The translations under genes were made by a program, and so were the position numbers. Positions 1-64,000 of a stretch of 64,000 nucleotides of DNA are shown here, piece by piece (position 1 is the first letter of the stretch; each line of letters opens with the position of its first letter). The notes below the pieces were generated by a model, which did no database searches, had not been told where the DNA came from, and saw only the letters and a list, made by a program, of their open reading frames with translations. The stretch is taken from contig NZ_JAFCIY020000023.1 of NCBI RefSeq assembly GCF_020194955.2, positions 186,001 through 250,000 of the forward strand. The letters are read 5' to 3'. The stretch comes from Desulfuromonas sp. CSMB_57. Lineage in GTDB: Bacteria; Desulfobacterota; Desulfuromonadia; Desulfuromonadales; Syntrophotaleaceae.

Positions 1-214
1 GCAGGTGGGCAGCCAGGCCGGCGGCGGCGATGATCACCCGAATGCCGCGTGCCGCTGCCTGTTCGGACAGGGCCGCAACCTTGTGCGGTGCACGATGGGC
101 CGAGGCGACATGGGTCTCAAAGGGAATGTCGAACTTTTTGAGCAATTGCTCGGTTTCCTGCAGGACCGGGTAGTCCGAGTCGCTGCCCATGACAATCATG
201 ACTTGGGGATTCAT
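1..214 (-). CDS. purE: N5-carboxyaminoimidazole ribonucleotide mutase PurE, 5' part only
   Basis: PurE converts N5-CAIR to CAIR in purine biosynthesis. Only the first 71 codons are in the window; the 3' end lies beyond base 1. The reverse strand reads MNPQVMIVMGSDSDYPVL near the start and then ASAHRAPHK, which are the conserved GSDSD and SAHRxP signatures of class I PurE. The ATG at 214-212 follows a good AAGGAG ribosome site six bases upstream. It sits 70 bp downstream of nifJ on the same strand, separated by a strong hairpin. Two other purine genes (purC, purT) occur elsewhere in the window. Confidence 0.9.
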   Translation of the reverse strand, partial: MNPQVMIVMGSDSDYPVLQETEQLLKKFDIPFETHVASAHRAPHKVAALSEQAAARGIRVIIAAAGLAAHL

Positions 215-230
215 CTATTGATCTCCTTGA

Positions 231-262
231 ACCTGCGGGCGAGGCGCGCCTCACCCGCAGGT
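231..262 (-). other. Hairpin between nifJ and purE
   Basis: ACCTGCGGG at 231-239 pairs with CCCGCAGGT at 254-262, and the interior GAGGCGCGCCTC is itself palindromic. No T-run follows on the minus strand, so it is not a classical terminator. It lies just before the purE ribosome site and could slow or end nifJ transcripts or stabilise the purE mRNA end. Confidence 0.5.
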
Positions 263-284
263 GGTTGATAATTCGGTTCCGTCG

Positions 285-3200
285 TTATTCAGCCAGTTTG
301 CGATACAGCGCCTGCCGGCGCTTGGTCCAGGCGTTGGCCCGGGCGATAAGCTCCGCAGCGGCTTCGGGATTGCTGCGCCGCAAGACCCGGAAACGATTCT
401 GGGTGTTGGCGAAATCCTCGAAGGAAAGGGTGGGTTCCTTGCTGTCCAACTGCAGGGGGTTCAGACCCTCGTCGGCACGGGCCGGATTGTAGCGGAACAG
501 GGGCCAGTGACCGCAGGCGACGGCCTTTTTCTGGGTGTCGATACCGGTGGTCATATTGATGCCGTGGGCAATGCAGTGGGCATAGGCGATGATCAGCGAC
601 GGTCCGTCAAATGCCTCCGCCTCGAGGAAGGCCTTGATGGCCTGGGCCGGGTTGGCCAGAGAGACGCCGGCCACGTAGGCGGTGCCGTAGGCCATGGCCA
701 TCAGGCCGAGGTCCTTTTTCGGGGTATTCTTGCCGCCGGCGGCAAACTGGGCCACGGCCCCGAGGGGCGTGGATTTGGAGGCCTGGCCGCCGGTGTTGGA
801 ATAGACCTCGGTATCGAGGACCAGCAGGTTGATGTTCTTGTCCGAAGCGATGACGTGGTCCAGACCGCCGTAGCCGATGTCGTAGGCCCAGCCATCGCCG
901 CCCACGCACCAGACCGATTTTTGAACCAGGTAGTCGGCTACCGTCAGGAGTTTTTTCGCCGCCGGTTCGGTGCAGTCCTTCAGTTTCTCCTTGAGGTTGG
1001 CGACCCGTTCCCGCTGGGCTTCGATGGCGCTCTGGCTGTCCTGTACGGCCGCCAGGATCTCGGCCATCAGCGGCCGCATGGCTCCGCAGACGCGGCATCC
1101 GCAGTTCTGCAGCTGGGCCAGCAGTTCGCGGGCCGACACGGTCAGCTTGTCCACGGCCAGGCGCATGCCGAAACCGAATTCCGCCGTGTCCTCGAACAGG
1201 GAGTTGGACCAGGCCGGGCCCCGACCGTCCTGACGCGTCGCCCAGGGGGTGGTGGGCAGATTGCCGCCGACGATGGAGGTGCAGCCGGTGGAGTTGGCCA
1301 CCAGGGCCCGATCGCCGAACAGCTGCGACATGAGCTTGAGATAGGGCGTTTCACCGCAACCGGAGCAGGCTCCGGAGAACTCGAACAGCGGGGTAATCAG
1401 CTGGCTGCCCTTGAGGGTGTCCCGTTTGATCCGAGCGGCATCCAGGGCCGGCAGGCCGAGGTAGAAATCCCAGTTGTGGGCTTCCTGCTCCCTGAGGGGC
1501 ACCTTGAAGGCCATGGTCAGGGCTTTATGCTCCGGATTTTCCTTGCTCTTGGCCGGGCAGACCTCGGCGCAGATGCCGCAGCCGACGCAGTCCTCCGGCG
1601 CCACCTGCACCGAGCAGCGCATGCCGGCGTACTCCTGGCCCCGGGCTTCGGCGGATTTGAAGGTGGCCGGCGCCCCCTGCAGGCATTCCGGAGCGTAGAT
1701 GTTCATGCGGATGGTGGCATGGGGGCAGACGAAGGAGCAGAGTCCGCACTGCACGCACAGTTCTTCGTCCCAGACCGGAATTTCCAGGGCGATGTTGCGT
1801 TTTTCATACCGGGAGGTGGCAGTCGGGAAGGTTCCGTCCGAAGGCATGCGGGAGACGGGCAGGCTGTCCCCTTTGCCGGCGATGATGGTGGCCAGCACCT
1901 CCTGCACGAAGGGCGGCGCATTGGCCGCCACCATGGGCGGACGCTGCAGGGCGCTGTCGGCGGCGGCCGGAATCGGCACCTCGAAAAGGTTCTCCAGGGC
2001 GGCATCCACCGCCTGGCAGTTCATGGCGACGACCTTGTCCCCGGCTTTGCTGTAGCTTTTATGGATGGCGTCCTTGATGGCCGGCAGCACGTTTTCCAAG
2101 GGGATGATGTTGGAAATCTTGAAGAAGGCGGTCTGCATGATGACGTTGATGCGGCCGCCCAGGCCGATGTCATCGGCGATCTTGCCGGCATTGATGACGA
2201 ACAACCGCAGCTTTTTGGTGATGATCTGCTCCTGGACCTCGCGCGGCAGCTGATTCCACACCTGATCCTGATCATACAGGGAGTTGAGCAGGAAGGTCGC
2301 TCCCTCCCGCGCCTTGGACAGCATGTCGCACTTCTCCAGGAAGGTGAAGTTGTGACAGGCGACGAAATCGGCCCGGTCCACGAGGTAGGGCGAGCGGATG
2401 GCCGCCTTGCCGAAGCGCAGATGGGAGGTGGTGATGGTGCCGGCCTTCTTGGAGTCGTAGACGAAATAGGCCTGTACCTGGTAGTCGGTCTTTTCGCCGA
2501 TGATCATGGTGGAGTTCTTGTTGGCGCCGACGGTGCCGTCTGAGGCCAGGCCGTAGAACAGGGCCGAGTAGAGATCGCTCTTGGCGTTGGAGTAGGCCGG
2601 ATCGTAACTCAGGCTGGTACCGCAGACGTCGTCCTCGATACCGATGACGAAATGGTTTTTCGGCACATCGTCCTTGAGGTTGTCGAATACCGCCTTGACC
2701 ATGGCCGGGGTGAATTCCTTGGAGCCGAGGCCGTAGCGGCCGCCGACCACCCGGGGCATGGCGGACAGGGCGCTGTGGCCGGCGGCGAAGGCCTCGCCGA
2801 GGGCGCCGCAGACATCCAGATAGAGCGGCTCGCCCAGGGAACCCGGTTCCTTGGTCCGATCCAACACGGCAATCTTGCGCACCGTCGCCGGCAGGGTGGC
2901 CAGCAGCGCCTCGGCCGGGAACGGCCGGTACAAACGGATCTTGAGGAGACCGACCTTCTCGCCCCGGGCGGCCAGGGCTTCGACGGTTTCATGGACCGTG
3001 TCCGCTCCGGAGCCCATGAGAATGATGACCCGTTCGGCATCCGCCGCGCCGACGTAATCGACCAGGCGATACTGGCGGCCGGTCAGGCGGGCGAAGCGCT
3101 CCATCTCCTCGGCGACGATGGCCGGCGTCGCCTGATAGTAGCGGTTGACGGATTCACGGCCCTGGAAATAGACGTCCGGATTCTGGGAGGTGCCCCGAAT

Positions 3201-3842
3201 GACGGGATGGTCCGGCGACAGGGCGCGCTGCCGATGGTCGGCGATGAGGTCGTCGTCGAGCATGACGCGCATGTCGTCGTGGCTCAGTTCTTCGACCTTC
3301 TGCACTTCATGGGAGGTACGGAAACCGTCGAAGAAGTGAATGAAGGGCACCCGGCTGCGCAGGGTCGAGGCCTGGGCGATGAGGGCCAGGTCCATGACCT
3401 CCTGGACATTGTTGGAGCACAGCATGGCCCAGCCGGTGGAGCGGCAGGCCATGACGTCGGAATGGTCGCCGAAGATGGAGAGGGCCTGCGCGGCGAGGGC
3501 CCGCGCCGAAACATGAAACACCGTCGGCGTCAGTTCGCCGGCGATCTTGAACATGTTGGGAATCATCAGCAACAGGCCCTGGCTGGCGGTAAAGGTCGTG
3601 GTCAGGGCGCCGGCCTGCAGGGCGCCATGCACCGCACCGGCGGCACCCGCTTCGGACTGCATCTCGGTGACGATGGGCACGGTGCCCCAGATGTTCTTTT
3701 CACCCTTGGCGCTTTTCAGATCGGAAATTTCGCCCATGTTGGACGACGGGGTGATGGGGTAGATGGCAATCACCTCGTTGGTCGCATAGGCAACGTGCGC
3801 GGCGGCGGTGTTGCCGTCAATGGTGTTCAGTCTGCGCGTCAT
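285..3842 (-). CDS. nifJ: Pyruvate:ferredoxin (flavodoxin) oxidoreductase, single-chain
   Basis: A 1185-residue one-polypeptide PFOR that interconverts pyruvate + CoA and acetyl-CoA + CO2 with ferredoxin as electron partner, a central enzyme of anaerobic carbon metabolism. The N-terminal region carries IYPITPSSNMGE (pyruvate-binding domain), followed by the core domain. Two 4Fe-4S motifs, CVQCGLCSFVCP and CVGCGICAEVCP, lie around residues 695-760. The C-terminal TPP-binding part has SGACSGCGETPY and GGDGWAYDIGYGG. Length matches the family. The ATG at 3842 follows AGGAGGAG. It is transcribed divergently from a small winged-helix gene, which is a candidate regulator. No frameshift is seen. Confidence 0.97.
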   Translation of the reverse strand: MTRRLNTIDGNTAAAHVAYATNEVIAIYPITPSSNMGEISDLKSAKGEKNIWGTVPIVTEMQSEAGAAGAVHGALQAGALTTTFTASQGLLLMIPNMFKIAGELTPTVFHVSARALAAQALSIFGDHSDVMACRSTGWAMLCSNNVQEVMDLALIAQASTLRSRVPFIHFFDGFRTSHEVQKVEELSHDDMRVMLDDDLIADHRQRALSPDHPVIRGTSQNPDVYFQGRESVNRYYQATPAIVAEEMERFARLTGRQYRLVDYVGAADAERVIILMGSGADTVHETVEALAARGEKVGLLKIRLYRPFPAEALLATLPATVRKIAVLDRTKEPGSLGEPLYLDVCGALGEAFAAGHSALSAMPRVVGGRYGLGSKEFTPAMVKAVFDNLKDDVPKNHFVIGIEDDVCGTSLSYDPAYSNAKSDLYSALFYGLASDGTVGANKNSTMIIGEKTDYQVQAYFVYDSKKAGTITTSHLRFGKAAIRSPYLVDRADFVACHNFTFLEKCDMLSKAREGATFLLNSLYDQDQVWNQLPREVQEQIITKKLRLFVINAGKIADDIGLGGRINVIMQTAFFKISNIIPLENVLPAIKDAIHKSYSKAGDKVVAMNCQAVDAALENLFEVPIPAAADSALQRPPMVAANAPPFVQEVLATIIAGKGDSLPVSRMPSDGTFPTATSRYEKRNIALEIPVWDEELCVQCGLCSFVCPHATIRMNIYAPECLQGAPATFKSAEARGQEYAGMRCSVQVAPEDCVGCGICAEVCPAKSKENPEHKALTMAFKVPLREQEAHNWDFYLGLPALDAARIKRDTLKGSQLITPLFEFSGACSGCGETPYLKLMSQLFGDRALVANSTGCTSIVGGNLPTTPWATRQDGRGPAWSNSLFEDTAEFGFGMRLAVDKLTVSARELLAQLQNCGCRVCGAMRPLMAEILAAVQDSQSAIEAQRERVANLKEKLKDCTEPAAKKLLTVADYLVQKSVWCVGGDGWAYDIGYGGLDHVIASDKNINLLVLDTEVYSNTGGQASKSTPLGAVAQFAAGGKNTPKKDLGLMAMAYGTAYVAGVSLANPAQAIKAFLEAEAFDGPSLIIAYAHCIAHGINMTTGIDTQKKAVACGHWPLFRYNPARADEGLNPLQLDSKEPTLSFEDFANTQNRFRVLRRSNPEAAAELIARANAWTKRRQALYRKLAE

Positions 3843-4226
3843 GAAGTCTCCTCCTGCTGGTCGGATTTTGGTATGGCGGCTCTATGAGAGCGTGGTTTCG
3901 TTCTGTCCCGAAATCGGAAAAACTTGTCCTGTGTTGCCGCTTCAGCGAAAGACTTGACAATTCCCTCGAGAAGTAGTACTTCTTCTTTCGCGTAAAAAAC
4001 TTCGTATATTTTGATTCGTAAGTTAACGGAAACCATCGGCGCCCGTCAAGAGATTTTTGCCGATGGCCAAAAATGACCGCAACCTTTCTGAAGGACAGGT
4101 TTTGAAAGGGCGGAAACTCCTTGTCGGGCGGACCGAATCCTGGTCGGCGCCCGGCCCAACCACGGGGTCTTGGCGTCATGTCCTGCAGACCGGGCGCTTT
4201 GCATCCCTTGCCTGCGGAGGAATGTG
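3843..4226. other. Intergenic region between nifJ and the winged-helix gene
   Basis: A 384-bp divergent control region, more AT-rich near 3950-4030 than its surroundings. I see a perfect 13-bp palindrome at 3970-3982 and a weak promoter candidate for nifJ (TTGACG then 17 bases then TTAACT, reading leftward from about 4049). The other open frames here are short, lack ribosome sites and have no recognisable product. Confidence 0.5.
3970..3982. promoter_or_regulatory. Palindrome upstream of nifJ, possible operator
   Basis: GAAGTA-G-TACTTC is a perfect 6-1-6 inverted repeat 128 bp upstream of the nifJ start, between two divergent genes one of which encodes a DNA-binding protein. A role as binding site is inference from position and symmetry. 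Confidence 0.35.
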
Positions 4227-4571
4227 GTGACGGTGGATGTTGCTGTACACAATGATACCAATTCCGAGTCGGTCCCCAAGCAGTGGACCTTTCTGAACAA
4301 CCATGCCCATGTGCTGATCTGTCTCGGTCGTTATCCGGATGCGGTGCTGCGGGAAGTGGCGCAACGGGTCGGAATTACGGAACGGGCAACCCAGAAAATC
4401 ATCAAGGATCTGGTGGATTGTGAGGTGCTGCAGCGCCATCGCCAAGGCCGCTGCAACCGCTACCGGATCAATTTCGCACATCCTCTGCGGCATCCGCTGG
4501 AAAAACAGCATACCGTGGGCGAGTTGCTGGCCATGTTTCTGACTTCGGAAGAAATGGAGCGGGGACGCTAG
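4227..4571 (+). CDS. Small winged-helix-turn-helix transcriptional regulator
   Basis: About 114 residues. The centre reads LICLGRYPDAVLREVAQRVG then ITERATQKIIKDLVDCEVLQ and RHRQGRCNRYRIN, the layout of a MarR/ArsR-like winged helix: helix, recognition helix, then a basic wing. I chose the GTG at 4227 because GGAGG at 4216-4220 lies six bases before it; an upstream TTG at 4170 is in frame but has no ribosome site. The gene is divergent from nifJ, so control of nifJ or of itself is plausible. Its stop codon TAG lies in the terminal repeat of the adjoining MITE-like element, so the original C-terminus may have been longer or different. Confidence 0.75.
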   Translation: MTVDVAVHNDTNSESVPKQWTFLNNHAHVLICLGRYPDAVLREVAQRVGITERATQKIIKDLVDCEVLQRHRQGRCNRYRINFAHPLRHPLEKQHTVGELLAMFLTSEEMERGR

Positions 4572-4732
4572 TGTCCCGTGCGGTTAGTCCTGTCTTCAAA
4601 TTCCGGCCCTTTTGGTCGCCGGCTGCGTTCCGCCTTCTCGGCTTAACTCTGGCTAGGCCTGCGTCGGCGCGCCTTGCCGACAACCAAAATCTCTCAGAAT
4701 TTCTTGACACGACTAACCGTACGAGACACTAG
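4568..4732. mobile_element. MITE-like non-autonomous element with 22-bp terminal inverted repeats
   Basis: The left end 4568-4589 starts CTAGTGTCCCGTGCGG and the right end 4711-4732 is its inverse complement with two mismatches in 22 positions. The total is 165 bp with no coding frame. Each end has TA at its boundary (cTAgtgtc and gacacTAg), which fits the TA target preference of IS630/mariner-type transposases, although no transposase is in the window. The interior has a GTCGGC/GCCGAC hairpin. The left end contributes the stop codon of the winged-helix gene. Confidence 0.7.
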
Positions 4733-4780
4733 CCGGGGTCAGGGGGGAATGGGGCATCCGGATTTTTCGCATGGATATCA

Positions 4781-4805
4781 CAGGGGCGAACAAAGTTCGC
4801 CCCTG
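4781..4805 (-). terminator. Stem-loop downstream of mdh
   Basis: CAGGGGCGAAC, loop AAA, GTTCGCCCCTG: a perfect 11-bp stem with a 3-nt loop, 33 bp past the mdh stop. There is no strong T-tract on the minus strand, so termination may be rho-assisted or the structure may protect the 3' end. Confidence 0.5.
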
Positions 4806-4838
4806 CCGGAGATGGGTCGGACGCCGTAGATGGAATTT

Positions 4839-5798
4839 TTACAGCCTGGGCAGACTGTCTACCAGTTTTTTCACCTCCGCGACGGAATGATGGAAAAGCT
4901 GCCGTTCCTCATCCGTCAAATCGAATTCCACAATCTGCTCGACTCCGCCGGCCCCCAGTACGCAGGGCACTCCGACATAATAGCCTTGTACCCCGAACTG
5001 GCCTTCCAGCAGGCAGCAAACCGGCAGTAGTCGTTTCTGATCGTGCAGCACTGCTTCCACCATGGCCAGGGCACTGGCGGCCGGCGAGACGAAGGCGCTG
5101 CCGGTGCGCAACAGATCCACCACCTCGCCGCCCGCATTTTGGGTGCGTGCCACCAGTTGCGTCATGACCTCCCGGGCCCGGCCCTCGTCCCCGTACTTGC
5201 GGGTCAACAGGTCCAGGACCGGAATGCCGTTGACATTGGCAAACCGCACGATGGGAACCATGGTGTCGCCATGCCCGCCCAGCACCATGGCCTTCACATC
5301 CCGTACCGATACGCCCAGTTCCCAGGCAATGAAGGTGGCGAAGCGGGCCGAGTCCAGAACTCCGGCCATGCCCATGACGCGATGGGCCGGAAAGCCGGTC
5401 AGGCGCTGGCACAGGGTGACCATGGCATCCAGAGGATTGGACAGCACGATGACGACGGCTTCCGGTGCATGCTGACGAATGCCGGCGGCGACGGCGGCCA
5501 TGATGCGGGCATTGGTTTCGACCAGGTCCTCGCGGCTCATGCCCGGTCTGCGCGGCACCCCGGCGGTGACCACGACGATGGCCGCACCGGCAATGTCCTC
5601 CAGGCGGTTGCTGCCCGTCAGGCGGATATCGAAATTTTCCACCGGCCCCGCCTGGGCCAGATCCAAGGTCTTGCCCTGCGGCAGGTCGGGAACGATATCG
5701 TACAGGACAACATCGCCCAATTCCCGCAAGGCCGCCAGGGTGGCCATGGTGCTGCCGATCTGGCCGCCGCCGATCAGGGCGATTTTCGGTTTAGCCAT
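4839..5798 (-). CDS. mdh: Malate dehydrogenase, LDH-like type
   Basis: A 319-residue NAD-dependent malate dehydrogenase (malate to oxaloacetate). The start [19 protein letters not shown] is the Rossmann GxGxxG NAD site. Later [17 protein letters not shown] gives the substrate-binding arginine loop, and [11 protein letters not shown] holds the catalytic histidine. I chose the ATG at 5798 because TGGAGT precedes it and the NAD motif follows at once; the open frame extends 15 codons further upstream without support. It lies downstream of icd on the same strand, and the 101-bp gap is filled by a 9-copy heptamer repeat, so the two TCA-cycle genes are probably co-transcribed through the repeat. Confidence 0.95.
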
Positions 5799-5847
5799 GC
5801 AAACTCCATTGCAGCTGTTGCGCCGCTGTTGCAATCCCGACAAAATA

Positions 5848-5910
5848 CCTTCAGCCTTCAGCCTTCAGCCTTCAGCCTTCAGCCTTCAGCCTTCAGCCTT
5901 CAGCCTTCAG
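5848..5910. repeat. Nine perfect tandem copies of CCTTCAG
   Basis: A 63-bp array with period 7 and no mismatches, between mdh and icd. The last codons and the stop of icd are made of this array (minus-strand unit CTGAAGG). The same unit recurs at five further sites in this window. Confidence 0.95.
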
Positions 5911-7309
5911 CCTTTTTCATATTTTCAATCAGCGCCCCGGCGAATTCCGAACATTTGAGCAGAGTGGCGCCCTCCATGAGACGCTCGAAATCGTAGGTCA
6001 CCTGTTTGGCGCCGATGGTCTGCTCCATGGATCGAATGACCATGTCGGCCGCCTCCTGCCAGCCGAGATGTTCGAGCATCAACACCCCGGACAGGATGAC
6101 CGAACCCGGGTTGACCTTGTCGAGGTTGGCGTATTTCGGGGCCGTGCCGTGGGTGGCTTCGAAGATGGCGTGCCCGGTCAGGTAGTTGATATTGGCGCCC
6201 GGCGCGATGCCGATGCCGCCGACCTGGGCGGCCAGGGCGTCGGAGAGATAATCGCCGTTGAGGTTCATGGTGGCGATGACGTCGAATTCCTTGGCCCGGG
6301 TCAGGATCTGCTGCAGGGCGATATCGGCGATGGCATCCTTGATCATCAGTTTGTCGCGCCATTGGCCATTGCCGTGGGTGGCCATCAGGGACGCCAGGGT
6401 GGCGCCGACTTCCTCCCGCACCGCCTGCTGCTGGTCGGGGGTCATCATGTCGTAGCCGGGATCGATCATGCGCGCGATCTCTTCGTCGCTGAGGGCCGAA
6501 TTGCGATCCTTGTTGTCGAGGATCCAGCTTTCCCGCGCGGTAACGCATTGGCTGCGGAATTCCCGTGCCGCCAACTCATAGCCCCAGCTTTTGAAGGCGC
6601 CCTCGGTATATTTCATGATGTTGCCCTTGTGCACCAGCGTCAGGGATTGGCGACCGTGCTTCAAGGCGTATTCGATGGCGGCGCGAATCAGACGCTCGGT
6701 GCGCGGGCGCGAGATGGGCTTGATGCCGATGCCGGTGGCGTCGGGAAAGGGAATCTTGGCGACCTTCATCTGCTCACGGAGGAATTCGATGACGGTTCGG
6801 GCTTCCGGAGAACCGGCTTCCCATTCAATGCCGGCATAGATATCCTCGGTGTTTTCGCGGAAAATGACCGTATCTACGTCTTGGGGGCGTTTCACCGGGG
6901 ACGGAACGCCATTGAAATAGCGCACCGGCCGCAGGCAGACATAGAGATCCAGCTCTTGACGCAGAGCCACATTGAGAGAGCGGATACCACCGCCGACGGG
7001 GGTGGTCAGGGGGCCCTTGATGCCGACCAGGAACTCCTTGAAGGCGCGCAGGGTTTCCTCCGGCAGCCATCCCAGCCCGAGGTTGAAGGCCTTTTCGCCG
7101 GCGAAGACTTCCATCCAGCTGATGGCCCGCCGGCCGTCGTAGGCCTTGTCCACGGCGGCGTCAAGCACCCGCACCGCGGCCCGCCAGATGTCCGGACCCG
7201 TGCCATCGCCCTCGATAAAAGGGATGATGGGATGGTCGGGAACCTGCAAACGGCCGTTTTCAAGTTTGATGCTTTCACCTTGGGGAACCTGGCAGTGTTG
7301 ATAAGTCAT
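5900..7309 (-). CDS. icd: Isocitrate dehydrogenase, NADP-dependent
   Basis: A 469-residue enzyme of the TCA cycle (isocitrate to 2-oxoglutarate + CO2). Conserved features are [15 protein letters not shown] near the N-terminus, [46 protein letters not shown] and [12 protein letters not shown]. It is longer than the ~416-residue E. coli enzyme because of an insert around residues 290-330. I chose the ATG at 7309, after GGAAGG. The final residues AEG and the TGA stop are encoded by the heptamer array at 5848-5910, so the natural 3' end has been overwritten or extended by repeat. It precedes mdh on the same strand. Confidence 0.95.
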
Positions 7310-7409
7310 TGCAAACCTTCCTTTGCTGGGCATGGCGTCGAAATACCTTGGTGCCATGGCGGCTGGAATAATTTTTTTTTGGCCGGCCTCGCGCTGCGGG
7401 AACGGACCG

Positions 7410-8084
7410 TCACTCCGCGGCAGCCGGAAAAATCTTGGATCGTCGGGCTTTCTCCCGGGCAGCCCGTTTTTCGCTTTCCTTCAGTTCCCGAGGAATGTTG
7501 AGGGTTTGTCCGCCGTGGATTTGGCGCGGATCGCGAATCTGATCGCGGTTGGCCTGGTACAGCAGGGGCCACAGCAGAGCATCGCCATAAATTTCACGGC
7601 GTGCGGCAATCGTCCAGAGGGTTTCGCCCTCGCGAACCCGGTAATACAGGGGCGGCGGTGGCGGTTTGGGGGGTTGGGGCGGCGGCACGGGACGGGCGGT
7701 TATGGCGCGCTTGGTCTGGGGTGTCGGCCGGATGGGTTTTTCCTCCGGAAGTTGCTGGGAACGCAAAATTTCCTGGGCGCGAATTGTCTGCAGTTCGCGA
7801 TTGGCTTGTTCCTGTTCGGCAATGCGCATGGCCCGTCGGGCATAGTCTTCGGCAAAGGGCAACACCTCTTCGGCCATGCGATATTTTTTCTGTTGGATCA
7901 ACTCCTCGGCGCTGCGCAAGGCCTCTTGGGCGGAGCGATATTCCGTGGGGGCCAACACCGGGGCCTCGGCGGCCCGCGCCTCTTCAATAGCCGTCCGGGC
8001 GGCCTGCAGTTGCAGGCTCGGGGGCTTGGCGCAGCCGCCTGCCAGAAGCAGCAGTCCCACTAAGAGCAAAGAGTATCCGGCCAT
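7410..8084 (-). CDS. Lipoprotein with DUF4398-like helical region and C-terminal LysM domain
   Basis: About 224 residues. The N-terminus [18 protein letters not shown] is a lipoprotein signal with lipobox LAGGC. A charged helical stretch follows ([20 protein letters not shown] to about residue 100), similar to DUF4398-type repeats. A proline-rich linker leads to a LysM module starting [14 protein letters not shown] and ending [10 protein letters not shown]. It is likely outer-membrane or periplasmic and peptidoglycan-binding. The start at 8084 is chosen from the signal peptide; only a weak GGGA ribosome site precedes it. It lies 64 bp downstream of aspS on the same strand. Confidence 0.8.
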
Positions 8085-8148
8085 GGTCCCGTTTTCGCCT
8101 GAGCCCGGCGACCCCGCAACATGCAGGGCGCCGGACCGGTTTGGTGCA

Positions 8149-9939
8149 TTACTTGCTGCGAATCGCCCGACGGATGGAAAGTTCCCGCAGCTGCAGGTCG
8201 TCCACCTCACCCGGCGCTTCGGACATCAGGCAGGTGGCCTTCTGAGTTTTGGGGAAGGCGATGACGTCACGGATGGAATCGGAGCCGGTCAGCAGCATGA
8301 TCAGTCGATCGAGGCCGAAGGCGATGCCGCCATGGGGCGGGGCGCCATAGGCCAGGGCGTTGAGCAGGAAACCGAATTTTTCCTCGGCTTCCTCGGCACC
8401 GATGCCCATCAGGGAGAACATCTTGTTCTGGACGTCCCGGTCGTGGATACGAATGCTGCCGCCGCCGATTTCCGAGCCGTTGAGAACCAGGTCGTAGGCC
8501 TTGGCGCGGGCCTTGCCCGGCTCCGTTGCAAGCAGGGGCAGATCCTCGTCCAGGGGAGCGGTAAAGGGATGGTGCACGGCAACGTGGCGACGGGTTTCCC
8601 CATCCCATTCCAGCAGGGGAAAGTCGGTGATCCAGACAAATCGGTAGTCGTCCTTGCGGGCCAGTCCCAGTTTCTGGCCGAGCAGATTGCGCAGCCGGCC
8701 CAGGGATTCGTTGGTCACCTTCCAGGTATCGGCCATGAACAGCAGCAGATCGCCCGGTTCAAGGCCGGCGGCGCTGCCGATGCGGTCCATTTCCTCGGTG
8801 GTGAAAAATTTAGCGATGGGCGACTGCCAGCTGCCGTCCGCCTGGACCTTGACATAAGCCAGCCCCTTGGCTCCGTAGATCTTGACGAATTCGGTCAGAT
8901 CATCCAGTTCCTTGCGGGAAAACCCGGCGCAGCCCTTGGCATTGAGCAGTTTGACGATGCCGCCGCCGGCGACCACGTCGGCAAACACCTTGAATCCGCA
9001 ATCCTTGACCAGTGCACTGATTTCCACCAGTTCCAGGCCAAAACGCAGATCGGGATTGTCCACGCCGAAGCGGGCCATGGCTTCGGCATAGGTCAGGCGG
9101 GACATGGGCAGGGTCAGTTCGATGCCCAGGGCGTCGCGGAAGACCTTGGCAATCATGCCTTCCATGATGTCCATGATATCCTGGCGATCGACAAAACTCA
9201 TTTCGCAGTCGATCTGGGTGAATTCCGGTTGACGGTCGGCCCGCAAGTCTTCATCGCGGAAACACTTGACGATCTGGTAATAGCGGTCGAACCCGGAAAC
9301 CATGAGCAGCTGCTTGAAGAGCTGCGGCGACTGCGGCAGGGCATAGAAAGTGCCGGGATTGACCCGACTGGGAACCAGGTAGTCGCGGGCGCCTTCCGGG
9401 GTGCTTTTGGTCAGAATCGGGGTTTCGATATCGATGAAGCCGTGGTCGTTGAGATAGTTGCGGACCGTCTGGGAGACCCGGTGGCGCAGCAGGATGTTGC
9501 CCTGCAGGGAAGGCCGCCGCAGATCGAGATAGCGGTACTTGAGTCGTACGTTTTCAGCGACATCGGCGTAATCCTCAATCATGAAGGGTGGCGTCTGGGC
9601 GCTGTTGAGCACCCGCAATTCCCGGACTTCCACCTCGACTTCGCCGGTCGCCATCTTCGGATTGACGGTTCCCTCCGGCCGGGCGGAAACTATGCCTTTC
9701 ACCGCCACGACGAATTCGCCGCGCACCCGCTCGGCTTTGCCGTGGGCATCGGGATCGCGGTCCGGATCCAGGGCCAGCTGGGCGATGCCATCCCGATCCC
9801 GCAGATCGATAAAGATCAGGCCGCCGTGATCCCGGCGTCTCTGGACCCAGCCCATGAGACACACTTCACGACCGATGTCGGCCGTAGAAATCCGGCCGCA
9901 GTAGTGGCTCCTCTTCCAATCACCCAGTATGTCAGTCAA
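8149..9939 (-). CDS. aspS: Aspartyl-tRNA synthetase, bacterial type
   Basis: A class II synthetase of about 596 residues. The N-terminal anticodon-binding OB fold has [18 protein letters not shown]. Motif 2 is [17 protein letters not shown], the bacterial GAD insertion lies in the middle, and motif 3 is [15 protein letters not shown]. The TTG at 9939 is chosen because AGGAG ends six bases before it; the in-frame TTG at 9945 directly abuts the ribosome site. A non-ATG start is therefore likely. It follows hisS on the same strand by about 110 bp, an arrangement common in related bacteria. Confidence 0.95.
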
Positions 9940-10053
9940 GTTCAACTCCTAAATTGGTTCGGCCCGTTACGGGTCGGCAAAAAGAATACAGGAATTCGCC
10001 ACGGTCATCAGACGTGAAGAATTTGCAAGTATAAGGGCGGCCGGGCGGCAGCG

Positions 10054-11316
10054 TCAAGAGCAGTCCGCCAGGCGGGAGTTCAAAACCGCCGCCAGTTCCT
10101 GCAGGGCCACGGTTTCCTGGCTGGCATCGTCCATGTTGCGCAGGGGCGCCTGTCCGGCTGCCAGTTCGTCGTCACCGACAATCAGGGCATAGCGGGCGTT
10201 GAGCTTGCCGGCCCGGCGCATTTGCGCCTTGAGGCTTTTGCCGGAAAAATCCATCTCCACCTTCAGCCCGCGCTGCTGCAAATCGTTCATGAGCAGAAAG
10301 CAGTGACGGGCGGCGGTTTGGCCCAGCGCCGCGAGGAACAGTTCCGGCCGTTGGGCGGTGGCGGGATTCTGGCTTTTCAGCAGCACCAGGCGTTCGACGC
10401 CCATGGCGAAGCCGATACCCGGCAAGGCCGGTCCGCCCAGATCGCTGATCAGGCCGTCATAGCGGCCGCCGGCGGCGACGGCATTCTGAGAACCCAGTTG
10501 GCCGGTGACCATCTCGAAGGTGGTCTTGGTGTAATAGTCCAGGCCGCGGACCATGCGAGGATTGACGCTGTAATCCAGCTCAAGGGCTTCCAGGTAGTTG
10601 CGCACCTGGCTGAAGTGCCCGGCGCAGCCGCCGCACAGATGATCCAGCACCGAGGGGGCCGCCGTCGTCGCTTCCTGGCAGGCCGGAACCTTGCAGTCGA
10701 GCACCCGCAGGGGATTGGTCTGGCAGCGGCGTTGACAGTCGCTGCACAGGACGCTCCGGCGTTCGTCGAGAAATGCCACCAGGGCCTGACGATACGCCGG
10801 TCGGCATTCCGGGCAGCCGAGGGAATTGATCTGCAAGGAAACCTGGTCGATGCCGACCGCCTTGAAGTAGTGGCAGAGCATGGCCAGAACCTGGGCATCC
10901 ATCATCGGGTCGTCGATGCCGACGGCCTCGGCGCCGATCTGGTGGAACTGACGGTAGCGCCCCTTCTGGGGTCGTTCATAGCGGAACATGGGGCCCATGT
11001 AATAGAGCTTGGCTACCGGATCCTGGGCATGCAGCCGATGTTCGATAAAGGATCGCATGACCGGTGCGGTGCCTTCCGGGCGCAGGGTCAGAGAGTTGCC
11101 GCTGCGGTCCTCGAAGGTATACATTTCCTTCTCCACGATGTCCGTGGCCTCGCCGATGGAGCGGCAGAACAGCTCGGTCTTTTCCAAAACCGGGACGCGG
11201 ATTTCGTTGAATCCGTAGAGTCCGAAGATACGATGCGCTTCCCGTTCCAGAAACTGCCAGGTACCGACTTCGTCCGGCAGGATGTCGTTCATTCCCTTGA
11301 TGCCAGTAATGCTCAC
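10054..11316 (-). CDS. hisS: Histidyl-tRNA synthetase
   Basis: A class II synthetase of 420 residues. It begins SITGIKGMNDILPDE. Motif 2 reads YYMGPMFRYERPQKGRYRQF, preceded by LTLRPEGTAPVMRSF. The histidine-specific blocks RGLDYYTKTTFE and GGRYDGL are present, and motif 3 is GIGFAMGVERL. The C-terminal anticodon domain is complete. The GTG at 11316 is chosen over an upstream TTG because AGGGGAG lies five bases before it. It is upstream of aspS and probably in the same transcript. Confidence 0.95.
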   Translation of the reverse strand: MSITGIKGMNDILPDEVGTWQFLEREAHRIFGLYGFNEIRVPVLEKTELFCRSIGEATDIVEKEMYTFEDRSGNSLTLRPEGTAPVMRSFIEHRLHAQDPVAKLYYMGPMFRYERPQKGRYRQFHQIGAEAVGIDDPMMDAQVLAMLCHYFKAVGIDQVSLQINSLGCPECRPAYRQALVAFLDERRSVLCSDCQRRCQTNPLRVLDCKVPACQEATTAAPSVLDHLCGGCAGHFSQVRNYLEALELDYSVNPRMVRGLDYYTKTTFEMVTGQLGSQNAVAAGGRYDGLISDLGGPALPGIGFAMGVERLVLLKSQNPATAQRPELFLAALGQTAARHCFLLMNDLQQRGLKVEMDFSGKSLKAQMRRAGKLNARYALIVGDDELAAGQAPLRNMDDASQETVALQELAAVLNSRLADCS

Positions 11317-11524
11317 GGATGCTCCCCTTGAAATCAAAAACGGCCCCTGCGACGGCGTCCGGCAAGGATGCGGCCGGCCTCCGTCCGCGGCGCTCTGGAC
11401 AATATAAGACCCGCGCTCCTATGGAAAGGGGTGGGCGGGTCGGAACTGCGGAGGATGAAATTTTAGAAAAATTCATCCGTGGACCTTGTTTCAGCCCGCA
11501 AGCCGAAACAGGAGTCCTGGTTGC

Positions 11525-12907
11525 TCAATGGTCCTTTTCGGCCTGCAACTGCCAGGCGCCGCGCACCACGTTGCGGTTCTTCTTGCCTTCATACATGGCC
11601 AGGTCGGCCAGGTGGATGATGGCCTGTTTGCTGTTGGCATCACCGGGAAAGGTGGCATAGCCGATGGTCGCCGTCAGGCGGGCCGGATGCTCCGTTCCGG
11701 CCAGGAACTCGTGTTTTTCGATGCTGGCACGAATGCGTTCCGCGACGATGGCCGCGCCCTGGGCTCCGGTCTCGACCAGGAAACCGGTAAATTCATCGCC
11801 GCCGTAACGGAACAGCAGATCCGAATCGCGAACGCTTTGCTGAAGCAGGATGGCGATTTCGCGCAGGGCCTGGCTGCCGGCCAGATGTCCGCGGGTATCG
11901 TTGACCTGTTTGAAGAAATCGATATCGACGAAGATCAGGGAAAATTCCAGACCATAGCGCTCCGCGCGGTGGATCTCCTGATCGAGGATGACCTGCAGAT
12001 AGCGAAAATTGTGCAGACCGGTCAGATCGTCGATGAAAATCAGGTCGCGGGCGTTTTTGTAGCGGCAGGCGTTTTCAAACCCCAACGCCGTCTGTTCCAG
12101 AAGAAAGAGCAGGTTTTCCCTCGGCAGGGGGCTGCGGAATTCCCCCTCGACGGGGTTGCAAAAGGCCAATGCCCCGCACAATCCGTAACTGGAGCTGAGG
12201 GGAAAAAGGCCGATGGTCTGCATCCCCGGGGGTTGGAGGGGCAGGCTCGAAATCCGCTCCGTCGTCAGAATCTGCAGTTTGCCGGGCTGTTCCAGGTACG
12301 GAGCCAACCCTTCCAGCAGCGTCAAGGCCTCCTCGTCCCGCAGGTCCTGCAGGGCCGCCAGTTCGATTTCGCCGTTTTCCGGCATCAGCCAGGCAAACCC
12401 GCGCCCTCCTTGGGTCTCATGCAGCACGGCGGCCAGGGCTTCAGTGAACAACTGTTCGAAGTCCAGGCGGGAGGCGAGGATCTGACCCTTTTCGTAGAGG
12501 CGGATCTGGCTTTTCAGGTGAGTATTTTCATCCAGCAGATGCCGCTGCTCGACGCAGGTGCGCACCACATGCAGCAATTCGGCCGGATCGAAGGGCTTGA
12601 CCAGGTAATCCCGAGCCCCTTTTTTAAGCGCGGTAATGGCGGTTTCCACCGTGGCATGGCCGGTGGCGAGGATCACCTCGGGGGGATTTTCAAGTTGCCG
12701 CGCTTGCTCCAGGACTTCCAGGCCATCGATGCCCGGCATGACCAGATCGATCACGGCCAGGTCGATGCCGCCGGCTCTCAGGCGCACCACGGCGTCCTCT
12801 CCCGACGCCACGGTTTCCACCTGGTAACCGTTGCTGATCAATAGATCCGCATACAGTCGGCGAAAGAAAAGCTCGTCATCCACAACCAGAACGGTTGATT
12901 TTTTCAT
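11525..12907 (-). CDS. Response regulator with GGDEF diguanylate cyclase output
   Basis: A 460-residue protein. The N-terminal REC domain starts VLVVDDELFFRRLYADLL, has the phospho-acceptor in LAVIDLVMPGIDGLE, and ends DYLVKPFDP. The middle (about 150-290) is a GAF-like or linker region. The C-terminal GGDEF domain has the active motif FRYGGDEFTG at about residue 364, with an RDSD I-site five residues upstream, so a feedback-inhibited active cyclase is expected. AGGAGAA precedes the ATG. It stands alone between hisS and comEC, with no histidine kinase gene adjacent. Confidence 0.92.
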   Translation of the reverse strand: MKKSTVLVVDDELFFRRLYADLLISNGYQVETVASGEDAVVRLRAGGIDLAVIDLVMPGIDGLEVLEQARQLENPPEVILATGHATVETAITALKKGARDYLVKPFDPAELLHVVRTCVEQRHLLDENTHLKSQIRLYEKGQILASRLDFEQLFTEALAAVLHETQGGRGFAWLMPENGEIELAALQDLRDEEALTLLEGLAPYLEQPGKLQILTTERISSLPLQPPGMQTIGLFPLSSSYGLCGALAFCNPVEGEFRSPLPRENLLFLLEQTALGFENACRYKNARDLIFIDDLTGLHNFRYLQVILDQEIHRAERYGLEFSLIFVDIDFFKQVNDTRGHLAGSQALREIAILLQQSVRDSDLLFRYGGDEFTGFLVETGAQGAAIVAERIRASIEKHEFLAGTEHPARLTATIGYATFPGDANSKQAIIHLADLAMYEGKKNRNVVRGAWQLQAEKDH

Positions 12908-12962
12908 CCGGCTTTTCTCCTGGATAAATGATGGATAAACCTAGCAAAGTGCCATCATACTG

Positions 12963-15305
12963 TCAACGGAAAAGCCCTTTGCTCCAATGAGCGGGGCGCC
13001 ATCCCGCGCCGTGGGTGGTAAATCGCAGAGTGCCGTGGGCATCGGTGCGCCACAAGCTCAGGTCATGCCGTGCCAGGTCCCGTTCGACCTCCCCATGGGG
13101 AAAGCCGAAGGGATTGCGGTGGCCGAGGCTGGCAAAGGCCTGTTGGGGCCGGAATGCATCCAGCAGCAGACCGGGGCGGGAAAAGCGGCTGCCATGGTGC
13201 GGCAGCTTGAGCAGGGTTACCGGCCGAGATCCGCGGTGTTCCAACAGGTCCCTGACACCATCCTCCTCCAAATCGCCGGTCAACAAAACTCCATCACGGC
13301 CATGGCGGGCGTAAAAGACCACGGAACGGTCATTTACCTTGGCCTGGTTCTGACAAGGCACGTACAGTTCAATGGCCGAAGCCTCGGCAGCGGCGACGGT
13401 ATGCCAGCCCCTGGTCAGTGTGCGCAGGGGAATGCGGCGCCGCTCCAGCACTTCGCGCAGGGGCGGCCAGAGTTGCTCCGAAGGGATGGCGCTCCAGAAA
13501 GCAGCCACCGGATAGTGCTCCAGGACATACACTAAGCCGTTGCGATGATCGGGATGGTCATGAGTCAGGATGACCGCCGACAGGGGGCGACCGCCCAGGC
13601 GGCCGAGGGCCGGTGCCACGAGGCGTTCGCCGACATCGAAGGGGCTGTGGGCAAAGCCGCCCCCGTCAATCAAATAGCGCCTGCCGGCAGTGTCCGTGAC
13701 CAGGCTGGCATTGCCCTGGCCGACACTGAGAGCGGTTACGGTCAGGTTCGATGCCGGCCACAGGGGGCATAGAAACAGCAGCACGGCGGTGCAGAGGCAG
13801 GCCGCCCGGCGCCGGCGCCATGCGCCGGGGAGCAGCAGCACCAGAACCAGCAGGCTCAGCCCCACCAGGCGACTGGTAGGCCAGAACACCAGGGAACCGG
13901 CCAGGCCCGGCCAATTCAGCAAGGCGGCCGCCGGGCGCAGGGCGGCTTCGGTCAGCATTCCCGCCAGGACGAAACAGAACCGCCCGGCAGCCGGCCAGAC
14001 GGAACTCAGGAGCGTCCCTCCCAGACCGGCCGGTACGGCACCGAAACCGATGAAAGGTACCGCCCAGAGATTGGTCAGCAGAGCGGCCGGTGCCAGCATG
14101 TGAAAGTGCCACAGGACCAGGGGCAAAGTGGTCAGACCGGCAGCCGTGGTGGCCAGGGGCACCTGCAGCAGGCGTCGCGGCCAGAGGGGCAGCCGCCGCA
14201 GGGGTCTGGACCAGCGCGGCAACAGCACGACCATGCCCAGTACGCCGGCAAAGGAGAGCTGAAATCCGGCCTCGAACAGGGCCAGGGGATGCCAGGCGAG
14301 CAGCAGCAGGGACACTGCCAGCAGCACGTCGAGGGGGCGGCTGACGCGTCCGCGCCACAGCAGCCAGGTGCCTGCCGCCGCCGTCAGCAAAGCCCGTTGG
14401 GTGGCCAGGGCCGCGCCGGTCAGGTGGAGATAGAACCCTAATCCGGGCAGCAGGAGGGGCGGCAACAGCCTTATCGGAGGTGCCAGCAGCATGAGCCGGG
14501 AACTGCGCCGGTACAGGGTGCGAGCCGGCGCATAGCAGAGCAGGGCCACCAGACCGAGATGCAGTCCGGAGATGGCGAACAGGTGGGACAGGCCGGCCCG
14601 GGCCAACACCTGGCGTTGCTCGCTGCTCAGAGCGGATTTGTCGCCGATGACCAGGGAGCGTACCAGGGCCGCCTGAGGTTCGGGCAAGGTTTGGTCGATG
14701 GTACGGCCCAGGCGGGCGCGCCGGCGTGACAGGCGCTGGGCCATGCCCTGCGGCGGCGGTCGGTGCAGCAGTACCATGGAGGACGGGTCGGGCAAAAAGG
14801 CGGTGGCATGAATGCCGCGTGCCGCCAGATAACGCGGATAATTGAATTCGCCCGGCGTTCCGAAGCTTCGGGGGCGCCGGATACGGGCGGAAAAGGCCAC
14901 CCGATCGCCGGCGGTCAGGTCGCCGGGACTTGCCTCACCACGCAGGCGCAATCTGCCGTGCAGGGGTTTGATGGCGTCCCGCTGCCGGGCGCCATACACC
15001 TGCACGTCTGCCTGGAACTCTTCTGCCGGACCGTAGTTGAAGTTTTCGATCCGGCCGAAAAAGGTGGCGGCGTCGCCATCCGCATAGGTCAGCACATGGT
15101 CGGTCGCTGTCGGCGGGGTGCGGACCAATCCGTACATGGAGCCGCCCAGCCCAATAAAAAACAGGCCCAGCAAACCCGCGGCCAGGCGCTGGTGCCGCAA
15201 CGGCAACCACAGCACCAGGGGCAGCAGGGGCGGCAGGGGGGCGGTTGCAACAGCGGCCAGCAACAAGCCTGTGACGTAACATGACAGGACCGCGATCAGG
15301 TTCAT
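12963..15305 (-). CDS. comEC: DNA internalisation channel ComEC/Rec2
   Basis: A protein of about 780 residues that forms the inner-membrane channel for single-stranded DNA in natural transformation. Several hydrophobic helices occur from the N-terminus (DUF4131-like part), followed by the competence domain with HLFAISGLHLGLVALL. A C-terminal metallo-beta-lactamase fold carries AVILTHDHPDHRNGL (HxHxDH) and LLKLPHHGSRFS. The domain order and length are those of full ComEC, with no truncation. The start is the ATG at 15305, with a TTG two codons upstream as alternative; the ribosome site is weak. Other competence genes are not in the window. Confidence 0.93.
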   Translation of the reverse strand: MNLIAVLSCYVTGLLLAAVATAPLPPLLPLVLWLPLRHQRLAAGLLGLFFIGLGGSMYGLVRTPPTATDHVLTYADGDAATFFGRIENFNYGPAEEFQADVQVYGARQRDAIKPLHGRLRLRGEASPGDLTAGDRVAFSARIRRPRSFGTPGEFNYPRYLAARGIHATAFLPDPSSMVLLHRPPPQGMAQRLSRRRARLGRTIDQTLPEPQAALVRSLVIGDKSALSSEQRQVLARAGLSHLFAISGLHLGLVALLCYAPARTLYRRSSRLMLLAPPIRLLPPLLLPGLGFYLHLTGAALATQRALLTAAAGTWLLWRGRVSRPLDVLLAVSLLLLAWHPLALFEAGFQLSFAGVLGMVVLLPRWSRPLRRLPLWPRRLLQVPLATTAAGLTTLPLVLWHFHMLAPAALLTNLWAVPFIGFGAVPAGLGGTLLSSVWPAAGRFCFVLAGMLTEAALRPAAALLNWPGLAGSLVFWPTSRLVGLSLLVLVLLLPGAWRRRRAACLCTAVLLFLCPLWPASNLTVTALSVGQGNASLVTDTAGRRYLIDGGGFAHSPFDVGERLVAPALGRLGGRPLSAVILTHDHPDHRNGLVYVLEHYPVAAFWSAIPSEQLWPPLREVLERRRIPLRTLTRGWHTVAAAEASAIELYVPCQNQAKVNDRSVVFYARHGRDGVLLTGDLEEDGVRDLLEHRGSRPVTLLKLPHHGSRFSRPGLLLDAFRPQQAFASLGHRNPFGFPHGEVERDLARHDLSLWRTDAHGTLRFTTHGAGWRPAHWSKGLFR

Positions 15306-15351
15306 CCGCAAATCATCCGGTTGCGCCGGCCGCCCGGAAAATGCCGCGGGA

Positions 15352-15528
15352 TCAGGCCAGGTGACGCGTGGCTACGGTTTCCGGCTCGGCTGACCGTCGC
15401 TTCGGCCGACTGGGACCGGCTGCGGTCAGGTGGTCATGAGGCTCGGATCTGGCAGGCTTTTCCGGACCGGCAACGGGTACGATGCAACTGGCGTACAGGG
15501 CGCCGAGGAGTAGCAGCAATTCCATCAT
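15352..15528 (-). CDS. Small secreted or membrane-anchored peptide, 58 residues, unknown
   Basis: A short frame with two tandem ATGs (15528 and 15525) placed after AGGAGGTG. The product begins MMELLLLLGALYASCIVPVAG, a signal-like hydrophobic segment of about 15 residues, then becomes polar and rich in Pro, Arg and Ala (for example GPSRPKRRSAEPE). I recognise no family. The support is upstream: a TATACT -10 box at 15560-15555 and a perfect 7-5-7 palindrome at 15570-15588, with the ribosome site inside a hairpin. It lies 46 bp upstream of comEC on the same strand, so it could also act as a leader for comEC. Confidence 0.5.
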   Translation of the reverse strand: MMELLLLLGALYASCIVPVAGPEKPARSEPHDHLTAAGPSRPKRRSAEPETVATRHLA

Positions 15529-15553
15529 GGGACACCTCCTGATGTGGTGTCCC
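15529..15553 (-). promoter_or_regulatory. Hairpin leader that covers the ribosome site of the 58-codon gene
   Basis: GGGACACC at 15529-15536 pairs with GGTGTCCC at 15546-15553 around a 9-nt loop. The 5' edge coincides with the predicted transcription start, and part of the AGGAGGTG ribosome site is in the stem. This suggests translation is held low until the hairpin opens. Confidence 0.5.
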
Positions 15554-15554
15554 C

Positions 15555-15588
15555 AGTATAGGAGGCGATTGTGACAGAATATGTCACA
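15555..15588 (-). promoter_or_regulatory. Promoter with palindromic operator upstream of the 58-codon gene
   Basis: On the minus strand TATACT (15560-15555) fits a -10 box. TGTGACA-N5-TGTCACA at 15570-15588 is a perfect inverted repeat covering the -35 position. The half-site spacing (TGTGA-N9-TCACA) differs from a CRP site (N6), so another dimeric regulator is implied. Confidence 0.5.
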
Positions 15589-15635
15589 GATCCGTGGCGC
15601 GGCAGCAGGAAACGGTCTGCGATCGGCCGGGATCC

Positions 15636-16541
15636 TCAGGCAGAGCCGAGGAACAAATCACGAGTTTGCTCAAAGGCGTCCCGGGTTTCCTCGATCAGGG
15701 CCTCGATGTCATCGGCATCGAGCCCCAGTTCCCGGCTGGCCGCCAAGCCGACAATATCCAGGTCGGGCTGGGGCGTGCGCAGGCCGATGCCAAGGCGTCG
15801 GCAGCAGTGATCGGCGACGGCGACGATGCGTGCCAGAGTGCCGGCAGCCTGGCCGATAGGGTTCTCGGGTGGCGGGTCGCCGTGGTACAGGGTGCTGGCT
15901 ACCAGGGCTGGTGCGAAATGCCAATGGTCCAGCAGCGCGGCGCCGATAGCGGCGTGGCAGAAGGGAAAATATTTCCGTTCCAAGGCCGCCAGATTCCCCT
16001 CGCCATTGTAAACCGCCTGGATGAGCCGGGAGTAGTTGTCCGGAGCGAGGTTGTTCATGGCAATCTTGCCCATATGCCGGAAGAGGCCGCCGAGAAAAGC
16101 TTCCTCGGAATCGTAACGGCCGGTTTTGCGGGCAAGGGCCCGGGCGCAGAGGGCGCCGCCGATGGCGTCTTCCAGCAACAGCTTCTCGGTCAGTCCGAAG
16201 CGGCGGCTCATGCTTTTCACACTGGCCGCCATGACCAGGCTTTTGATGGTGGTCAGACCCAGCACCGCAATGGCGCCCTCCAGGGTGCTGATCTGGCGCT
16301 GCAGGCTGTAAAGGGAACTGTTGGCAACCTTCAGGATGCAGGCGGTGATGGCCGGATCCCTGGTGATGATGGCGGCGATGTGGCGCGGTTCCCAATCATC
16401 ATCCTGAACGGCGCAGAGAAATTCGCTCAGGATATTGGTCATGGCGGGCAAGTCCTGAACGGCGGCCAAGGCGTTGGCCAGTTCCCCATCCTGCTCGGCC
16501 CATTGAGAAAAGGTTTCCCCCGTGAGGTGGCTGATGCTCAT
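15636..16541 (-). CDS. HDOD domain protein
   Basis: A 301-residue protein with one HDOD domain (about 20-220), a non-catalytic HD-related fold common in signal-transduction proteins. Visible marks are LPAMTNILSEFLCA, ITRDPAITACILKVANSSLY and ISTLEGAIAVLGLTTIKSLV, matching the family's N-terminal half. GGLFRHMGKIAMNN replaces the usual HDIGK-type metal motif. The C-terminal 60 residues are acidic and helical. No kinase or GGDEF domain is fused. It is 28 bp downstream of rodA on the same strand and may be the last gene of the cell-shape operon. Confidence 0.85.
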   Translation of the reverse strand: MSISHLTGETFSQWAEQDGELANALAAVQDLPAMTNILSEFLCAVQDDDWEPRHIAAIITRDPAITACILKVANSSLYSLQRQISTLEGAIAVLGLTTIKSLVMAASVKSMSRRFGLTEKLLLEDAIGGALCARALARKTGRYDSEEAFLGGLFRHMGKIAMNNLAPDNYSRLIQAVYNGEGNLAALERKYFPFCHAAIGAALLDHWHFAPALVASTLYHGDPPPENPIGQAAGTLARIVAVADHCCRRLGIGLRTPQPDLDIVGLAASRELGLDADDIEALIEETRDAFEQTRDLFLGSA

Positions 16542-16569
16542 CTGTTGATTCTGCTTTCCTAAAAAATGG

Positions 16570-17667
16570 TCAGAATTTAAAGCGTCGCATGCTCACGTTG
16601 AGCAGCATGCCGACTCCGATCATGGTGGTGATCATGCTGGTTCCGCCGTAGGAGAAAAGGGGCAGGGGGACCCCGACCACCGGCAACAGGCCGATGACCA
16701 TGCCGAGATTGATGACGATATGCCAAAACAGCATGGCGGTGACACCCACGGCCAGGAAGGTGCCGAAGCGGTCGGCGGCATGGCGGCCGCTGCGCAAGCC
16801 CCAGAGCACGATAAGCAGGAACAGTGCCAGCAGAACCAGGCAGCCCCAGAAACCCCATTCTTCGGCGAACACCGAGAAGGCGAAATCGGTATGCCGTTCC
16901 GGCAGGAAGGACAGTTGCGACTGTGAGCCTTTCATGAATCCTTTTCCGAAAAAACCGCCGCTGCCGACAGCAATTTTGGATTGGATAATGTGATAGCCGG
17001 CACCCAAGGGGTCCCCTTCGGGATTGAGAAATGTCAGGATGCGTTGCTTCTGGTAATCGTGCAGCAGGAACCAGCCGCCGCCGGCTCCCGCCAGGCCGGT
17101 GGCGGCCAGAAACAGCAAGGTGCGGGTGCCGATGCCGGCAAACAGGGCCATGGTGCCGCCGATGGCCAGGACGATCATGGCCGTGCCGAGATCCGGCTGC
17201 TTCATGATGAGTGCCGTCGGGAGAGCCAGGAGCAACGCGGGAATCGCCAGTTCCCGGAGGGAAAAGGGCAGCGGCTGGTCGTGTCGGGTAAAATAGCAGG
17301 CCATGGTAATGATGATGACGACCTTGGCCAGTTCGCTGGGCTGCAGTTTGATAAACCCCAGGTTGAGCCAGCGGGTGGCGCCCATGGAGGTATGGCCGAC
17401 GGCCAGGACCAAAACCAGCAGTAGCAGGGTGATGCCGTAGAGAGGAAAGGCCATGTGTTCCAAACGCCGGTAATCGACGGAACAGATGATCAGGACGATG
17501 ATCAGTCCGACACCCAGCCAAGCTATCTGCTTAAGATAGTAGGGCAGCGCGGAACTGCTCCAGGAGGCCGTGACGCCAACCAGGTTGAGCACGCCCAAGG
17601 CGGCAATGACCAGTACCACCAACAGCAGGGCCCAGTCGAAATGGGTGAGCAAACGACGGTCGAACAT
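16570..17667 (-). CDS. rodA: Peptidoglycan glycosyltransferase RodA (SEDS family)
   Basis: A SEDS polymerase of about 365 residues that extends glycan strands with PBP2 during cell elongation. It has about ten hydrophobic helices. Characteristic segments are GATRWLNLGFIKLQPSELAK, LTFLNPEGDPLGAGYHIIQS and GVPLPLFSYGGTSM. I chose ATG 17667 (MFDRRLLTHFDWALL, the usual RodA start). A GTG at 17676 overlaps the mrdA stop as GTGA and would allow coupling. It is the last cell-wall gene of mreB-mreC-mreD-mrdA-rodA. Confidence 0.95.
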   Translation of the reverse strand: MFDRRLLTHFDWALLLVVLVIAALGVLNLVGVTASWSSSALPYYLKQIAWLGVGLIIVLIICSVDYRRLEHMAFPLYGITLLLLVLVLAVGHTSMGATRWLNLGFIKLQPSELAKVVIIITMACYFTRHDQPLPFSLRELAIPALLLALPTALIMKQPDLGTAMIVLAIGGTMALFAGIGTRTLLFLAATGLAGAGGGWFLLHDYQKQRILTFLNPEGDPLGAGYHIIQSKIAVGSGGFFGKGFMKGSQSQLSFLPERHTDFAFSVFAEEWGFWGCLVLLALFLLIVLWGLRSGRHAADRFGTFLAVGVTAMLFWHIVINLGMVIGLLPVVGVPLPLFSYGGTSMITTMIGVGMLLNVSMRRFKF

Positions 17668-17672
17668 GGCAA

Positions 17673-19631
17673 TCACTCGCTGGTCGAGGTGAAAGGAGCT
17701 GCGGCTTCCGCCGCTGCCGGCGGTTCCGCGCCCGGAACTTCATCTGTTCCGTCGGGAGGACCGGCGGCCGTTGCGGGCGCCGGCAGCGCAGTGCGCGGGG
17801 TCGGCACCCGGTCCTGCTCGAGTTTGAAATAACGGGCGATGATGGCTCGCGCGATGGGCGCGGCGGCGCTGCTGCCGTGGCTGCCATGTTCCACCACGAC
17901 GGCGACGGCGATTTCCGGGTTGCCGACCGGTGCAAAGGCCGTGAACAACGCATGGTCGCGCAGATGGTAGGGGATCTCCGACTCCCGCCGGCGCACGGCG
18001 CCCATGCGTGCCACCTGGGCCGTGCCGGTCTTGCCGGCGTAGGGCAGATCCGGCAGGCGCTGTTGCCAGGCCGTACCGCCGGGCTCGTTGACCACCGCCC
18101 ACAGGGCTTCATGAACCGCCTTCAGGTGGGCCGGTGCCACCGGGTGACGCTGCAGGATCTGCGGTTGGAAAGAGCGGACCACCCGGCCTTCAACATTTTC
18201 GATGCGGCGCACAATCTGCGGTCGGTAGACAGTGCCGCCGTTGGCCACCGCCGCCATCATGCTCGCCAACTGCAAGGGGGTGGTCAATACATAGCCCTGG
18301 CCGATGGCGGCGATGACCGTTTCGCCATGATACCAGGGGGCGTTGAAGCGGGCCCGCTTCCATTGGCGGTCGGGAATCAGTCCCTTGCGTTCTCCTCCAA
18401 GCAAAAAGCCGAGTTCCTCGCCCAGGCCGAACTCGCGGGCGGTTGCCGCCAGGCGTTCGATGCCCAACTGCTGGGCTACCTCGTAGAACCAGACATCACA
18501 GCTTTCCTTGAGGGCCTTTTTGAGATCGGTCACTCCGTGGCCTTCCCATTTCCAGCAACGAAAGGTGTGGTTGCCCAGTTTGCTGGCACCGGTGCAGTAG
18601 ACCCGGGTGTCGGCCGTCGCGACCCCGGCCTTGAGGGCGGCCAGGGCGGTGACGATCTTGAACACCGAGCCCGGCGGATATTGACCGCGGAGGGATTTGT
18701 TTTGCAGGGGGTGGCGGGAATCATTCTGCAGCGCCTGCCATTCCTTGCTGGTCAATCCGCGGGCGAACTGGGCCGGATCGAAATCGGGTTTGCTGACCAT
18801 GGCCAGTATTTCGCCGGTGCGCACATCCATGACCACGGCGGCGCCGGCCCGGTCGCCGAAGGCCTGCTGGGCGGCTTCCTGGACATCGGCCCTTAAGGTC
18901 AGATAGACCCGATGCCCGGAAACCGGTTCCTGGGTGCGCAGGATGCGCAGGGTTTTGCCCAACACGTCCACCTCGACCCGGCGCTCCCCGTCCTGGCCGG
19001 CCAACCAGGACTCCAGGCCTCGTTCCAGGCCGGATTTGCCGATGAAATCGCCGGGCTGGTAATGGGCAAAGCTTTGGGAGCGCAGTTCCTCTTCGGTCAC
19101 CTCTCCCAGGTAGCCGATGAGGTGGGGGGCGAGAGGACCGAGGGGAAAGGAGCGTACCGGCCGCACCTCTGCCAGGACGCCGGGGAGATCGACGGTGTTT
19201 TCCATGACCCGTTCCAGGACCGGGCGCTCGACATCCCGAGCCAGGGGTACGGGGCGGAAACGAGGGCCGCGCAGTCCTGCCTGCCAGCGCTCCTTGAGAA
19301 CCTCGACATCCAGTTCCAACAAGACGCTGAGACGATTCAGAAGTGCTTCGGGATCGTCCACCTCCTGGCGCAGAACAGAGATATCAAAAGCCGGCCGATT
19401 GTCGGCCAGGAGTTGGCCGTTCCGGTCGTAAATGCCGCCGCGCGGCGCAACGATGGGGATGTAGCGGGTTCGATTGCGCTCGGCCAGATTCCGATAATGG
19501 TCCGCCCGGATGATTTGCAGGTACCAGAGGCGCAGGACGAGCAGCAGGAAAAAACCGGTTGCGCACAGAGCCAGAACGACGAACCGCTTTTTCAGCAGGG
19601 GATTTCCGGTCCAACCGGAATTGAGACTCAT
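17673..19631 (-). CDS. mrdA: Penicillin-binding protein 2 (elongasome transpeptidase)
   Basis: A 652-residue class B PBP, the D,D-transpeptidase partner of RodA. There is one N-terminal membrane helix (VVLALCATGFFLLLVLRLWY). The dimerisation domain has APRGGIYDRNGQLLA. The transpeptidase domain has the active-site GSVFK near residue 317, SCD as the SxN-type motif, and YAGKTGTAQV near residue 533. The start ATG overlaps the mreD stop as ATGA. The C-terminal 60 residues are a Pro/Ala-rich tail that looks dispensable for catalysis. Confidence 0.95.
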   Translation of the reverse strand: MSLNSGWTGNPLLKKRFVVLALCATGFFLLLVLRLWYLQIIRADHYRNLAERNRTRYIPIVAPRGGIYDRNGQLLADNRPAFDISVLRQEVDDPEALLNRLSVLLELDVEVLKERWQAGLRGPRFRPVPLARDVERPVLERVMENTVDLPGVLAEVRPVRSFPLGPLAPHLIGYLGEVTEEELRSQSFAHYQPGDFIGKSGLERGLESWLAGQDGERRVEVDVLGKTLRILRTQEPVSGHRVYLTLRADVQEAAQQAFGDRAGAAVVMDVRTGEILAMVSKPDFDPAQFARGLTSKEWQALQNDSRHPLQNKSLRGQYPPGSVFKIVTALAALKAGVATADTRVYCTGASKLGNHTFRCWKWEGHGVTDLKKALKESCDVWFYEVAQQLGIERLAATAREFGLGEELGFLLGGERKGLIPDRQWKRARFNAPWYHGETVIAAIGQGYVLTTPLQLASMMAAVANGGTVYRPQIVRRIENVEGRVVRSFQPQILQRHPVAPAHLKAVHEALWAVVNEPGGTAWQQRLPDLPYAGKTGTAQVARMGAVRRRESEIPYHLRDHALFTAFAPVGNPEIAVAVVVEHGSHGSSAAAPIARAIIARYFKLEQDRVPTPRTALPAPATAAGPPDGTDEVPGAEPPAAAEAAAPFTSTSE

Positions 19632-20146
19632 GGCCGCCCCCGCAGCAGGCTGCCGGGACGTCGGGAGCCGCGCTGGCGGCCGCGCCGCCAGAATCCGACC
19701 AGCATCAGGAAGGCCGTGGTCGCGGCCAGATTGACCAGGGCCTGGAGGGGATACTGCCGCAGCAGCAGAGCCCAATAGCCGTTGGCTTCGGTCAGAAATG
19801 CAAAAATGAAAATCAGCAGCAGCGATTGCCACAAGGTGCCGGTCAGCACCAGAAACACGAGCAGCAAAGGGCTTTCACTGTTGAGGTGCTCGGCCATGGC
19901 GCGGACCGTGAAGAACAGCAGCAGGAACACCAGGCCGTGCAGGCCGAGTTCCGATCCGCTCATGCAGTCGCGCAGAATGCCCAACAGCAGAGCGGCGGTC
20001 CCTCCCGTCAGCCAAGTCTGTCGCAGCCCCAGGGAAATGACCAGCAGGAGCAGCAGATCCGGTTTGCAAGCCAGACGGGAAGGAGGCAGGGTTTCCAGGA
20101 ACAGCAGCAAAAACCCGAGCAGAAGTACCCAAAAAAGCTTCTTCAT
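19628..20146 (-). CDS. mreD: Rod-shape protein MreD
   Basis: A 172-residue inner-membrane protein with five to six hydrophobic helices (for example LFWVLLLGFLLLFLETL and LHGLVFLLLFFTVRAMAE) and a basic arginine-rich tail. Sequence conservation of MreD is low; the call rests on size, hydrophobicity and its place between mreC and mrdA. It overlaps both neighbours by 4 bp (ATGA), so translation is probably coupled. Confidence 0.9.
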   Translation of the reverse strand: MKKLFWVLLLGFLLLFLETLPPSRLACKPDLLLLLVISLGLRQTWLTGGTAALLLGILRDCMSGSELGLHGLVFLLLFFTVRAMAEHLNSESPLLLVFLVLTGTLWQSLLLIFIFAFLTEANGYWALLLRQYPLQALVNLAATTAFLMLVGFWRRGRQRGSRRPGSLLRGRP

Positions 20147-20961
20147 GGTTGCGGATCCAGCAGCACCAAAACCTCTTCGAGGCGGGAAAAGTCCACCGCC
20201 GGAACAAGTCGGATGGTTTGGAACAGGCCGTATTTGCTCTCGTCGATGCGCAGGACCGTGGCCACCGGCAGGCCTTTGGGGAAAATTCCACCGGTTCCGG
20301 CAGTCAGCACCAGGTCGCCCGGCACGATATCTTCCTGCAACAGGGCGTAATCCATGCTCAAGCCGTTGCCGTGGCCGCGGCAGATGGCACGCGCCCGGCT
20401 GCGTTGGACCAGGACGGCCATGGCCGAGGAAGCATCGGTGACCAGCAGTACCCGGGCTTCCCGCTCGGCACAGCGGATGATGCGGCCCACCACTCCTTCG
20501 GCGACGATCACCGGCAGGCCTTCCCGCAACCCGTCACGGCGACCCTTGTCGATGACGACGGTGCGGAACAGGCTGCTCGCGTCCTCGCCGATAACCCGCG
20601 CGCCGACCGCGTTCAGACCTGCTTCCTGTCGCAGTCCCAGGAGTTTTTGCAGACGCTGGTTGGCCAGGCGCAACTCGCTGTGGGTTTTGAACTCGGCCCG
20701 CAAACGGCGGTTTTCGGCCCGCAGTCGCTCATTTTCCCGGGCGGTTTCAACCAGCCAGAAATAACGGGTCCAGACCTGGCCGATGCTGCCGGTGACGGCG
20801 TCCACGCCGCGCAGCAGCGGACCCATGGCGGTCAGGACCGTACGCTCCACCGCACTGGTCCGGGGTTTTTCCCGCAGGTTGGCCGAGTAGATGAGCAAGG
20901 CTGTCAGCAGCAGGCCGAGCACGGTCAGCGGAGTCCGGTATTTTCTGAGGAATTCCAGCAT
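20143..20961 (-). CDS. mreC: Rod-shape protein MreC
   Basis: A 272-residue periplasmic scaffold of the elongasome. An N-terminal membrane helix (PLTVLGLLLTALLIYSANL) is followed by a coiled coil (about 70-110, rich in Glu/Arg/Leu), then two beta domains with GLPVIVAEGVVGRI and GDLVLTAGTGGIFPKGLPV, the conserved MreC signature. It is 90 bp after mreB and overlaps mreD by 4 bp. Confidence 0.95.
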   Translation of the reverse strand: MLEFLRKYRTPLTVLGLLLTALLIYSANLREKPRTSAVERTVLTAMGPLLRGVDAVTGSIGQVWTRYFWLVETARENERLRAENRRLRAEFKTHSELRLANQRLQKLLGLRQEAGLNAVGARVIGEDASSLFRTVVIDKGRRDGLREGLPVIVAEGVVGRIIRCAEREARVLLVTDASSAMAVLVQRSRARAICRGHGNGLSMDYALLQEDIVPGDLVLTAGTGGIFPKGLPVATVLRIDESKYGLFQTIRLVPAVDFSRLEEVLVLLDPQP

Positions 20962-21051
20962 GTCACATTCCGGAGCGCCAACGCAAAAGAGGGCATCGGC
21001 CCCCTTTTGACAGAATCATCGACAATGGATGGGTGGCAAAAAGAACGACCG

Positions 21052-22170
<1,119 letters not shown>

Positions 22171-22172
22171 TC

Positions 22173-22201
22173 ACCCTACCAAAATGCCGTCGGTTTTTCA
22201 A
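22173..22201 (-). promoter_or_regulatory. Candidate sigma-70 promoter of mreB
   Basis: Minus strand: TTGAAA (22201-22196), 17 bases, TAGGGT (22178-22173), 78 bp before the mreB ATG. Confidence 0.45.
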
Positions 22202-22222
22202 GGGCCAAAAGGGAAAAACCAG

Positions 22223-22251
22223 TTGCAATTCAGGGTCCGATTGTCTAACAT
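22223..22251 (+). promoter_or_regulatory. Candidate sigma-70 promoter of the foldase-purC-purT run
   Basis: TTGCAA (22223-22228), 17 bases, TAACAT (22246-22251), about 50 bp before the ATG at 22302. Confidence 0.45.
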
Positions 22252-22301
22252 TCCCTTTTCATTTTTGGTTGCATTTTCCGCAGTAAAGGAGCCTATGGGT
22301 A

Positions 22302-24236
22302 ATGCTTGACCTGATTAGAAAAAAGCAGCGGTCGGTGTTGATAAAAGTCGTGTTCTGGACCATTATCGCGGCTTTTGTCGGCACCATCTTTCTGGTCTGG
22401 GGCAAGGGCGGCGGTCCAGGCGGCAGCGGTGAGGGCATCGCCCGGGTCAATCGCGACCACATCAGCCACGAGGCCTATCAGACCGCTTACGACAACCTGC
22501 GCCGGCTTTACCTGGGCATGTATGGCGAACGTTTCACGCCCGAGATTGAACAGCAACTGCAACTCGAGCGGCAAGCCCTCGATGCGCTCATCGAGCAGAC
22601 CCTGCTGCTTCAGGAAGCCCACAGATTGGGGCTGAAGGTCGGCAAGCAGGAGCTGATTGCCGCCATCGCCGAAAATCCCTATTTTCAGGAAGAGGGTGCC
22701 TTCAGCAAGGCCAAGTATCTGCGCATGCTGGCGGCACAGCGGATGACCGCCGATCGCTTCGAGGAGGAGATGGGCCGGCAGTTGCTGCTCAACAAGGTCA
22801 AGGCCCGCATTGAAGCCGGCGCCAAGGTGGAGCAAACCCATATCGAGCAGGAGTACCGGCGGCGTCACGATCAGGTCAATCTGACTTACGTGCGTTTCAT
22901 GCCGGAGGTTTTCCAAGCCCGGGCCAAGGTCGACGACCAGGTGCTGCGCGGCTATTTCGAGGAAAACCGAGAGCAGTACCGGCTGCCGGAGCGGATTGCG
23001 GTGCGTTATCTGCGTTTTGATCCGGAGCGGTTTGCCGGTCAGGTCGAGGCATCCGACGCTGAATTGGCCGACTGGTACCGCCGACACCAGGATCGGTTTT
23101 ATGTTCCGGAGCAGGTCCGGGCCGCGCATATCCTGGTTCGCGTCGGTGCCGACATGCCGGATGAGGAACGTGCTGAAAAGCGGGCACTGGCCGCCAGGAT
23201 CCTGGCGGAGGCTCGTGGGGGCAAGGACTTCGCCGAATTGGCCCGGCGCCATTCCGACGACGCGCGGACGGCTGGCAACGGCGGCGCCTTGGGATTTTTC
23301 TCGCGCGGCACCATGGTGCCGGAATTCGAGAACGTGGCCTTTTCCCTCAAGCCCGGCGAAATCAGCGATTTGGTGGTGACGGGCCTCGGTTTCCATATCA
23401 TCCGAGTCGAAAATCATGTCGCAGCCGGCAGTCGCCCTCTGGCCGAGGTTCGCGAACAGGTATTGGCCGGCTATCGGCAGGACCGGGCCCGGCAACTGGC
23501 CATGGAAGAGGCCATGGATGCCTATCAGCGTCATCGTCAGGAGGGCCGCCTGGAGTCGACGGACGGGTTGCAGGTTCAGCAGACCGGACTGTTTGCCCGT
23601 GGCGAGCAACCTGAAGGACTGGCCGATCCCCAACTGGTTGAAGCTCTGTTCACTCTGCGTGAAGGGCAGTTGGGGCGCCCCATGAACCGCGCCCAGGGGG
23701 TGTACCTGTTTGCATTGCACGAGCGGCAGGCGAGCCGGATTCCGGACTTCACGGCGGTGCGGGAGACGGTGGAAAAGGATTATCGGCGCAGCCAGGGAGT
23801 GGTGTTGGCGCGCGCGGCGGCCCAGCAACTGCTGGACGCGGTCAAGGGCGGCAAGCCCCTGGCCGAGGCCGCCCGGCAGGCCGGTGTGTCGGCGGACGAA
23901 ACGGGATTGTTTGTGGTTGGCGAGGATCAACATATTCCCGGCCTGGGGGTTTCCGCTCCCTTGGTCGAGGCGGTGTTCAAACTGTCCGAAAAACAACCCC
24001 TGGTCGAACAGGTGTTGGCCATCGACGGCCAATGGGTGGTGGTGCAACGCAAGGATTGGCGCCCGACGGATATGACCGGTTTGACCGCAACGGTGCGACA
24101 GGCCCTGGAACAGGAACTGCTGGCCCGCCAGCAACGCAAATTACTCGAAGAACGCTTGAAAACCTTGCGGGCCGAAGCCCGTATCGAAATCGATCCAGTG
24201 TTACAGAATGCCTTGGGAGGAAATAAAGCATTATGA
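22302..24236 (+). CDS. Membrane-anchored SurA/PpiD-type peptidyl-prolyl isomerase
   Basis: A 644-residue periplasmic foldase. One N-terminal membrane helix ([19 protein letters not shown]) anchors a SurA_N-like chaperone domain (about 40-180). A parvulin domain (about 265-370) carries [25 protein letters not shown] and [12 protein letters not shown]. The helical remainder is PpiD-like, including a second degenerate parvulin-like part. It should assist folding of exported and outer-membrane proteins. It overlaps purC by 4 bp, although the functions are unrelated. The ribosome site is weak (AAAGGAG 14 bases upstream). Confidence 0.9.
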
Positions 24237-25123
24237 TGCCGCTGCTGTTACAAAGTGAACTGCCGGGATTGAATCTGGTCAATCGAGGCAAGGTCCGCGA
24301 CATTTACGATCTGGGCGAGTCCCTGCTCATTGTCACCACCGATCGCATCTCCGCCTTTGACGTAGTGATGAACGAGGGGATTCCCTACAAGGGTTTTGTG
24401 CTGACCCAGATTTCCCGTTTCTGGTTCGAGCACATGGCCGATATCATCCCCAACCATCTGCTGGCGACGGAAACGGATGACTTTCCGGCCGTTCTGCAGC
24501 CCTACCGGGAGCAACTCGCCGGCCGCAGCATGGTGGTGCGCAAAGCCCGTCCGCTGCCCATCGAATGCATCGTTCGCGGTTATCTGGCCGGATCCGGGTG
24601 GAAAGAATACCGTGCGCAGGGAACCGTGTGCGGCATTCCGCTGCCGGCCGGTCTGCGCGACGGCGATCGGCTGCCGGAGGCCATCTTCACCCCTTCGACC
24701 AAAGCCGAGCTGGGTGCTCACGACGAAAATATCTCTTTTGCCCAGGCCGTCGGACTGTGTGGCGAGGAGGTGGCCGGACAGGCTCGGGATGCGGCCCTGA
24801 AGATCTATGATCTGGGTCGTCGGGAACTGGAAGCCAAAGGCATCATTCTGGCCGACACCAAATTCGAATTCGGGTTGGTGGACGGCAAGCTGATCTGGAT
24901 CGATGAAGCACTGACCCCCGACTCCTCGCGCTTCTGGCCGCGCGACCAGTATTGCCCCGGCGCCGCTCAGCCCAGTTTCGACAAGCAGTTTCTGCGCGAT
25001 TACCTGGAAACCCTGGACTGGAACAAGCAGCCGCCGGCGCCGCGCCTGCCGGAGGAAATCGTACGCAAGACTTCGGAAAAATATCTTGAAGCCCTGAAGC
25101 GGATCACCGGCCGCGAGGTCTGA
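24233..25123 (+). CDS. purC: SAICAR synthase
   Basis: A 296-residue PurC, which joins aspartate to CAIR using ATP in purine biosynthesis. Conserved blocks are [69 protein letters not shown] and [16 protein letters not shown]. The ~296-residue form matches the longer bacterial/yeast subtype. Tandem ATGs at 24233 and 24236 overlap the stop of the foldase gene. purT follows after 17 bp. Confidence 0.96.
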
Positions 25124-25140
25124 ATCCAACGGAGCCTGAC

Positions 25141-26334
25141 ATGATCGGTACCCCTTTGAAAAACAGCGCCACGCGTCTGCTGATGCTTGGCAGCGGCGAA
25201 CTGGGCAAGGAAGTCATCATCGAGGCCCAGCGTCTGGGCATTGAAACCATCGCCGTCGATCGCTATCCCAACGCACCGGCCATGCAGGTGGCCCATCGCA
25301 GCCATGTGGTGGATATGCTGGACCGCGCCGAACTGGAGCGGGTCATCCGGGCCGAACGGCCGGATCTCATCGTTCCCGAAATCGAGGCCATCAATACGGA
25401 ATATCTGCTGGAACTGGAGCAGCAGGGGTTCCGGGTCATCCCTACCGCCCGGGCCACCAACCTGACCATGAACCGGGAAGGCATCCGGCGCCTGGCGGCG
25501 GAAACCCTGGGCCTGCCCACGGCCCGCTATGCCTTTGCCTCCAGTTTCGATGAATTTGCCCGGAGTATCGAAGCCATCGGTTTGCCCTGCGTGGTCAAGC
25601 CCATCATGAGTTCTTCCGGCAAGGGTCAAAGCACCGTGCGGCGGGCCGAGGATGTGGCGGCCGCCTGGGACTACGCCCGGCAGGGCGCCCGCGGCGCCGG
25701 GGAACGGGTCATCATCGAGGAATTCATCGCCTTTGACTACGAGATTACCCTGCTGACGGTCCGCCATGCGGGCGGCACCAGCTTCTGCCCGCCCATCGGC
25801 CATGTCCAGGAGAAGGGCGACTACCAGGAGTCCTGGCAGCCCATGGCCATGTCGGCGGCGGCCCTGGCCGAAGCGCAGTGCCAGGCCAAAGCGGTGACCG
25901 AGGCCCTGGGTGGTACCGGCATCTTCGGGGTGGAATTTTTCATTCGCGGCGACCAGGTGTTTTTCAGTGAGGTATCGCCGCGACCTCACGATACCGGCAT
26001 GGTCACCATGGTGACCCAGAACCTGTCCGAATTCGAGTTGCATGTGCGGGCGGTACTCGGTTTGCCGGTGCCCGAAATCAAGCTGCTGGCACCGGGCGCG
26101 TCCCACGTGGTGCTGGCTGCCGAGAGTGCCGCGGAAGTCACCTTCGAAGGTGTGGCAGCGGCGCTGGAGGTGCCCGATACCAAGGTGCGCCTGTTCGGCA
26201 AGCCCGATTCCAGGCCGGGACGGCGCATGGCGGTGGCGCTCTCGGTTGCCGACGACGTAGCTTCGGCCCGCGAGCGGGCAGCCCGGGCAGCCGCTGCCAT
26301 TCGGGTCATGCCGGCGGCAGGCTCCCAGGATTGA
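25141..26334 (+). CDS. purT: Formate-dependent phosphoribosylglycinamide formyltransferase
   Basis: A 397-residue ATP-grasp enzyme that formylates GAR from formate and ATP, a folate-independent route suited to an anaerobe with free formate. [19 protein letters not shown] is the N-terminal nucleotide motif. [16 protein letters not shown] is the ATP-grasp loop, and [20 protein letters not shown] followed by HDTGMVT are catalytic and PurT-specific. It sits in a purC-purT pair and ends in a strong terminator. Confidence 0.96.
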
Positions 26335-26336
26335 CA

Positions 26337-26371
26337 CAAAACCGGCCGGTAAATATCGGCCGGTTTTTTTA
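26337..26371. terminator. Bidirectional rho-independent terminator
   Basis: AAAACCGGCCG, an 8-nt loop, then CGGCCGGTTTTTTT. It ends purT on plus, and the A-tract serves the convergent REC-GGDEF-EAL gene, whose TAA (26371-26369) lies in its edge. Confidence 0.9.
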
Positions 26372-28132
26372 CACCGAAGCTTTATGCAGGTGCCAATGCC
26401 GGGTAAAGAGCGCATCCGGCATGGGACGTCCCAGATAGAATCCTTGGCCGAAGGGGCACCCCAGTTCCTTCAATGCCGCCAGTTGAAACTTGTTTTCGAT
26501 TCCCTCGCATACCACCCTCAGCCCCATACTCTTGCCCATGGCCAGGATCGCATCGATGATGGGGCAGGGGTCTCCCTCTTCATCCAGGCCCCGAATGAAT
26601 GAACGATCAATTTTCAGGGTGTCGACCGGAAAATCCTTCAGGTAGCCGAGGGATGAAAAACCGGTACCGAAATCGTCAATGGCAATCTGTGCCCCCAGTG
26701 CTTTGAAATGGCCGAGAAAATCCAATGTGACCCGGTCCCTGCGCATGAGGGTGTTTTCGGTCAGTTCGATTTCCAGGCGGCAGGGATCGGCACCGGAGGA
26801 GCGAAGGATGCAAAGCAGGGATTCAATGCACCGGCTTTGCCAATAAAGTTGACCGGAAAGATTGACGGACAGATGCAAATCCCCCCAGCCTTGCTTCTGC
26901 CAATCCGCCAGTTGCCGACAGGCTTGCTTCCAAACCCATTCGTCGATGTCCACAATCAGTCCCGATTCCATGGCGATGGGCAGGAACGAACCCGGCAGCA
27001 GGGTGCCGAGACGCGGATGATGCCAGCGCAGCAACGCTTCGGCCCCGAACAGTCGATGATCCTTCAAGGCCACCTGTGGTTGAAAATACAGGGCCAGTTC
27101 GCCGTTGTGCAAAGCCTTGCGCAGTTCGTTTTCCATGCGCAGTCGGCCGGCGCTTCCCCCCAGCAGATTGGGTTGAAAAATCTGGCTATTGTTGCCCCCT
27201 TGCTGTTTGGCGTGATAGGCCGCGGTGGCGGCATTTTTCAGCAGGGTGTCCGGATCCCGGGTGTCGCCGGGAAAATGGCTGATACCCAGGCTGGCTGTCA
27301 TGACCACTTCGTAGCCGTCCACGGCAAAGGGTTGGGTCAGGCAGGATAACAATTGATGGGCCAGTTGCGGGGCAACCTGTTGGGGGTCGATTCCGGGCAG
27401 CATGACGGCGAATTCATCGCCGCCAAAGCGCGCGCAGCAACATTCTTCCAAGGCGCAGGGGAGCAGGCCCTCCGCGATGGCCGATGCCAGGGCCCCTTGA
27501 ATCCGCTGGGCGATCTGGATCAGCACCCGATCCCCGGTGAGATGGCCAAGGGTGTCGTTGATCCGCTTGAAGCGGTCCAGATCGAGGTATAGCAAAGTTA
27601 ACGTTGTGTTGGTTGGGGCCGAAGCCAAAAATCGGTTGAGGTGGGTCCGAAATCGGCTGGAATTGGCCAGTGTGGTGAGATGGTCGGTGCGTCTGAGTTG
27701 GCGGATCCGGCTTTGGGCATTTTGCAGGTCGGTGACGGCCTGCTGCAGTTGCAGCAGGGTTTTGACTCGAAAACAAAGCTGCCGGCCGCTGATTGGCTTG
27801 ACCATGGAGTCTGTTGCGCCGGCATCAAACGCCCTTTGGGCACCCCTCAGATCGGTGCGCTCCGTCAGCAGCAGGATGGGTAGATTGGCGACTTCGATGA
27901 GGCTACGCAATTGGCCGCAGGTTTGAAACCCATCCTGGTCGGCCAAGGCACAATCCAGCAATATCAGGGCCGGCCGGGTCTGCCGCAAGTTTGCCAGGAC
28001 CGCTGCGGCGCTGGCCGTTTCAACCAGGCGGTAACCTGCCGTCTGCAGGGCTCGGCGGACCTTGGTTCGAGTCCAGGGATCGGTGACGGCCATGAGCAGC
28101 AGGGGCGCTTCCAGGTCAAATGTCGGCGTCAT
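26369..28132 (-). CDS. REC-GGDEF-EAL cyclic-di-GMP signalling protein
   Basis: About 587 residues. A REC domain (1-125) has ALILLDCALADQDGF and DSMVKPISG. A GGDEF domain has CARFGGDEFAVMLPG near residue 231, with metal and base contacts LDLDRFKRINDTLGH intact. The EAL domain has FGAEALLRWHHP near residue 362, IAIDDFGTGFSSLGYL and VDTLKIDRSFI, so the phosphodiesterase is probably active. Both domains look competent, so the protein may be a cyclase, a phosphodiesterase or switchable. The ATG at 28132 is chosen because the REC fold begins there; the ribosome site is poor, and an in-frame start further upstream is possible. Confidence 0.85.
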   Translation of the reverse strand: MTPTFDLEAPLLLMAVTDPWTRTKVRRALQTAGYRLVETASAAAVLANLRQTRPALILLDCALADQDGFQTCGQLRSLIEVANLPILLLTERTDLRGAQRAFDAGATDSMVKPISGRQLCFRVKTLLQLQQAVTDLQNAQSRIRQLRRTDHLTTLANSSRFRTHLNRFLASAPTNTTLTLLYLDLDRFKRINDTLGHLTGDRVLIQIAQRIQGALASAIAEGLLPCALEECCCARFGGDEFAVMLPGIDPQQVAPQLAHQLLSCLTQPFAVDGYEVVMTASLGISHFPGDTRDPDTLLKNAATAAYHAKQQGGNNSQIFQPNLLGGSAGRLRMENELRKALHNGELALYFQPQVALKDHRLFGAEALLRWHHPRLGTLLPGSFLPIAMESGLIVDIDEWVWKQACRQLADWQKQGWGDLHLSVNLSGQLYWQSRCIESLLCILRSSGADPCRLEIELTENTLMRRDRVTLDFLGHFKALGAQIAIDDFGTGFSSLGYLKDFPVDTLKIDRSFIRGLDEEGDPCPIIDAILAMGKSMGLRVVCEGIENKFQLAALKELGCPFGQGFYLGRPMPDALFTRHWHLHKASV

Positions 28133-28627
28133 GGGACTCTCGCAGGGTTGACCCATCCGGAGGCTTGGAATGGGCCACGCCGGCACGGACCAAGGGGAGT
28201 CAAGGTGATGCGGGATGGCATCCTGGCTTCGGACTTGACCGGCATCATCGGCATTGGGGGATGCCCCCATGGTCGGCCGCCAAGGCGGATTCATAATTAT
28301 GACAGGCTACGGTTTGGAACATTTTTTGTCACGACCTCCGCGTGTTATGACGAATGCGATGGCTGCCGGTTGCCGCGTCGGATGCCGGAAGCCGGCCATG
28401 GTGAGCGGTGTTGAATGCAATATGTTTAACTAAAATTCCTGCAAGTTGTGGGCCGTTATCGGCTGTCGTGGTGCGATACGGAATCCGGCCAGCCTTTTTG
28501 TCCCACGGGGGCGGTAGGCCTGGTCGAAGGCAAAACGGTTGCTCGGCCCCGAACCCTGTGCTAGGCTTGGAAGCCGTCGTGGAGGCGGTTGAAGCGAGGT
28601 TTTCACGTTTGCAAAAGCGGGGATCGA
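28133..28627. other. Divergent intergenic region
   Basis: About 495 bp between the REC-GGDEF-EAL gene (minus) and tlyA (plus). It holds a 12-bp palindrome TCATAATTATGA at 28291-28302 and a promoter candidate for tlyA at 28539-28567. Open frames here have no ribosome site and no recognisable product. I see no RNA gene. Confidence 0.5.
28539..28567 (+). promoter_or_regulatory. Candidate sigma-70 promoter of tlyA
   Basis: TTGCTC (28539-28544), 17 bases, TAGGCT (28562-28567), about 60 bp before the TTG start. Confidence 0.35.
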
Positions 28628-29374
28628 TTGGGCCACAAAGAGCGTTTGGACAAGTTGCTGGTAACCCGCGGTCTGGCCGCATCCAGGGAGCGGGCACGGG
28701 CCTTGATCCTGGCAGGTCAGGTAGTGGTCGACCAGCATACCCTGGACAAAGCCGGAGCGCAGGTGGCTCTGACCGCCGACATCCGTCTGAAGGGCGAAGA
28801 TCTCCCCTATGTCAGTCGGGGCGGGTTGAAACTGGCCGGCGGGCTGGATGCCTTTGACATTCCGGTGGCGGGCCGCGTGGCGCTGGACGTGGGCGCTTCC
28901 ACCGGCGGTTTTACCGATTGTCTGCTGCAGCGCGGCGCGCAGCGGGTCTATGCGGTAGACGTGGGATACGGCCAATTGGCCTGGCAACTGCGCCAGGATG
29001 CCCGGGTCATCAATCTGGAGCGCACCAATATTCGTCATCTGCAGCCCGGCCAGTTGCCGGAACGTCCCGATCTGGCCGTCATCGATGCATCCTTCATCTC
29101 CCTGGACAAGGTGCTGCCGCCGACCCTGGCGCTGCTCGCCGACAGGGCCGAACTGGTGGCCCTGATCAAGCCGCAGTTTGAAGTTGGACGCGGCGCGGTG
29201 GGCAAGGGGGGGGTGGTGCGGGACCCCGAGCAGCATGCCGAGGTGGTGGCCCGGATCTCCGCTTTGGCCGCGGGCCTCGGCTGTGCGGTGCTGGGGATGG
29301 TGGAAAGTTCCATTCTCGGCCCCAAGGGGAACCGGGAGTTTCTCATTCACCTGCGCAAGGGAGAGGCCCGATGA
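28628..29374 (+). CDS. tlyA: TlyA-family rRNA 2'-O-methyltransferase
   Basis: About 248 residues. The N-terminal S4 RNA-binding domain is ERLDKLLVTRGLAASRERAR. The FtsJ-type SAM domain has VALDVGASTGGFTDCLLQRG, AVDVGYGQLAW, DLAVIDASFISLDKVLPP and LIKPQFEVGRGAVGKGGVV, all typical of TlyA, which methylates cytidines of rRNA in species where it was studied. I chose the TTG at 28628 (reading GHKERLDKLL) after GGGGA; the frame continues upstream to another TTG. It overlaps the next gene by 4 bp (ATGA) and heads a seven-gene plus-strand run. Confidence 0.93.
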   Translation: MGHKERLDKLLVTRGLAASRERARALILAGQVVVDQHTLDKAGAQVALTADIRLKGEDLPYVSRGGLKLAGGLDAFDIPVAGRVALDVGASTGGFTDCLLQRGAQRVYAVDVGYGQLAWQLRQDARVINLERTNIRHLQPGQLPERPDLAVIDASFISLDKVLPPTLALLADRAELVALIKPQFEVGRGAVGKGGVVRDPEQHAEVVARISALAAGLGCAVLGMVESSILGPKGNREFLIHLRKGEAR

Positions 29375-30129
29375 ACCGCGTCTGGTTTGTCGGCGCCGGG
29401 CCGGGGGATCCGCAACTTCTGACCCTGCGCGGCGCCCAACTGCTGCAGCATAGCCGGGAGGTGTTCGCTTTTCCTCCCTTCGGGGAAACCTTTGGCGCGT
29501 TGCTGGAGGGAAAAACCATCCGGGATCCCTTCGACTATTCTTTTGCCGGGCTGCTGGATCTGCTGCACTCCCTGCTGCAGCATGGTGAAGTGGTCTTCCT
29601 GGTGCCTGGGGACCTGGCATTTTTCTGCCCGTTTCAACCCCTCATCGATGCCTTGGGCGAGGGGGCGGCAGTCGTTCCGGGGGTGGGCAATGCCAACGCT
29701 GCGGCCGCCGCCCTGAAGCGCACCCTAAATCTTTCCGGTGTTTGCAGCCGTACCGTTTTGGTTTCCGGCCGGCACCTGGCGAAACATCCCGACGGTCTGC
29801 AGTTACCTCAATTGTGCGGCCCCGGAACCACTCTGCTGCTCTACATGAATACCCTGCCGGTGACCGAACTGGTGGCGCAGTTGCATCGCGGCTACGGCGG
29901 CAACGTGCCTATCGCCCTGCTGCACCGCCTTGGTCTGCCCGGTGAGGACATTCTCGTGGCCGATTTGGACAGTCTTGTCCGGCGCGTCGCCGGACGCGAT
30001 TATTTTGCCATCTCCGGTGCCGTACGCAGTTCCCTGACCCTGATTGTCGCCGGCGAAGCCCTGACGGCGACGGCCGATGAGATCTGGTGGGATCAGCGGG
30101 CGGCATGCCGCGGGGAGTTGGAGTCGTGA
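29371..30129 (+). CDS. Orphan tetrapyrrole (corrin/porphyrin) methylase family protein
   Basis: A 252-residue SAM-dependent methylase fold. The N-terminus VWFVGAGPGDPQLLTLRGAQ is the family's GxGxGD signature. EVVFLVPGDLAFFCPFQPL and AAVVPGVGNANAAAAALKR match the second and third conserved blocks (compare CbiF/CobM, which methylate C11 of precorrin-4). Residues 110-150 diverge from CbiF and the protein is not among cobalamin genes, so the substrate is unknown; RNA- or DNA-related neighbours suggest a non-corrin role is possible. The start overlaps tlyA by ATGA, implying coupled expression. Confidence 0.75.
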   Translation: MNRVWFVGAGPGDPQLLTLRGAQLLQHSREVFAFPPFGETFGALLEGKTIRDPFDYSFAGLLDLLHSLLQHGEVVFLVPGDLAFFCPFQPLIDALGEGAAVVPGVGNANAAAAALKRTLNLSGVCSRTVLVSGRHLAKHPDGLQLPQLCGPGTTLLLYMNTLPVTELVAQLHRGYGGNVPIALLHRLGLPGEDILVADLDSLVRRVAGRDYFAISGAVRSSLTLIVAGEALTATADEIWWDQRAACRGELES

Positions 30130-30226
30130 GGACCCCCTGCCGGAGCGGCAACCTGGAAAATCCCACAGGTGGATGTGCTGCATTGCCTGTCTGTGCCGGG
30201 ATGTCATCGAGGGAGCAAAGCCAAAC

Positions 30227-31333
30227 GTGATTCGCATATTGCATAGCGGCGACCTGCACCTGGAAGCGCCCCTGGCGGAATGGGGCGCTTCGGCGGCAGC
30301 GCGTCGCGAGGATTTCTGGGCCGCCTTCGAGACCCTGTTGGCACTGGCCGCACGGCACCGGGCCCATCTGTTGCTGCTGGCAGGCAATCTGTTCCATTCG
30401 CCGCGACCGACCGCCGCTGCCGTCGAACGGGTTCGTACCGGTCTTGATGCCCTGCGGGAGCAGGGGACTCATGCCGTGCTGTTGCCCGGCAGCCACGACA
30501 GCCTGCTGGTCGGTGATTCCGTGTACCGCGGCGAAGCATTTCCCGGCAGCACCGTGTTGCGCTCCGCTCCGCAGCCGGTCCCGCTGCAGGTGGGCGAGCA
30601 CCGGGTCTGGCTGTATGGCCGGTCCCGTTTCGGACTGGGTTCCGGTGCTGCAGAGGGCGGGCTGAACCGGAGCGATGCAGAGGGCTTTCATATCGGCCTG
30701 GTGCACGAGCCGGAGGGCTCCGCGCCGGGTTCCTCGGTCCTGCCCGCGTCCGAAATTCGACGCTGGGGGCTCGACTACGTGGCCGGCGGCTATGCCCGGC
30801 GGATGCAGGAACTGCAGGATGACGGCGAAATTCTAGGTTGCTTGGCCGGGTCTCCGGAAGGTCGCGATTTTCGGGAGTCGGGGGTGCGCTGCGCGGTGCT
30901 GGCCACCGTGGGTGGACCGGCGACAGGCATTGAAACTCTGACTACCTGCCGACGGCAACTGACCGAACGACACCTGGACCTGAATGGCTGCGACAGTCAG
31001 GCTGATGCTTTGGAGAAGATTTTCGCCCTGGCCGACGGGGAACTCCTGTTGCGGCTGACCCTGACCGGTCAGGTGGAAACGCCCCTGGATTGCGGCGCGC
31101 TGACCATGGCCGCCGCGGGGAAATTCCATTATCTGCAGCTGCAGGACCAGACCGAGTTTGTCGGCGGCCGGTTGGCCCATCGGCTGGCCGCCGGGAACGA
31201 TTTTCAAGGTTTGCTGGTGCGCCGCGCGCAGGAGCTTTGGAAACGGGTGGAGGTCAAGCAACGGCCGGTAGTGGATGCCGCGCTACGGGAACTGCTGCTG
31301 CGCACCGGCCTCCGGAACGGGGGCGAGTCATGA
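30227..31333 (+). CDS. SbcD-like metallophosphoesterase with altered active site
   Basis: About 368 residues, starting at GTG 30227 after GGGAG. The fold of Mre11/SbcD/YhaO nucleases is recognisable: LHSGDLHLEAP gives D9 and H11 of motif I. The other motifs are degraded. Motif II, normally GD, is AGNLFHS (Asn54). Motif III, normally GNHD, is PGSHDS (Ser89). Motif V, normally GHxH, is GGYARR near 188-192. H160 of motif IV remains. The second metal site is therefore probably lost, and the protein may bind DNA without cutting it, or use different chemistry. Its stop overlaps the following YhaN-like ATPase gene as ATGA, as expected for a two-subunit complex. Confidence 0.8.
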   Translation: MIRILHSGDLHLEAPLAEWGASAAARREDFWAAFETLLALAARHRAHLLLLAGNLFHSPRPTAAAVERVRTGLDALREQGTHAVLLPGSHDSLLVGDSVYRGEAFPGSTVLRSAPQPVPLQVGEHRVWLYGRSRFGLGSGAAEGGLNRSDAEGFHIGLVHEPEGSAPGSSVLPASEIRRWGLDYVAGGYARRMQELQDDGEILGCLAGSPEGRDFRESGVRCAVLATVGGPATGIETLTTCRRQLTERHLDLNGCDSQADALEKIFALADGELLLRLTLTGQVETPLDCGALTMAAAGKFHYLQLQDQTEFVGGRLAHRLAAGNDFQGLLVRRAQELWKRVEVKQRPVVDAALRELLLRTGLRNGGES

Positions 31334-33438
31334 GGCTGCGACGTCTCGAGGTTCGACATTTCGGCAAGTTCGAAAACCTGTCCGTGGAATTCGGCCCGGG
31401 CATGAACCTTCTCTATGGAGCCAATGAAGCGGGCAAGTCGACCCTCGTTGCAGCGGTCTCCGCAATCTTCTGCGGAGCCGCTGCCGGTCGGCCGTTCCGG
31501 CCCTGGAATGGTGCCGGTCCGACCAGCGTCGCCCTGCTGTTGGAAGATGGGCAGGGCGAGCTCCTGTTGCGGCGCGATCTGGCGTCGGGGCAGTTGGATT
31601 GGCAGGCCCTCGATGGCCGGGGGCAGGCATTTGGGCAGGTACGTCTGACGGACGACCCGCCGGGCCGCCGGCAGTTGCATGAACTGTGGGCGGCTCGGCT
31701 GGGCTGCGCGTCGGCCCTGGTGCCGCTCTGTCTGCAGGCCGTGGCGGAATCTGCTGCCCGTCCGGGACTCGAGACGCCCCTGGGCCGGACCGACGGCGCC
31801 CCGGACGGGGTCGATGGCCGACAGCTCGAGCAGGCCCTGGCCGATGACTATCTGGCCTTGACACGGCACAATTCCTGGGGCTGGTCGGCCCCGCGGGATG
31901 GCGCTCTGGATATTCTGGCCGGGCAGTTGGAAGCCGTGGAAAAGGAATGGTATCAGGCCCGGCAGGCCGCCAAGGAACTGGCCCGACTGCAGGCCCGGAT
32001 AGCCGATCTGGCGGCGGAATTGGATCAGGACCGTCACGATTACGCCCGCGGAGCATCGCTGCTGTCCCATCTTCGGGGATCGGATGTCGAGGGCGAAGAG
32101 GAAGCGCCCGAGGTGTGGCTGGCGAACGCGGGCAGTCGTCAGGAACTGGAGCGCGAATTGGCCAAAACCGGCTTGCCGCGGGAATTGCCGCCGGGATTGC
32201 CGGACCTGCTGGACGAGTCCGAAGCGCTGCGCCAAAAGTTGGTGGTGCTGCAGCGCGAGGAGGCCGGTCTGCAGGAGCAACTGCGCCGCCATACCCTGCC
32301 TCCCTGGCGGCGTCTGGCCGGGTGCCTTGGTGCCGCCTGGGTTCTGGCCCTGCCGGCAACCTGGTTGAAAATGCCCGGACATATGGTTTTGTTGGTGGCC
32401 GTAGGCCTGGCCAGCGCGGCTGCCGGGGGGTTTTTCGGTTGTCGGTGGCGGCGTCTGCATGCCTGTCGCCGGCAGTTGAAACAGCCCAGGCAGAATATCG
32501 AGCAGCAGCGCAGCGAACTCCACGAACAACGTCAGGATCTGGAGGAGCGCCTGGAATGTCTCGGGCTTTCGGCGGCCCCCATCGAATTGGTGCGCATGCG
32601 CAAAAATCTCCCCCGCCACCGTGCCCTTCTGGCGGAACTGGCGGCTCTCGACGAGGGGCCGAAAGAGGCAAATGGAGCACTGGATGACGCCATTCCGGAG
32701 TCTGGGCCGGCCGTCGACGCCGGACCCCACGAAATGGATCTGGCGGTGGCGGAGCAGCAACTCGAGGAGTTCGGTGCCGGGATTCGTCGCCGTGAAGGGG
32801 AACTGCAAACGCTCCAGAAACAGGCAGAGACACTGCAGTCGGCCTGGGCGGCCCTGCCGGCTATCGAGGAGCGGGGGGAAATCCTGCGGGACGAGGATCT
32901 GCGCCTGCGCCGGCGGCGGGATGTGCTTGCCACGGCCATGGACCTTTTGCGCGGAACCCTGGCCGAGGTGCAACAGGCCGATGGGGAGGAGTTGGCGGTC
33001 GCCATCGGCGATTGTCTGGAGCGGCTCAGCGGCGGTCGCCTGAACCGGATCCGGCTCGATGGAGAAGGTCTGTTGCAGTTGGCCGATGCCGAGGAGAGCT
33101 GGCATCCCCTGGAACAGTTCAGCCGGGCCGTTCAGGAAATAACCGTTCTGGCGACGCGCTTGGCCCTGGTCCGGTTGGCGCGGCCCACTGCGCCGCCGGC
33201 CCTGCTGCTCGATGAGTCGCTGGCCTGTTTCGATCGCAACCGGCGCAGTGAACTGCTGCGGGTTCTGGAAGGGATGGCGGAGGGACAGCAATTCATTGTC
33301 TGCAGTCATGACGAACAACTGAAACGACGGGCCGAGCGGGAGGGCTGGACGGTGATCCGCCTTGCTGCCGCCCGCCGCGTGGCCACCGGATCGCGTCCGG
33401 AAAGGAGGCAGGATGACGGACAATTGTCTTTTCTGTAA
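31330..33438 (+). CDS. YhaN/SbcC-like AAA ATPase with coiled coils and two membrane helices
   Basis: A 702-residue SMC-type ATPase. Walker A is YGANEAGKSTL (residues 29-39), and the C-terminal Walker B is ALLLDESLACFD (about 623-634), with D-loop-like CFDRNRRSE. Between them are Glu/Arg/Leu coiled-coil stretches (about 195-325 and 375-580), broken by two hydrophobic helices (about 328-346 and 351-370), as in YhaN of Bacillus and unlike SbcC. The signature region FSRAVQEITVLATRLALVRL departs from the usual LSxGxx form. It pairs with the SbcD-like gene upstream by an ATGA overlap. A membrane-tethered DNA-repair or nucleoid role is inferred from family only. Confidence 0.82.
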   Translation: MRLRRLEVRHFGKFENLSVEFGPGMNLLYGANEAGKSTLVAAVSAIFCGAAAGRPFRPWNGAGPTSVALLLEDGQGELLLRRDLASGQLDWQALDGRGQAFGQVRLTDDPPGRRQLHELWAARLGCASALVPLCLQAVAESAARPGLETPLGRTDGAPDGVDGRQLEQALADDYLALTRHNSWGWSAPRDGALDILAGQLEAVEKEWYQARQAAKELARLQARIADLAAELDQDRHDYARGASLLSHLRGSDVEGEEEAPEVWLANAGSRQELERELAKTGLPRELPPGLPDLLDESEALRQKLVVLQREEAGLQEQLRRHTLPPWRRLAGCLGAAWVLALPATWLKMPGHMVLLVAVGLASAAAGGFFGCRWRRLHACRRQLKQPRQNIEQQRSELHEQRQDLEERLECLGLSAAPIELVRMRKNLPRHRALLAELAALDEGPKEANGALDDAIPESGPAVDAGPHEMDLAVAEQQLEEFGAGIRRREGELQTLQKQAETLQSAWAALPAIEERGEILRDEDLRLRRRRDVLATAMDLLRGTLAEVQQADGEELAVAIGDCLERLSGGRLNRIRLDGEGLLQLADAEESWHPLEQFSRAVQEITVLATRLALVRLARPTAPPALLLDESLACFDRNRRSELLRVLEGMAEGQQFIVCSHDEQLKRRAEREGWTVIRLAAARRVATGSRPERRQDDGQLSFL

Positions 33439-33760
33439 AATCATCGCCGGAGCGATTCCGGGAAAAATCGTTCATCAGGATGAAGAGTTGGTGGTGTTCG
33501 AAGACATCGCGCCGCAGGCCCCATTCCATTATCTGATTGTGCCCCGCAAACATATTCCGACCACTCTCGATATGGCGGAAGTCGATGAGGCTCTCATCGG
33601 CCGGGTCTTCCGCCTCGCGGCGCGCCTGGCCCGGCAAATGGGCTTTGCCGAGGAGGGCTTCCGGGTGGTGAACAATTGCAATGCCGGGGCCGGGCAGACG
33701 GTCTGGCATCTCCATTTCCATTTGCTGGGGGGGCGCAAGATGACCTGGCCGCCGGGTTGA
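33413..33760 (+). CDS. HIT family hydrolase
   Basis: A 115-residue histidine-triad protein of the Hint branch (purine nucleoside phosphoramidase-like). NCLFCKIIAGAIPGKIVHQD is the N-terminal part, HYLIVPRKHIPT the middle, and GQTVWHLHFHLLGGRKM the catalytic HxHxHxx. The ATG at 33413 follows AAAGGAGG and lies 26 bp inside the end of the ATPase gene, so translation is probably coupled. Confidence 0.95.
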   Translation: MTDNCLFCKIIAGAIPGKIVHQDEELVVFEDIAPQAPFHYLIVPRKHIPTTLDMAEVDEALIGRVFRLAARLARQMGFAEEGFRVVNNCNAGAGQTVWHLHFHLLGGRKMTWPPG

Positions 33761-33826
33761 GGTGTTGCGTCCGGGGCGGCTTGCCCATGATTTTATGCCC
33801 GATCCTGCTTTTCGTCAGGAGTTTGT

Positions 33827-35275
33827 GTGGACCACGATTACGACCAACAGAAACAGCGACGCCTGATCAACGAAATCCTGGAGTTGCTGGTCACCCATTA
33901 CGGCGGCGGCCTGACGGAAGAGGAGCTGGATAAGGAGCTGGCCTCCCTGTCCCGTGCCATCGAGTTTGCCGCCGCGGCCCATGAAGGGCAGTACCGCAAA
34001 TCGGGGGAACCCTTCTTCATCCATCCGTTGCGGGTCGCCCACCTGGCCGCCCGTTATTGGATGGATTTTGCTTCGATTACCGCTTCGTTGCTGCACGATG
34101 TGGTCGAAGACACTCCGGTCACCCTCGAAGAAATTCGGCAGCAATACGGCGAGGAGGTGGCCCGCCTGGTCAATGGTTTGACCAAGGTTTCCGCCGAGGA
34201 ATTCAGCCGGGATGCCCTCAAGACCGAGACCTACCGCAAACAGTTGCTGCTGGCCATGGAAGATGTCCGGGTGCTGTGCCTGAAATTTTGGGACCGGGTC
34301 GACAACCTGCAAACCATCAGCGCCCTCAACCCGCAGAAACAGGCCCTTATCGCCCAGGAAACCCGCACCGTCTATGTCCCCCTGGCGCGGCACCTGGGCA
34401 TGGGTTACGTGGCCTCGAACCTCGAAGCCCTGTCCCTGCGCATTCTCTACCCGGCTCGTGCCAGCCGCTATCGTCGTACCGTGCAGTCGTTGCGCACCCA
34501 GGTGGAACCCCATCTTCGTAAAGTTCGGGCAGAGATCAACCAAACCTTCGAGCATCACAAACTGTCCGGTACCCTCAAGGATCGCTGGCGGCCCTTTTCC
34601 ATCGCCGCGACCCGGGCCATGAATCGGGGCCTTTCCAGCCTCTATACCCTGGAAATCCAGGTGGCCCGCACCATGGATGTCTACCTGGCGCTGGGGGTGG
34701 TGCACGGTTTGTATCTTCCCATCCCGGGCAAATTGCGGGATCATCTCACGGTCCCATCCCCCTTCGGCTATCAGGCCCTGAAGACGACGGTCCAAGCCGG
34801 CGAGCATCGTCTGCGCATCGAGATTACCACCCATAAGCTGGCCCGCTTCAACGAAGCCGGGGTGTTGACCCCCGGTTTCGAATTCCGGCGCGACAATTTC
34901 AAGGATCTGATGAATTCCCTGTTGGAAGGGGAGTCGGCCTTCGACACCGAGAGCCTCAAGCTGGCGGCGGCCACCATCCAGGTTTATACCCCCCAGGGGG
35001 AAATCTGCACCTTGCCCGAGGGCAGCAGCGCCCTGGACTTTGCCTTCGCCATCCATGAAAAGGTCGGCCTGTTCGCCTGGCGCGCCCGCATCAACGGCCA
35101 AACCCGATTGCTCAAATCACGCCTCATGGACGGCGATCAGGTCGAAATCGAACGCAGTCTCAACCCCATGGTCATGCCCAAATGGCTCGAATGGTCCGTA
35201 ACCCCCCGGGCCCACAACCACATCCGCCGCTATCTGCGCAGCAAGGTCAAGGACAGCACCGGCGGCGACAAGTAA
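33827..35275 (+). CDS. RelA/SpoT homologue with intact HD part, degraded synthetase part and TGS
   Basis: A 482-residue protein, shorter than the ~720 residues of Rel/SpoT because the C-terminal part after TGS (including ACT) is missing. The HD hydrolase has [12 protein letters not shown] and [13 protein letters not shown] near residue 88, and [11 protein letters not shown] in place of KLADRLHNMRT. The synthetase region (about 250-345) keeps [20 protein letters not shown], but the RxKSxxS ATP loop is replaced by DRWRPFSIA and EIQIRT by EITTHK, so (p)ppGpp synthesis is doubtful. TGS is [19 protein letters not shown]. It may be a (p)ppGpp hydrolase or sensor. The GTG start at 33827 follows AGGAG. 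Confidence 0.82.
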
Positions 35276-35320
35276 CGGCTCTTTCGCAGAGAGCAGTTGT
35301 TTTTACCGAGGAGGGTTTTG

Positions 35321-35348
35321 CAGCCTTCAGTCTTCAGCCTTCAGCCTT
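35321..35348. repeat. Four heptamer copies (CAGCCTT, one CAGTCTT)
   Basis: Period-7 array ending 10 bp before the yjbQ start codon, preceded by a stretch (about 35300-35320) similar to the core of the elements at 42490 and 44004. Confidence 0.85.
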
Positions 35349-35358
35349 GATTACAACC

Positions 35359-35775
35359 ATGAAAAGCTATCGCCAGGAACTGTTTTTTGAAATCCCTGCC
35401 CGCCGCGGCTTCGTCAACATCACCCCGCAAGTGGAAAGCTGCCTGCGGCACAGCGGCATCCGCGAGGGACTGGTGCTGGTGAATGCCATGCACATCACCG
35501 CCTCGGTGTTCATCAACGATGATGAAAAGGGTTTGCTCCAGGATTTCGACGACTGGCTGGACGCCTTGGCGCCCCACGATCCGGTCGGCCTGTATCGCCA
35601 CAACGTGGGGGAAGACAATGCCGACGGCCACCTGAAACGACAGATCATGGGGCGTGAGGTGGTGGTTGCGATTACTCAAGGCAGGTTGGATTTCGGCCCC
35701 TGGGAGCAGATTTTTTACGGCGAGTTCGACGGCCGCCGCCGCAAGCGGGTGCTGGTGAAGATTATCGGCGAATAG
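35359..35775 (+). CDS. YjbQ/UPF0047 family protein
   Basis: A 138-residue single-domain protein. Family marks are [36 protein letters not shown] and [20 protein letters not shown], including the conserved histidines. Some members show weak thiamine-phosphate synthase activity; the physiological role is unsettled. The ATG at 35359 is the only reasonable start, but no ribosome site is visible because a heptamer repeat occupies the bases upstream; it may depend on readthrough from the RelA/SpoT-like gene 83 bp upstream. It ends at a strong terminator. Confidence 0.92.
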
Positions 35776-35780
35776 GGTTT

Positions 35781-35819
35781 CGGGACGCCCCGGACGGGGC
35801 GTCCCGATAATTTTTTTTT
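35781..35819. terminator. Bidirectional rho-independent terminator
   Basis: CGGGACGCCCC, loop, GGGGCGTCCCG, then ATAA and nine Ts. It serves yjbQ (plus); the convergent methyltransferase gene has its TAA (35820-35818) at the edge. Confidence 0.9.
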
Positions 35820-36648
35820 ATGCCGGGGGTGCGGTATCCTTGGCGGGCGTGGCCGGGGCGGGCTTCTTGGCCGGTCGGCTGGCGTAGATGAGGATCTTCT
35901 GATCGGTGAAGTTTTCCACTTCGCCGGCGAAGGTTTCCACCTGGAAATAGTCCTGAACCTTGTCCGAGGCCTCGATGAACAGTTTGTTGAGCTGTTGAAC
36001 GCCGTCGCGGGTCAGGCCGGCGCGTCGCGCCCATTCCTGAAAATCGTGAGATTTTTTGATGGTTTTGATCTCGTGGAGATCGAAACCGGCGGCGGTGATC
36101 ATATCGGCCCACTCCTTTTCCGTGTAGTTGCGGACATGGGTCGGATCGCGAAGTTGCTCGAAGTTTTGGATGAACTCGGCGATGTCCTCGTCATCCGGAG
36201 ACAGGGTGTCGATGATAACCATGCGGCCGCCGCGGCGCAGCACCCGATGGAATTCCGCCAAAGCACGCGGCACGTCGGGAAAATGGTGCGGCGCGATGCG
36301 ACAGGTCAGCAGGGTGAAGGCGCCGGCCGGAAAGGGCAGGTCTTCCGCATCGGCCTCGCGGAAGGTGACATTTTCCACCCCGCCCTCTTCGCTGATGAAT
36401 TCCTGAGCTTTTTTGAGCATCTGCATGGACAGGTCGGAAGCCACCACACTGCGTACCAGGGGCGCGAAATACAAGGCCGTATGGCCGCCGCCGCAAGCCA
36501 CATCCAGCAGGATGTCGTCCGTGGTCGGTGCCAGCAGGCGCGCCGCTTCGACCAGGTCCTCGCCTTTGGCGAAGCCCGGGCTGCGCACATAGCTCTCCGC
36601 GGTGCGGCTGAACTGTTCCCTGACTTTGTCCTTGAAGTTTTTGCGCAT
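35818..36648 (-). CDS. Class I SAM methyltransferase, UbiE/YcgJ-like
   Basis: A 276-residue protein, ATG at 36648 after AGGAG. Motif I is LLDVACGGGHTALYFAP, with DLSMQMLKKAQE as the acidic SAM loop, FREADAEDLPFPAGAF and HHFPDVPRALAEFHRVLRR typical of Methyltransf_11/UbiE relatives. The C-terminal 30 residues are Ala/Pro/Lys-rich. The substrate cannot be inferred; the quinone-type UbiE signatures are incomplete. It has its own promoter with an overlapping palindromic operator, so it is probably regulated and transcribed alone. Confidence 0.85.
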   Translation of the reverse strand: MRKNFKDKVREQFSRTAESYVRSPGFAKGEDLVEAARLLAPTTDDILLDVACGGGHTALYFAPLVRSVVASDLSMQMLKKAQEFISEEGGVENVTFREADAEDLPFPAGAFTLLTCRIAPHHFPDVPRALAEFHRVLRRGGRMVIIDTLSPDDEDIAEFIQNFEQLRDPTHVRNYTEKEWADMITAAGFDLHEIKTIKKSHDFQEWARRAGLTRDGVQQLNKLFIEASDKVQDYFQVETFAGEVENFTDQKILIYASRPAKKPAPATPAKDTAPPA

Positions 36649-36670
36649 CGGTTGCTCCTGCAACGTTACG

Positions 36671-36694
36671 ATTATAACACTGTTGCGCAGTGTT
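36671..36694 (-). promoter_or_regulatory. Extended -10 promoter overlapped by a perfect palindrome
   Basis: The minus strand has TGTTATAAT (consensus -10 with TG extension; TATAAT at 36676-36671). AACACTG-N5-CAGTGTT at 36676-36694 covers the spacer directly upstream. The position fits a repressor site. The methyltransferase start is about 23 bp downstream. Confidence 0.6.
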
Positions 36695-36805
36695 GCTCCC
36701 GGTCGAATCGCTTTGGGATCCCTCCTGGAGTTTTGAACGGGGGAGGATAGCACGAAAAAAACGTTTTGGGAAGTGGCTGAAACAGTCGTGGGCCGAACCC
36801 CCCGT

Positions 36806-37459
36806 CTATTCTTCAATCGGTTCGGTCGTGGTCGGCTGCAGGGCGGATTCCAGGTAGGCGGCCAACTCGGCCAGGGCGGCGTGATGATGCTCCGGGATTT
36901 CCTCCAGTTCCCGCAGGCTGCCGGCCAGGCGGCGGACCGAGGTCAGGGCCGCTTTGAAGCGGCGGGGATTCCGCTGTTCTGCGCCGGGTTCCTCCCCCGC
37001 CAGGGTTTGAAAGCATTTCAGGGCTGTCGGGTGGCTGCGTTCCTGCTCGATAACGGCACTGCGCAGGGTGGCGTAATCTGCATCGGAAAACTGCTTTTCC
37101 TCCCGCGCCTGGCGCAGCAGATCGATGCTCCGGTAATCGGGCAGCGGCTTGAGGGCTGTCTCCTCCTGCAACAGTTGCGGTTCTTCCCGGCTCAGAAAGC
37201 GATAGGCCTGGGTCAGTTTCTGCGCAGTGGGTTTGCGAATGCGGATTTCCTGCTGGCAATACTCCTCGAAGGATTCGAAGCCCCATTCCCGGTACAGGTG
37301 ACGGCTGCTGACCTTGAAGAGGGCCTCGCCGAGTTCCACCCAGGAGGATTTGAAGCGCCGCGCGGTGTGCAGGACCAGATAGCGATCGGAGCCGGGCTCA
37401 AGTTGCTGCAGCAGGGTTTCGATATGGGCCTCGCCGGCGGTTTTCACGGTTTCGTCCAT
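36806..37459 (-). CDS. Conserved-looking helical protein of unknown function
   Basis: About 217 residues, ATG at 37459 after GGAG (an alternative ATG at 37492 lacks a ribosome site). It is entirely helical and charged, with no signal or membrane helix. FKSSWVELGEALFKVSSRHL, FESFEEYCQQEIRIRKPTAQ and KLTQAYRFLSREEPQLL have the look of a small DNA-binding or adaptor domain, similar to N-terminal parts of plasmid-type ParB-like or phage-like proteins, but I cannot name a family. The C-terminus is Thr/Glu-rich. It is divergent from the rRNA methyltransferase gene. Confidence 0.65.
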   Translation of the reverse strand: MDETVKTAGEAHIETLLQQLEPGSDRYLVLHTARRFKSSWVELGEALFKVSSRHLYREWGFESFEEYCQQEIRIRKPTAQKLTQAYRFLSREEPQLLQEETALKPLPDYRSIDLLRQAREEKQFSDADYATLRSAVIEQERSHPTALKCFQTLAGEEPGAEQRNPRRFKAALTSVRRLAGSLRELEEIPEHHHAALAELAAYLESALQPTTTEPIEE

Positions 37460-37499
37460 GAGACTGGCTCCATCCTTAAGGTGTTGCGACATTGAAATG

Positions 37500-37528
37500 T
37501 TGGCGGATTCGGCGTTTCCGGGTACAAT
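37500..37528 (+). promoter_or_regulatory. Candidate sigma-70 promoter of the RlmI-like gene
   Basis: TTGGCG (37500-37505), 17 bases, TACAAT (37523-37528), about 100 bp before the ATG at 37630. Confidence 0.5.
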
Positions 37529-37629
37529 GCCGCCTCCCCGTCGCCCTGCCGGCAAAAGACACTCCGGAAGGAATACGAGGCGGCGGCGCCGGATTCCGCC
37601 CATCCCGAAAGGTTGAGAGTGTCAGAACC

Positions 37630-38829
37630 ATGAATACTTACGCAAAGTATGTCGTGAGTCCCGAAACCGCCCGCATGCTGTCCCTCGGCCATCCCTGGGT
37701 GGTGGCCGATGCCTATACCAGACGCTGGCCCGAGGGTCGCCCGGGCGATGTGGTGACTCTGGTGGACGACCAGCGGCGCCCGTTGGCCACGGCCCTGCTC
37801 GATCCGGGCGAACGCGTCGTGGCCCGGGTTCTGAAACATGGCGCCATGCTTCTCGATCAGGCCTGGATGAACGGTCGCCTGGAAAAGGCCCTGGCCTGGC
37901 GGCACACCCATCTCGATCTGGAAGGCACCAATGCCTATCGGCTGGTCAATGCCGAAGGCGATGGTCTGCCGGGATTGACCGTGGACCGCTACGGCGAGCA
38001 TCTGCTGCTGCAGCTGTTCAGCCGGTCCTGGGAGCCGCATCTGCCGCTGCTGGTGGGCGGGTTGCAGAAAATGCTGCAGCCCGCCGGTATCTACGGCAAG
38101 TTCCGGCCCCAGGAGACCCGCAAGCTGGCGGCCCATTCTCGTTCCCTGAGTCGTCTGTTGCAGGGCGCGCCGGCACCGGGTCGCCTGGCCGTTCAGGAGA
38201 ACGGCCTGACCTATCTGGTCGAACTGGAGGCGGGTCTCAACTGCGGATTGTTCTGCGACCAGCGCCGGAACCGGCGGGACCTGATGGATCGTGCCAAGGG
38301 GCGCCGGGTCCTCAACCTGTTCGCCTATACCGGGGCCTTTTCCGTCGCGGCGGCAGCGGCCGGAGCCCGGCAGGTGACCAGTGTCGATGCCTCCGCCCGT
38401 TACCTGGAGTGGGCCCGGGACAATTTTTCCGCCAACCGCATCAATCCCAAACGCCACGAATTCGTGACCGGCGAATGCCTGGCCATTCTGCAGCAGATGG
38501 CTCAGGCCGGGCGCCGGTTCGATATCGTGCTCATGGATCCGCCCAGTTTTTCCACCGTCGGTAAAAGCCGCTTCACCACCGGCGGCGGCACCAGTGATCT
38601 GGTCGCCGCGGCGCTGCCGTTGCTGGAGGAGGGCGGGCTGCTGATTACCTCCAGCAACCACCAGAAGGTCGACCTGGCCGATTACCTCAAAGAGCTGCGA
38701 CGCGGCGCCCTGGCGGCCGGTGCGGAACTGCGCGTGCTGGCCAGCTGCGGGCAGGGCGCCGATTTCCTCTATCCGGTGACCTTTCCCGAGGGTCGTTATC
38801 TCAAATACCTGGTCAGCGTCAAGGGCTGA
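37630..38829 (+). CDS. Class I SAM-dependent rRNA methyltransferase, RlmI-like
   Basis: A 399-residue protein. An N-terminal PUA-like RNA-binding domain (about 1-75, with LSLGHPWVVADAYTRRWPEG) is followed by a linker with NAYRLVNAEGDGLPGLTVDR. The SAM domain has VLNLFAYTGAFSVAAAAAGA (motif I), VTSVDASARYLEWARDN, and the catalytic DIVLMDPPSFS. Layout and length match RlmI, which makes m5C1962 in 23S rRNA of E. coli. No recognisable SD is near the ATG, but the fold starts there. Confidence 0.9.
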   Translation: MNTYAKYVVSPETARMLSLGHPWVVADAYTRRWPEGRPGDVVTLVDDQRRPLATALLDPGERVVARVLKHGAMLLDQAWMNGRLEKALAWRHTHLDLEGTNAYRLVNAEGDGLPGLTVDRYGEHLLLQLFSRSWEPHLPLLVGGLQKMLQPAGIYGKFRPQETRKLAAHSRSLSRLLQGAPAPGRLAVQENGLTYLVELEAGLNCGLFCDQRRNRRDLMDRAKGRRVLNLFAYTGAFSVAAAAAGARQVTSVDASARYLEWARDNFSANRINPKRHEFVTGECLAILQQMAQAGRRFDIVLMDPPSFSTVGKSRFTTGGGTSDLVAAALPLLEEGGLLITSSNHQKVDLADYLKELRRGALAAGAELRVLASCGQGADFLYPVTFPEGRYLKYLVSVKG

Positions 38830-38849
38830 ACGGAAAACCGGCGGGTCGG

Positions 38850-39362
38850 TCAGTCTTGCAGGACCACCCGCTCGATGACCACCGGCTCGGCCGGTACGTC
38901 CTGATGGCCGGCCCGGTTGACCGTGGCCACCTGCTGAATTTTGTCCACCGTCTCCATGCCGTCCGTGACCCGGCCGAACACGGCATAGCCGAAACCGCCG
39001 GCCGAGGTGTCGCGGTGATCCAGAAAGGCGTTGTCGGCGACGTTGATGAAGAACTGACAGGTGGCGCTGTCGATCACCGAGGTACGGGCCATGGCAATGG
39101 TGCCGCGCAGGTTTTTCAGGCCGTTGGCCGCTTCGTTGCGGATCGGCGCGCGCGTCGGTTTTTGCCCCATGTCGGCGGTCATGCCGCCGCCCTGGATCAT
39201 GAACTCGGGGATGACGCGATGAAAGATGGTGCCGTCGAAAAAGCCGTCCGCCACGTATTCGAGAAAATTGGCGACGGTGAGAGGGGCCACATCGGCGGCC
39301 AGTTCCAGGGTGATGGGCCCGAGGCTGGTTTCCATGCGGATGACGGGATTGGTCTGTTCCAT
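38850..39362 (-). CDS. Cyclophilin-type peptidyl-prolyl cis-trans isomerase
   Basis: A 170-residue cytoplasmic cyclophilin (no signal peptide). [59 protein letters not shown] and [19 protein letters not shown] carry the active-site Arg, Gln and Phe residues. It has PpiB/PpiA-like length. The ATG at 39362 follows AGGAG. It is convergent with the RlmI-like gene and downstream of pncB on the same strand by separate spacing. Confidence 0.94.
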
Positions 39363-39529
39363 GGGTATGCTCCTGTGGGGCGAAGGGCGTTCGCCCATGA
39401 TGACGTTGAACAGGTTTCCGACCTGGGGCCGGCCGGCTGTTGGCGGCCCGCAGGCCGGGAATGGTTCAGGGCAGGCTGTATAACATGCCCGCCGCCCTTT
39501 TGCAAGGCCCGCTCCGAACGGCCGGCGGT

Positions 39530-40963
39530 TTAAGGTACCGCCAGAGCGTCCTGCATCAGGCGGGTGCGGAGTCGATGCATGCCCTGACTCATGGTGACCT
39601 TGTAGATATGGGGATTGGTTAGGCGCAGGGTGCCCTTGGGCAGCCGCCGCAACTGCTCGGCGCAGCGATCCGCCAATTCATCCAGGGACGGAAAATCCAT
39701 GAGGATGTGCCCCTCGGCCATGACGTCCCGGCGTAGATCCGTCAGGCAGACGCCTTCCGGAATGTGGGTCTGGCGGGATGGGTTGGTCGGGTCGAAGACC
39801 GCCTGACCGATGGCCGGGTGTTCCTTCTCGCGAGCGATGATGTCCATGCAGAAGCTGCCGTCGGGGTAGGTGGCGCGCAGCAGTTGCTTGCGATCCGGCA
39901 GGGTGGCCTTGGTGATGTCGCTGGTCACCTTGAGACGGGGTTGCTGGTCGAAACGCACCAACTTGTAGACCCCGCCCAGAGCACCGCCCCCCTCGCCGGC
40001 GCAGGTGGCCAACCGGGTGCCGACACCGTAGATATCGATGCAGCCGCCCTCGTTGCGGACCGACTGAATGACCGTTTCGTCCAGTTCGTTGGAAGCCAGG
40101 ATCCTGACCTGGGGAAAACCCGCTTCATCAAGCATGCGTCGGGCCTCCTTGCTCAGGTAGGCCAGATCGCCTGAATCCAGGCGGATGCCGACCAGTTCAT
40201 GGCCGGATTCCCGCAATTCCCGGGCCACGGCAATGGCATGGGGCAGGCCGCTTTTAAGGGTGTCGTAGGTGTCCACCAAAAGGATGCACTGGTCCGGGAA
40301 AACGCCGGCATAGGCTCGAAAGGCAGCCAATTCGTCGTCGAAAGCCATGACCCAGCTGTGAGCATGGGTGCCTTTGACGGGGATGCCGAATACCTGGCCG
40401 GCCCAGGTATTGCTGGTACTGCGGGCGCCGCCGATAAAGGCGGCCCGGGCCTCGCTGAGTCCCCCGTCCGGGCCGTGGGCGCGGCGCAGACCGAATTCCA
40501 CTACCGTGCCGGGCCCGGCCGCGGTGGTGATGCGGGCCGCCTTGGTCGCCACCAGGGTTTGAAAATTGAGGATGTTGAGCAGGGCGGTTTCCACCAGTTG
40601 CGCTTCCGCCAGGTGCCCCTCCACGGTGACGATGGGCTCGTTGGCAAACACCACGGTGCCTTCGGGAGGCGCCGTGACCCGCGCTCGAAATCGGAACTGC
40701 CGCAGGTAATCGAGAAAGGCCGGCTTGAAGTCGCCCAGGGATTGCAGATAGGCCAGGTCGGCGTCGCTGAATTGCAGTTGCTGCAGGTAGCGCAGGGCCG
40801 TTTCCAGCCCGGCAAAGACGGCGTACCCGCCGCGGAAGGGGTTTTTGCGGAAAAACAGGTCGAAGACCGCCGTCTTTTCCACCATGCCCTGCTCAAGATA
40901 GCCGGCCAGCATGGTCAATTCGTAAAGATCCGTCATCAGGGCCGAATAACGGCAGTCATGCAT
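39530..40963 (-). CDS. pncB: Nicotinate phosphoribosyltransferase
   Basis: A 477-residue enzyme of NAD salvage (nicotinate + PRPP to nicotinate mononucleotide). [20 protein letters not shown] is the N-terminal signature; [20 protein letters not shown] and [19 protein letters not shown] follow, then [10 protein letters not shown] with the catalytic His, LVDTYDTL, and [12 protein letters not shown] for the PRPP loop. The ATG at 40963 follows GGGAGA; an earlier in-frame ATG at 40993 is less well supported. An extended -10 promoter lies at 41008-41016. Confidence 0.95.
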
Positions 40964-41007
40964 GGCTTCGTCTCCCTTCAGCTTGCTCGCCATAATGTTG
41001 TTTTTCC

Positions 41008-41016
41008 ATTATAACA
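41008..41016 (-). promoter_or_regulatory. Extended -10 promoter of pncB
   Basis: Minus strand TGTTATAAT (TATAAT at 41013-41008) with no good -35; TG extension present. It is 45 bp before the pncB ATG. Confidence 0.5.
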
Positions 41017-41038
41017 GGGAGCGGGAGCCAGTGGTTTT

Positions 41039-41524
41039 TCAAGCCGTGGCGACCGAAACCGATTGGGGATGCAACACCCGTATCAGATCGGCCGGTTGCA
41101 GCGCTACCAGAAAGCCGCGCTTGCCGCCGTTGATATAAATTAGCGGCAGATTGAGGATGCTCCCTTCGATATAGACCGGCAGGGCGTGCCGGGTGCCGAA
41201 GGGCGAAGTGCCGCCTACCAGGTAACCGGTATGCTTCTGCGCCGCCTGGGACGAACAAGGGGTGATGCTTTTCACGCCCAACTGCCGGGCCAGTTCGCGG
41301 GTACTGATCTGCCGATCGCCGTGCATCAGCATCAACAGCGGCCTGCCGCTCTCGTCTTCCAGGACCAGGGTTTTGATGACGGCATGTTCATCGACCCGCA
41401 GTTCCCGGGCGCAGACGGCGGTGCCGCCGTGTTCCTGGTAGGCATACAGGTGGCCGGTGAAAGGGACCTGATGTTGACGCAGGTGGCGGATGGCTGGGGT
41501 TACGGGCAATTTTTCCTTGGCCAT
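41039..41524 (-). CDS. ybaK: YbaK/EbsC-type Cys-tRNA(Pro) deacylase
   Basis: A 161-residue trans-editing protein that removes cysteine from mischarged tRNA-Pro. LRQHQVPFTGHLYAYQEHGG, HAVIKTLVLEDESGRPLLML, GVKSITPCSSQAAQKHTGYL and VGGTSPFGTRHALPVYIE are the YbaK domain. The ATG at 41524 is used; only a weak ribosome site is seen, and the reading frame stays open far upstream through the rhomboid gene in another frame. It lies 23 bp downstream of the rhomboid gene, so coupling is likely. Confidence 0.93.
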   Translation of the reverse strand: MAKEKLPVTPAIRHLRQHQVPFTGHLYAYQEHGGTAVCARELRVDEHAVIKTLVLEDESGRPLLMLMHGDRQISTRELARQLGVKSITPCSSQAAQKHTGYLVGGTSPFGTRHALPVYIEGSILNLPLIYINGGKRGFLVALQPADLIRVLHPQSVSVATA

Positions 41525-41547
41525 GATCGTTGTCGATGAAAAAAGGG

Positions 41548-42354
41548 TTAACCCAGCAGGGCTATCAGGCCTTGCAGGGCCAGGCTGCCGAGGGTGGCGA
41601 CGGCGCTCAGTCCGGCCAGGATTTGGAACAGGGGCGTCGCCAGGCGACGGTTGCGGACACCCATGGGAATCGCCAGGCCGAAAACGGCACCGCCGAGGGC
41701 GCCGCCGAGATGACCGGCATTGTCCGCGCCCACCAGCAGGCCGAAAACGAAGGCGAACAGCGCCCAACGGAACATGAAATCCCGCAGCGGGCGGGCCTGG
41801 GGCCCCAGGCGATGATAGTAGGCGACGGCAAACCCGATAAGGCCGAACAGGGAACCGGAGGCGCCGACCACGGGGATGCCGGGATGCCAGAACAGACCGA
41901 GGGCGGTGGCCGTCAGGGCGGTAAAGGTGTAGAGGGTGAAAAAGCGCAGGGAGCCGATTTCCCCCTCGATGAGGGGGCCGACCTGGTACAGCACCACCAT
42001 GTTGAAGGCCAGATGGATGAGTCCGCCGTGGGTGTAGGCGTAGGTCAGGCAGCGCCACCACTGCTGGTAAACCAGTACCAGGGGTTGCCAGAGCTGGGCG
42101 CCAAAGCGCAACAGCAGATCGACGCTTGGGGACAACAGAATCTGCAGCCCGCGGCCCTGGGTCACGCCAACCAGGATCATCAGGGTAAACCACAGCAGGT
42201 TGATCCAGATCAGCACCCGGGCGACGGACAGGGTCTGGCCCGGCAGACGGTCGTCGCCGAACAGTTCGGCAGCGCGGCGTTGCCAGCGCTGGCGGCGCCA
42301 GTGCCAGTGCAGACGGCTGCATTGCAGGGGCTTCGCGGTAGAAAAATCGGACAC
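41548..42354 (-). CDS. Rhomboid family intramembrane serine protease
   Basis: A 268-residue protein with an N-terminal basic cytoplasmic segment and six to seven membrane helices. The catalytic serine is in VVGASGSLFGLIGF (GxSG), the histidine in GADNAGHLGGALGGAVFGL, and HLAFNMVVLYQ supplies the oxyanion Asn/His pair of helix 2. The active site is therefore complete. The substrate is unknown. It is transcribed toward ybaK; upstream lies the repeat element at 42490. Confidence 0.93.
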   Translation of the reverse strand: MSDFSTAKPLQCSRLHWHWRRQRWQRRAAELFGDDRLPGQTLSVARVLIWINLLWFTLMILVGVTQGRGLQILLSPSVDLLLRFGAQLWQPLVLVYQQWWRCLTYAYTHGGLIHLAFNMVVLYQVGPLIEGEIGSLRFFTLYTFTALTATALGLFWHPGIPVVGASGSLFGLIGFAVAYYHRLGPQARPLRDFMFRWALFAFVFGLLVGADNAGHLGGALGGAVFGLAIPMGVRNRRLATPLFQILAGLSAVATLGSLALQGLIALLG

Positions 42355-42489
42355 GAGGATAAGTCCTTTCGGTGCGGGATGCCGCTACTATGGCAGAAAA
42401 CAATCCCGGGTTCAATGCTCGCTCGGTTTTCATGCCGGTGAAATTCGTTTTGCACCGCCGGTCGCCGTCAGTATAATGGCCTTGAAAAT

Positions 42490-42608
42490 AGGCTGAAGGC
42501 CGAAGTCCGAAGGCTGAAGTAAGGGCAAAGGCAATTAAGAAAACACAGCCTGCTTTTCGAGGGGATTTGAAGGTTTTTCCTCAGCCTTCAGCCTTCAGTC
42601 TTCAGTCT
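42490..42608. repeat. Heptamer element: inverted arms around a core
   Basis: The left arm 42490-42519 has four AGGCTGA-type units, and the right arm 42581-42608 has four TCAGCCT-type units, the inverse of the left. The core between them (about 42520-42580) includes GGCAAAGGCAA and TTCGAGGGGATTT, shared with the element at 44004. No coding frame. It lies just upstream of the aldehyde dehydrogenase gene. Confidence 0.8.
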
Positions 42609-42632
42609 TCCATATCCTTCAAAGGACCCCCA

Positions 42633-44000
42633 ATGACTTTGATGACCTCTGTGGATCCGGCCACTGGCCTTGTTGTGGATGCCTATCAGAGTATGGCGCC
42701 GGAGGTGGTGGCGGAGACCGTGGCTCGCACTCAGGAGGCCTGGCTGGCTTGGCGCTCGACGGGGCTCGATGAACGTGCGGCCCGCTTGCGGGAATTGGCC
42801 ATGGTGGTGCGCCGACAGCGAGACGAACTGGCGCGACTGATGGCTCGCGAAATGGGCAAGGCGGTGACCGAGGGGCGCGGCGAACTGGAGAAATGTGCCG
42901 CAGTCTGCGAGTATTATGCGGAACAGGGTGCCGGCATGCTGGCCCCCGAAGCGGCGCCGAGCGATGCTGCCCGCTCCTATGTCGCGTTTCGCCCCTTGGG
43001 CGTGGTGCTGGCGGTCATGCCCTGGAACTTCCCCTTCTGGCAGGTGTTTCGCTGTGCCGCCCCGGCCCTGATGGCCGGCAACGGCCTGTTGCTGAAACAT
43101 GCCTCCAACGTGCCCGGCTGTGCCTTGGCCCTGGAAAAACTGTTTGCCGAAGCCGGATTTCCCGCCGACCTGTTTCGCACTCTGCTGGTCGGCTCGCGCC
43201 AGGTCGAACCCGTGATTCGGCATCCGGCCGTACGGGCCGTGGCCCTCACCGGCAGTGAACCGGCCGGCCGCCAGGTGGCGGCCCTGGCCGGCTCGGTGTT
43301 GAAAAAAACCGTCCTGGAATTGGGCGGCAGCGATCCATTCATCGTCACCGATGGCGCCGATCTCCATCTGGCGGCGACGGTGGGCGCGCGGGCCCGCTGC
43401 ATCAATGCCGGACAGAGCTGCATCGCCGCCAAGCGGTTCATCGTCTATGACGCGGTCTATGAGGCTTTCCTGGACCGCTTCCTGGCCGCCATGCAGGCAT
43501 TGCGGGTCGGCCCGCCCCTGGAGGAGGAAACCGAAATCGGCCCCCTGGCCCGGGCCGATCTGCGCGACGAACTGCAGCAGCAGGTCGCGGCCTCAGTGGC
43601 CGCCGGTGCTCGCTTGCTGCTCGGCGGTGTTCCTCCGGAGGGGCCCGGCTGCTATTATCCGCCGACGATTCTGGCGGATGTGCGCCCCGGCATGCCGGCT
43701 TACGACCAGGAACTGTTCGGGCCCGTTGCCGCCGTGATTCGCGTGGCCGATGCCGAACAGGCCTTGCGGGTGGCCAATGACTCCCCCTACGGATTGGGCG
43801 CGGCTGTTTGGGACCGGGATGCCGCTCGGGGCGAGGCTCTGGCGGCCCGCATCGAGGCCGGCGCGGTGTTTGTCAACGGCCAGGTCAAAAGCGATCCGCG
43901 CCTGCCCTTCGGCGGTATCAAGGATTCCGGCTACGGACGGGAACTGTCCAGCTACGGCCTGCGGGAATTCGTCAATATTCAGACAGTGTGGGTGAGATAA
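42633..44000 (+). CDS. NAD(P)-dependent succinate-semialdehyde-type aldehyde dehydrogenase
   Basis: A 455-residue ALDH. The N-terminus SVDPATGLVVDAYQSM is GabD/Sad-like. LAVMPWNFPFWQVFR is the NAD-binding block, LKKTVLELGGSDPFIV has the general base Glu, and INAGQSCIAAKRF has the catalytic Cys. FGPVAAVIRV and PFGGIKDSGYGREL complete the family marks. AAAGGA precedes the ATG at 42633. The preference for succinate semialdehyde is inferred from overall resemblance only. The gene is bracketed by related repeat elements on both sides, within 25 bp upstream and 4 bp downstream. Confidence 0.9.
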   Translation: MTLMTSVDPATGLVVDAYQSMAPEVVAETVARTQEAWLAWRSTGLDERAARLRELAMVVRRQRDELARLMAREMGKAVTEGRGELEKCAAVCEYYAEQGAGMLAPEAAPSDAARSYVAFRPLGVVLAVMPWNFPFWQVFRCAAPALMAGNGLLLKHASNVPGCALALEKLFAEAGFPADLFRTLLVGSRQVEPVIRHPAVRAVALTGSEPAGRQVAALAGSVLKKTVLELGGSDPFIVTDGADLHLAATVGARARCINAGQSCIAAKRFIVYDAVYEAFLDRFLAAMQALRVGPPLEEETEIGPLARADLRDELQQQVAASVAAGARLLLGGVPPEGPGCYYPPTILADVRPGMPAYDQELFGPVAAVIRVADAEQALRVANDSPYGLGAAVWDRDAARGEALAARIEAGAVFVNGQVKSDPRLPFGGIKDSGYGRELSSYGLREFVNIQTVWVR

Positions 44001-44003
44001 AGC

Positions 44004-44148
44004 AGGCCGAAGGCTGAAGTCAGCAAAAACAGGCTGAAGAACAGGCAAAGGCAAAAAAGGAAACTCAGGCGGCTCTTCGACGGGGATTTTAGAGGTTTTA
44101 CTTCAGTCTTCGGACTTCAGCCTTCAGTCTGCCTTCAAGTCTCAGTCT
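44004..44148. repeat. Heptamer element: second copy with inverted arms
   Basis: The left arm 44004-44047 has degenerate GGCTGAA units, the right arm 44101-44148 has CTTCAGT/CTTCAGC-type units. The core includes GGCAAAGGCAA, AAACTCAGG and TTCGACGGGGATTTT, clearly homologous to the core of the 42490 element and in the same orientation. It separates ALDH from the transpeptidase gene. Confidence 0.8.
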
Positions 44149-44172
44149 GTATAAAAAAAAGGATTTCTACTT

Positions 44173-45894
44173 GTGAGCAGAATGACCCGGTACATGTTGA
44201 AAACGACCAAATGGCTGCTGGTCCTGACTCTGATTCTGAGCGGCGCTCTGCTGTTGCCCATCCGGCAGGCCATCGGCACGGAGGATGACACGGCCATCAT
44301 CGATGACTATATCGAGGAAATGCTGTCATCCGCCGAGGGCCAGGCGGAATTGGTGGTGGGGACCTGGCGGTTGGGGCTGGAAGCAGACACGATTCGTTTT
44401 TATCGTGAGCGTGAATTCCGGCCGGCCTGGATCGATGAAGGGGGCGTTGCGCCGGTGGCCCAGGATTTGGTGGCCTTTTTGGGAGAAATCTCCCGCGAAG
44501 GGTTGGAGCCGGCGGAATACCATTTGGAATGCATTCTGACCGGACTCGAACTGGCCCGCGTGTTCCAGGCCTATGAGGCCGGCAGCGATGCCGGCGGCCT
44601 GGCCCGCCTGGACGTGCTGCTGACCAACTCCTTTCTGCGGTTGGCCACCCATCTGTCCGTGGGCCGGTTCAATCCCATGAAGGTTTACGCGTCCGAATGG
44701 CAGGCTCCCAAGCACGCACCCGATCCGGTGGTCGTCCTCAACGATGCCCTGGCGGCCGGGGAAGTCCGCCAGGCTTTGCATCCGTTGCGTCCCGCCGACC
44801 AGGGCTATGACAAACTGGCCCATGCCATGGCCCGCTATCGGCAATTGGCGGCGGGCGGGGGCTGGCCGCGTCTGCCGGACGGGGCGGATGTCGCGCCGGG
44901 CCAGGAGGATCCACGTCTGCCCCTGCTGCGTCGCATCCTGGTGACCCTGGGCGATCTCGATGTCAATCAGGTCAGCCGCGAGGTGTTTTTGGATGAGGGA
45001 ACGGCGGTCGCCCTGCGGCGTTTCCAGCAACGTCATGGCTTGCCGGCGACGGGTGTGCTGAACCAGGAAACGGTGCAGGAGATCAATGTTCCGGCGCGCC
45101 AGCGGGCCGACCAGATCGAACTCAATCTCGAACGTCGCCGCTGGACCCCGCGGGAGCCCGGCAGTCGCCATATCCTGGTGGATGTCACGGATTACAGCCT
45201 GGTGGTCAAGGATGGCGGACAGGAGGCCATGCGCATGGCCGTGGTGGTCGGCACGGCCTTTCGCCGGACGCCGGTATTTTCCTCCATGCTGACTCATATC
45301 GAGTTCGCGCCCTATTGGACCGTACCCCCGACCATCTTCAAGGAAGACAAGTGGCCGTTGATCCAGGCGGATGTCAATTTCTTGGCAAGGCACAACTATG
45401 AAATCGTGACCCGCAGTGCCAAGGGACGCCGTGTCATCGATCCGGCCACCATCGACTGGAGCAAAGTTACGGTCAACAACTTTCCGGGACTGTTGCGGCA
45501 AAAGCCGGGGCCCTGGAATCCTCTGGGCCGGGTCAAATTTTTGTTCGAGAATTCCTACGCGGTCTACCTCCACGACACCCCGTCCAAGGAGCTTTTTCTG
45601 CAGGATCAGCGTTCCTTCAGTTCCGGCTGTATCCGCCTGGAGCGGGCCGAGGACCTGGCCGCATACCTGCTCACCGGCCAGGCCGACTGGAGTCGGGAGA
45701 AGATCGTGGAAGCCATGGGCGGCCAGGCGCCGCGCACGGTATGGCTGCGCCGCCCCATTCCGGTGCACATTCTTTATCGCACCGCCTGGGTGGATGATGC
45801 GGGAAGAGTGCAATTCCGGCGGGATATCTATCAGCGGGATGCGGTGCTGCAGAAGATTTTTCAGCGGCAGAACCGGGCCGGCGGGCAACCGTAA
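44173..45894 (+). CDS. L,D-transpeptidase, YcbB/LdtD-like
   Basis: A 573-residue cell-wall enzyme that forms 3-3 crosslinks or attaches proteins. A signal or anchor helix (WLLVLTLILSGALLLPI) is followed by an N-terminal scaffold domain (about 60-260), a peptidoglycan-binding repeat (LRRFQQRHGLPATGVLNQET, about 275-310) and the YkuD catalytic domain (about 330-495) with YLHDTPSKELF and FSSGCIRLERAED, where Cys near 483 is the nucleophile and the His is near 465. Length fits LdtD-type proteins. The GTG at 44173 is used; an ATG at 44182 is possible. AAAGGA lies upstream. Confidence 0.93.
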   Translation: MSRMTRYMLKTTKWLLVLTLILSGALLLPIRQAIGTEDDTAIIDDYIEEMLSSAEGQAELVVGTWRLGLEADTIRFYREREFRPAWIDEGGVAPVAQDLVAFLGEISREGLEPAEYHLECILTGLELARVFQAYEAGSDAGGLARLDVLLTNSFLRLATHLSVGRFNPMKVYASEWQAPKHAPDPVVVLNDALAAGEVRQALHPLRPADQGYDKLAHAMARYRQLAAGGGWPRLPDGADVAPGQEDPRLPLLRRILVTLGDLDVNQVSREVFLDEGTAVALRRFQQRHGLPATGVLNQETVQEINVPARQRADQIELNLERRRWTPREPGSRHILVDVTDYSLVVKDGGQEAMRMAVVVGTAFRRTPVFSSMLTHIEFAPYWTVPPTIFKEDKWPLIQADVNFLARHNYEIVTRSAKGRRVIDPATIDWSKVTVNNFPGLLRQKPGPWNPLGRVKFLFENSYAVYLHDTPSKELFLQDQRSFSSGCIRLERAEDLAAYLLTGQADWSREKIVEAMGGQAPRTVWLRRPIPVHILYRTAWVDDAGRVQFRRDIYQRDAVLQKIFQRQNRAGGQP

Positions 45895-45935
45895 GCCGGT
45901 TTCGGGTTGAATTTTTAGGAACTTCAGATCATAAA

Positions 45936-45983
45936 ACAAAGCCGATGCGGCGGTTAGGATGCCTAACCCCAAATCGGCTTTGT
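45936..45983. terminator. Bidirectional terminator
   Basis: ACAAAGCCGAT (45936-45946) pairs with ATCGGCTTTGT (45973-45983), with an inner GTTAGG/CCTAAC stem. TTTTAT follows the minus-strand side, fitting termination of the TraB-family gene; it also closes the transpeptidase gene on plus. Confidence 0.75.
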
Positions 45984-45984
45984 G

Positions 45985-46019
45985 CTTCAGTCTTCAGCCT
46001 TCAGCCTTCAGCCTTCAGA
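45985..46019. repeat. Five heptamer copies (CTTCAGC/T/A)
   Basis: Period-7 array between the terminator and the 3' end of the TraB-family gene; three perfect CTTCAGC units flanked by CTTCAGT and CTTCAGA. Confidence 0.9.
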
Positions 46020-46029
46020 CTGTGCAGTT

Positions 46030-47229
46030 TTAAATAAGATTTTTCAGCCAGCCGAAGGCCACCAGAGTGCCGAGGGCCGAGCCGAGGTTGGAAAGAAAAA
46101 ACACCAGCAGGACCCGGGTCAGGCGGTTGTGCCACCAGCCGCCCAGGGTGGCCAGGGAATCGTTGATGGATTCCAGATCCTGGACTGTCGGACCGGCCAG
46201 CATGGCCTGGACCGTGCCGCTGACAAAGCCGGCGCCGATGGCGGGATTGAGGGACGTGAAGGGGGCCGCGACAAAGGCCGCGGCTACGGCCAGGGGATGG
46301 CCGAGAGCGCCGGCCGCGCCGAGGGCGGACAGCAGCCCGTGGGCCAGCACCCAGGCCAGGGCGGTTTCCGTCAAGCGACTGCGGTCCCCGTAGAAAAAGC
46401 TGAAGACAAACAGGGCCATGACCAGGCCTGGTATGATCCAGGGCAGCAGCCGGGAAAAACCGTGGCGCGGCGGGATGCTGTCCAACTCCGCCAGTTCCGC
46501 CGCCGGCAGGGGGTCCTGCAGGTAACGGCAGATGCCGTCCAGATGGGCGGCACCGACCACGGCCAGAATTTTCCGGCCGGGAACTTCGGCAATCCGGGCC
46601 GCCATGTATTGATCCCGCTCGTCGACCAGGGTCTGCTTGGCAATGGGCAGAGCATCCCCCATTTCGTCGAGGAGCGCCGTCAGGGTGTCGCTGTCGCGCA
46701 GCCGGGCCAGTTGCTCTTCGTCGATTTCGCTGCCGTCGAACAGCCCGGCCAACAGGGCGGTAAGCAGGTGCATTTTTTTCCACCAGCCGGTTTTGCGCCA
46801 GACTCGCAGCAGAGTGGTGCGAATCTCCCGATCGACCAGATGCAGGGGCAAATCGCGCTGTTCGGCTTCGGCGGCGGCGGCGGCCAGTTCCGCGCCCGGT
46901 TGCACCCCGGTGCCCCTTCCCATGCGGCGCTGGAAGGAAGCCAGGGCCAGGTTGGCCAATAGATAGGGACCCTGGCCGCGGCGCAGGGCCTGGACCAGAT
47001 TCAGATTCCGCCAGCGCTGCCGGTCCTGCAGAGCCTGGAAGCGCTGTTGGTCCAGTTCGACGCAGACCGCATCGGGCTGCTCCAGTTCGATGGCCTGACG
47101 GACGGTGTCAACGGATTGTTGGGATATATGGGCGGTGCCGATCAGAATGATCTCCCGACCGTCGAGATTGAGGCGGCGGCAGTCGGTGGTCTGCAGGGCG
47201 TCATTGGTACTCATCGTATGGAATCGCAT
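46030..47229 (-). CDS. TraB/PrgY family membrane protein
   Basis: About 399 residues. The N-terminal TraB domain has LIGTAHISQQSVDTVRQAIE (GxxH motif) and a second VVGAAHLDGICRYLQ. EQPDAVCVELDQQRFQAL is typical of the family that includes PrgY, which inhibits pheromone signalling in enterococci; many relatives in bacteria and archaea have no known role, and a metalloprotease-like mechanism has been proposed. The C-terminal part (about 255-399) has five hydrophobic helices. The start is uncertain: ATG 47229 or ATG 47214; neither has a clear ribosome site. It ends in a repeat-flanked terminator. Confidence 0.88.
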   Translation of the reverse strand: MRFHTMSTNDALQTTDCRRLNLDGREIILIGTAHISQQSVDTVRQAIELEQPDAVCVELDQQRFQALQDRQRWRNLNLVQALRRGQGPYLLANLALASFQRRMGRGTGVQPGAELAAAAAEAEQRDLPLHLVDREIRTTLLRVWRKTGWWKKMHLLTALLAGLFDGSEIDEEQLARLRDSDTLTALLDEMGDALPIAKQTLVDERDQYMAARIAEVPGRKILAVVGAAHLDGICRYLQDPLPAAELAELDSIPPRHGFSRLLPWIIPGLVMALFVFSFFYGDRSRLTETALAWVLAHGLLSALGAAGALGHPLAVAAAFVAAPFTSLNPAIGAGFVSGTVQAMLAGPTVQDLESINDSLATLGGWWHNRLTRVLLVFFLSNLGSALGTLVAFGWLKNLI

Positions 47230-47262
47230 CCTTGAGATTTGAGGATGAAAGGCGTGCCAACG

Positions 47263-47295
47263 AAAAAAGCGCCGGCATTGTGCCTGCGCTTTTTT
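47263..47295. terminator. Terminator-like hairpin between divergent genes
   Basis: AAAAAAGCGCcGGC, loop, GCCtGCGCTTTTTT, with A- and T-tracts on both sides, so it could act in either direction. It lies upstream of both flanking genes (TraB-family on minus, Cache-GGDEF on plus), so no coding gene nearby needs it. Confidence 0.75.
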
Positions 47296-47688
47296 CTTTA
47301 CTGACTCTCCACACCTGCCGTGGGTTTTTAGGCCTCAAAGCGAGTCCTAAAAGGGGGGAAGGATTGTTGGCACATCAGGCGTCCCAATCAAAGTTGGGCT
47401 GGCTCACCGCGCCTCTGAACCCCTCCCGGATCAAAATTATTCCGCTAGGGCTTACCAACCTCACATGCAGGGTAGAGAGCTTTTTACCTGACCTCAATAT
47501 AGTCAAAAAATTCGTTGCAGGCAAGGGCAATCTGTGGCCGAAAAAACAGGTGGTTCTGGCCCCGTTCTTGCTTAATGAGAATGAAGCGCAACCCTTGTCA
47601 GGGCTGCGCGCTTTCAAGACATTTCCTGCGTGCTTCCTGTCACCGCTGCCGGCCAGGAAACAGGGGCCCGGTCGAGAGTTTTTGTATT
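47296..47688. other. Unexplained intergenic region upstream of the Cache-GGDEF gene
   Basis: About 390 bp without a convincing gene. Possible hairpins: TTTTAGG/CCTAAAA (47326-47352) and AGCGCA-CCCT-AGGG-TGCGC (47585-47612). Open frames on both strands (for example 80 codons on minus, 47617-47375) lack ribosome sites and recognisable products. A small RNA or long leader for the downstream gene is possible, as the terminator at 47263 suggests a transcript ending there. Confidence 0.4.
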
Positions 47689-50076
47689 ATGAAGATCCGC
47701 ACCAAAATCAACGGCATGGGCGTATTGCTGGTACTCATGACGGCCGCAACCATGGTCGGCATTGTCGGCGTACAAAAAAGCCGCCTGTCGAATGCCCTGG
47801 TTGCTGAAGTCGATCAGCAGATGCGCATGGAGACCCAAAAGGCGGCCCAAAACGTCTACCTGATGTGCCGGATGATGCAGGAGTCCCTGGACTTAATGCT
47901 GACCAAGAGCATGCGAGTGGCCGTCACGGCTCTGGATGCGGCCGGCGGCATTCGCTTCGGCCCGCGTCAGGTGAGCTGGCAGGCAGTCAATCAATTGACC
48001 GGAGAAGGGCGTCCGGTGGTCTTGCCGGAGTTGCTCATCGGCAACACCTGGCCCGGTCAGGATGTCAGCATGGCCCGCCCCATGCCTCTGGTCGACCGGG
48101 TCCGGGAACTTCAGGGCGTCACCTGTACCGTATTTCAGCGCATCAACGAAGCCGGGGACATGCTGCGGGTGGCGACCAACGTGCCCGATGCCCATGGCCG
48201 GCGGGCCTTGGGCAGTTTCATCCCGGCCCGCCAGCGCGACGGCAGCGCCAATCCCCTCATTCAGAGTCTGTTGGCCGGGCGTGAACACAGCGGTCGGCTG
48301 TTCGTGGTCAACGATTGGTACATGGCCCGCTATCGTCCCCTGTGGGACCGTACCGGCACCCGGGTGGTCGGCGCCCTGTATGTCGGCCAGAAGCAGGACA
48401 GCATCGCCGCCCTGCGCCAGGGCATCACCGACACCGTGGTCGGCAAGACCGGCTATGTGTTCGTCATGGGCGGGCATGGCGAAGGCCGCGGCCGGCTCAT
48501 CGTGCCGCAACCGGGACGGCAGGTGGGCGACTCCCTGCTGCAATCCCATCACTGGGAAACCCGTCAAGTAGCGGAACGCCTGCTGCACAAGGGGGCGCAA
48601 CTGGAGTCGTCCGCGGCCGGCGACGGGATCCCGGTGCATTTCGAGCGTTATCGCTGGCGCAACCAGGGCGAAGAGGAGGCGCGCAGGAAAGTGGCCGCCC
48701 TCAGTTATTTCGAACCCTGGGACTGGGTGATTGCCGCCACCGCCTATGAGGATGACTTTGCCGGGACCTGGCAGAGGCTGGCCGATTCCCTGGATTCGAT
48801 GATTTTCCGCGTCGGCCTGGCCGCTCTGGCCATCACCCTGGTTTCCCTGCTGGCGGGCCGGTTCGTGGCGGGCGGCATCGTGCGGCCCCTGGAGCAGACC
48901 ATCCGCATGTTCGAGCGTATCGGCCAGGGGCGGCTGGACCAGCATCTCGACCTGGAGGCGCGGGATGAAATCGGCCAACTGGCGCGGTCCTTCAACCGTA
49001 TGGTCGGCAATCTGAAAAGCGTAACCGCTTCGCGCAATGAACTGAATCGCGAGATTATCGAACGGACGCGCATCGAGGCGGAACTGCGGGCCATTTCCGA
49101 TCGTCGTCAGGATCTGGAGACCATTGTCAACAGCAGTCCGGCAGTGGCCTTTCTGGGGCGGGTGGTGGAGGAATGGCCCCTGGAATACGTTTCGGAAAAT
49201 ATCCGCCAATTCGGCTATTCGCCCAACGAGTTTACCAGCGGCCGCCTGGCCCTGCTCAATCTGATCCATCCCGCCGATCAGTCCCGCGTCCAAAGTCAGC
49301 TGCAGGAACATGTCGACCAGAATTCCGGGGATCATCTGTCCCTGGAGTTTCGTCTGGTGCAGCGCTCGGCGAATGTCAGCTGGGTGGAGGGCCGCATCTG
49401 GCTGCGGCGGGACAATGCCGGCGCCGTGACCCATTTGCAGGGCGTGTTGCTGGACATCAGCGATCGCAAACAGGCGGAGGAGCGGGTCCAGCAATTGGCC
49501 TTTTTCGATGTGCTGACCGGATTACCCAATCGGGCCCTGTTCCTCAACCGGCTGGAGCAGGCCCTGGCCCAGGCGCAACGTGATGAGCGCCAGCTGGCCC
49601 TGATGTTCATCGACCTCGATCATTTCAAGGACATCAACGATACCTTTGGTCATGCGGTCGGCGATCTGGTGCTGCAGGCCTGTGGCCGCCGCCTGAGCGC
49701 CTGCATCCGTCGCAGCGATACGGTGGCGCGCCTGGGCGGTGACGAAATGATTGTGCTGTTGCCGGGCATCGATGATGCGGCCCAGGTGCGGCCCGTCGGC
49801 GAAAAGATTCTCAAGGTGATGTCGGCGCCCTTCCATCTGCAGGGGCAGCAGCTGTCCGTCACCCCCAGCATCGGCATCGTGCTGTTCCCGCGCGACGGTC
49901 AGGATGTGGATACCCTGCTGCAACGCGCCGACATGGCCATGTACGCCGCCAAACAGGGCGGCCGCAACCGCCTGGAGTACTATCATCCGGAACTGCTGCG
50001 CAACAGCCAGATCATGGTGGTGCGCGCCAATCCTCTGGTGCGCACGGATATTTCCGAAATGCTGACGGGAAGCTGA
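47689..50076 (+). CDS. Membrane sensor diguanylate cyclase: Cache-HAMP-PAS-GGDEF
   Basis: A 795-residue protein. Membrane helix (VLLVLMTAATMVGIVGV); periplasmic Cache region (about 35-360) with GRLFVVNDWYMARYRPLWDR and VVGKTGYVFVMGGHGEGRG; second helix near 370; HAMP (about 385-440); PAS (about 475-600) with YVSENIRQFGYSPNEF; GGDEF domain with LMFIDLDHFKDINDTFGH and ARLGGDEMIVLLPG near 682. The last Phe of GGDEF is Met, a variation found in active cyclases. RRSD upstream fits an I-site. Only a weak ribosome site precedes the ATG at 47689. It ends in a heptamer element. Confidence 0.9.
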   Translation: MKIRTKINGMGVLLVLMTAATMVGIVGVQKSRLSNALVAEVDQQMRMETQKAAQNVYLMCRMMQESLDLMLTKSMRVAVTALDAAGGIRFGPRQVSWQAVNQLTGEGRPVVLPELLIGNTWPGQDVSMARPMPLVDRVRELQGVTCTVFQRINEAGDMLRVATNVPDAHGRRALGSFIPARQRDGSANPLIQSLLAGREHSGRLFVVNDWYMARYRPLWDRTGTRVVGALYVGQKQDSIAALRQGITDTVVGKTGYVFVMGGHGEGRGRLIVPQPGRQVGDSLLQSHHWETRQVAERLLHKGAQLESSAAGDGIPVHFERYRWRNQGEEEARRKVAALSYFEPWDWVIAATAYEDDFAGTWQRLADSLDSMIFRVGLAALAITLVSLLAGRFVAGGIVRPLEQTIRMFERIGQGRLDQHLDLEARDEIGQLARSFNRMVGNLKSVTASRNELNREIIERTRIEAELRAISDRRQDLETIVNSSPAVAFLGRVVEEWPLEYVSENIRQFGYSPNEFTSGRLALLNLIHPADQSRVQSQLQEHVDQNSGDHLSLEFRLVQRSANVSWVEGRIWLRRDNAGAVTHLQGVLLDISDRKQAEERVQQLAFFDVLTGLPNRALFLNRLEQALAQAQRDERQLALMFIDLDHFKDINDTFGHAVGDLVLQACGRRLSACIRRSDTVARLGGDEMIVLLPGIDDAAQVRPVGEKILKVMSAPFHLQGQQLSVTPSIGIVLFPRDGQDVDTLLQRADMAMYAAKQGGRNRLEYYHPELLRNSQIMVVRANPLVRTDISEMLTGS

Positions 50077-50079
50077 GAA

Positions 50080-50227
50080 AGGCAGGCTGAAGGCTGAAGT
50101 CCGAAGACTGAAGGAAGATCAGAAGCAGGCTGAAGGCTGAAGGCTGAAGGAGGTTCAAAGGCAGGCTGAAGGCTGTGATTAAAGGTTTTCGCTTTCCCTT
50201 CAGACTTCAGCCTTCGGGCTTCAGTCT
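50080..50227. repeat. Heptamer element with inverted arms, overlapping the FlhB-like gene
   Basis: Left arm (about 50080-50176): many GGCTGAA units, some degenerate. Right arm (50197-50227): CTTCAGA/CTTCAGC/CTTCGGG units in inverse orientation. The central part TTAAAGGTTTTCG resembles the core 3' half of the 42490 element. The right arm encodes the final codons and stop of the FlhB-like gene. Confidence 0.85.
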
Positions 50228-50488
50228 GCTTTTATTCACCCGATACACAAAGGCGAGGATTTCGGCTACGGCCTGGTAGAGTTCCGGAGGGATTTCCCGG
50301 CCGAGGGGGATGCGGGCCAGCAGCTCCGACAGATCCGGGTCGGCAACGATTTCCACGCCGGCTTCCCGGGCCTTGGCGAGAATGTTTTCCGCGACGGCGC
50401 CATGGCCGCTGGCCACCACCACCGGCGCGCCGGCGCGATTTTGATCGTATTTGAGGGCGACGGCCCTTTTTTTGGTGTTTTTGTCCAT
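50207..50488 (-). CDS. FlhB C-terminal-like protein (EscU/YscU/HrcU export family), stand-alone
   Basis: 93 residues that match only the cytoplasmic C-terminal domain of FlhB: KKRAVALKYDQNRAGAPVVV, ASGHGAVAENILAKAREAGV, LARIPLGREIPPELYQAVAE and ILAFVYRVNK. There are no membrane helices, and the autocleavage NPTH is absent (KKRAVALKY starts where PTHYAVALKY would follow). Such FlhX-like proteins can modulate flagellar export specificity; here the role is inferred. The ATG at 50488 is 5 bp after the fliK stop. The last residues KPEG and the stop are encoded by the heptamer element. Confidence 0.85.
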   Translation of the reverse strand: MDKNTKKRAVALKYDQNRAGAPVVVASGHGAVAENILAKAREAGVEIVADPDLSELLARIPLGREIPPELYQAVAEILAFVYRVNKSRLKPEG

Positions 50489-50492
50489 GGCC

Positions 50493-51512
50493 TCAGATCC
50501 GGGTGTCAAGCAGACCCTGCCCCTCGGGGCGCAATTTTCGCAACAGTTCCTCCCCGGGCGCAACGTCCCCGACGGCGAACAGCAAGGACGCGGAGGCCTC
50601 GGCTTCCAACCTTTGCCGCAGGTCGCCGGACCAGGCTTCCAGCAGGGCGGCCGTCTCATCCCTGGCGCAGGTGAATTTCACCAGGATATCTCCCTCCGCC
50701 CAGAGCACATCGACGCGCATTTCACCCAGTTCCGTCAGATCCAGAAACAGGCTCAGGCGGCACGGCTTTTCCCCGTCTTGGCGGCGTCCCGAAGGCGATT
50801 GTTCGACCAGCAAAAGTCCGCGCTTGAGAAAGGGCAGGGGCAACGGCAGCAGCAAGGCACCCTCCGGCAGCAACTGCAAGTTGAGGCTGCGGGCGTGATC
50901 CAGGAGTTGCTGCAGTTCCCGTCCCTCCGGACCACCGCCCGATTCCTCCCCCGCCAGGGAAGCCGCGGCCTGCTGCAAGGCCCACTGCAGGGTGGCGCGG
51001 CTGTCCTGCTGGTCCGGCTGCAAAACCACCCCTAAATTTTCCAGCAGCACAGCCAGGCTCTGCCCGTCAGCCTCCAAAGGGATGGTATCCAGTTGCCTTG
51101 CCGTCTCCGCCAAAAGGCTTTTTGTTGTTTCATTCCAGCCTGTTGCGCCATTTTTTAATAGTTGGAACAGTTTATGCATATTAGGAAATTGCCGCCACTG
51201 GCCGACCAGCAGCTGCAACAGGGTGGTCATACCGGCGTCCTGGGGTGTGACCAGGCGCTGCAGTTCGATGTGGGGCGCGGTGCTGGTAACACGCAGGGAG
51301 AGTTGTTCCCCGGCGTGCAGGGGTAACCGGCTTTCAGCTCGAACCTGATGCCGTCCCAGTTCCAGCAAGGCCGAATCCCCGTCACTGTGCAGAACCGTCG
51401 CCTGCACAACCTGGCCGGGGCGTAGATCGAGGGGCGGTTTCCGGTCCGAGCCGGGCAAGGCCGGTGTCGGACTGGTTGGTTGGATGGTCAGGGAAGAGGC
51501 AGGAATTTTCAT
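50493..51512 (-). CDS. fliK: Flagellar hook-length control protein, FliK-like
   Basis: A 339-residue protein, the hook ruler and export switch. The N-terminal part has LRPGQVVQATVLHSDGDSAL and LLELGRHQVRAESRLPLHAG, as seen in delta-proteobacterial FliK relatives. The C-terminal FliK domain has LSLFLDLTELGEMRVDVLWA and GDILVKFTCARDETAALLE, followed by a Glu-rich tail. The central Gln/Leu-rich region is low in conservation. No membrane segment. It lies upstream of the FlhB-like gene, which it would be expected to act with. The ribosome site is weak (AAGAAA). Confidence 0.85.
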   Translation of the reverse strand: MKIPASSLTIQPTSPTPALPGSDRKPPLDLRPGQVVQATVLHSDGDSALLELGRHQVRAESRLPLHAGEQLSLRVTSTAPHIELQRLVTPQDAGMTTLLQLLVGQWRQFPNMHKLFQLLKNGATGWNETTKSLLAETARQLDTIPLEADGQSLAVLLENLGVVLQPDQQDSRATLQWALQQAAASLAGEESGGGPEGRELQQLLDHARSLNLQLLPEGALLLPLPLPFLKRGLLLVEQSPSGRRQDGEKPCRLSLFLDLTELGEMRVDVLWAEGDILVKFTCARDETAALLEAWSGDLRQRLEAEASASLLFAVGDVAPGEELLRKLRPEGQGLLDTRI

Positions 51513-51649
51513 ATGGTTTCTTTTCGGCGGTCAGGGCTGATTGCTTAAATCTTTTTGAAACCGGAAAAACCGACCTGAAAACTCTAAAGCATTTGTGATT
51601 TCAGGTCGATATGAATGCTAAACCTGCTCGAAGAGGAAACGAGGTCCCC

Positions 51650-52621
51650 ATGCTTTATACCGCTTTGATTATCGGCGAGTCGGCCCCCACTCGGGAAGGG
51701 GTGGCCGCCTGTCTCAAGGACACCGCCCTGTTCCGGCGCAAGCTTTATTGCGTGGATGCCCGGCGGGCCATCCGCTGGCTGCAGGGTCACACCATCGATA
51801 TGATTTGCTGTGACTGGCGTCCGGAAAACCGCACCGAGGTGGTGCAGTTGCTGGCCGTTCTGCGGCGGCGCACCGAGTGGATGGACCTGCCGGTGGTCCT
51901 GTTTACCGCCGGCGATGATCGCCAGTTGTGGCTCGAGGGCATGGAACTGGGGGTCTGTGACTGCCTGAGCCGGACGGCGCCGGAAGAAGAACTGCAGGTC
52001 AAGCTGCGCTGGCATCTGAAAAACCGCGAACGCATCCAATCCCTGCACCAGTCCCAGTCCAAGCTGGCGCGCATGGCCCTGTCCGACGGCCTGACCGGAC
52101 TGTTCAACCGCGCCTATTTCGATGCCACCATGCAGCAGGAAGTGGCCCGGTGCGTACGCACCGGCAAGCCCCTGTCGCTGCTGATGGTCGATCTGGACCA
52201 TTTCAAGCGCATCAACGATACCCATGGTCATCTGGCCGGCGACAAGGTGCTCGAAAAGGTCGCCGAGGTCCTGACCGCCTGCAGCCGGACTTCCGACACC
52301 GTGTGCCGGTTCGGGGGGGAAGAGTTTGCCCTGATTTTGCCGGAAACGCCCCTGAAAAGCGCCTGCGTGGTGGCCGAGCGCATCCGTGAGGCGATCAACG
52401 AAATGCATATCGGCTTTCCGGTGACGGTCAGCATCGGTGTCGGTTCGGCCAAGGGCTACAAATCCCTGCTGCCGGAACACCTCATTGCCGAAGCCGATGC
52501 CGCCCTCTACGAGGCCAAGCGCCGCGGCCGCAACCGCAGCGAAGCCTCTCTGTTCAGTCAGGGACTGATGCCGGATCTGAGCTTTTTCCGCAGGTTCAAC
52601 CCGGCGGCGGCTTCGGCCTGA
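51650..52621 (+). CDS. Response regulator-like diguanylate cyclase (REC-GGDEF)
   Basis: About 323 residues. The REC domain (1-125) contains IDMICCDWRPENRTEVVQ with the Asp acceptor, but the first residues (YTALIIGESAPTREGVA) lack the usual acidic pair, so phosphorylation may be weak. The GGDEF domain has LLMVDLDHFKRINDTHGHLA and VCRFGGEEFALILP near residue 221, with an intact RTSD I-site. It is a predicted active, product-inhibited cyclase. I chose the ATG at 51650 after GAGG; an ATG at 51611 is possible. It is the only plus-strand gene inside the minus-strand flagellar block and convergent to the PilZ gene. Confidence 0.88.
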   Translation: MLYTALIIGESAPTREGVAACLKDTALFRRKLYCVDARRAIRWLQGHTIDMICCDWRPENRTEVVQLLAVLRRRTEWMDLPVVLFTAGDDRQLWLEGMELGVCDCLSRTAPEEELQVKLRWHLKNRERIQSLHQSQSKLARMALSDGLTGLFNRAYFDATMQQEVARCVRTGKPLSLLMVDLDHFKRINDTHGHLAGDKVLEKVAEVLTACSRTSDTVCRFGGEEFALILPETPLKSACVVAERIREAINEMHIGFPVTVSIGVGSAKGYKSLLPEHLIAEADAALYEAKRRGRNRSEASLFSQGLMPDLSFFRRFNPAAASA

Positions 52622-52635
52622 CTCTAACGGGATTT

Positions 52636-53331
52636 TCAGGACGAAGCCAGCAACATGCCCAGAAAGCGGGCCCGGCTTTGCATGTTCTTGAACTGCTCCG
52701 TCAGGCAGAACAACTCGATGCGCTCCGTATCCAGGGGCAGAATATCCGCAAACGCCAGGGCCGTTTTATGGCCCTTTTCTGTTTTGGCCCCCATCCGCAG
52801 CACCGTCCCCAGGCAGTCGATATGTTCCAGGGTGGCGGCAGGCAGAATCATGCTCAGCCGCACCTGCTCTTCCAGCTTGAAACACTCCTCGCTGAAAAAA
52901 CCCAGGCCGTTGCTGCTCAGACTCACCCGTCGCCGCACCGGTGGCCGGACCCGGGCTGCGGCAGGCCGGTCAGCGTTCGGCCGACAGCTCAGATAGATTT
53001 CCGTGTCGACCCGCAGGTTGTTACGGGTATGAGTGCCGGACTGGCTGGAGAGGATTTGCAGGCGAATCTGACGGGGATGGGAGAGGGACAGGGCCCGACC
53101 CTTCAGGGACAGATACTGCATGCCCTGCTCGCAGTGCAACTGCCACTCGCCGTTGGGGTCCAGGCCGGGAATCGGCCACATGAGAGGGAAGATCTGGACG
53201 TCCATCTGGCCATCACCCAGTTTGCGGGCCAGGCCATCCACCACCATGGGTGATTTCTCGTCCGTCGGCACTCTGATTTCCACCAGATGCCAGTCATCGA
53301 AGATGGGGCGCAGGGTTTCAGGCCAAGTCAT
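52636..53331 (-). CDS. PilZ domain protein, YcgR-like (divergent)
   Basis: A 231-residue protein with an N-terminal YcgR_N-like beta region (about 10-95) and a C-terminal PilZ region. The RxxxR motif is RNNLR near residue 103; the second motif, normally D/NxSxxG, reads SLSSNGLGF, so the Asn/Asp is replaced and c-di-GMP binding may be weaker. It ends LFCLTEQFKNMQSRARFLG. No strong ribosome site at 53331. It lies 97 bp downstream of a more canonical PilZ gene. Confidence 0.75.
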   Translation of the reverse strand: MTWPETLRPIFDDWHLVEIRVPTDEKSPMVVDGLARKLGDGQMDVQIFPLMWPIPGLDPNGEWQLHCEQGMQYLSLKGRALSLSHPRQIRLQILSSQSGTHTRNNLRVDTEIYLSCRPNADRPAAARVRPPVRRRVSLSSNGLGFFSEECFKLEEQVRLSMILPAATLEHIDCLGTVLRMGAKTEKGHKTALAFADILPLDTERIELFCLTEQFKNMQSRARFLGMLLASS

Positions 53332-53428
53332 GGATTTGACAGATGCCCCCTTTTACGGCTGGTGAAAACCGCCGGTGCCTGCCAGGGATGCGCTTTTTCA
53401 TCTCATGGAAGCGGCGGATGGACCCGAT

Positions 53429-54109
53429 TCAATGCCACTCACGGGTCCGGACCTTGTTGCGCAGTATTTCCCGCTGACGGGCCAGGCAACCGGCAACGAT
53501 TTTGTCCCGGTCGGCGGAGGCCAGTTCGTAAAACTGCAGGGCTACCTGCAGCACCCCGTCCTCGCCGTAACAGGTGCGCACCACCTCGGCCCGGCAGGTC
53601 AGCACCTCCCCGGAGGCCGGCAACTGCAGCTGCAACTCGAGCTGGTCGAAGCGGCTCCATTCCTCGGGCAGGGGCAAGCGGATGCCGCAACCGCTGAGGT
53701 TGACCATGGTCCTGAGGATCTGGAACGGCGGCGGTTCCTCTTGATCCGGCGCCACCGGGCGGTAGCCGACCTCCATTTCCATGTCGACCCGGAAGAACTC
53801 CCGTTCCCGCAAGGGTTTGGGCGGGGCCAGGGCCTTGACCAGCAGGTCGCAGGGCCCCAAAATCTTTTCGATGCGGGTCTGCAGCTTGAAGGGGCGGCCC
53901 TGCACCCCGTACAGCAGCAGGCATTCGGCATGGCGGTGAAACTGGTGATGCCAGGAACGGCTGGTCGGCAAGGCTACTTCCAACAGGTTGCCGCTGCGAT
54001 AGCGGACCATGACATCGATGGTGGCTGAGCCGTTCTCCGTGGCAGGCAGCATGATGCGCACGGTGCGGCCGTCGCGAAAGTGTTCCATGGTCTCCGATAT
54101 ACTTTCCAT
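53429..54109 (-). CDS. PilZ domain protein, YcgR-like flagellar brake
   Basis: About 226 residues. The N-terminal part (DGRTVRIMLPATENGSATID) is YcgR_N-like. The PilZ domain carries REREFFRVDMEMEVGYRP (RxxxR) and MVNLSGCGIRLPLP (NxSxxG), the complete c-di-GMP-binding pair. YcgR binds the flagellar motor to slow swimming in enteric bacteria; position in the flagellar block supports a motility role. The start is uncertain (54109, or ATG 54085 nearby). It lies 76 bp after the FliT-like gene. Confidence 0.85.
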   Translation of the reverse strand: MESISETMEHFRDGRTVRIMLPATENGSATIDVMVRYRSGNLLEVALPTSRSWHHQFHRHAECLLLYGVQGRPFKLQTRIEKILGPCDLLVKALAPPKPLREREFFRVDMEMEVGYRPVAPDQEEPPPFQILRTMVNLSGCGIRLPLPEEWSRFDQLELQLQLPASGEVLTCRAEVVRTCYGEDGVLQVALQFYELASADRDKIVAGCLARQREILRNKVRTREWH

Positions 54110-54185
54110 GAGCAAGGCACAGTTCAGGGGTTCATGGGACCCGATGCACGGAGTACCGGGCATCCGGGTGAATACTGCGCCGATA

Positions 54186-54605
54186 TTACCAGCTGCCAAC
54201 AATTCTGGAAACCTTTTCTTCCTGGCTGGTCTTATATCCTCCCAGGGCCGTCAGTCCCTGTTGCAGGCGCTGCAGTTCCTCGCCGATGAGCGCCTTGCGG
54301 GTGCGGGCCTGTTCCTCCAGTTCGCGGCATTGGCGGACGATGGCCGCCATCAGCTCCAGCCGGCGGCTGAATTCGGGCCGACGGCGCAGCAGTTCCTGGT
54401 CCTGCTGCCAGCACCCGGCCAACCGGGCATCCAGGTCCCGGGTGCGATCCTGCAGGGCCAGCCAGCGTTCCTGAGCCTGGATCAAGTCCTCCGGTCGATC
54501 CGTCTCCATGGCTCTGGCGACCTCTTGCAGACTCTCCTCCAGTTCCGCGTAGGCAGCCACCGAAGCCGCCATCAGGGCAACGCTGTCCGGCCCCGGCGCC
54601 GTCAC
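54186..54605 (-). CDS. Flagellar chaperone FliT-like
   Basis: About 139 residues, all helical, rich in Glu/Gln/Arg/Leu (LMAAIVRQCRELEEQARTRK), with no signal or motif of its own. Its place just after fliS and a GTG start whose bases overlap the fliS stop (GTGA) point to FliT, the FliD chaperone; FliT sequences are poorly conserved, so size and context carry most of the weight. AAGG lies 8 bases before GTG 54605. Confidence 0.65.
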   Translation of the reverse strand: MTAPGPDSVALMAASVAAYAELEESLQEVARAMETDRPEDLIQAQERWLALQDRTRDLDARLAGCWQQDQELLRRRPEFSRRLELMAAIVRQCRELEEQARTRKALIGEELQRLQQGLTALGGYKTSQEEKVSRIVGSW

Positions 54606-55039
54606 AGACAGGCCTTCATGGGCTGGTAGGCGGCCCCGGGCACCGCCGCCGGCACCGGCTGGGTTTCGTTGCGGGCGATGTCGATGGCCTGTTTCCAGGT
54701 ATTGCGCAGATCGCACAGCATGCCCTCAACCCGGCTCAGGGGTTGGGGGTCGTTGCTGGTGTTGGTCTGGATCATTTCCCGGATCATGTAGTCATACAGG
54801 GCATCCAGGTTGGCCGCGATCTCTCCGCCGACCTTGTGATCGAGAGTGTTGCGGAACTCCATGACGATGGCCATGGCCTTCCGGATGCCTTCCGCCTTGG
54901 CGCCGCGATCGCCGCTGCTGATGCCCTCCAGGGCCTGGCGCGTGAAGCGGATGGCACCATCGTAGAGCATGAGCAGGATCTGCTCCCGCGATGCGGTGGT
55001 GACCTGGTTGCTTTGGTATTGGTTGTAATAGGCGTTCAT
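54602..55039 (-). CDS. fliS: Flagellin export chaperone FliS
   Basis: A 145-residue helical chaperone that keeps flagellin unfolded for export. YYNQYQSNQVTTASREQILL and MLYDGAIRFTRQALEGI are the FliS signature; DYMIREMIQTNTSNDPQPLS belongs to the flagellin-binding groove. It has usual family length with an extra Pro/Ala tail. It is between fliD and the FliT-like gene. Confidence 0.95.
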   Translation of the reverse strand: MNAYYNQYQSNQVTTASREQILLMLYDGAIRFTRQALEGISSGDRGAKAEGIRKAMAIVMEFRNTLDHKVGGEIAANLDALYDYMIREMIQTNTSNDPQPLSRVEGMLCDLRNTWKQAIDIARNETQPVPAAVPGAAYQPMKACL

Positions 55040-55123
55040 ATGGGCTCAATCCTTCCCTGGTTGAGGTTCCCGATTTTTCAATTGCGTATCAAGTTGTTTG
55101 CCATGACAGGCAAATCGACTTGT

Positions 55124-56455
55124 TTACTTTAAGGAAAATAAGCTTAATTGTTGCAACAGATAATTTCCCTGACTGTTAAGACTGCTGACCATCTTTTCCA
55201 TGGCGGTAAATTGGGCCCGCAGCATGGTCTCCCGTTTTTCCAGGCGGGCTTCCTGTTGCAAAATATTGTCGCCAATGCTTTTTAGGGTACGGTCCGTGCC
55301 GGCTTGGCGGGTTGCGGCCAACCCGGTGCCCCGGTCGGTGGCCTGCTTCAGGAAGTTGATAAAATTTGCTGCTGCGCCATCGGTTCCATCGCTGCCGGCC
55401 AACAGACGGTCGATACCAGCCAAGTCTTGGTCGATGGCCTTGTTCAGCACTGCATCATCGATCACCAGAGTGCCGTCGCGCTGGGTCTTCAGACCCAATT
55501 GGGACAAGGTGGCGAAGTTGTCGCTGCCGGCGACGGGGGTGGTCAGCAAGCTCTGGAGATTGCGCCGGACACCCGTCAGGCTCGAATCCCGGCCCCAATC
55601 GCTGGTCTTCTGCTCCGAAATGAAGGACATGATGCTGTTGTAGGCCGTCACCAAATCTTTGATCTTGGTCTTAACGGCATCGCGGTCCGCTTCCACCGTC
55701 AGGGAGGTACTGTCTCCAGCCGTGGCATGGGGCTTGGTGACGGTCAGGGTCACGCCGGGGATGGCGTTCTCAAAAGTATTGCTGCCGCTGGTGATGGTGA
55801 TTCCATCCACGACGATGGTGGCCAGGGACTGGGTCTGGGTGGTACTGAAAGCCAACGGTTCGTATCCTTCGGCGGTGACCCCGTCAGTCATGCTGACGTT
55901 AAAGGGCTTGCTCGCATCCGTCCCGGTCAACACCAGGCGAAAGCCGTTGCCGTCGTTGATGATGCTGGCCGCCACCCCGGACGGATTGTCGCCGGTGTTG
56001 GCGGCATTGATCTTGTCCCGCAGACTGCTCAGGGAATCGTTGTCGATAGCGATCTCGGTGTCGCCGATCATCAGCGTTCCGCTGACAAAGTTTTTTTCAC
56101 TACTGCTGGCATAGGACGCGTCGCTGACATCCTTCTGCTGCCGGGCCAGACTCTGCACCTCGATGTTGTAGCTGCCCGCACCGGCCGTGCCTTTGGCGGT
56201 GGCGGTGTAGTAGTCGCTGGAAGCGGCGGTGGCTTTATAGGCATTCACCTCGCCCTTGGTGTCGACCGCCTGGAACTTCTCGAGGAGGGTCTTGAGTCGT
56301 GTGTCCAGGGTGTTGAAGGCGGATTGACGACTTTTCCAGAAGGTCTGGTCGCTTTCCAGACGCTCCAGGGGCTTGCGTTCCAGCTTCATCAACTGGGTGA
56401 TGATGCTTTCCGTATCCATGCCCGTGGCCAGCCCGCCGAAATTAACTGAAGACAT
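55124..56455 (-). CDS. fliD: Flagellar filament cap protein FliD (HAP2)
   Basis: A 443-residue protein that caps the filament. The N-terminal SSVNFGGLATGMDTESIITQ, LMKLERKPLERLESDQTFWK and FNTLDTRLKTLLEKFQAV, and the C-terminal VSSLNSQGNYLLQQLSL, are the conserved D0/D1 coiled-coil ends; the middle is variable Ser/Thr/Asp-rich. GGAGG precedes the ATG. It lies 17 bp after flaG, in the order flaG-fliD-fliS. Confidence 0.95.
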   Translation of the reverse strand: MSSVNFGGLATGMDTESIITQLMKLERKPLERLESDQTFWKSRQSAFNTLDTRLKTLLEKFQAVDTKGEVNAYKATAASSDYYTATAKGTAGAGSYNIEVQSLARQQKDVSDASYASSSEKNFVSGTLMIGDTEIAIDNDSLSSLRDKINAANTGDNPSGVAASIINDGNGFRLVLTGTDASKPFNVSMTDGVTAEGYEPLAFSTTQTQSLATIVVDGITITSGSNTFENAIPGVTLTVTKPHATAGDSTSLTVEADRDAVKTKIKDLVTAYNSIMSFISEQKTSDWGRDSSLTGVRRNLQSLLTTPVAGSDNFATLSQLGLKTQRDGTLVIDDAVLNKAIDQDLAGIDRLLAGSDGTDGAAANFINFLKQATDRGTGLAATRQAGTDRTLKSIGDNILQQEARLEKRETMLRAQFTAMEKMVSSLNSQGNYLLQQLSLFSLK

Positions 56456-56472
56456 GCTGTCCTCCCCAACCC

Positions 56473-56817
56473 TCAGGTGCGCGCGTCGATGAGGCTGCCG
56501 CGCAGGCTCTGCAACTGCTCGCCGGCACTCATGATTTCCTCGGGCGGAATCTGCCGGATCACTTCGCCGGAATCCGCATCCACCAGGCTTATCACCAGTT
56601 TTTCATTCCGCTCATCATTTTCAAAACGGACGCTATAAACCCCGTTTTCCGTCAAAGCCTTGATTTTATCCAGTACCTCTTCGGGGTTGATTTTCTTTTC
56701 CAGATCCGCCGGTTCCGGCTCGCTGGCCATTTTATGCCGGTTGCGCTCGACATTTTCCGCCGGAGACGGAGCCGGATTGGGACTGGCGCTGCCGATGGCG
56801 GTCATTTCCACACTCAT
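56473..56817 (-). CDS. flaG: FlaG family protein
   Basis: A 114-residue protein. The N-terminus is Ala/Pro-rich and variable; the conserved part is EKLVISLVDADSGEVIRQIP and PEEIMSAGEQL. FlaG influences filament length in some species. The ATG at 56817 follows GGAGGA. It lies between the first flagellin and fliD. Confidence 0.93.
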   Translation of the reverse strand: MSVEMTAIGSASPNPAPSPAENVERNRHKMASEPEPADLEKKINPEEVLDKIKALTENGVYSVRFENDERNEKLVISLVDADSGEVIRQIPPEEIMSAGEQLQSLRGSLIDART

Positions 56818-56854
56818 GTCGTCCTCCTCAAGGCCTGCCCGCAGGCAGCATGGC

Positions 56855-56881
56855 GGCGGGGGTGAGAAACTCACCCCCGCC
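56855..56881 (-). terminator. Strong hairpin downstream of the first flagellin gene
   Basis: GGCGGGGGTGAG, loop AAA, CTCACCCCCGCC: perfect 12-bp stem, 3-nt loop, 16 bp after the flagellin stop. No T-tract, so it may mainly stabilise or partially terminate flagellin mRNA before flaG. Confidence 0.6.
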
Positions 56882-56897
56882 TGGTTAAGTTATGGAT

Positions 56898-57743
56898 TTA
56901 GCCGAGCAGTGACAAAGCCAGCTGCGGGGTCTGGTTGGCCTGCGCCAGGATGGACACACCGGCCTGTTGCAGGATATTCATCTTGGTCATCTCCGAGGTT
57001 TCCGTGGCGATGTCCGCATCGCGAATCCGGGAACGGGCGGCGGAGAGGTTTTCCGAAACGTTGTTCAGGTTGGCGATGGTGGATTCCAGACGGTTTTGCT
57101 TGGCGCCCAGTTCACCGCGCGTATCGTTGATGGTTTTGAGAGCATCGTCCAGGCTTGAAATGGCCGTAGAAGCACCGGTGGCCGTGGTCACGGAAAGGGA
57201 GCTCAGTTTGTTGCCGGTGGCGCCCAGAGTCGAGGTCGTAACCTTGGAGATTTTGACTTCGATCTGCGAATCCGTGCCGGCATTGGCCCCAACCTGGAAT
57301 TTGGCGCCAGTGGTTGCAAAATCACCGGTGAGCAGTTTCATGCCGTTGAATTCGGTGGTTTGCCCGATACGATCGAGCTCGTCACGAAGCTGGCCGAATT
57401 CAGAATCGATGGCGGTGCGGTCAGCGGTGGCATTGCTGCCGTTGGCGGACTGCACGGCCAATTCGCGCATGCGCTGCAGGATGTTGCCCATTTCGCCGAG
57501 TGCGCCTTCGGCGGTTTGCGCAAACGAAATGCCGTCGTTGGCATTACGCACCGCCTGGTTCATGCCGCGAATTTGGGAACTCATACGGTCGGAAATGGCC
57601 AGACCGGCGGCATCGTCCTTGGCACTGTTGATGCGCAGACCCGAAGACAGACGCTGCATGCTGTTTGCCAGCGAGGACTGGGATTTGGCCAGGTTGCGCT
57701 GGGCGTTCAGAGACTGAACGTTGGTATTGATGGTTAATGCCAT
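56898..57743 (-). CDS. Flagellin (copy 1)
   Basis: A 281-residue filament subunit. N-terminal [20 protein letters not shown] and C-terminal [20 protein letters not shown] (ending LALSLLG) are the D0/D1 polymerisation regions, with a short central D2-D3 region, as in small flagellins. It differs from copy 2 by about 24 substitutions, so about 91% identical. GGAGG precedes the ATG. Upstream are the hairpins at 57865-57921, and only a weak sigma-28-like site is seen. Confidence 0.97.
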
Positions 57744-57819
57744 GGTAATCCTCCATGAAAGGTGTTTCCGGGCTTCCGTGCCCGAAGGTTTTGCTGCGAA
57801 GAACCGTTAAGCGATTAAG

Positions 57820-57846
57820 ATATCGTTGCCGGTTTCACCCCCTTTC
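57820..57846 (-). promoter_or_regulatory. Weak sigma-28-like site before flagellin copy 1
   Basis: Minus strand GAAAGGGG (57846-57839), 11 bases, AACGATAT (57827-57820). It keeps AAAG and CGATA of the sigma-28 pattern but is far less complete than the site of copy 2. Confidence 0.3.
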
Positions 57847-57864
57847 CATGGCGAGCAAGGGGGC

Positions 57865-57921
57865 TTCGATAAAGGTTATCGAACCCCGGGTTGCCGCTGC
57901 GGTAAAGCAGCGGACAGCCCG
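57865..57921 (-). other. Two hairpins between the flagellin genes
   Basis: TTCGATAA-AGG-TTATCGAA (57865-57883, perfect 8-bp stem) and CCGCTGC-GGTAAA-GCAGCGG with flanking GGG/CCC (57886-57921). They lie downstream of copy 2 and could stop or protect its transcript. Confidence 0.5.
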
Positions 57922-58013
57922 GATGTGGCTCGCAATACAACTTTCAAAGAACCAAGTGTCATTCTAGTGTGGTACAACGAGCCCGCCCCCGAAACCGCCA
58001 GAACGGTGCCCGA

Positions 58014-58862
58014 TTATCCCTGCAGCAGGGACAGGGCCAGACTGGAACTCTGATTGGCCTGGGCCAGGATGGACACACCGGCCTGTTGCAGGATGTTCAT
58101 CTTGGTCATCTCCGAGGTTTCCGTGGCGATGTCCGCATCGCGGATTCGGGAGCGGGCGGCGGAGAGGTTTTCCGAGACGTTGTTCAGGTTGGCGATGGTG
58201 GATTCCAGGCGGTTTTGCTTGGCACCCAGTTCGCCGCGGGTGTCATTGATGGTTTTGAGAGCATCGTCCAGGCTGGAAATGGCGGTGGAAGCGCCGGTAT
58301 CCGTGGCCACGGAAAGGGAGCTCAGCTTATTGCCGGCGGCGCCCAGGGTCGAGGTCGTGGCCTTGGCGATTTTGACTTCAATCTGTGCGTCCGTCCCGGC
58401 ATTCGCTCCAACCTGGAACTTGGCGCCGGTCGTCTCAAATCCGCCGGTCAGAAGTTTCATGCCGTTGAATTCGGTCGTGCTGGCGATGCGGTCGATTTCT
58501 TCCCGGAGTTGGCCGAATTCGGCATCAATGGCGGTGCGGTCGGCGGTGGCATTGCTGCCGTTGGCGGACTGCACGGCCAGTTCGCGCATGCGCTGCAGGA
58601 TGTTACCCATTTCGCCGAGGGCGCCTTCGGCGGTCTGGGCAAACGAAATGCCGTCGTTGGCATTCCGTACCGCCTGGTTCATGCCGCGAATCTGAGAGGT
58701 CATGCGGTCGGAAATGGCCAGGCCGGCGGCATCGTCCTTGGCACTGTTGATGCGCAGGCCTGAAGACAGGCGCTGCATGGAATTGGCCAGGTTGGCCTGA
58801 GCTTTACCAAGGTGACGCTGGGTGTTGAGGGACTGGACGTTGGTGTTAATGGTGATAGCCAT
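58014..58862 (-). CDS. Flagellin (copy 2)
   Basis: A 282-residue filament subunit. [20 protein letters not shown] at the N-terminus, [15 protein letters not shown], and C-terminal [14 protein letters not shown]. The central part (about residues 145-190) differs at scattered positions from copy 1, and the last residues are [13 protein letters not shown] precedes the ATG at 58862. A near-consensus sigma-28 promoter lies about 100 bp upstream, so this is probably the class-3 flagellin in the usual cascade. The five-gene sugar operon ends 228 bp upstream on the same strand. Confidence 0.97.
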
Positions 58863-58964
58863 GGTTTTCCTCCGTGAAAGTTGGGGCGCGGGCATCCTTG
58901 CCCTGCCGGAAAAATTGGTGCTGCGATATGGTGATCTGAACGATGTTCCCCGGGTTCAGTATTC

Positions 58965-58991
58965 ATATCGACTGCATCAGAGGAAACTTTA
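58965..58991 (-). promoter_or_regulatory. Sigma-28 (FliA) promoter of flagellin copy 2
   Basis: Minus strand TAAAGTTT (58991-58984), 11 bases, GTCGATAT (58972-58965), against the consensus TAAAGTTT-N11-GCCGATAA. The position, about 100 bp before the flagellin ATG, is right for a leader of about 95 nt. Confidence 0.85.
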
Positions 58992-59089
58992 GAAGATTTT
59001 TTTTGAGGAAGGTTTTTAAGAAGGGGATCGGTTGTCCCTGAGACTGCAAATCCAGGAAGGATATTTCTCTCTTGGGCGGGAAAGGAGCT

Positions 59090-61069
59090 TTAGTCCCTTG
59101 TCGAAGGCGTATGAGAGGACAGGGTGAGTCGTACGGAACTATTGTTGAAACAGTCCCTTTCTTTCACCTTGCAGGCCGTGTCGTCCATTTCCATGGCGGA
59201 TAGTACCACCCGGTACAGATAACCTTCATTGACCTGGGCATGCAGGATATGCCCAGAGAGAGTCGCTGAAGCCTGGTCCGTTTCGATTCTGATCCAGTGC
59301 TCGCGGTCACCGACTTCCACCATTCCCGAGGTCATGCCAAGAGCACCGGTTGCGGAGACCAGGGTGGATACCGGAGCCAGGTGGTTGATGTCCTGGCCGT
59401 TGACATGGAAAGTCTCAGGTGTCGGTCCGCCGTTATGGGTGCGAAAGAACAGCGATTTTTTGCAAAAGGCTTCGGGGTTGAGGGTGACGTGCCCCAAACG
59501 CAGGGTGCCAAGGGGGCAGGAGGGCCAATTAAAGGTGTATTTGATGGAAAGCAAGGCCATGGCTCGATTGGCTCGGATGGTTTTTCTCACGACTCCCAGG
59601 TGGGTTTGGATTTCGGCCCTGATGCAGATTTCATCCCGGCCAAAGGTTATCTCCGGGCTTACGGGGACCAGATCGGTGGTTTTGTGCTGCCCGGCCACTT
59701 CCAGGACGAAGTGTCCGGTGTAGTAGTCCATGCCGAAGCGGATATCGTCGAAATAGCCGTGCGGCAAAGTGCCAAACAAGGAGATGGAGCCCAATTTTTT
59801 GTCCCACCAGTCGTGGATGGCCAAACCTCGCCGCAGGTTCAGACGAAGTTTTTGCGCCGGAGTCTCAACCACCAGCAAATGGCCCTCATGCCAGAATCGA
59901 ATATCCGCGGGCTGGGGTGTCGGTGTGGGCAAATCATCCGGTAACGGCAAGGGTGCTATACGGCGTTGCATCGCATCCAGTTGGACGCGCATGGCCTGCC
60001 AACGCCGGGAGGTGATGTGAGTACGGAAATCGCTGCTCCACAGGTAGCAGAGCTCTTTCCAGTCTTCGTCACGGGCATTCCCGGTTGCATCCATGGTTTC
60101 GAAGATCCGCCAACAGGCGCTGTTGATCGCCAGGTCATCACGGCCGCTGACGCTCCATCGCAACACGTTGTATTTGGCCTGCTTCTTTACCGGAATCGGT
60201 TGGGCCGCCGATTCCAGGCGCAGTCGGTTGCCTGCCCCAGGAAGCCGTAGATAGTCAAGGATGGCCTTTGGCTTGAGCAGGAAATAGCGCTGGTCGGCAA
60301 GAAGGGCGGCATAGAGTCCGTCGATGCGCTGCCACTCGCACTGCTCCGCCAGGGCCGCTTCAGTGTGAAACCGGCCGGGGCGGAAGTCAAAGATTTCGGC
60401 ATCATTGCCGTAGAGGGCGAAGGTGCGTGCTTCGGCGCTATGGTGGCCGGCCAGAAACTCCAGGTACTCTTCCAGTTCAACTTCGCCATGCACATATCGC
60501 TGAAATTTCTGGAAGGGGATGGATTTGTTCCAGATCACGGGCATGACCGAACTATCCGGCCCTTCGACGTATTGAGGCAGGTATCTCCAGTTCGCCGGCC
60601 ATTCGGGATGATTGCTGGCGGGATTGTCCCACTCCATGATGAGGGCCTGGTAGCCCGCTTCGAGATAGATGGGAACCAGTCCGCCTGAAAATGCCTGTTC
60701 GTTGACAAACACCAATTGCGGCTGCAAACCAAGCAGTTTTTCGTAGGTCCGCAGGCCGAGGCGCTGGTTGGCCTGGTTGACTCTGGCCGGCACCAGGGGG
60801 CCAATGATCTGGGCGTAGCCGCTGCCGATAAACTCGGCCGGGCCAGAGTGGCACAGGGAGCGTAGTTCGACGAGCCAGGCCGGATCGATGGCGGCGATGG
60901 TTTCCAGCGTATATCCGGTCGCTTCAATGCCGATAGGCAGTTGCCGCTGCCGGATCAGCTTAAGTAGGGGCCAGTAGCAGCGCGCAATCACTTCCGCTCG
61001 CTGCTCGGCCTCGATGGACGAGAACATCAGGTTGAGGTGGAAGATGGAGTACAGCCCAAGAGGCTTCAT
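59090..61069 (-). CDS. GH57-like glycoside hydrolase/transferase family protein
   Basis: A 659-residue cytoplasmic protein (no signal). EFIGSGYAQIIGPLVPARVN resembles the second conserved block of family GH57; LVFVNEQAFSGGLVPIYLEA carries the candidate nucleophile Glu, and FALYGNDAEIFDFRPGRF a possible acid Asp. The first block, normally HxHxP, reads FHLNLMF, so the active site differs from classical amylases. The C-terminal 280 residues form a beta-rich domain. The ATG at 61069 overlaps the upstream stop as ATGA. A sugar-polymer or sugar-nucleotide substrate is inferred from operon context. Confidence 0.7.
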   Translation of the reverse strand: MKPLGLYSIFHLNLMFSSIEAEQRAEVIARCYWPLLKLIRQRQLPIGIEATGYTLETIAAIDPAWLVELRSLCHSGPAEFIGSGYAQIIGPLVPARVNQANQRLGLRTYEKLLGLQPQLVFVNEQAFSGGLVPIYLEAGYQALIMEWDNPASNHPEWPANWRYLPQYVEGPDSSVMPVIWNKSIPFQKFQRYVHGEVELEEYLEFLAGHHSAEARTFALYGNDAEIFDFRPGRFHTEAALAEQCEWQRIDGLYAALLADQRYFLLKPKAILDYLRLPGAGNRLRLESAAQPIPVKKQAKYNVLRWSVSGRDDLAINSACWRIFETMDATGNARDEDWKELCYLWSSDFRTHITSRRWQAMRVQLDAMQRRIAPLPLPDDLPTPTPQPADIRFWHEGHLLVVETPAQKLRLNLRRGLAIHDWWDKKLGSISLFGTLPHGYFDDIRFGMDYYTGHFVLEVAGQHKTTDLVPVSPEITFGRDEICIRAEIQTHLGVVRKTIRANRAMALLSIKYTFNWPSCPLGTLRLGHVTLNPEAFCKKSLFFRTHNGGPTPETFHVNGQDINHLAPVSTLVSATGALGMTSGMVEVGDREHWIRIETDQASATLSGHILHAQVNEGYLYRVVLSAMEMDDTACKVKERDCFNNSSVRLTLSSHTPSTRD

Positions 61070-62010
61070 GTCGGCCTGCCTAGACGGCTTCCGACGGGAA
61101 GGCTTGCCATGGCGTCCGGGACTGCCTGGTCCTGTTCCCACTGCAGGCTGGTCAGCAGCACGGTGCCCTCACCGCAAGCCACCAGAACCCCATGGGGCAA
61201 AACGTCGATGACGGTGCCCGGGGTGGCCCGGCGGCGATCCTGGGATTCGCGGCAGGCCCAGATAAAGAGTTTGCGGTTGTCGACCAGGGTAAAAGCGCCG
61301 GGATAGGGATGGGACAAGGCCCGCACCCAGTCATAAATCCGGCGTGGGGACCAGGACCAGTCGAGCAGGCCGTCCTCAGGTTGTCGCCGGGGCCAGACCG
61401 TTGCTCTGTCATTATCCTGAGGTATCCGTGGCGGATGCCCCGAAGCCAGAAGCGGCAGGCTCTGCACCAGCAACCGGGCGGCCACGTCGTCGGTGCGCGC
61501 CCCGAGGACCCCGGCGGTATCCTCGTAATGGACGGGCACGGCCTCCTGCAACAGCATATCGCCCGTATCGGCTTCGGGGCTGCACCAGAACAGGCTGACG
61601 CCGGTACGCTCCAGGCCCTTGATCAGCGTCCAGGGGATGGGAGCGCGGCCACGGCCTTCGGGGAGCAGGGTCGGATGCATGCCGATGAAACCCTGGCGTG
61701 GTGCGGCCAGCAACTCTTTTCCGATTAACTGAGAAACGCCGATCACCATGCCGACATCGGGACGGCACTTCTGTGTCCAGGTCAGAATCTCAGGATCGTG
61801 CAGTGTGGTAAAAGGGCGCGCATTGAGTCGGTAGTCCCGCACCAGGTCATCAAAGGCACAATGGGCGACGGTGATTCCGGCTTTGGATTCATCCAGGTAC
61901 AGCAGCCCGGCAATGTGGGCGCCGGCCTGCAGCAGGGCTTGCAGACAGCGACGGCCGACGATGCGGGCGCCTACATAGACGATGCGCACCTTCCTGAAGT
62001 CCGGTTTCAT
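61066..62010 (-). CDS. Formyltransferase, sugar or amino-sugar type
   Basis: A 314-residue protein of the methionyl-tRNA/UDP-sugar formyltransferase fold. IVYVGARIVGRRCLQALLQA is the N-terminal Rossmann; IGMHPTLLPEGRGRAPIPWT and SPEADTGDMLLQEAVPVHYE are the catalytic blocks. His and the Asp of ADTGD are present, while the Asn two residues before the His is Gly, as in a subgroup found in surface-sugar loci. True Fmt usually lies beside def, which is absent here. The C-terminal OB-like part ends RLGRPT. It overlaps genes on both sides by 4 bp. Transfer of formyl to an amino sugar freed by the adjoining deacetylase is a reasonable guess. Confidence 0.75.
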   Translation of the reverse strand: MKPDFRKVRIVYVGARIVGRRCLQALLQAGAHIAGLLYLDESKAGITVAHCAFDDLVRDYRLNARPFTTLHDPEILTWTQKCRPDVGMVIGVSQLIGKELLAAPRQGFIGMHPTLLPEGRGRAPIPWTLIKGLERTGVSLFWCSPEADTGDMLLQEAVPVHYEDTAGVLGARTDDVAARLLVQSLPLLASGHPPRIPQDNDRATVWPRRQPEDGLLDWSWSPRRIYDWVRALSHPYPGAFTLVDNRKLFIWACRESQDRRRATPGTVIDVLPHGVLVACGEGTVLLTSLQWEQDQAVPDAMASLPVGSRLGRPT

Positions 62011-62684
62011 GAAAGGATCTCGCGTAGCAGAACAAAGGGCTCGGCGGCTTTGACGCCGACCTGGCTGCCCCAGGCTTTGGCCCGCGCCTCCAGGGATTCC
62101 AGGGAACGGGCGTGGGGAAAGTCGCGCAGTTCTCCATGGTAGATCGACATGGCTTCGAGCTTTTTTGCTATCACGTGGGTGATATCCAGGAAGACATTCG
62201 GTACAAACGGCAGCGCCGGATCGCCCCAGCCGGTTGCGGAGGGTACTTCCATGGCCAGAATGCGTTGCACGGAACTTGCCGGCAGCGGCCGGCAGGCGGT
62301 CAGGACGGCCATGGCGGTGCGCTGATGATCGATGTTGAGGTCACCAGGGTGGTGGGTGTAGACGATTCCTGGTTGAACATCGCCGATAACCGCCTCGATG
62401 GCTTTGACGATATCGAGCAGGTCCACCCCGTCAAAGCGGTTATCGGGGAAATCGAGCAAACGCAGATCGGTAACGCCGAGGATGGCCGAGGCTTGCTCGG
62501 CATGCCGGCGCAGGGCGGCCAAGTCACGCTGATCCATTTCTTGCGGATTGGCCAGCCGGGAAGACAGGCCGCTGCCGAGGATCAGCACGCTGACCCTGTC
62601 GCCCTTCGCAACATGGCGAACGATGGCCCCGCCGGCGCCGAGAACTTCGTCATCGGGATGGGCGGCAATCACCAATACGTTCAT
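62007..62684 (-). CDS. LmbE/PIG-L family N-deacetylase
   Basis: A 225-residue zinc-dependent deacetylase. VLVIAAHPDDEVLGAGGAI is the diagnostic AHPDDE motif, and IVYTHHPGDLNIDHQRTAM gives the other zinc ligand His residues. The family removes N-acetyl groups from GlcNAc-type sugars and related compounds. It overlaps both neighbours (ATGA), so it probably acts in the same pathway as the ATP-grasp and formyltransferase genes. Confidence 0.93.
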   Translation of the reverse strand: MNVLVIAAHPDDEVLGAGGAIVRHVAKGDRVSVLILGSGLSSRLANPQEMDQRDLAALRRHAEQASAILGVTDLRLLDFPDNRFDGVDLLDIVKAIEAVIGDVQPGIVYTHHPGDLNIDHQRTAMAVLTACRPLPASSVQRILAMEVPSATGWGDPALPFVPNVFLDITHVIAKKLEAMSIYHGELRDFPHARSLESLEARAKAWGSQVGVKAAEPFVLLREILS

Positions 62685-63916
62685 AGGCCCTCGGTTTTTA
62701 CGGTGATAGCATTCACCGCCTTTTCGGCACGGCGAATTGCCTCTTCCCTGTTGTCCGCGACGGCGATAACCAATCCGGCCGAGGCGTTGGAATCAGTCGG
62801 CAAGCGCACGATGTCACCCGGGTTGACCGTCAGACGTACCATGGCTATGCCCGGCAAGGCGCGGGCCGTATTTTCGCCCTCGATGGCGATAACGCGTCCC
62901 GGTTCCGGGAAAATCAGCCGCAAGGCCACCCCCTGTTCGAATTGCGGTTGCAAAGCCTTTTCCTCTACGGATAATCCCAGTGACAGGCGGATCATGGCCA
63001 GAACCAGATCGACACCGACATTGAGGGGGATTTCATGGGTACAGAACCAGCCACCGGAAAGCCGTGCCGCCAGTTCGATAACGTAGGGCTTGCCGTCGCT
63101 GAGCACCATATCGCCCTTGACCACGCCTCGGGTAACGCCAAGACTGGTCGCCGCCTTTTGCACCAGATCGCGCACCGATTCACGCGCTTCACCCGGTAAA
63201 AAGCTCGGCATGGTGCCGCCGTTTTCGATGAAATGGGGGGCGTAACGATCGATAAATTCGTAGTTGCGATCGGCAAAACCCGGCGTATGACAGATGCCGT
63301 CCAGTACGATGCTTTCGGTGCTGATCTGCGGTCCCGGAAGGTACTGCTCGACCATGACCCGACCGCCTGGCGATTGAACGATGGCACGTTCATAGGCAGA
63401 AACCAAATTGACCTCCGGGGTCAAACGCTGTACCCCGCGCCCCCCGCGGCTGTCGACCGGTTTAAGCACCAACGGCAAGCCCCGTTCCTTCACCAGGGTT
63501 TGCAGGTGCTCTGCCGATTCCACCGCACTGAACCAGGGGATGGACACGCCGTCGGTGGCAAATTTTTCCTTCATGGCCAATTTGTCCATGGCGCGGGCCG
63601 CCACTTCGACGGGGATGCCGGGCAAGCCGAGGTCGGCGGCGACCGCGGCGACGGTCAACGGTACATCGGTGGCCAGACACATGACACCGTCGATCGGCCG
63701 GACTTCCCGGTTATAGCGCCGGGCTTCGGTAAGGGTGGCCCCGACGTCGTAGGTGCTGGCGATCAAACGCCCATCGGCCGCCTGCAGTCCCGGCGCCTGC
63801 GGATTCATGTCGCTGACCACCACGTGCAAACCGAGTTCACGGGCTTTTTCGATCCCCGGCAGAGCTTCCATGCCACCGCCGACAAAAAGCAACGTTTTGC
63901 CTGCATATTCAGACAA
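62681..63916 (-). CDS. ATP-grasp ligase
   Basis: A 411-residue ATP-grasp protein. TLLFVGGGMEALPGIEKARE is the N-terminal nucleotide fold; LVLKPVDSRGGRGVQRL is the phosphate-binding loop; VIELAARLSGGWFCTHEIPL ends the catalytic part. It forms an amide or similar bond with ATP, perhaps attaching an acid to an amino sugar. TTG at 63916 is the likely start (GGGGGA seven bases before). The start overlaps the preceding SDR stop by 8 bp and the end overlaps the deacetylase by 4 bp. Confidence 0.85.
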   Translation of the reverse strand: MSEYAGKTLLFVGGGMEALPGIEKARELGLHVVVSDMNPQAPGLQAADGRLIASTYDVGATLTEARRYNREVRPIDGVMCLATDVPLTVAAVAADLGLPGIPVEVAARAMDKLAMKEKFATDGVSIPWFSAVESAEHLQTLVKERGLPLVLKPVDSRGGRGVQRLTPEVNLVSAYERAIVQSPGGRVMVEQYLPGPQISTESIVLDGICHTPGFADRNYEFIDRYAPHFIENGGTMPSFLPGEARESVRDLVQKAATSLGVTRGVVKGDMVLSDGKPYVIELAARLSGGWFCTHEIPLNVGVDLVLAMIRLSLGLSVEEKALQPQFEQGVALRLIFPEPGRVIAIEGENTARALPGIAMVRLTVNPGDIVRLPTDSNASAGLVIAVADNREEAIRRAEKAVNAITVKTEGL

Positions 63917-64000
63917 AGTACATTCCCCCGTTAAGGTTTAAAGTTTGTCCGGTAATATACCCGGCTTCGTCGGAGGCAAGAAACGCAACCGCGGCAGCGA
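63909..64000 (-). CDS. Short-chain dehydrogenase/reductase, FabG-like, C-terminus only
   Basis: The window edge cuts this gene; only about the last 30 codons are visible. VAFLASDEAGYITGQTLNLN followed by GGMYFV is the C-terminal signature of SDR enzymes such as FabG (consensus ..SDxAxYITGxxLxVDGG). Its stop lies inside the TTG start region of the ATP-grasp gene, an 8-bp overlap, so it belongs to the same operon. The PtmA type of flagellin-glycan loci is one possibility. Confidence 0.8.
   Translation of the reverse strand, partial: AAAVAFLASDEAGYITGQTLNLNGGMYFV

Follow-up and report, generated by a model that had tools for sequence, protein, structure and literature searches.

Can a protein of the SbcD/Mre11 nuclease family that has lost metal-binding residues still belong to a working complex? 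This question is raised by a yhaO/sbcD-like gene of Desulfuromonas sp. CSMB_57, which lies in the 64,000-nucleotide stretch of DNA analyzed here (the window) and overlaps the gene of a Rad50-like ATPase. The names yhaO and yhaN presumably follow those of the Bacillota pair of B. subtilis. The original prediction, made from the sequence alone, described an intact gene that overlaps its ATPase partner and encodes substituted nuclease motifs, and its open reading frame, coordinates, and residue numbers proved exact. The frame is open over 368 codons with no stops or frameshifts, the overlap is the 4-base ATGA, and Asn54, Ser89, and Gly-Tyr-Ala-Arg at 188 to 191 were all verified (Table 1). Motif I and the motif IV His had been said to remain, and Asp9, His11, and His160 were found to be kept. 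An upstream ATG (30077) was rejected as the start because the orthologous proteins start at the residue encoded by the GTG, and His155, which distant relatives do not conserve, was rejected as the motif IV ligand in favor of His160.

Table 1. Features of the yhaO-yhaN locus in the window, and doubly dead pairs elsewhere
Feature	Position	Strand	Remarks
tlyA-type rRNA methyltransferase	28589..29374	+	Conserved flank upstream of locus
Tetrapyrrole-methylase-family gene, flank	29371..30129	+	
yhaO/sbcD-like gene	30227..31333	+	GTG start, TGA stop, 368 aa; phosphoesterase domain, capping domain, C-terminal two-helix region
Motif I LHSGDLHL	30239..30262	+	Asp9, His11 kept
Motif II AGNLFH	30380..30397	+	Bridging Asp54 replaced by Asn; aligned to AGDLFH of solved archaeal Mre11
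Motif III GSHD	30488..30499	+	Ser89, Thr in 35/38 intact relatives; His90, Asp91 kept
Motif IV LVHE	30698..30709	+	His160 kept
Motif V GYAR (188-191)	30788..30799	+	His189 replaced by Tyr, His191 by Arg
Two C-terminal helices, residues 326-340 and 343-359	31202..31303	+	DSSP on predicted model
yhaN/rad50-like ATPase partner	31330..33438	+	702 aa, ATGA overlap with yhaO
Walker A GANEAGKST (YhaN)	31417..31443	+	Intact
ABC signature SRAV (YhaN)	33121..33132	+	SRGT in most intact relatives, aligned to Rad50 SGGE; Gly replaced by Ala
Walker B LLLDE (YhaN)	33202..33216	+	Intact
HIT-domain gene, flank	33416..33760	+	
RelA/SpoT-like gene, flank	33827..35275	+	482 aa; strong HD domain, weak RelA_SpoT synthetase match (29.3 bits, 77 residues)
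Doubly dead Mre11-like + Rad50-like pairs	L177:3977-7580, L239-L267, L268-L287		Order around Desulfosporosinus

The Metallophos profile of Pfam matched the window YhaO at 27.1 bits (cut-off, 21.5), and the NCBIfam sbcd profile TIGR00619 gave 43.8 bits, under its cut-off of 77.65. The latter is a weak test, since a second, separate SbcD-like gene of the same genome, with canonical motifs, scores just 56.5 bits. At positions 9, 11, 54, 89, 90, 91, 160, 189, and 191 the window protein reads DHNSHDHYR, compared with DHD(T)HDHHH. Matches at an E value of 1e-40 or better were found in 57 of 277 genomes of the class: 40 have intact motifs, 15 have a broken metal center, and the other two are G056 and G010. 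The order-wide alignment took in 38 of the 40 intact genomes; left out of these 38 intact full-length relatives were G056, which has intact motifs and a broken frame, and G010, which is cut by a contig end. The canonical-motif yhaO of G056 (L039) is split over two frames by either a true frameshift or an assembly error. DHDTHDHHH is the reading in 35 of the 38, position 89 being Asp in two and Asn in one (GTHD, GDHD, or GNHD), and no change at position 54, 189, or 191 occurs among them. The other two intact genomes, G156 and G162 (loci L141 and L139), have GTHD with the remaining eight positions unchanged.

Thr at motif III is therefore normal among these YhaO relatives, and Ser89 is by itself no loss. 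The original prediction had counted four of the five motifs as altered, whereas the actual number is three (II, III, and V); of the change from GNHD to GSHD, the residue stands, but the loss of catalysis read from it does not, since Thr is usual there and His90 and Asp91 are kept. The motifs align cleanly in 20-row and 56-row alignments, the sole nearby gap lying before His160 (G044, two extra residues), and no replacement set of ligands that might restore the metal sites is apparent in the alignment. The sequence gives good support to an Mre11/Rad50-like pair without nuclease function, since motif II has lost its Asp and motif V its two His. This backs the first part of the predicted "non-nuclease or otherwise changed" complex; a changed complex is something that we infer.

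The profile search found homologous Mre11-like loci in several phyla. Among the 63 loci beyond the Desulfuromonadales set (L145 to L207), four depart from the canonical residues at one or more of the eight catalytic positions, and the sole heavily degraded one is L177, from a Desulfosporosinus MAG, with five of the eight changed. Across L128 to L207, 74 of the 80 loci read DHDNHDHHH or DHDTHDHHH. GTHD stands in place of GNHD in 29 of these 80, with the other positions intact, and is also found in Chloroflexi, Armatimonadota, and others; the GTHD loci make up a YhaO subgroup with Thr at the usual metal ligand. At L170 and L180, the first His of motif V is replaced by Asp (GDWH), resembling the change in Mimivirus R555 described in an excerpt of PMC3175470.

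The window YhaO is predicted with confidence to have the Mre11 phosphoesterase and capping fold. An AlphaFold2 model made from 20 sequences has a mean pLDDT of 86.6 and a pTM of 0.84, and the best 50 PDB matches listed for it are all Mre11 or SbcD. In a second structural comparison, ranks 1 to 39 are Mre11/SbcD chains with Z scores of 22.9 to 19.3, covering mostly residues 1 to 311. Few structural alignments reach the C-terminal helices (3av0_A to residue 347 and 7yzo_B to residue 345, with most ending at about 311), and VIA-align rows rarely extend over them. We take these helices to occupy the place of the Rad50-binding helix-loop-helix of Mre11, and their role in binding Rad50/YhaN is putative.

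The loss is not confined to the window genome, since the centers of a sister genus (g2) and of a further family, f18, are broken too. The 15 broken centers are those of the window, four g2 genomes (G001, G009, G011, and G013), and all ten matched f18 genomes. Asp54, His189, and His191 are lost in the window, His90 and His189 in g2 (with His160 in two of the four), and mostly His11, Asp54, His90, His189, and His191 in f18. The motif string in g2 is DHDRSDHGH, DHDQNDYGH, or DHDGSDCGH, and those of f18 are different again. When relatives were checked for the same substitutions, as had been suggested, the broken centers thus recurred, but the exact replacements differed. Relatives with canonical residues had been put forward as a sign of sporadic decay; 40 of the 57 class genomes have them, yet the loss extends beyond one genome. 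Two more g2 genomes, G004 and G007, carry yhaO remnants under the match threshold, which leaves two of six g2 genomes without the phosphoesterase domain. The remnant of G004 (L043, minus strand, about 4701-4997) has 98 codons and a single in-frame deletion of residues 28 to 298, which took most of the phosphoesterase and capping domains. In G007 (L108:4111-4338, minus strand), a 75-codon ORF has a yhaO-like start (MIRISYTADLHFG) and end, and its middle gives no confident alignment to yhaO. Both remnants overlap the start of a full-length yhaN, that of G007 by ATGA.

An RpoB tree of 25 genomes, ten of them with dead yhaO (G009, G013, and others lacking full-length RpoB are not included), places the window and g2 in one clade (100/99) within family f1 (96/90), where the genera g3 and g4 have intact centers; f18 stands apart. 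The branches of this tree demand two changes for the dead state, and forcing every dead row into one clade costs 10.6 log units (AU p 0.068). In the YhaO tree every dead row falls on one side (96/96), as do the dead rows in the YhaN tree (83/90), both with long branches flagged. Two independent losses, one in the window lineage with g2 and one in f18, are probably a better account than one; a single origin is disfavored by RpoB, the AU value being no firm rejection.

Dead and intact yhaO genes sit at the same conserved locus in the same gene order. The tlyA flank is present at 17 of 17 dead loci and 36 of 40 others, the HIT flank at 16 of 17 and 33 of 40, and the RelA-like flank at 16 of 17 and 28 of 40; several loci are short, and G010 and G056 are counted among the 40. 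The ATGA overlap of yhaO and yhaN was found at 12 of 16 dead and 35 of 39 other loci measured. A match to a separate SbcD-like gene also occurs in 12 of the 16 other dead genomes, the motifs having been read for the gene of the window genome; the search of the 17 dead genomes found none in four (G004, G078, G081, and G087).

Pfam profiles SMC_N, AAA_27, and AAA_23 match the window YhaN above their cut-offs, and the best PDB match of the YhaN profile is Rad50. With its Walker A and B motifs intact, the protein would probably still be able to bind ATP; engagement and turnover are doubtful with the Gly lost from the ABC signature, which was assigned by alignment to the SGGE of Rad50. The FRASLFFGQG segment of intact relatives, which from its position we take to be the Q-loop, is unrecognizable in the window, where LVPLCLQAV stands in its place and a Gln may remain. 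The YhaN model (pLDDT, 75.9; pTM, 0.42) is unreliable at residues 110 to 161 (pLDDT below 50). Across the seven window and g2 genomes, YhaN is full length (702 to 722 aa) with Walker A and B in all seven, the signature Gly is lost in six (kept in G009), and the FRASLFFGQG segment is degraded in all. All ten f18 partners keep Walker A and the Gln of the FRASLFFGQG-type segment, and of the nine that have a C-terminal half, all keep Walker B and eight keep the SRGT signature (SRAT in G044).

Pairwise dN/dS (Nei-Gojobori) was obtained for full-length yhaO genes of at least 79% identity, comprising 5 dead and 21 intact pairs. The dead pairs gave 0.129, 0.131, 0.146, 0.164 (f18), and 0.251 (G011-G013), and the intact pairs ranged from 0.044 to 0.166; the five dead pairs are under purifying selection. 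No close relative of the window gene was found in the sets searched, so the pairs do not include it. For G011-G013, yhaO (0.255) and yhaN (0.269) compare with 0.035 for tlyA, 0.053 for the RelA-like gene, and 0.123 for the methylase gene, and the retained part of the G004 remnant gave 0.29 against G013, 0.31 against G011, and 0.39 against G001. Erosion was compared over 69 near-invariant columns, 8 in the active site and 61 elsewhere. The window protein differs at 3 of the 8 columns in the active site and at 11 of the other 61 (Fisher p 0.35); this is no enrichment, and its losses thus accompany general divergence. The corresponding cells that differ are 10 of 32 and 61 of 244 in g2 (p 0.52) and 52 of 80 and 196 of 610 in f18 (p 2e-8, for cells that are not independent). 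Since the enrichment is seen in f18 alone, it seems to be catalysis in particular that f18 has lost, whereas in the window clade constraint seems to have slackened in general. The fraction kept of seven conserved C-terminal YhaO columns is 0.57 in the window, 0.54 in g2, and 0.90 in f18.

The L177 protein has matches in 43 of the 73 genomes of the order around Desulfosporosinus. Thirty of the 43 matches were read, the other 13 including G323 and G324 (34 to 36% identity) and G331, and the counterparts of Asp9, His11, His90, and His191 are missing in all 30 Mre11-like loci. A partner gene is present at 19 of the 21 loci read for one; none was found by the genes of G323 and G324. No Walker A pattern occurs in any of the 19 partners, and in the 18 with a readable C terminus the Walker B strand ends in, for example, LLFSIG, without the acidic pair; the partner in G289 is cut at a contig end and stands outside the count of C-terminal motifs. 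Some pairs are fused in one frame of about 1,060 to 1,190 aa, and at each of the three fused loci that were read, the partner has a shortened N-terminal part or none. The dN/dS values are 0.15 to 0.27 for the Mre11-like genes (seven pairs) and 0.20 to 0.27 for the Rad50-like genes (three pairs). This dead pair is conserved and is independent of the window lineage. Such a pair can therefore be kept widely in an order, being conserved here without nuclease residues or a P-loop.

How, then, is the window gene to be explained? That YhaO is an ordinary active enzyme, with misaligned motif calls or a sequencing artifact, is very improbable. The motif III change is indeed largely a family trait; however, the clean alignment of the motifs in both alignments speaks against misalignment, and the broken centers of the four g2 sequences, which come from separate assemblies, speak against an artifact. 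Altered chemistry, in which Asn54, Ser89, Tyr189, and Arg191 would form a one-metal or metal-free center for another substrate, is also improbable, if less extremely so. Asp9, His11, His90, Asp91, and His160 remain, so that the first site might still take up one metal, but the replacements vary among g2 and f18, unlike those of a selected new active site.

Slow decay is a serious rival, because the partner in the window lineage has lost its signature Gly and the erosion is not concentrated at the active site. On this account the pair ceased to be of selective value in the common ancestor of the window genus and g2, both genes drift under weak constraint, and the yhaO frame is kept mainly by translational coupling to yhaN. 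The general erosion in both the window and g2 fits this account, as do the dN/dS values of both genes of G011-G013, which are raised over the flanks, and the loss of the signature Gly in six of seven clade genomes. The altered partner also suits decay together with the shedding of most of yhaO by two g2 genomes, G004 and G007, where the phosphoesterase domain is gone and the start of yhaN is still overlapped. However, yhaN is full length with both Walker motifs in all seven genomes of the clade, dN/dS values of 0.25 to 0.31 (G011-G013, and the G004 remnant against G011 and G013) are far under 1, the window gene has 368 open codons and a confident predicted fold, and the f18 and Desulfosporosinus-type pairs are dead yet constrained. 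We regard decay as possible and, on balance, doubtful. We lean modestly toward YhaO being a pseudonuclease that survives as the structural and regulatory subunit of YhaN, in a nuclease-free Mre11-Rad50-like scaffold. Speaking for this reading are the confidently predicted Mre11 fold, the missing metal ligands, the overlapped partner gene, the shared locus and gene order, the broken centers of g2, the purifying selection on other dead members, and the dead pair of the Desulfosporosinus lineage; the general erosion in the window and g2, the raised dN/dS of G011-G013, the domain lost by two g2 genomes, and the less well kept C-terminal columns of the window and g2 speak against it. YhaO would dimerize and bind YhaN through its C-terminal helices, and the complex would bind, tether, or mark DNA, or bridge the YhaN heads, without cutting, and cleavage would fall to the other SbcD-like gene that the genome carries. 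The window complex would likely be a static or slow clamp, since its YhaN probably binds ATP but has lost the signature Gly. More widely, because residues are lost recurrently while the gene and its partner stay, dead pairs may hold or regulate DNA instead of cutting it.

We take D56 of yeast Mre11 to be the motif II Asp. According to an excerpt of PMC2625443, neither yeast Mre11 D56N nor H125N shows endonuclease activity in vitro, yet both form the complex with Rad50 and Xrs2, and E. coli SbcCD H84Q is described in an excerpt of PMC6265447 as nuclease deficient with its ATPase down only about 15%. These engineered dead alleles are like the window protein in having lost the nuclease, the yeast proteins keeping the complex and that of E. 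coli most of its ATPase. On this analogy, the window protein would be expected to keep its hold on both YhaN and DNA but not to cut. Unlike in the engineered alleles, the loss here is natural and common to several genera.

The window pair resembles Mre11-Rad50 and SbcD-SbcC in its predicted fold over about residues 1 to 311 (Z, 19 to 23), its Rad50-like partner, and its adjacent overlapping genes, but differs in being without Asp54, His189, and His191, in scoring under the SbcD cut-off, and in having a partner without the signature Gly. With YhaO-YhaN of Bacillota it shares a short Mre11-like protein and an AAA_27-type Rad50-like ATPase, whereas 74 of 80 such loci keep one of the two canonical strings given above. 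Catalytically dead phosphoesterase scaffolds are already known elsewhere. The inactive B subunits of eukaryotic replicative polymerases, compared with the active small subunit of archaeal PolD, retain an Mre11-like phosphoesterase with catalysis lost; they belong to another complex and serve as an analogy only. VPS29 of retromer likewise uses a phosphoesterase fold as a protein scaffold and is no active metallophosphatase, judging from titles cited in PMC7539009, but it has another partner and another process, so that the comparison is one of working principle only. The Mimivirus R555 Mre11/Rad50 fusion also joins an Mre11-like domain with one motif V His replaced to Rad50; it differs in that the excerpt of PMC3175470 names a single missing nuclease residue, in the C-terminal part, replaced by Asp. 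No paper on a naturally dead bacterial SbcD or YhaO was among the matches listed in open-licence PubMed Central.

Dead Mre11-Rad50-like pairs could be a recurrent functional class, apparently with three origins (the window lineage, f18, and Desulfosporosinus), that serve as DNA or chromosome scaffolds without a nuclease and, in Desulfosporosinus, also without the ATPase P-loop. We hold this claim tentatively, being almost evenly divided and leaning slightly against it. The pairs form a graded series that runs from the intact pair through a dead nuclease with a near-canonical ATPase (f18) and a dead nuclease with an altered ATPase (the window lineage) to a trimmed remnant with an ATPase (G004 and G007) and a pair in which both are dead (the Desulfosporosinus lineage). 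Mre11-Rad50 is usually read as a nuclease, and natural, conserved versions that are free of nuclease would let the scaffold role be studied apart from cutting, a separation that evolution would already have made.
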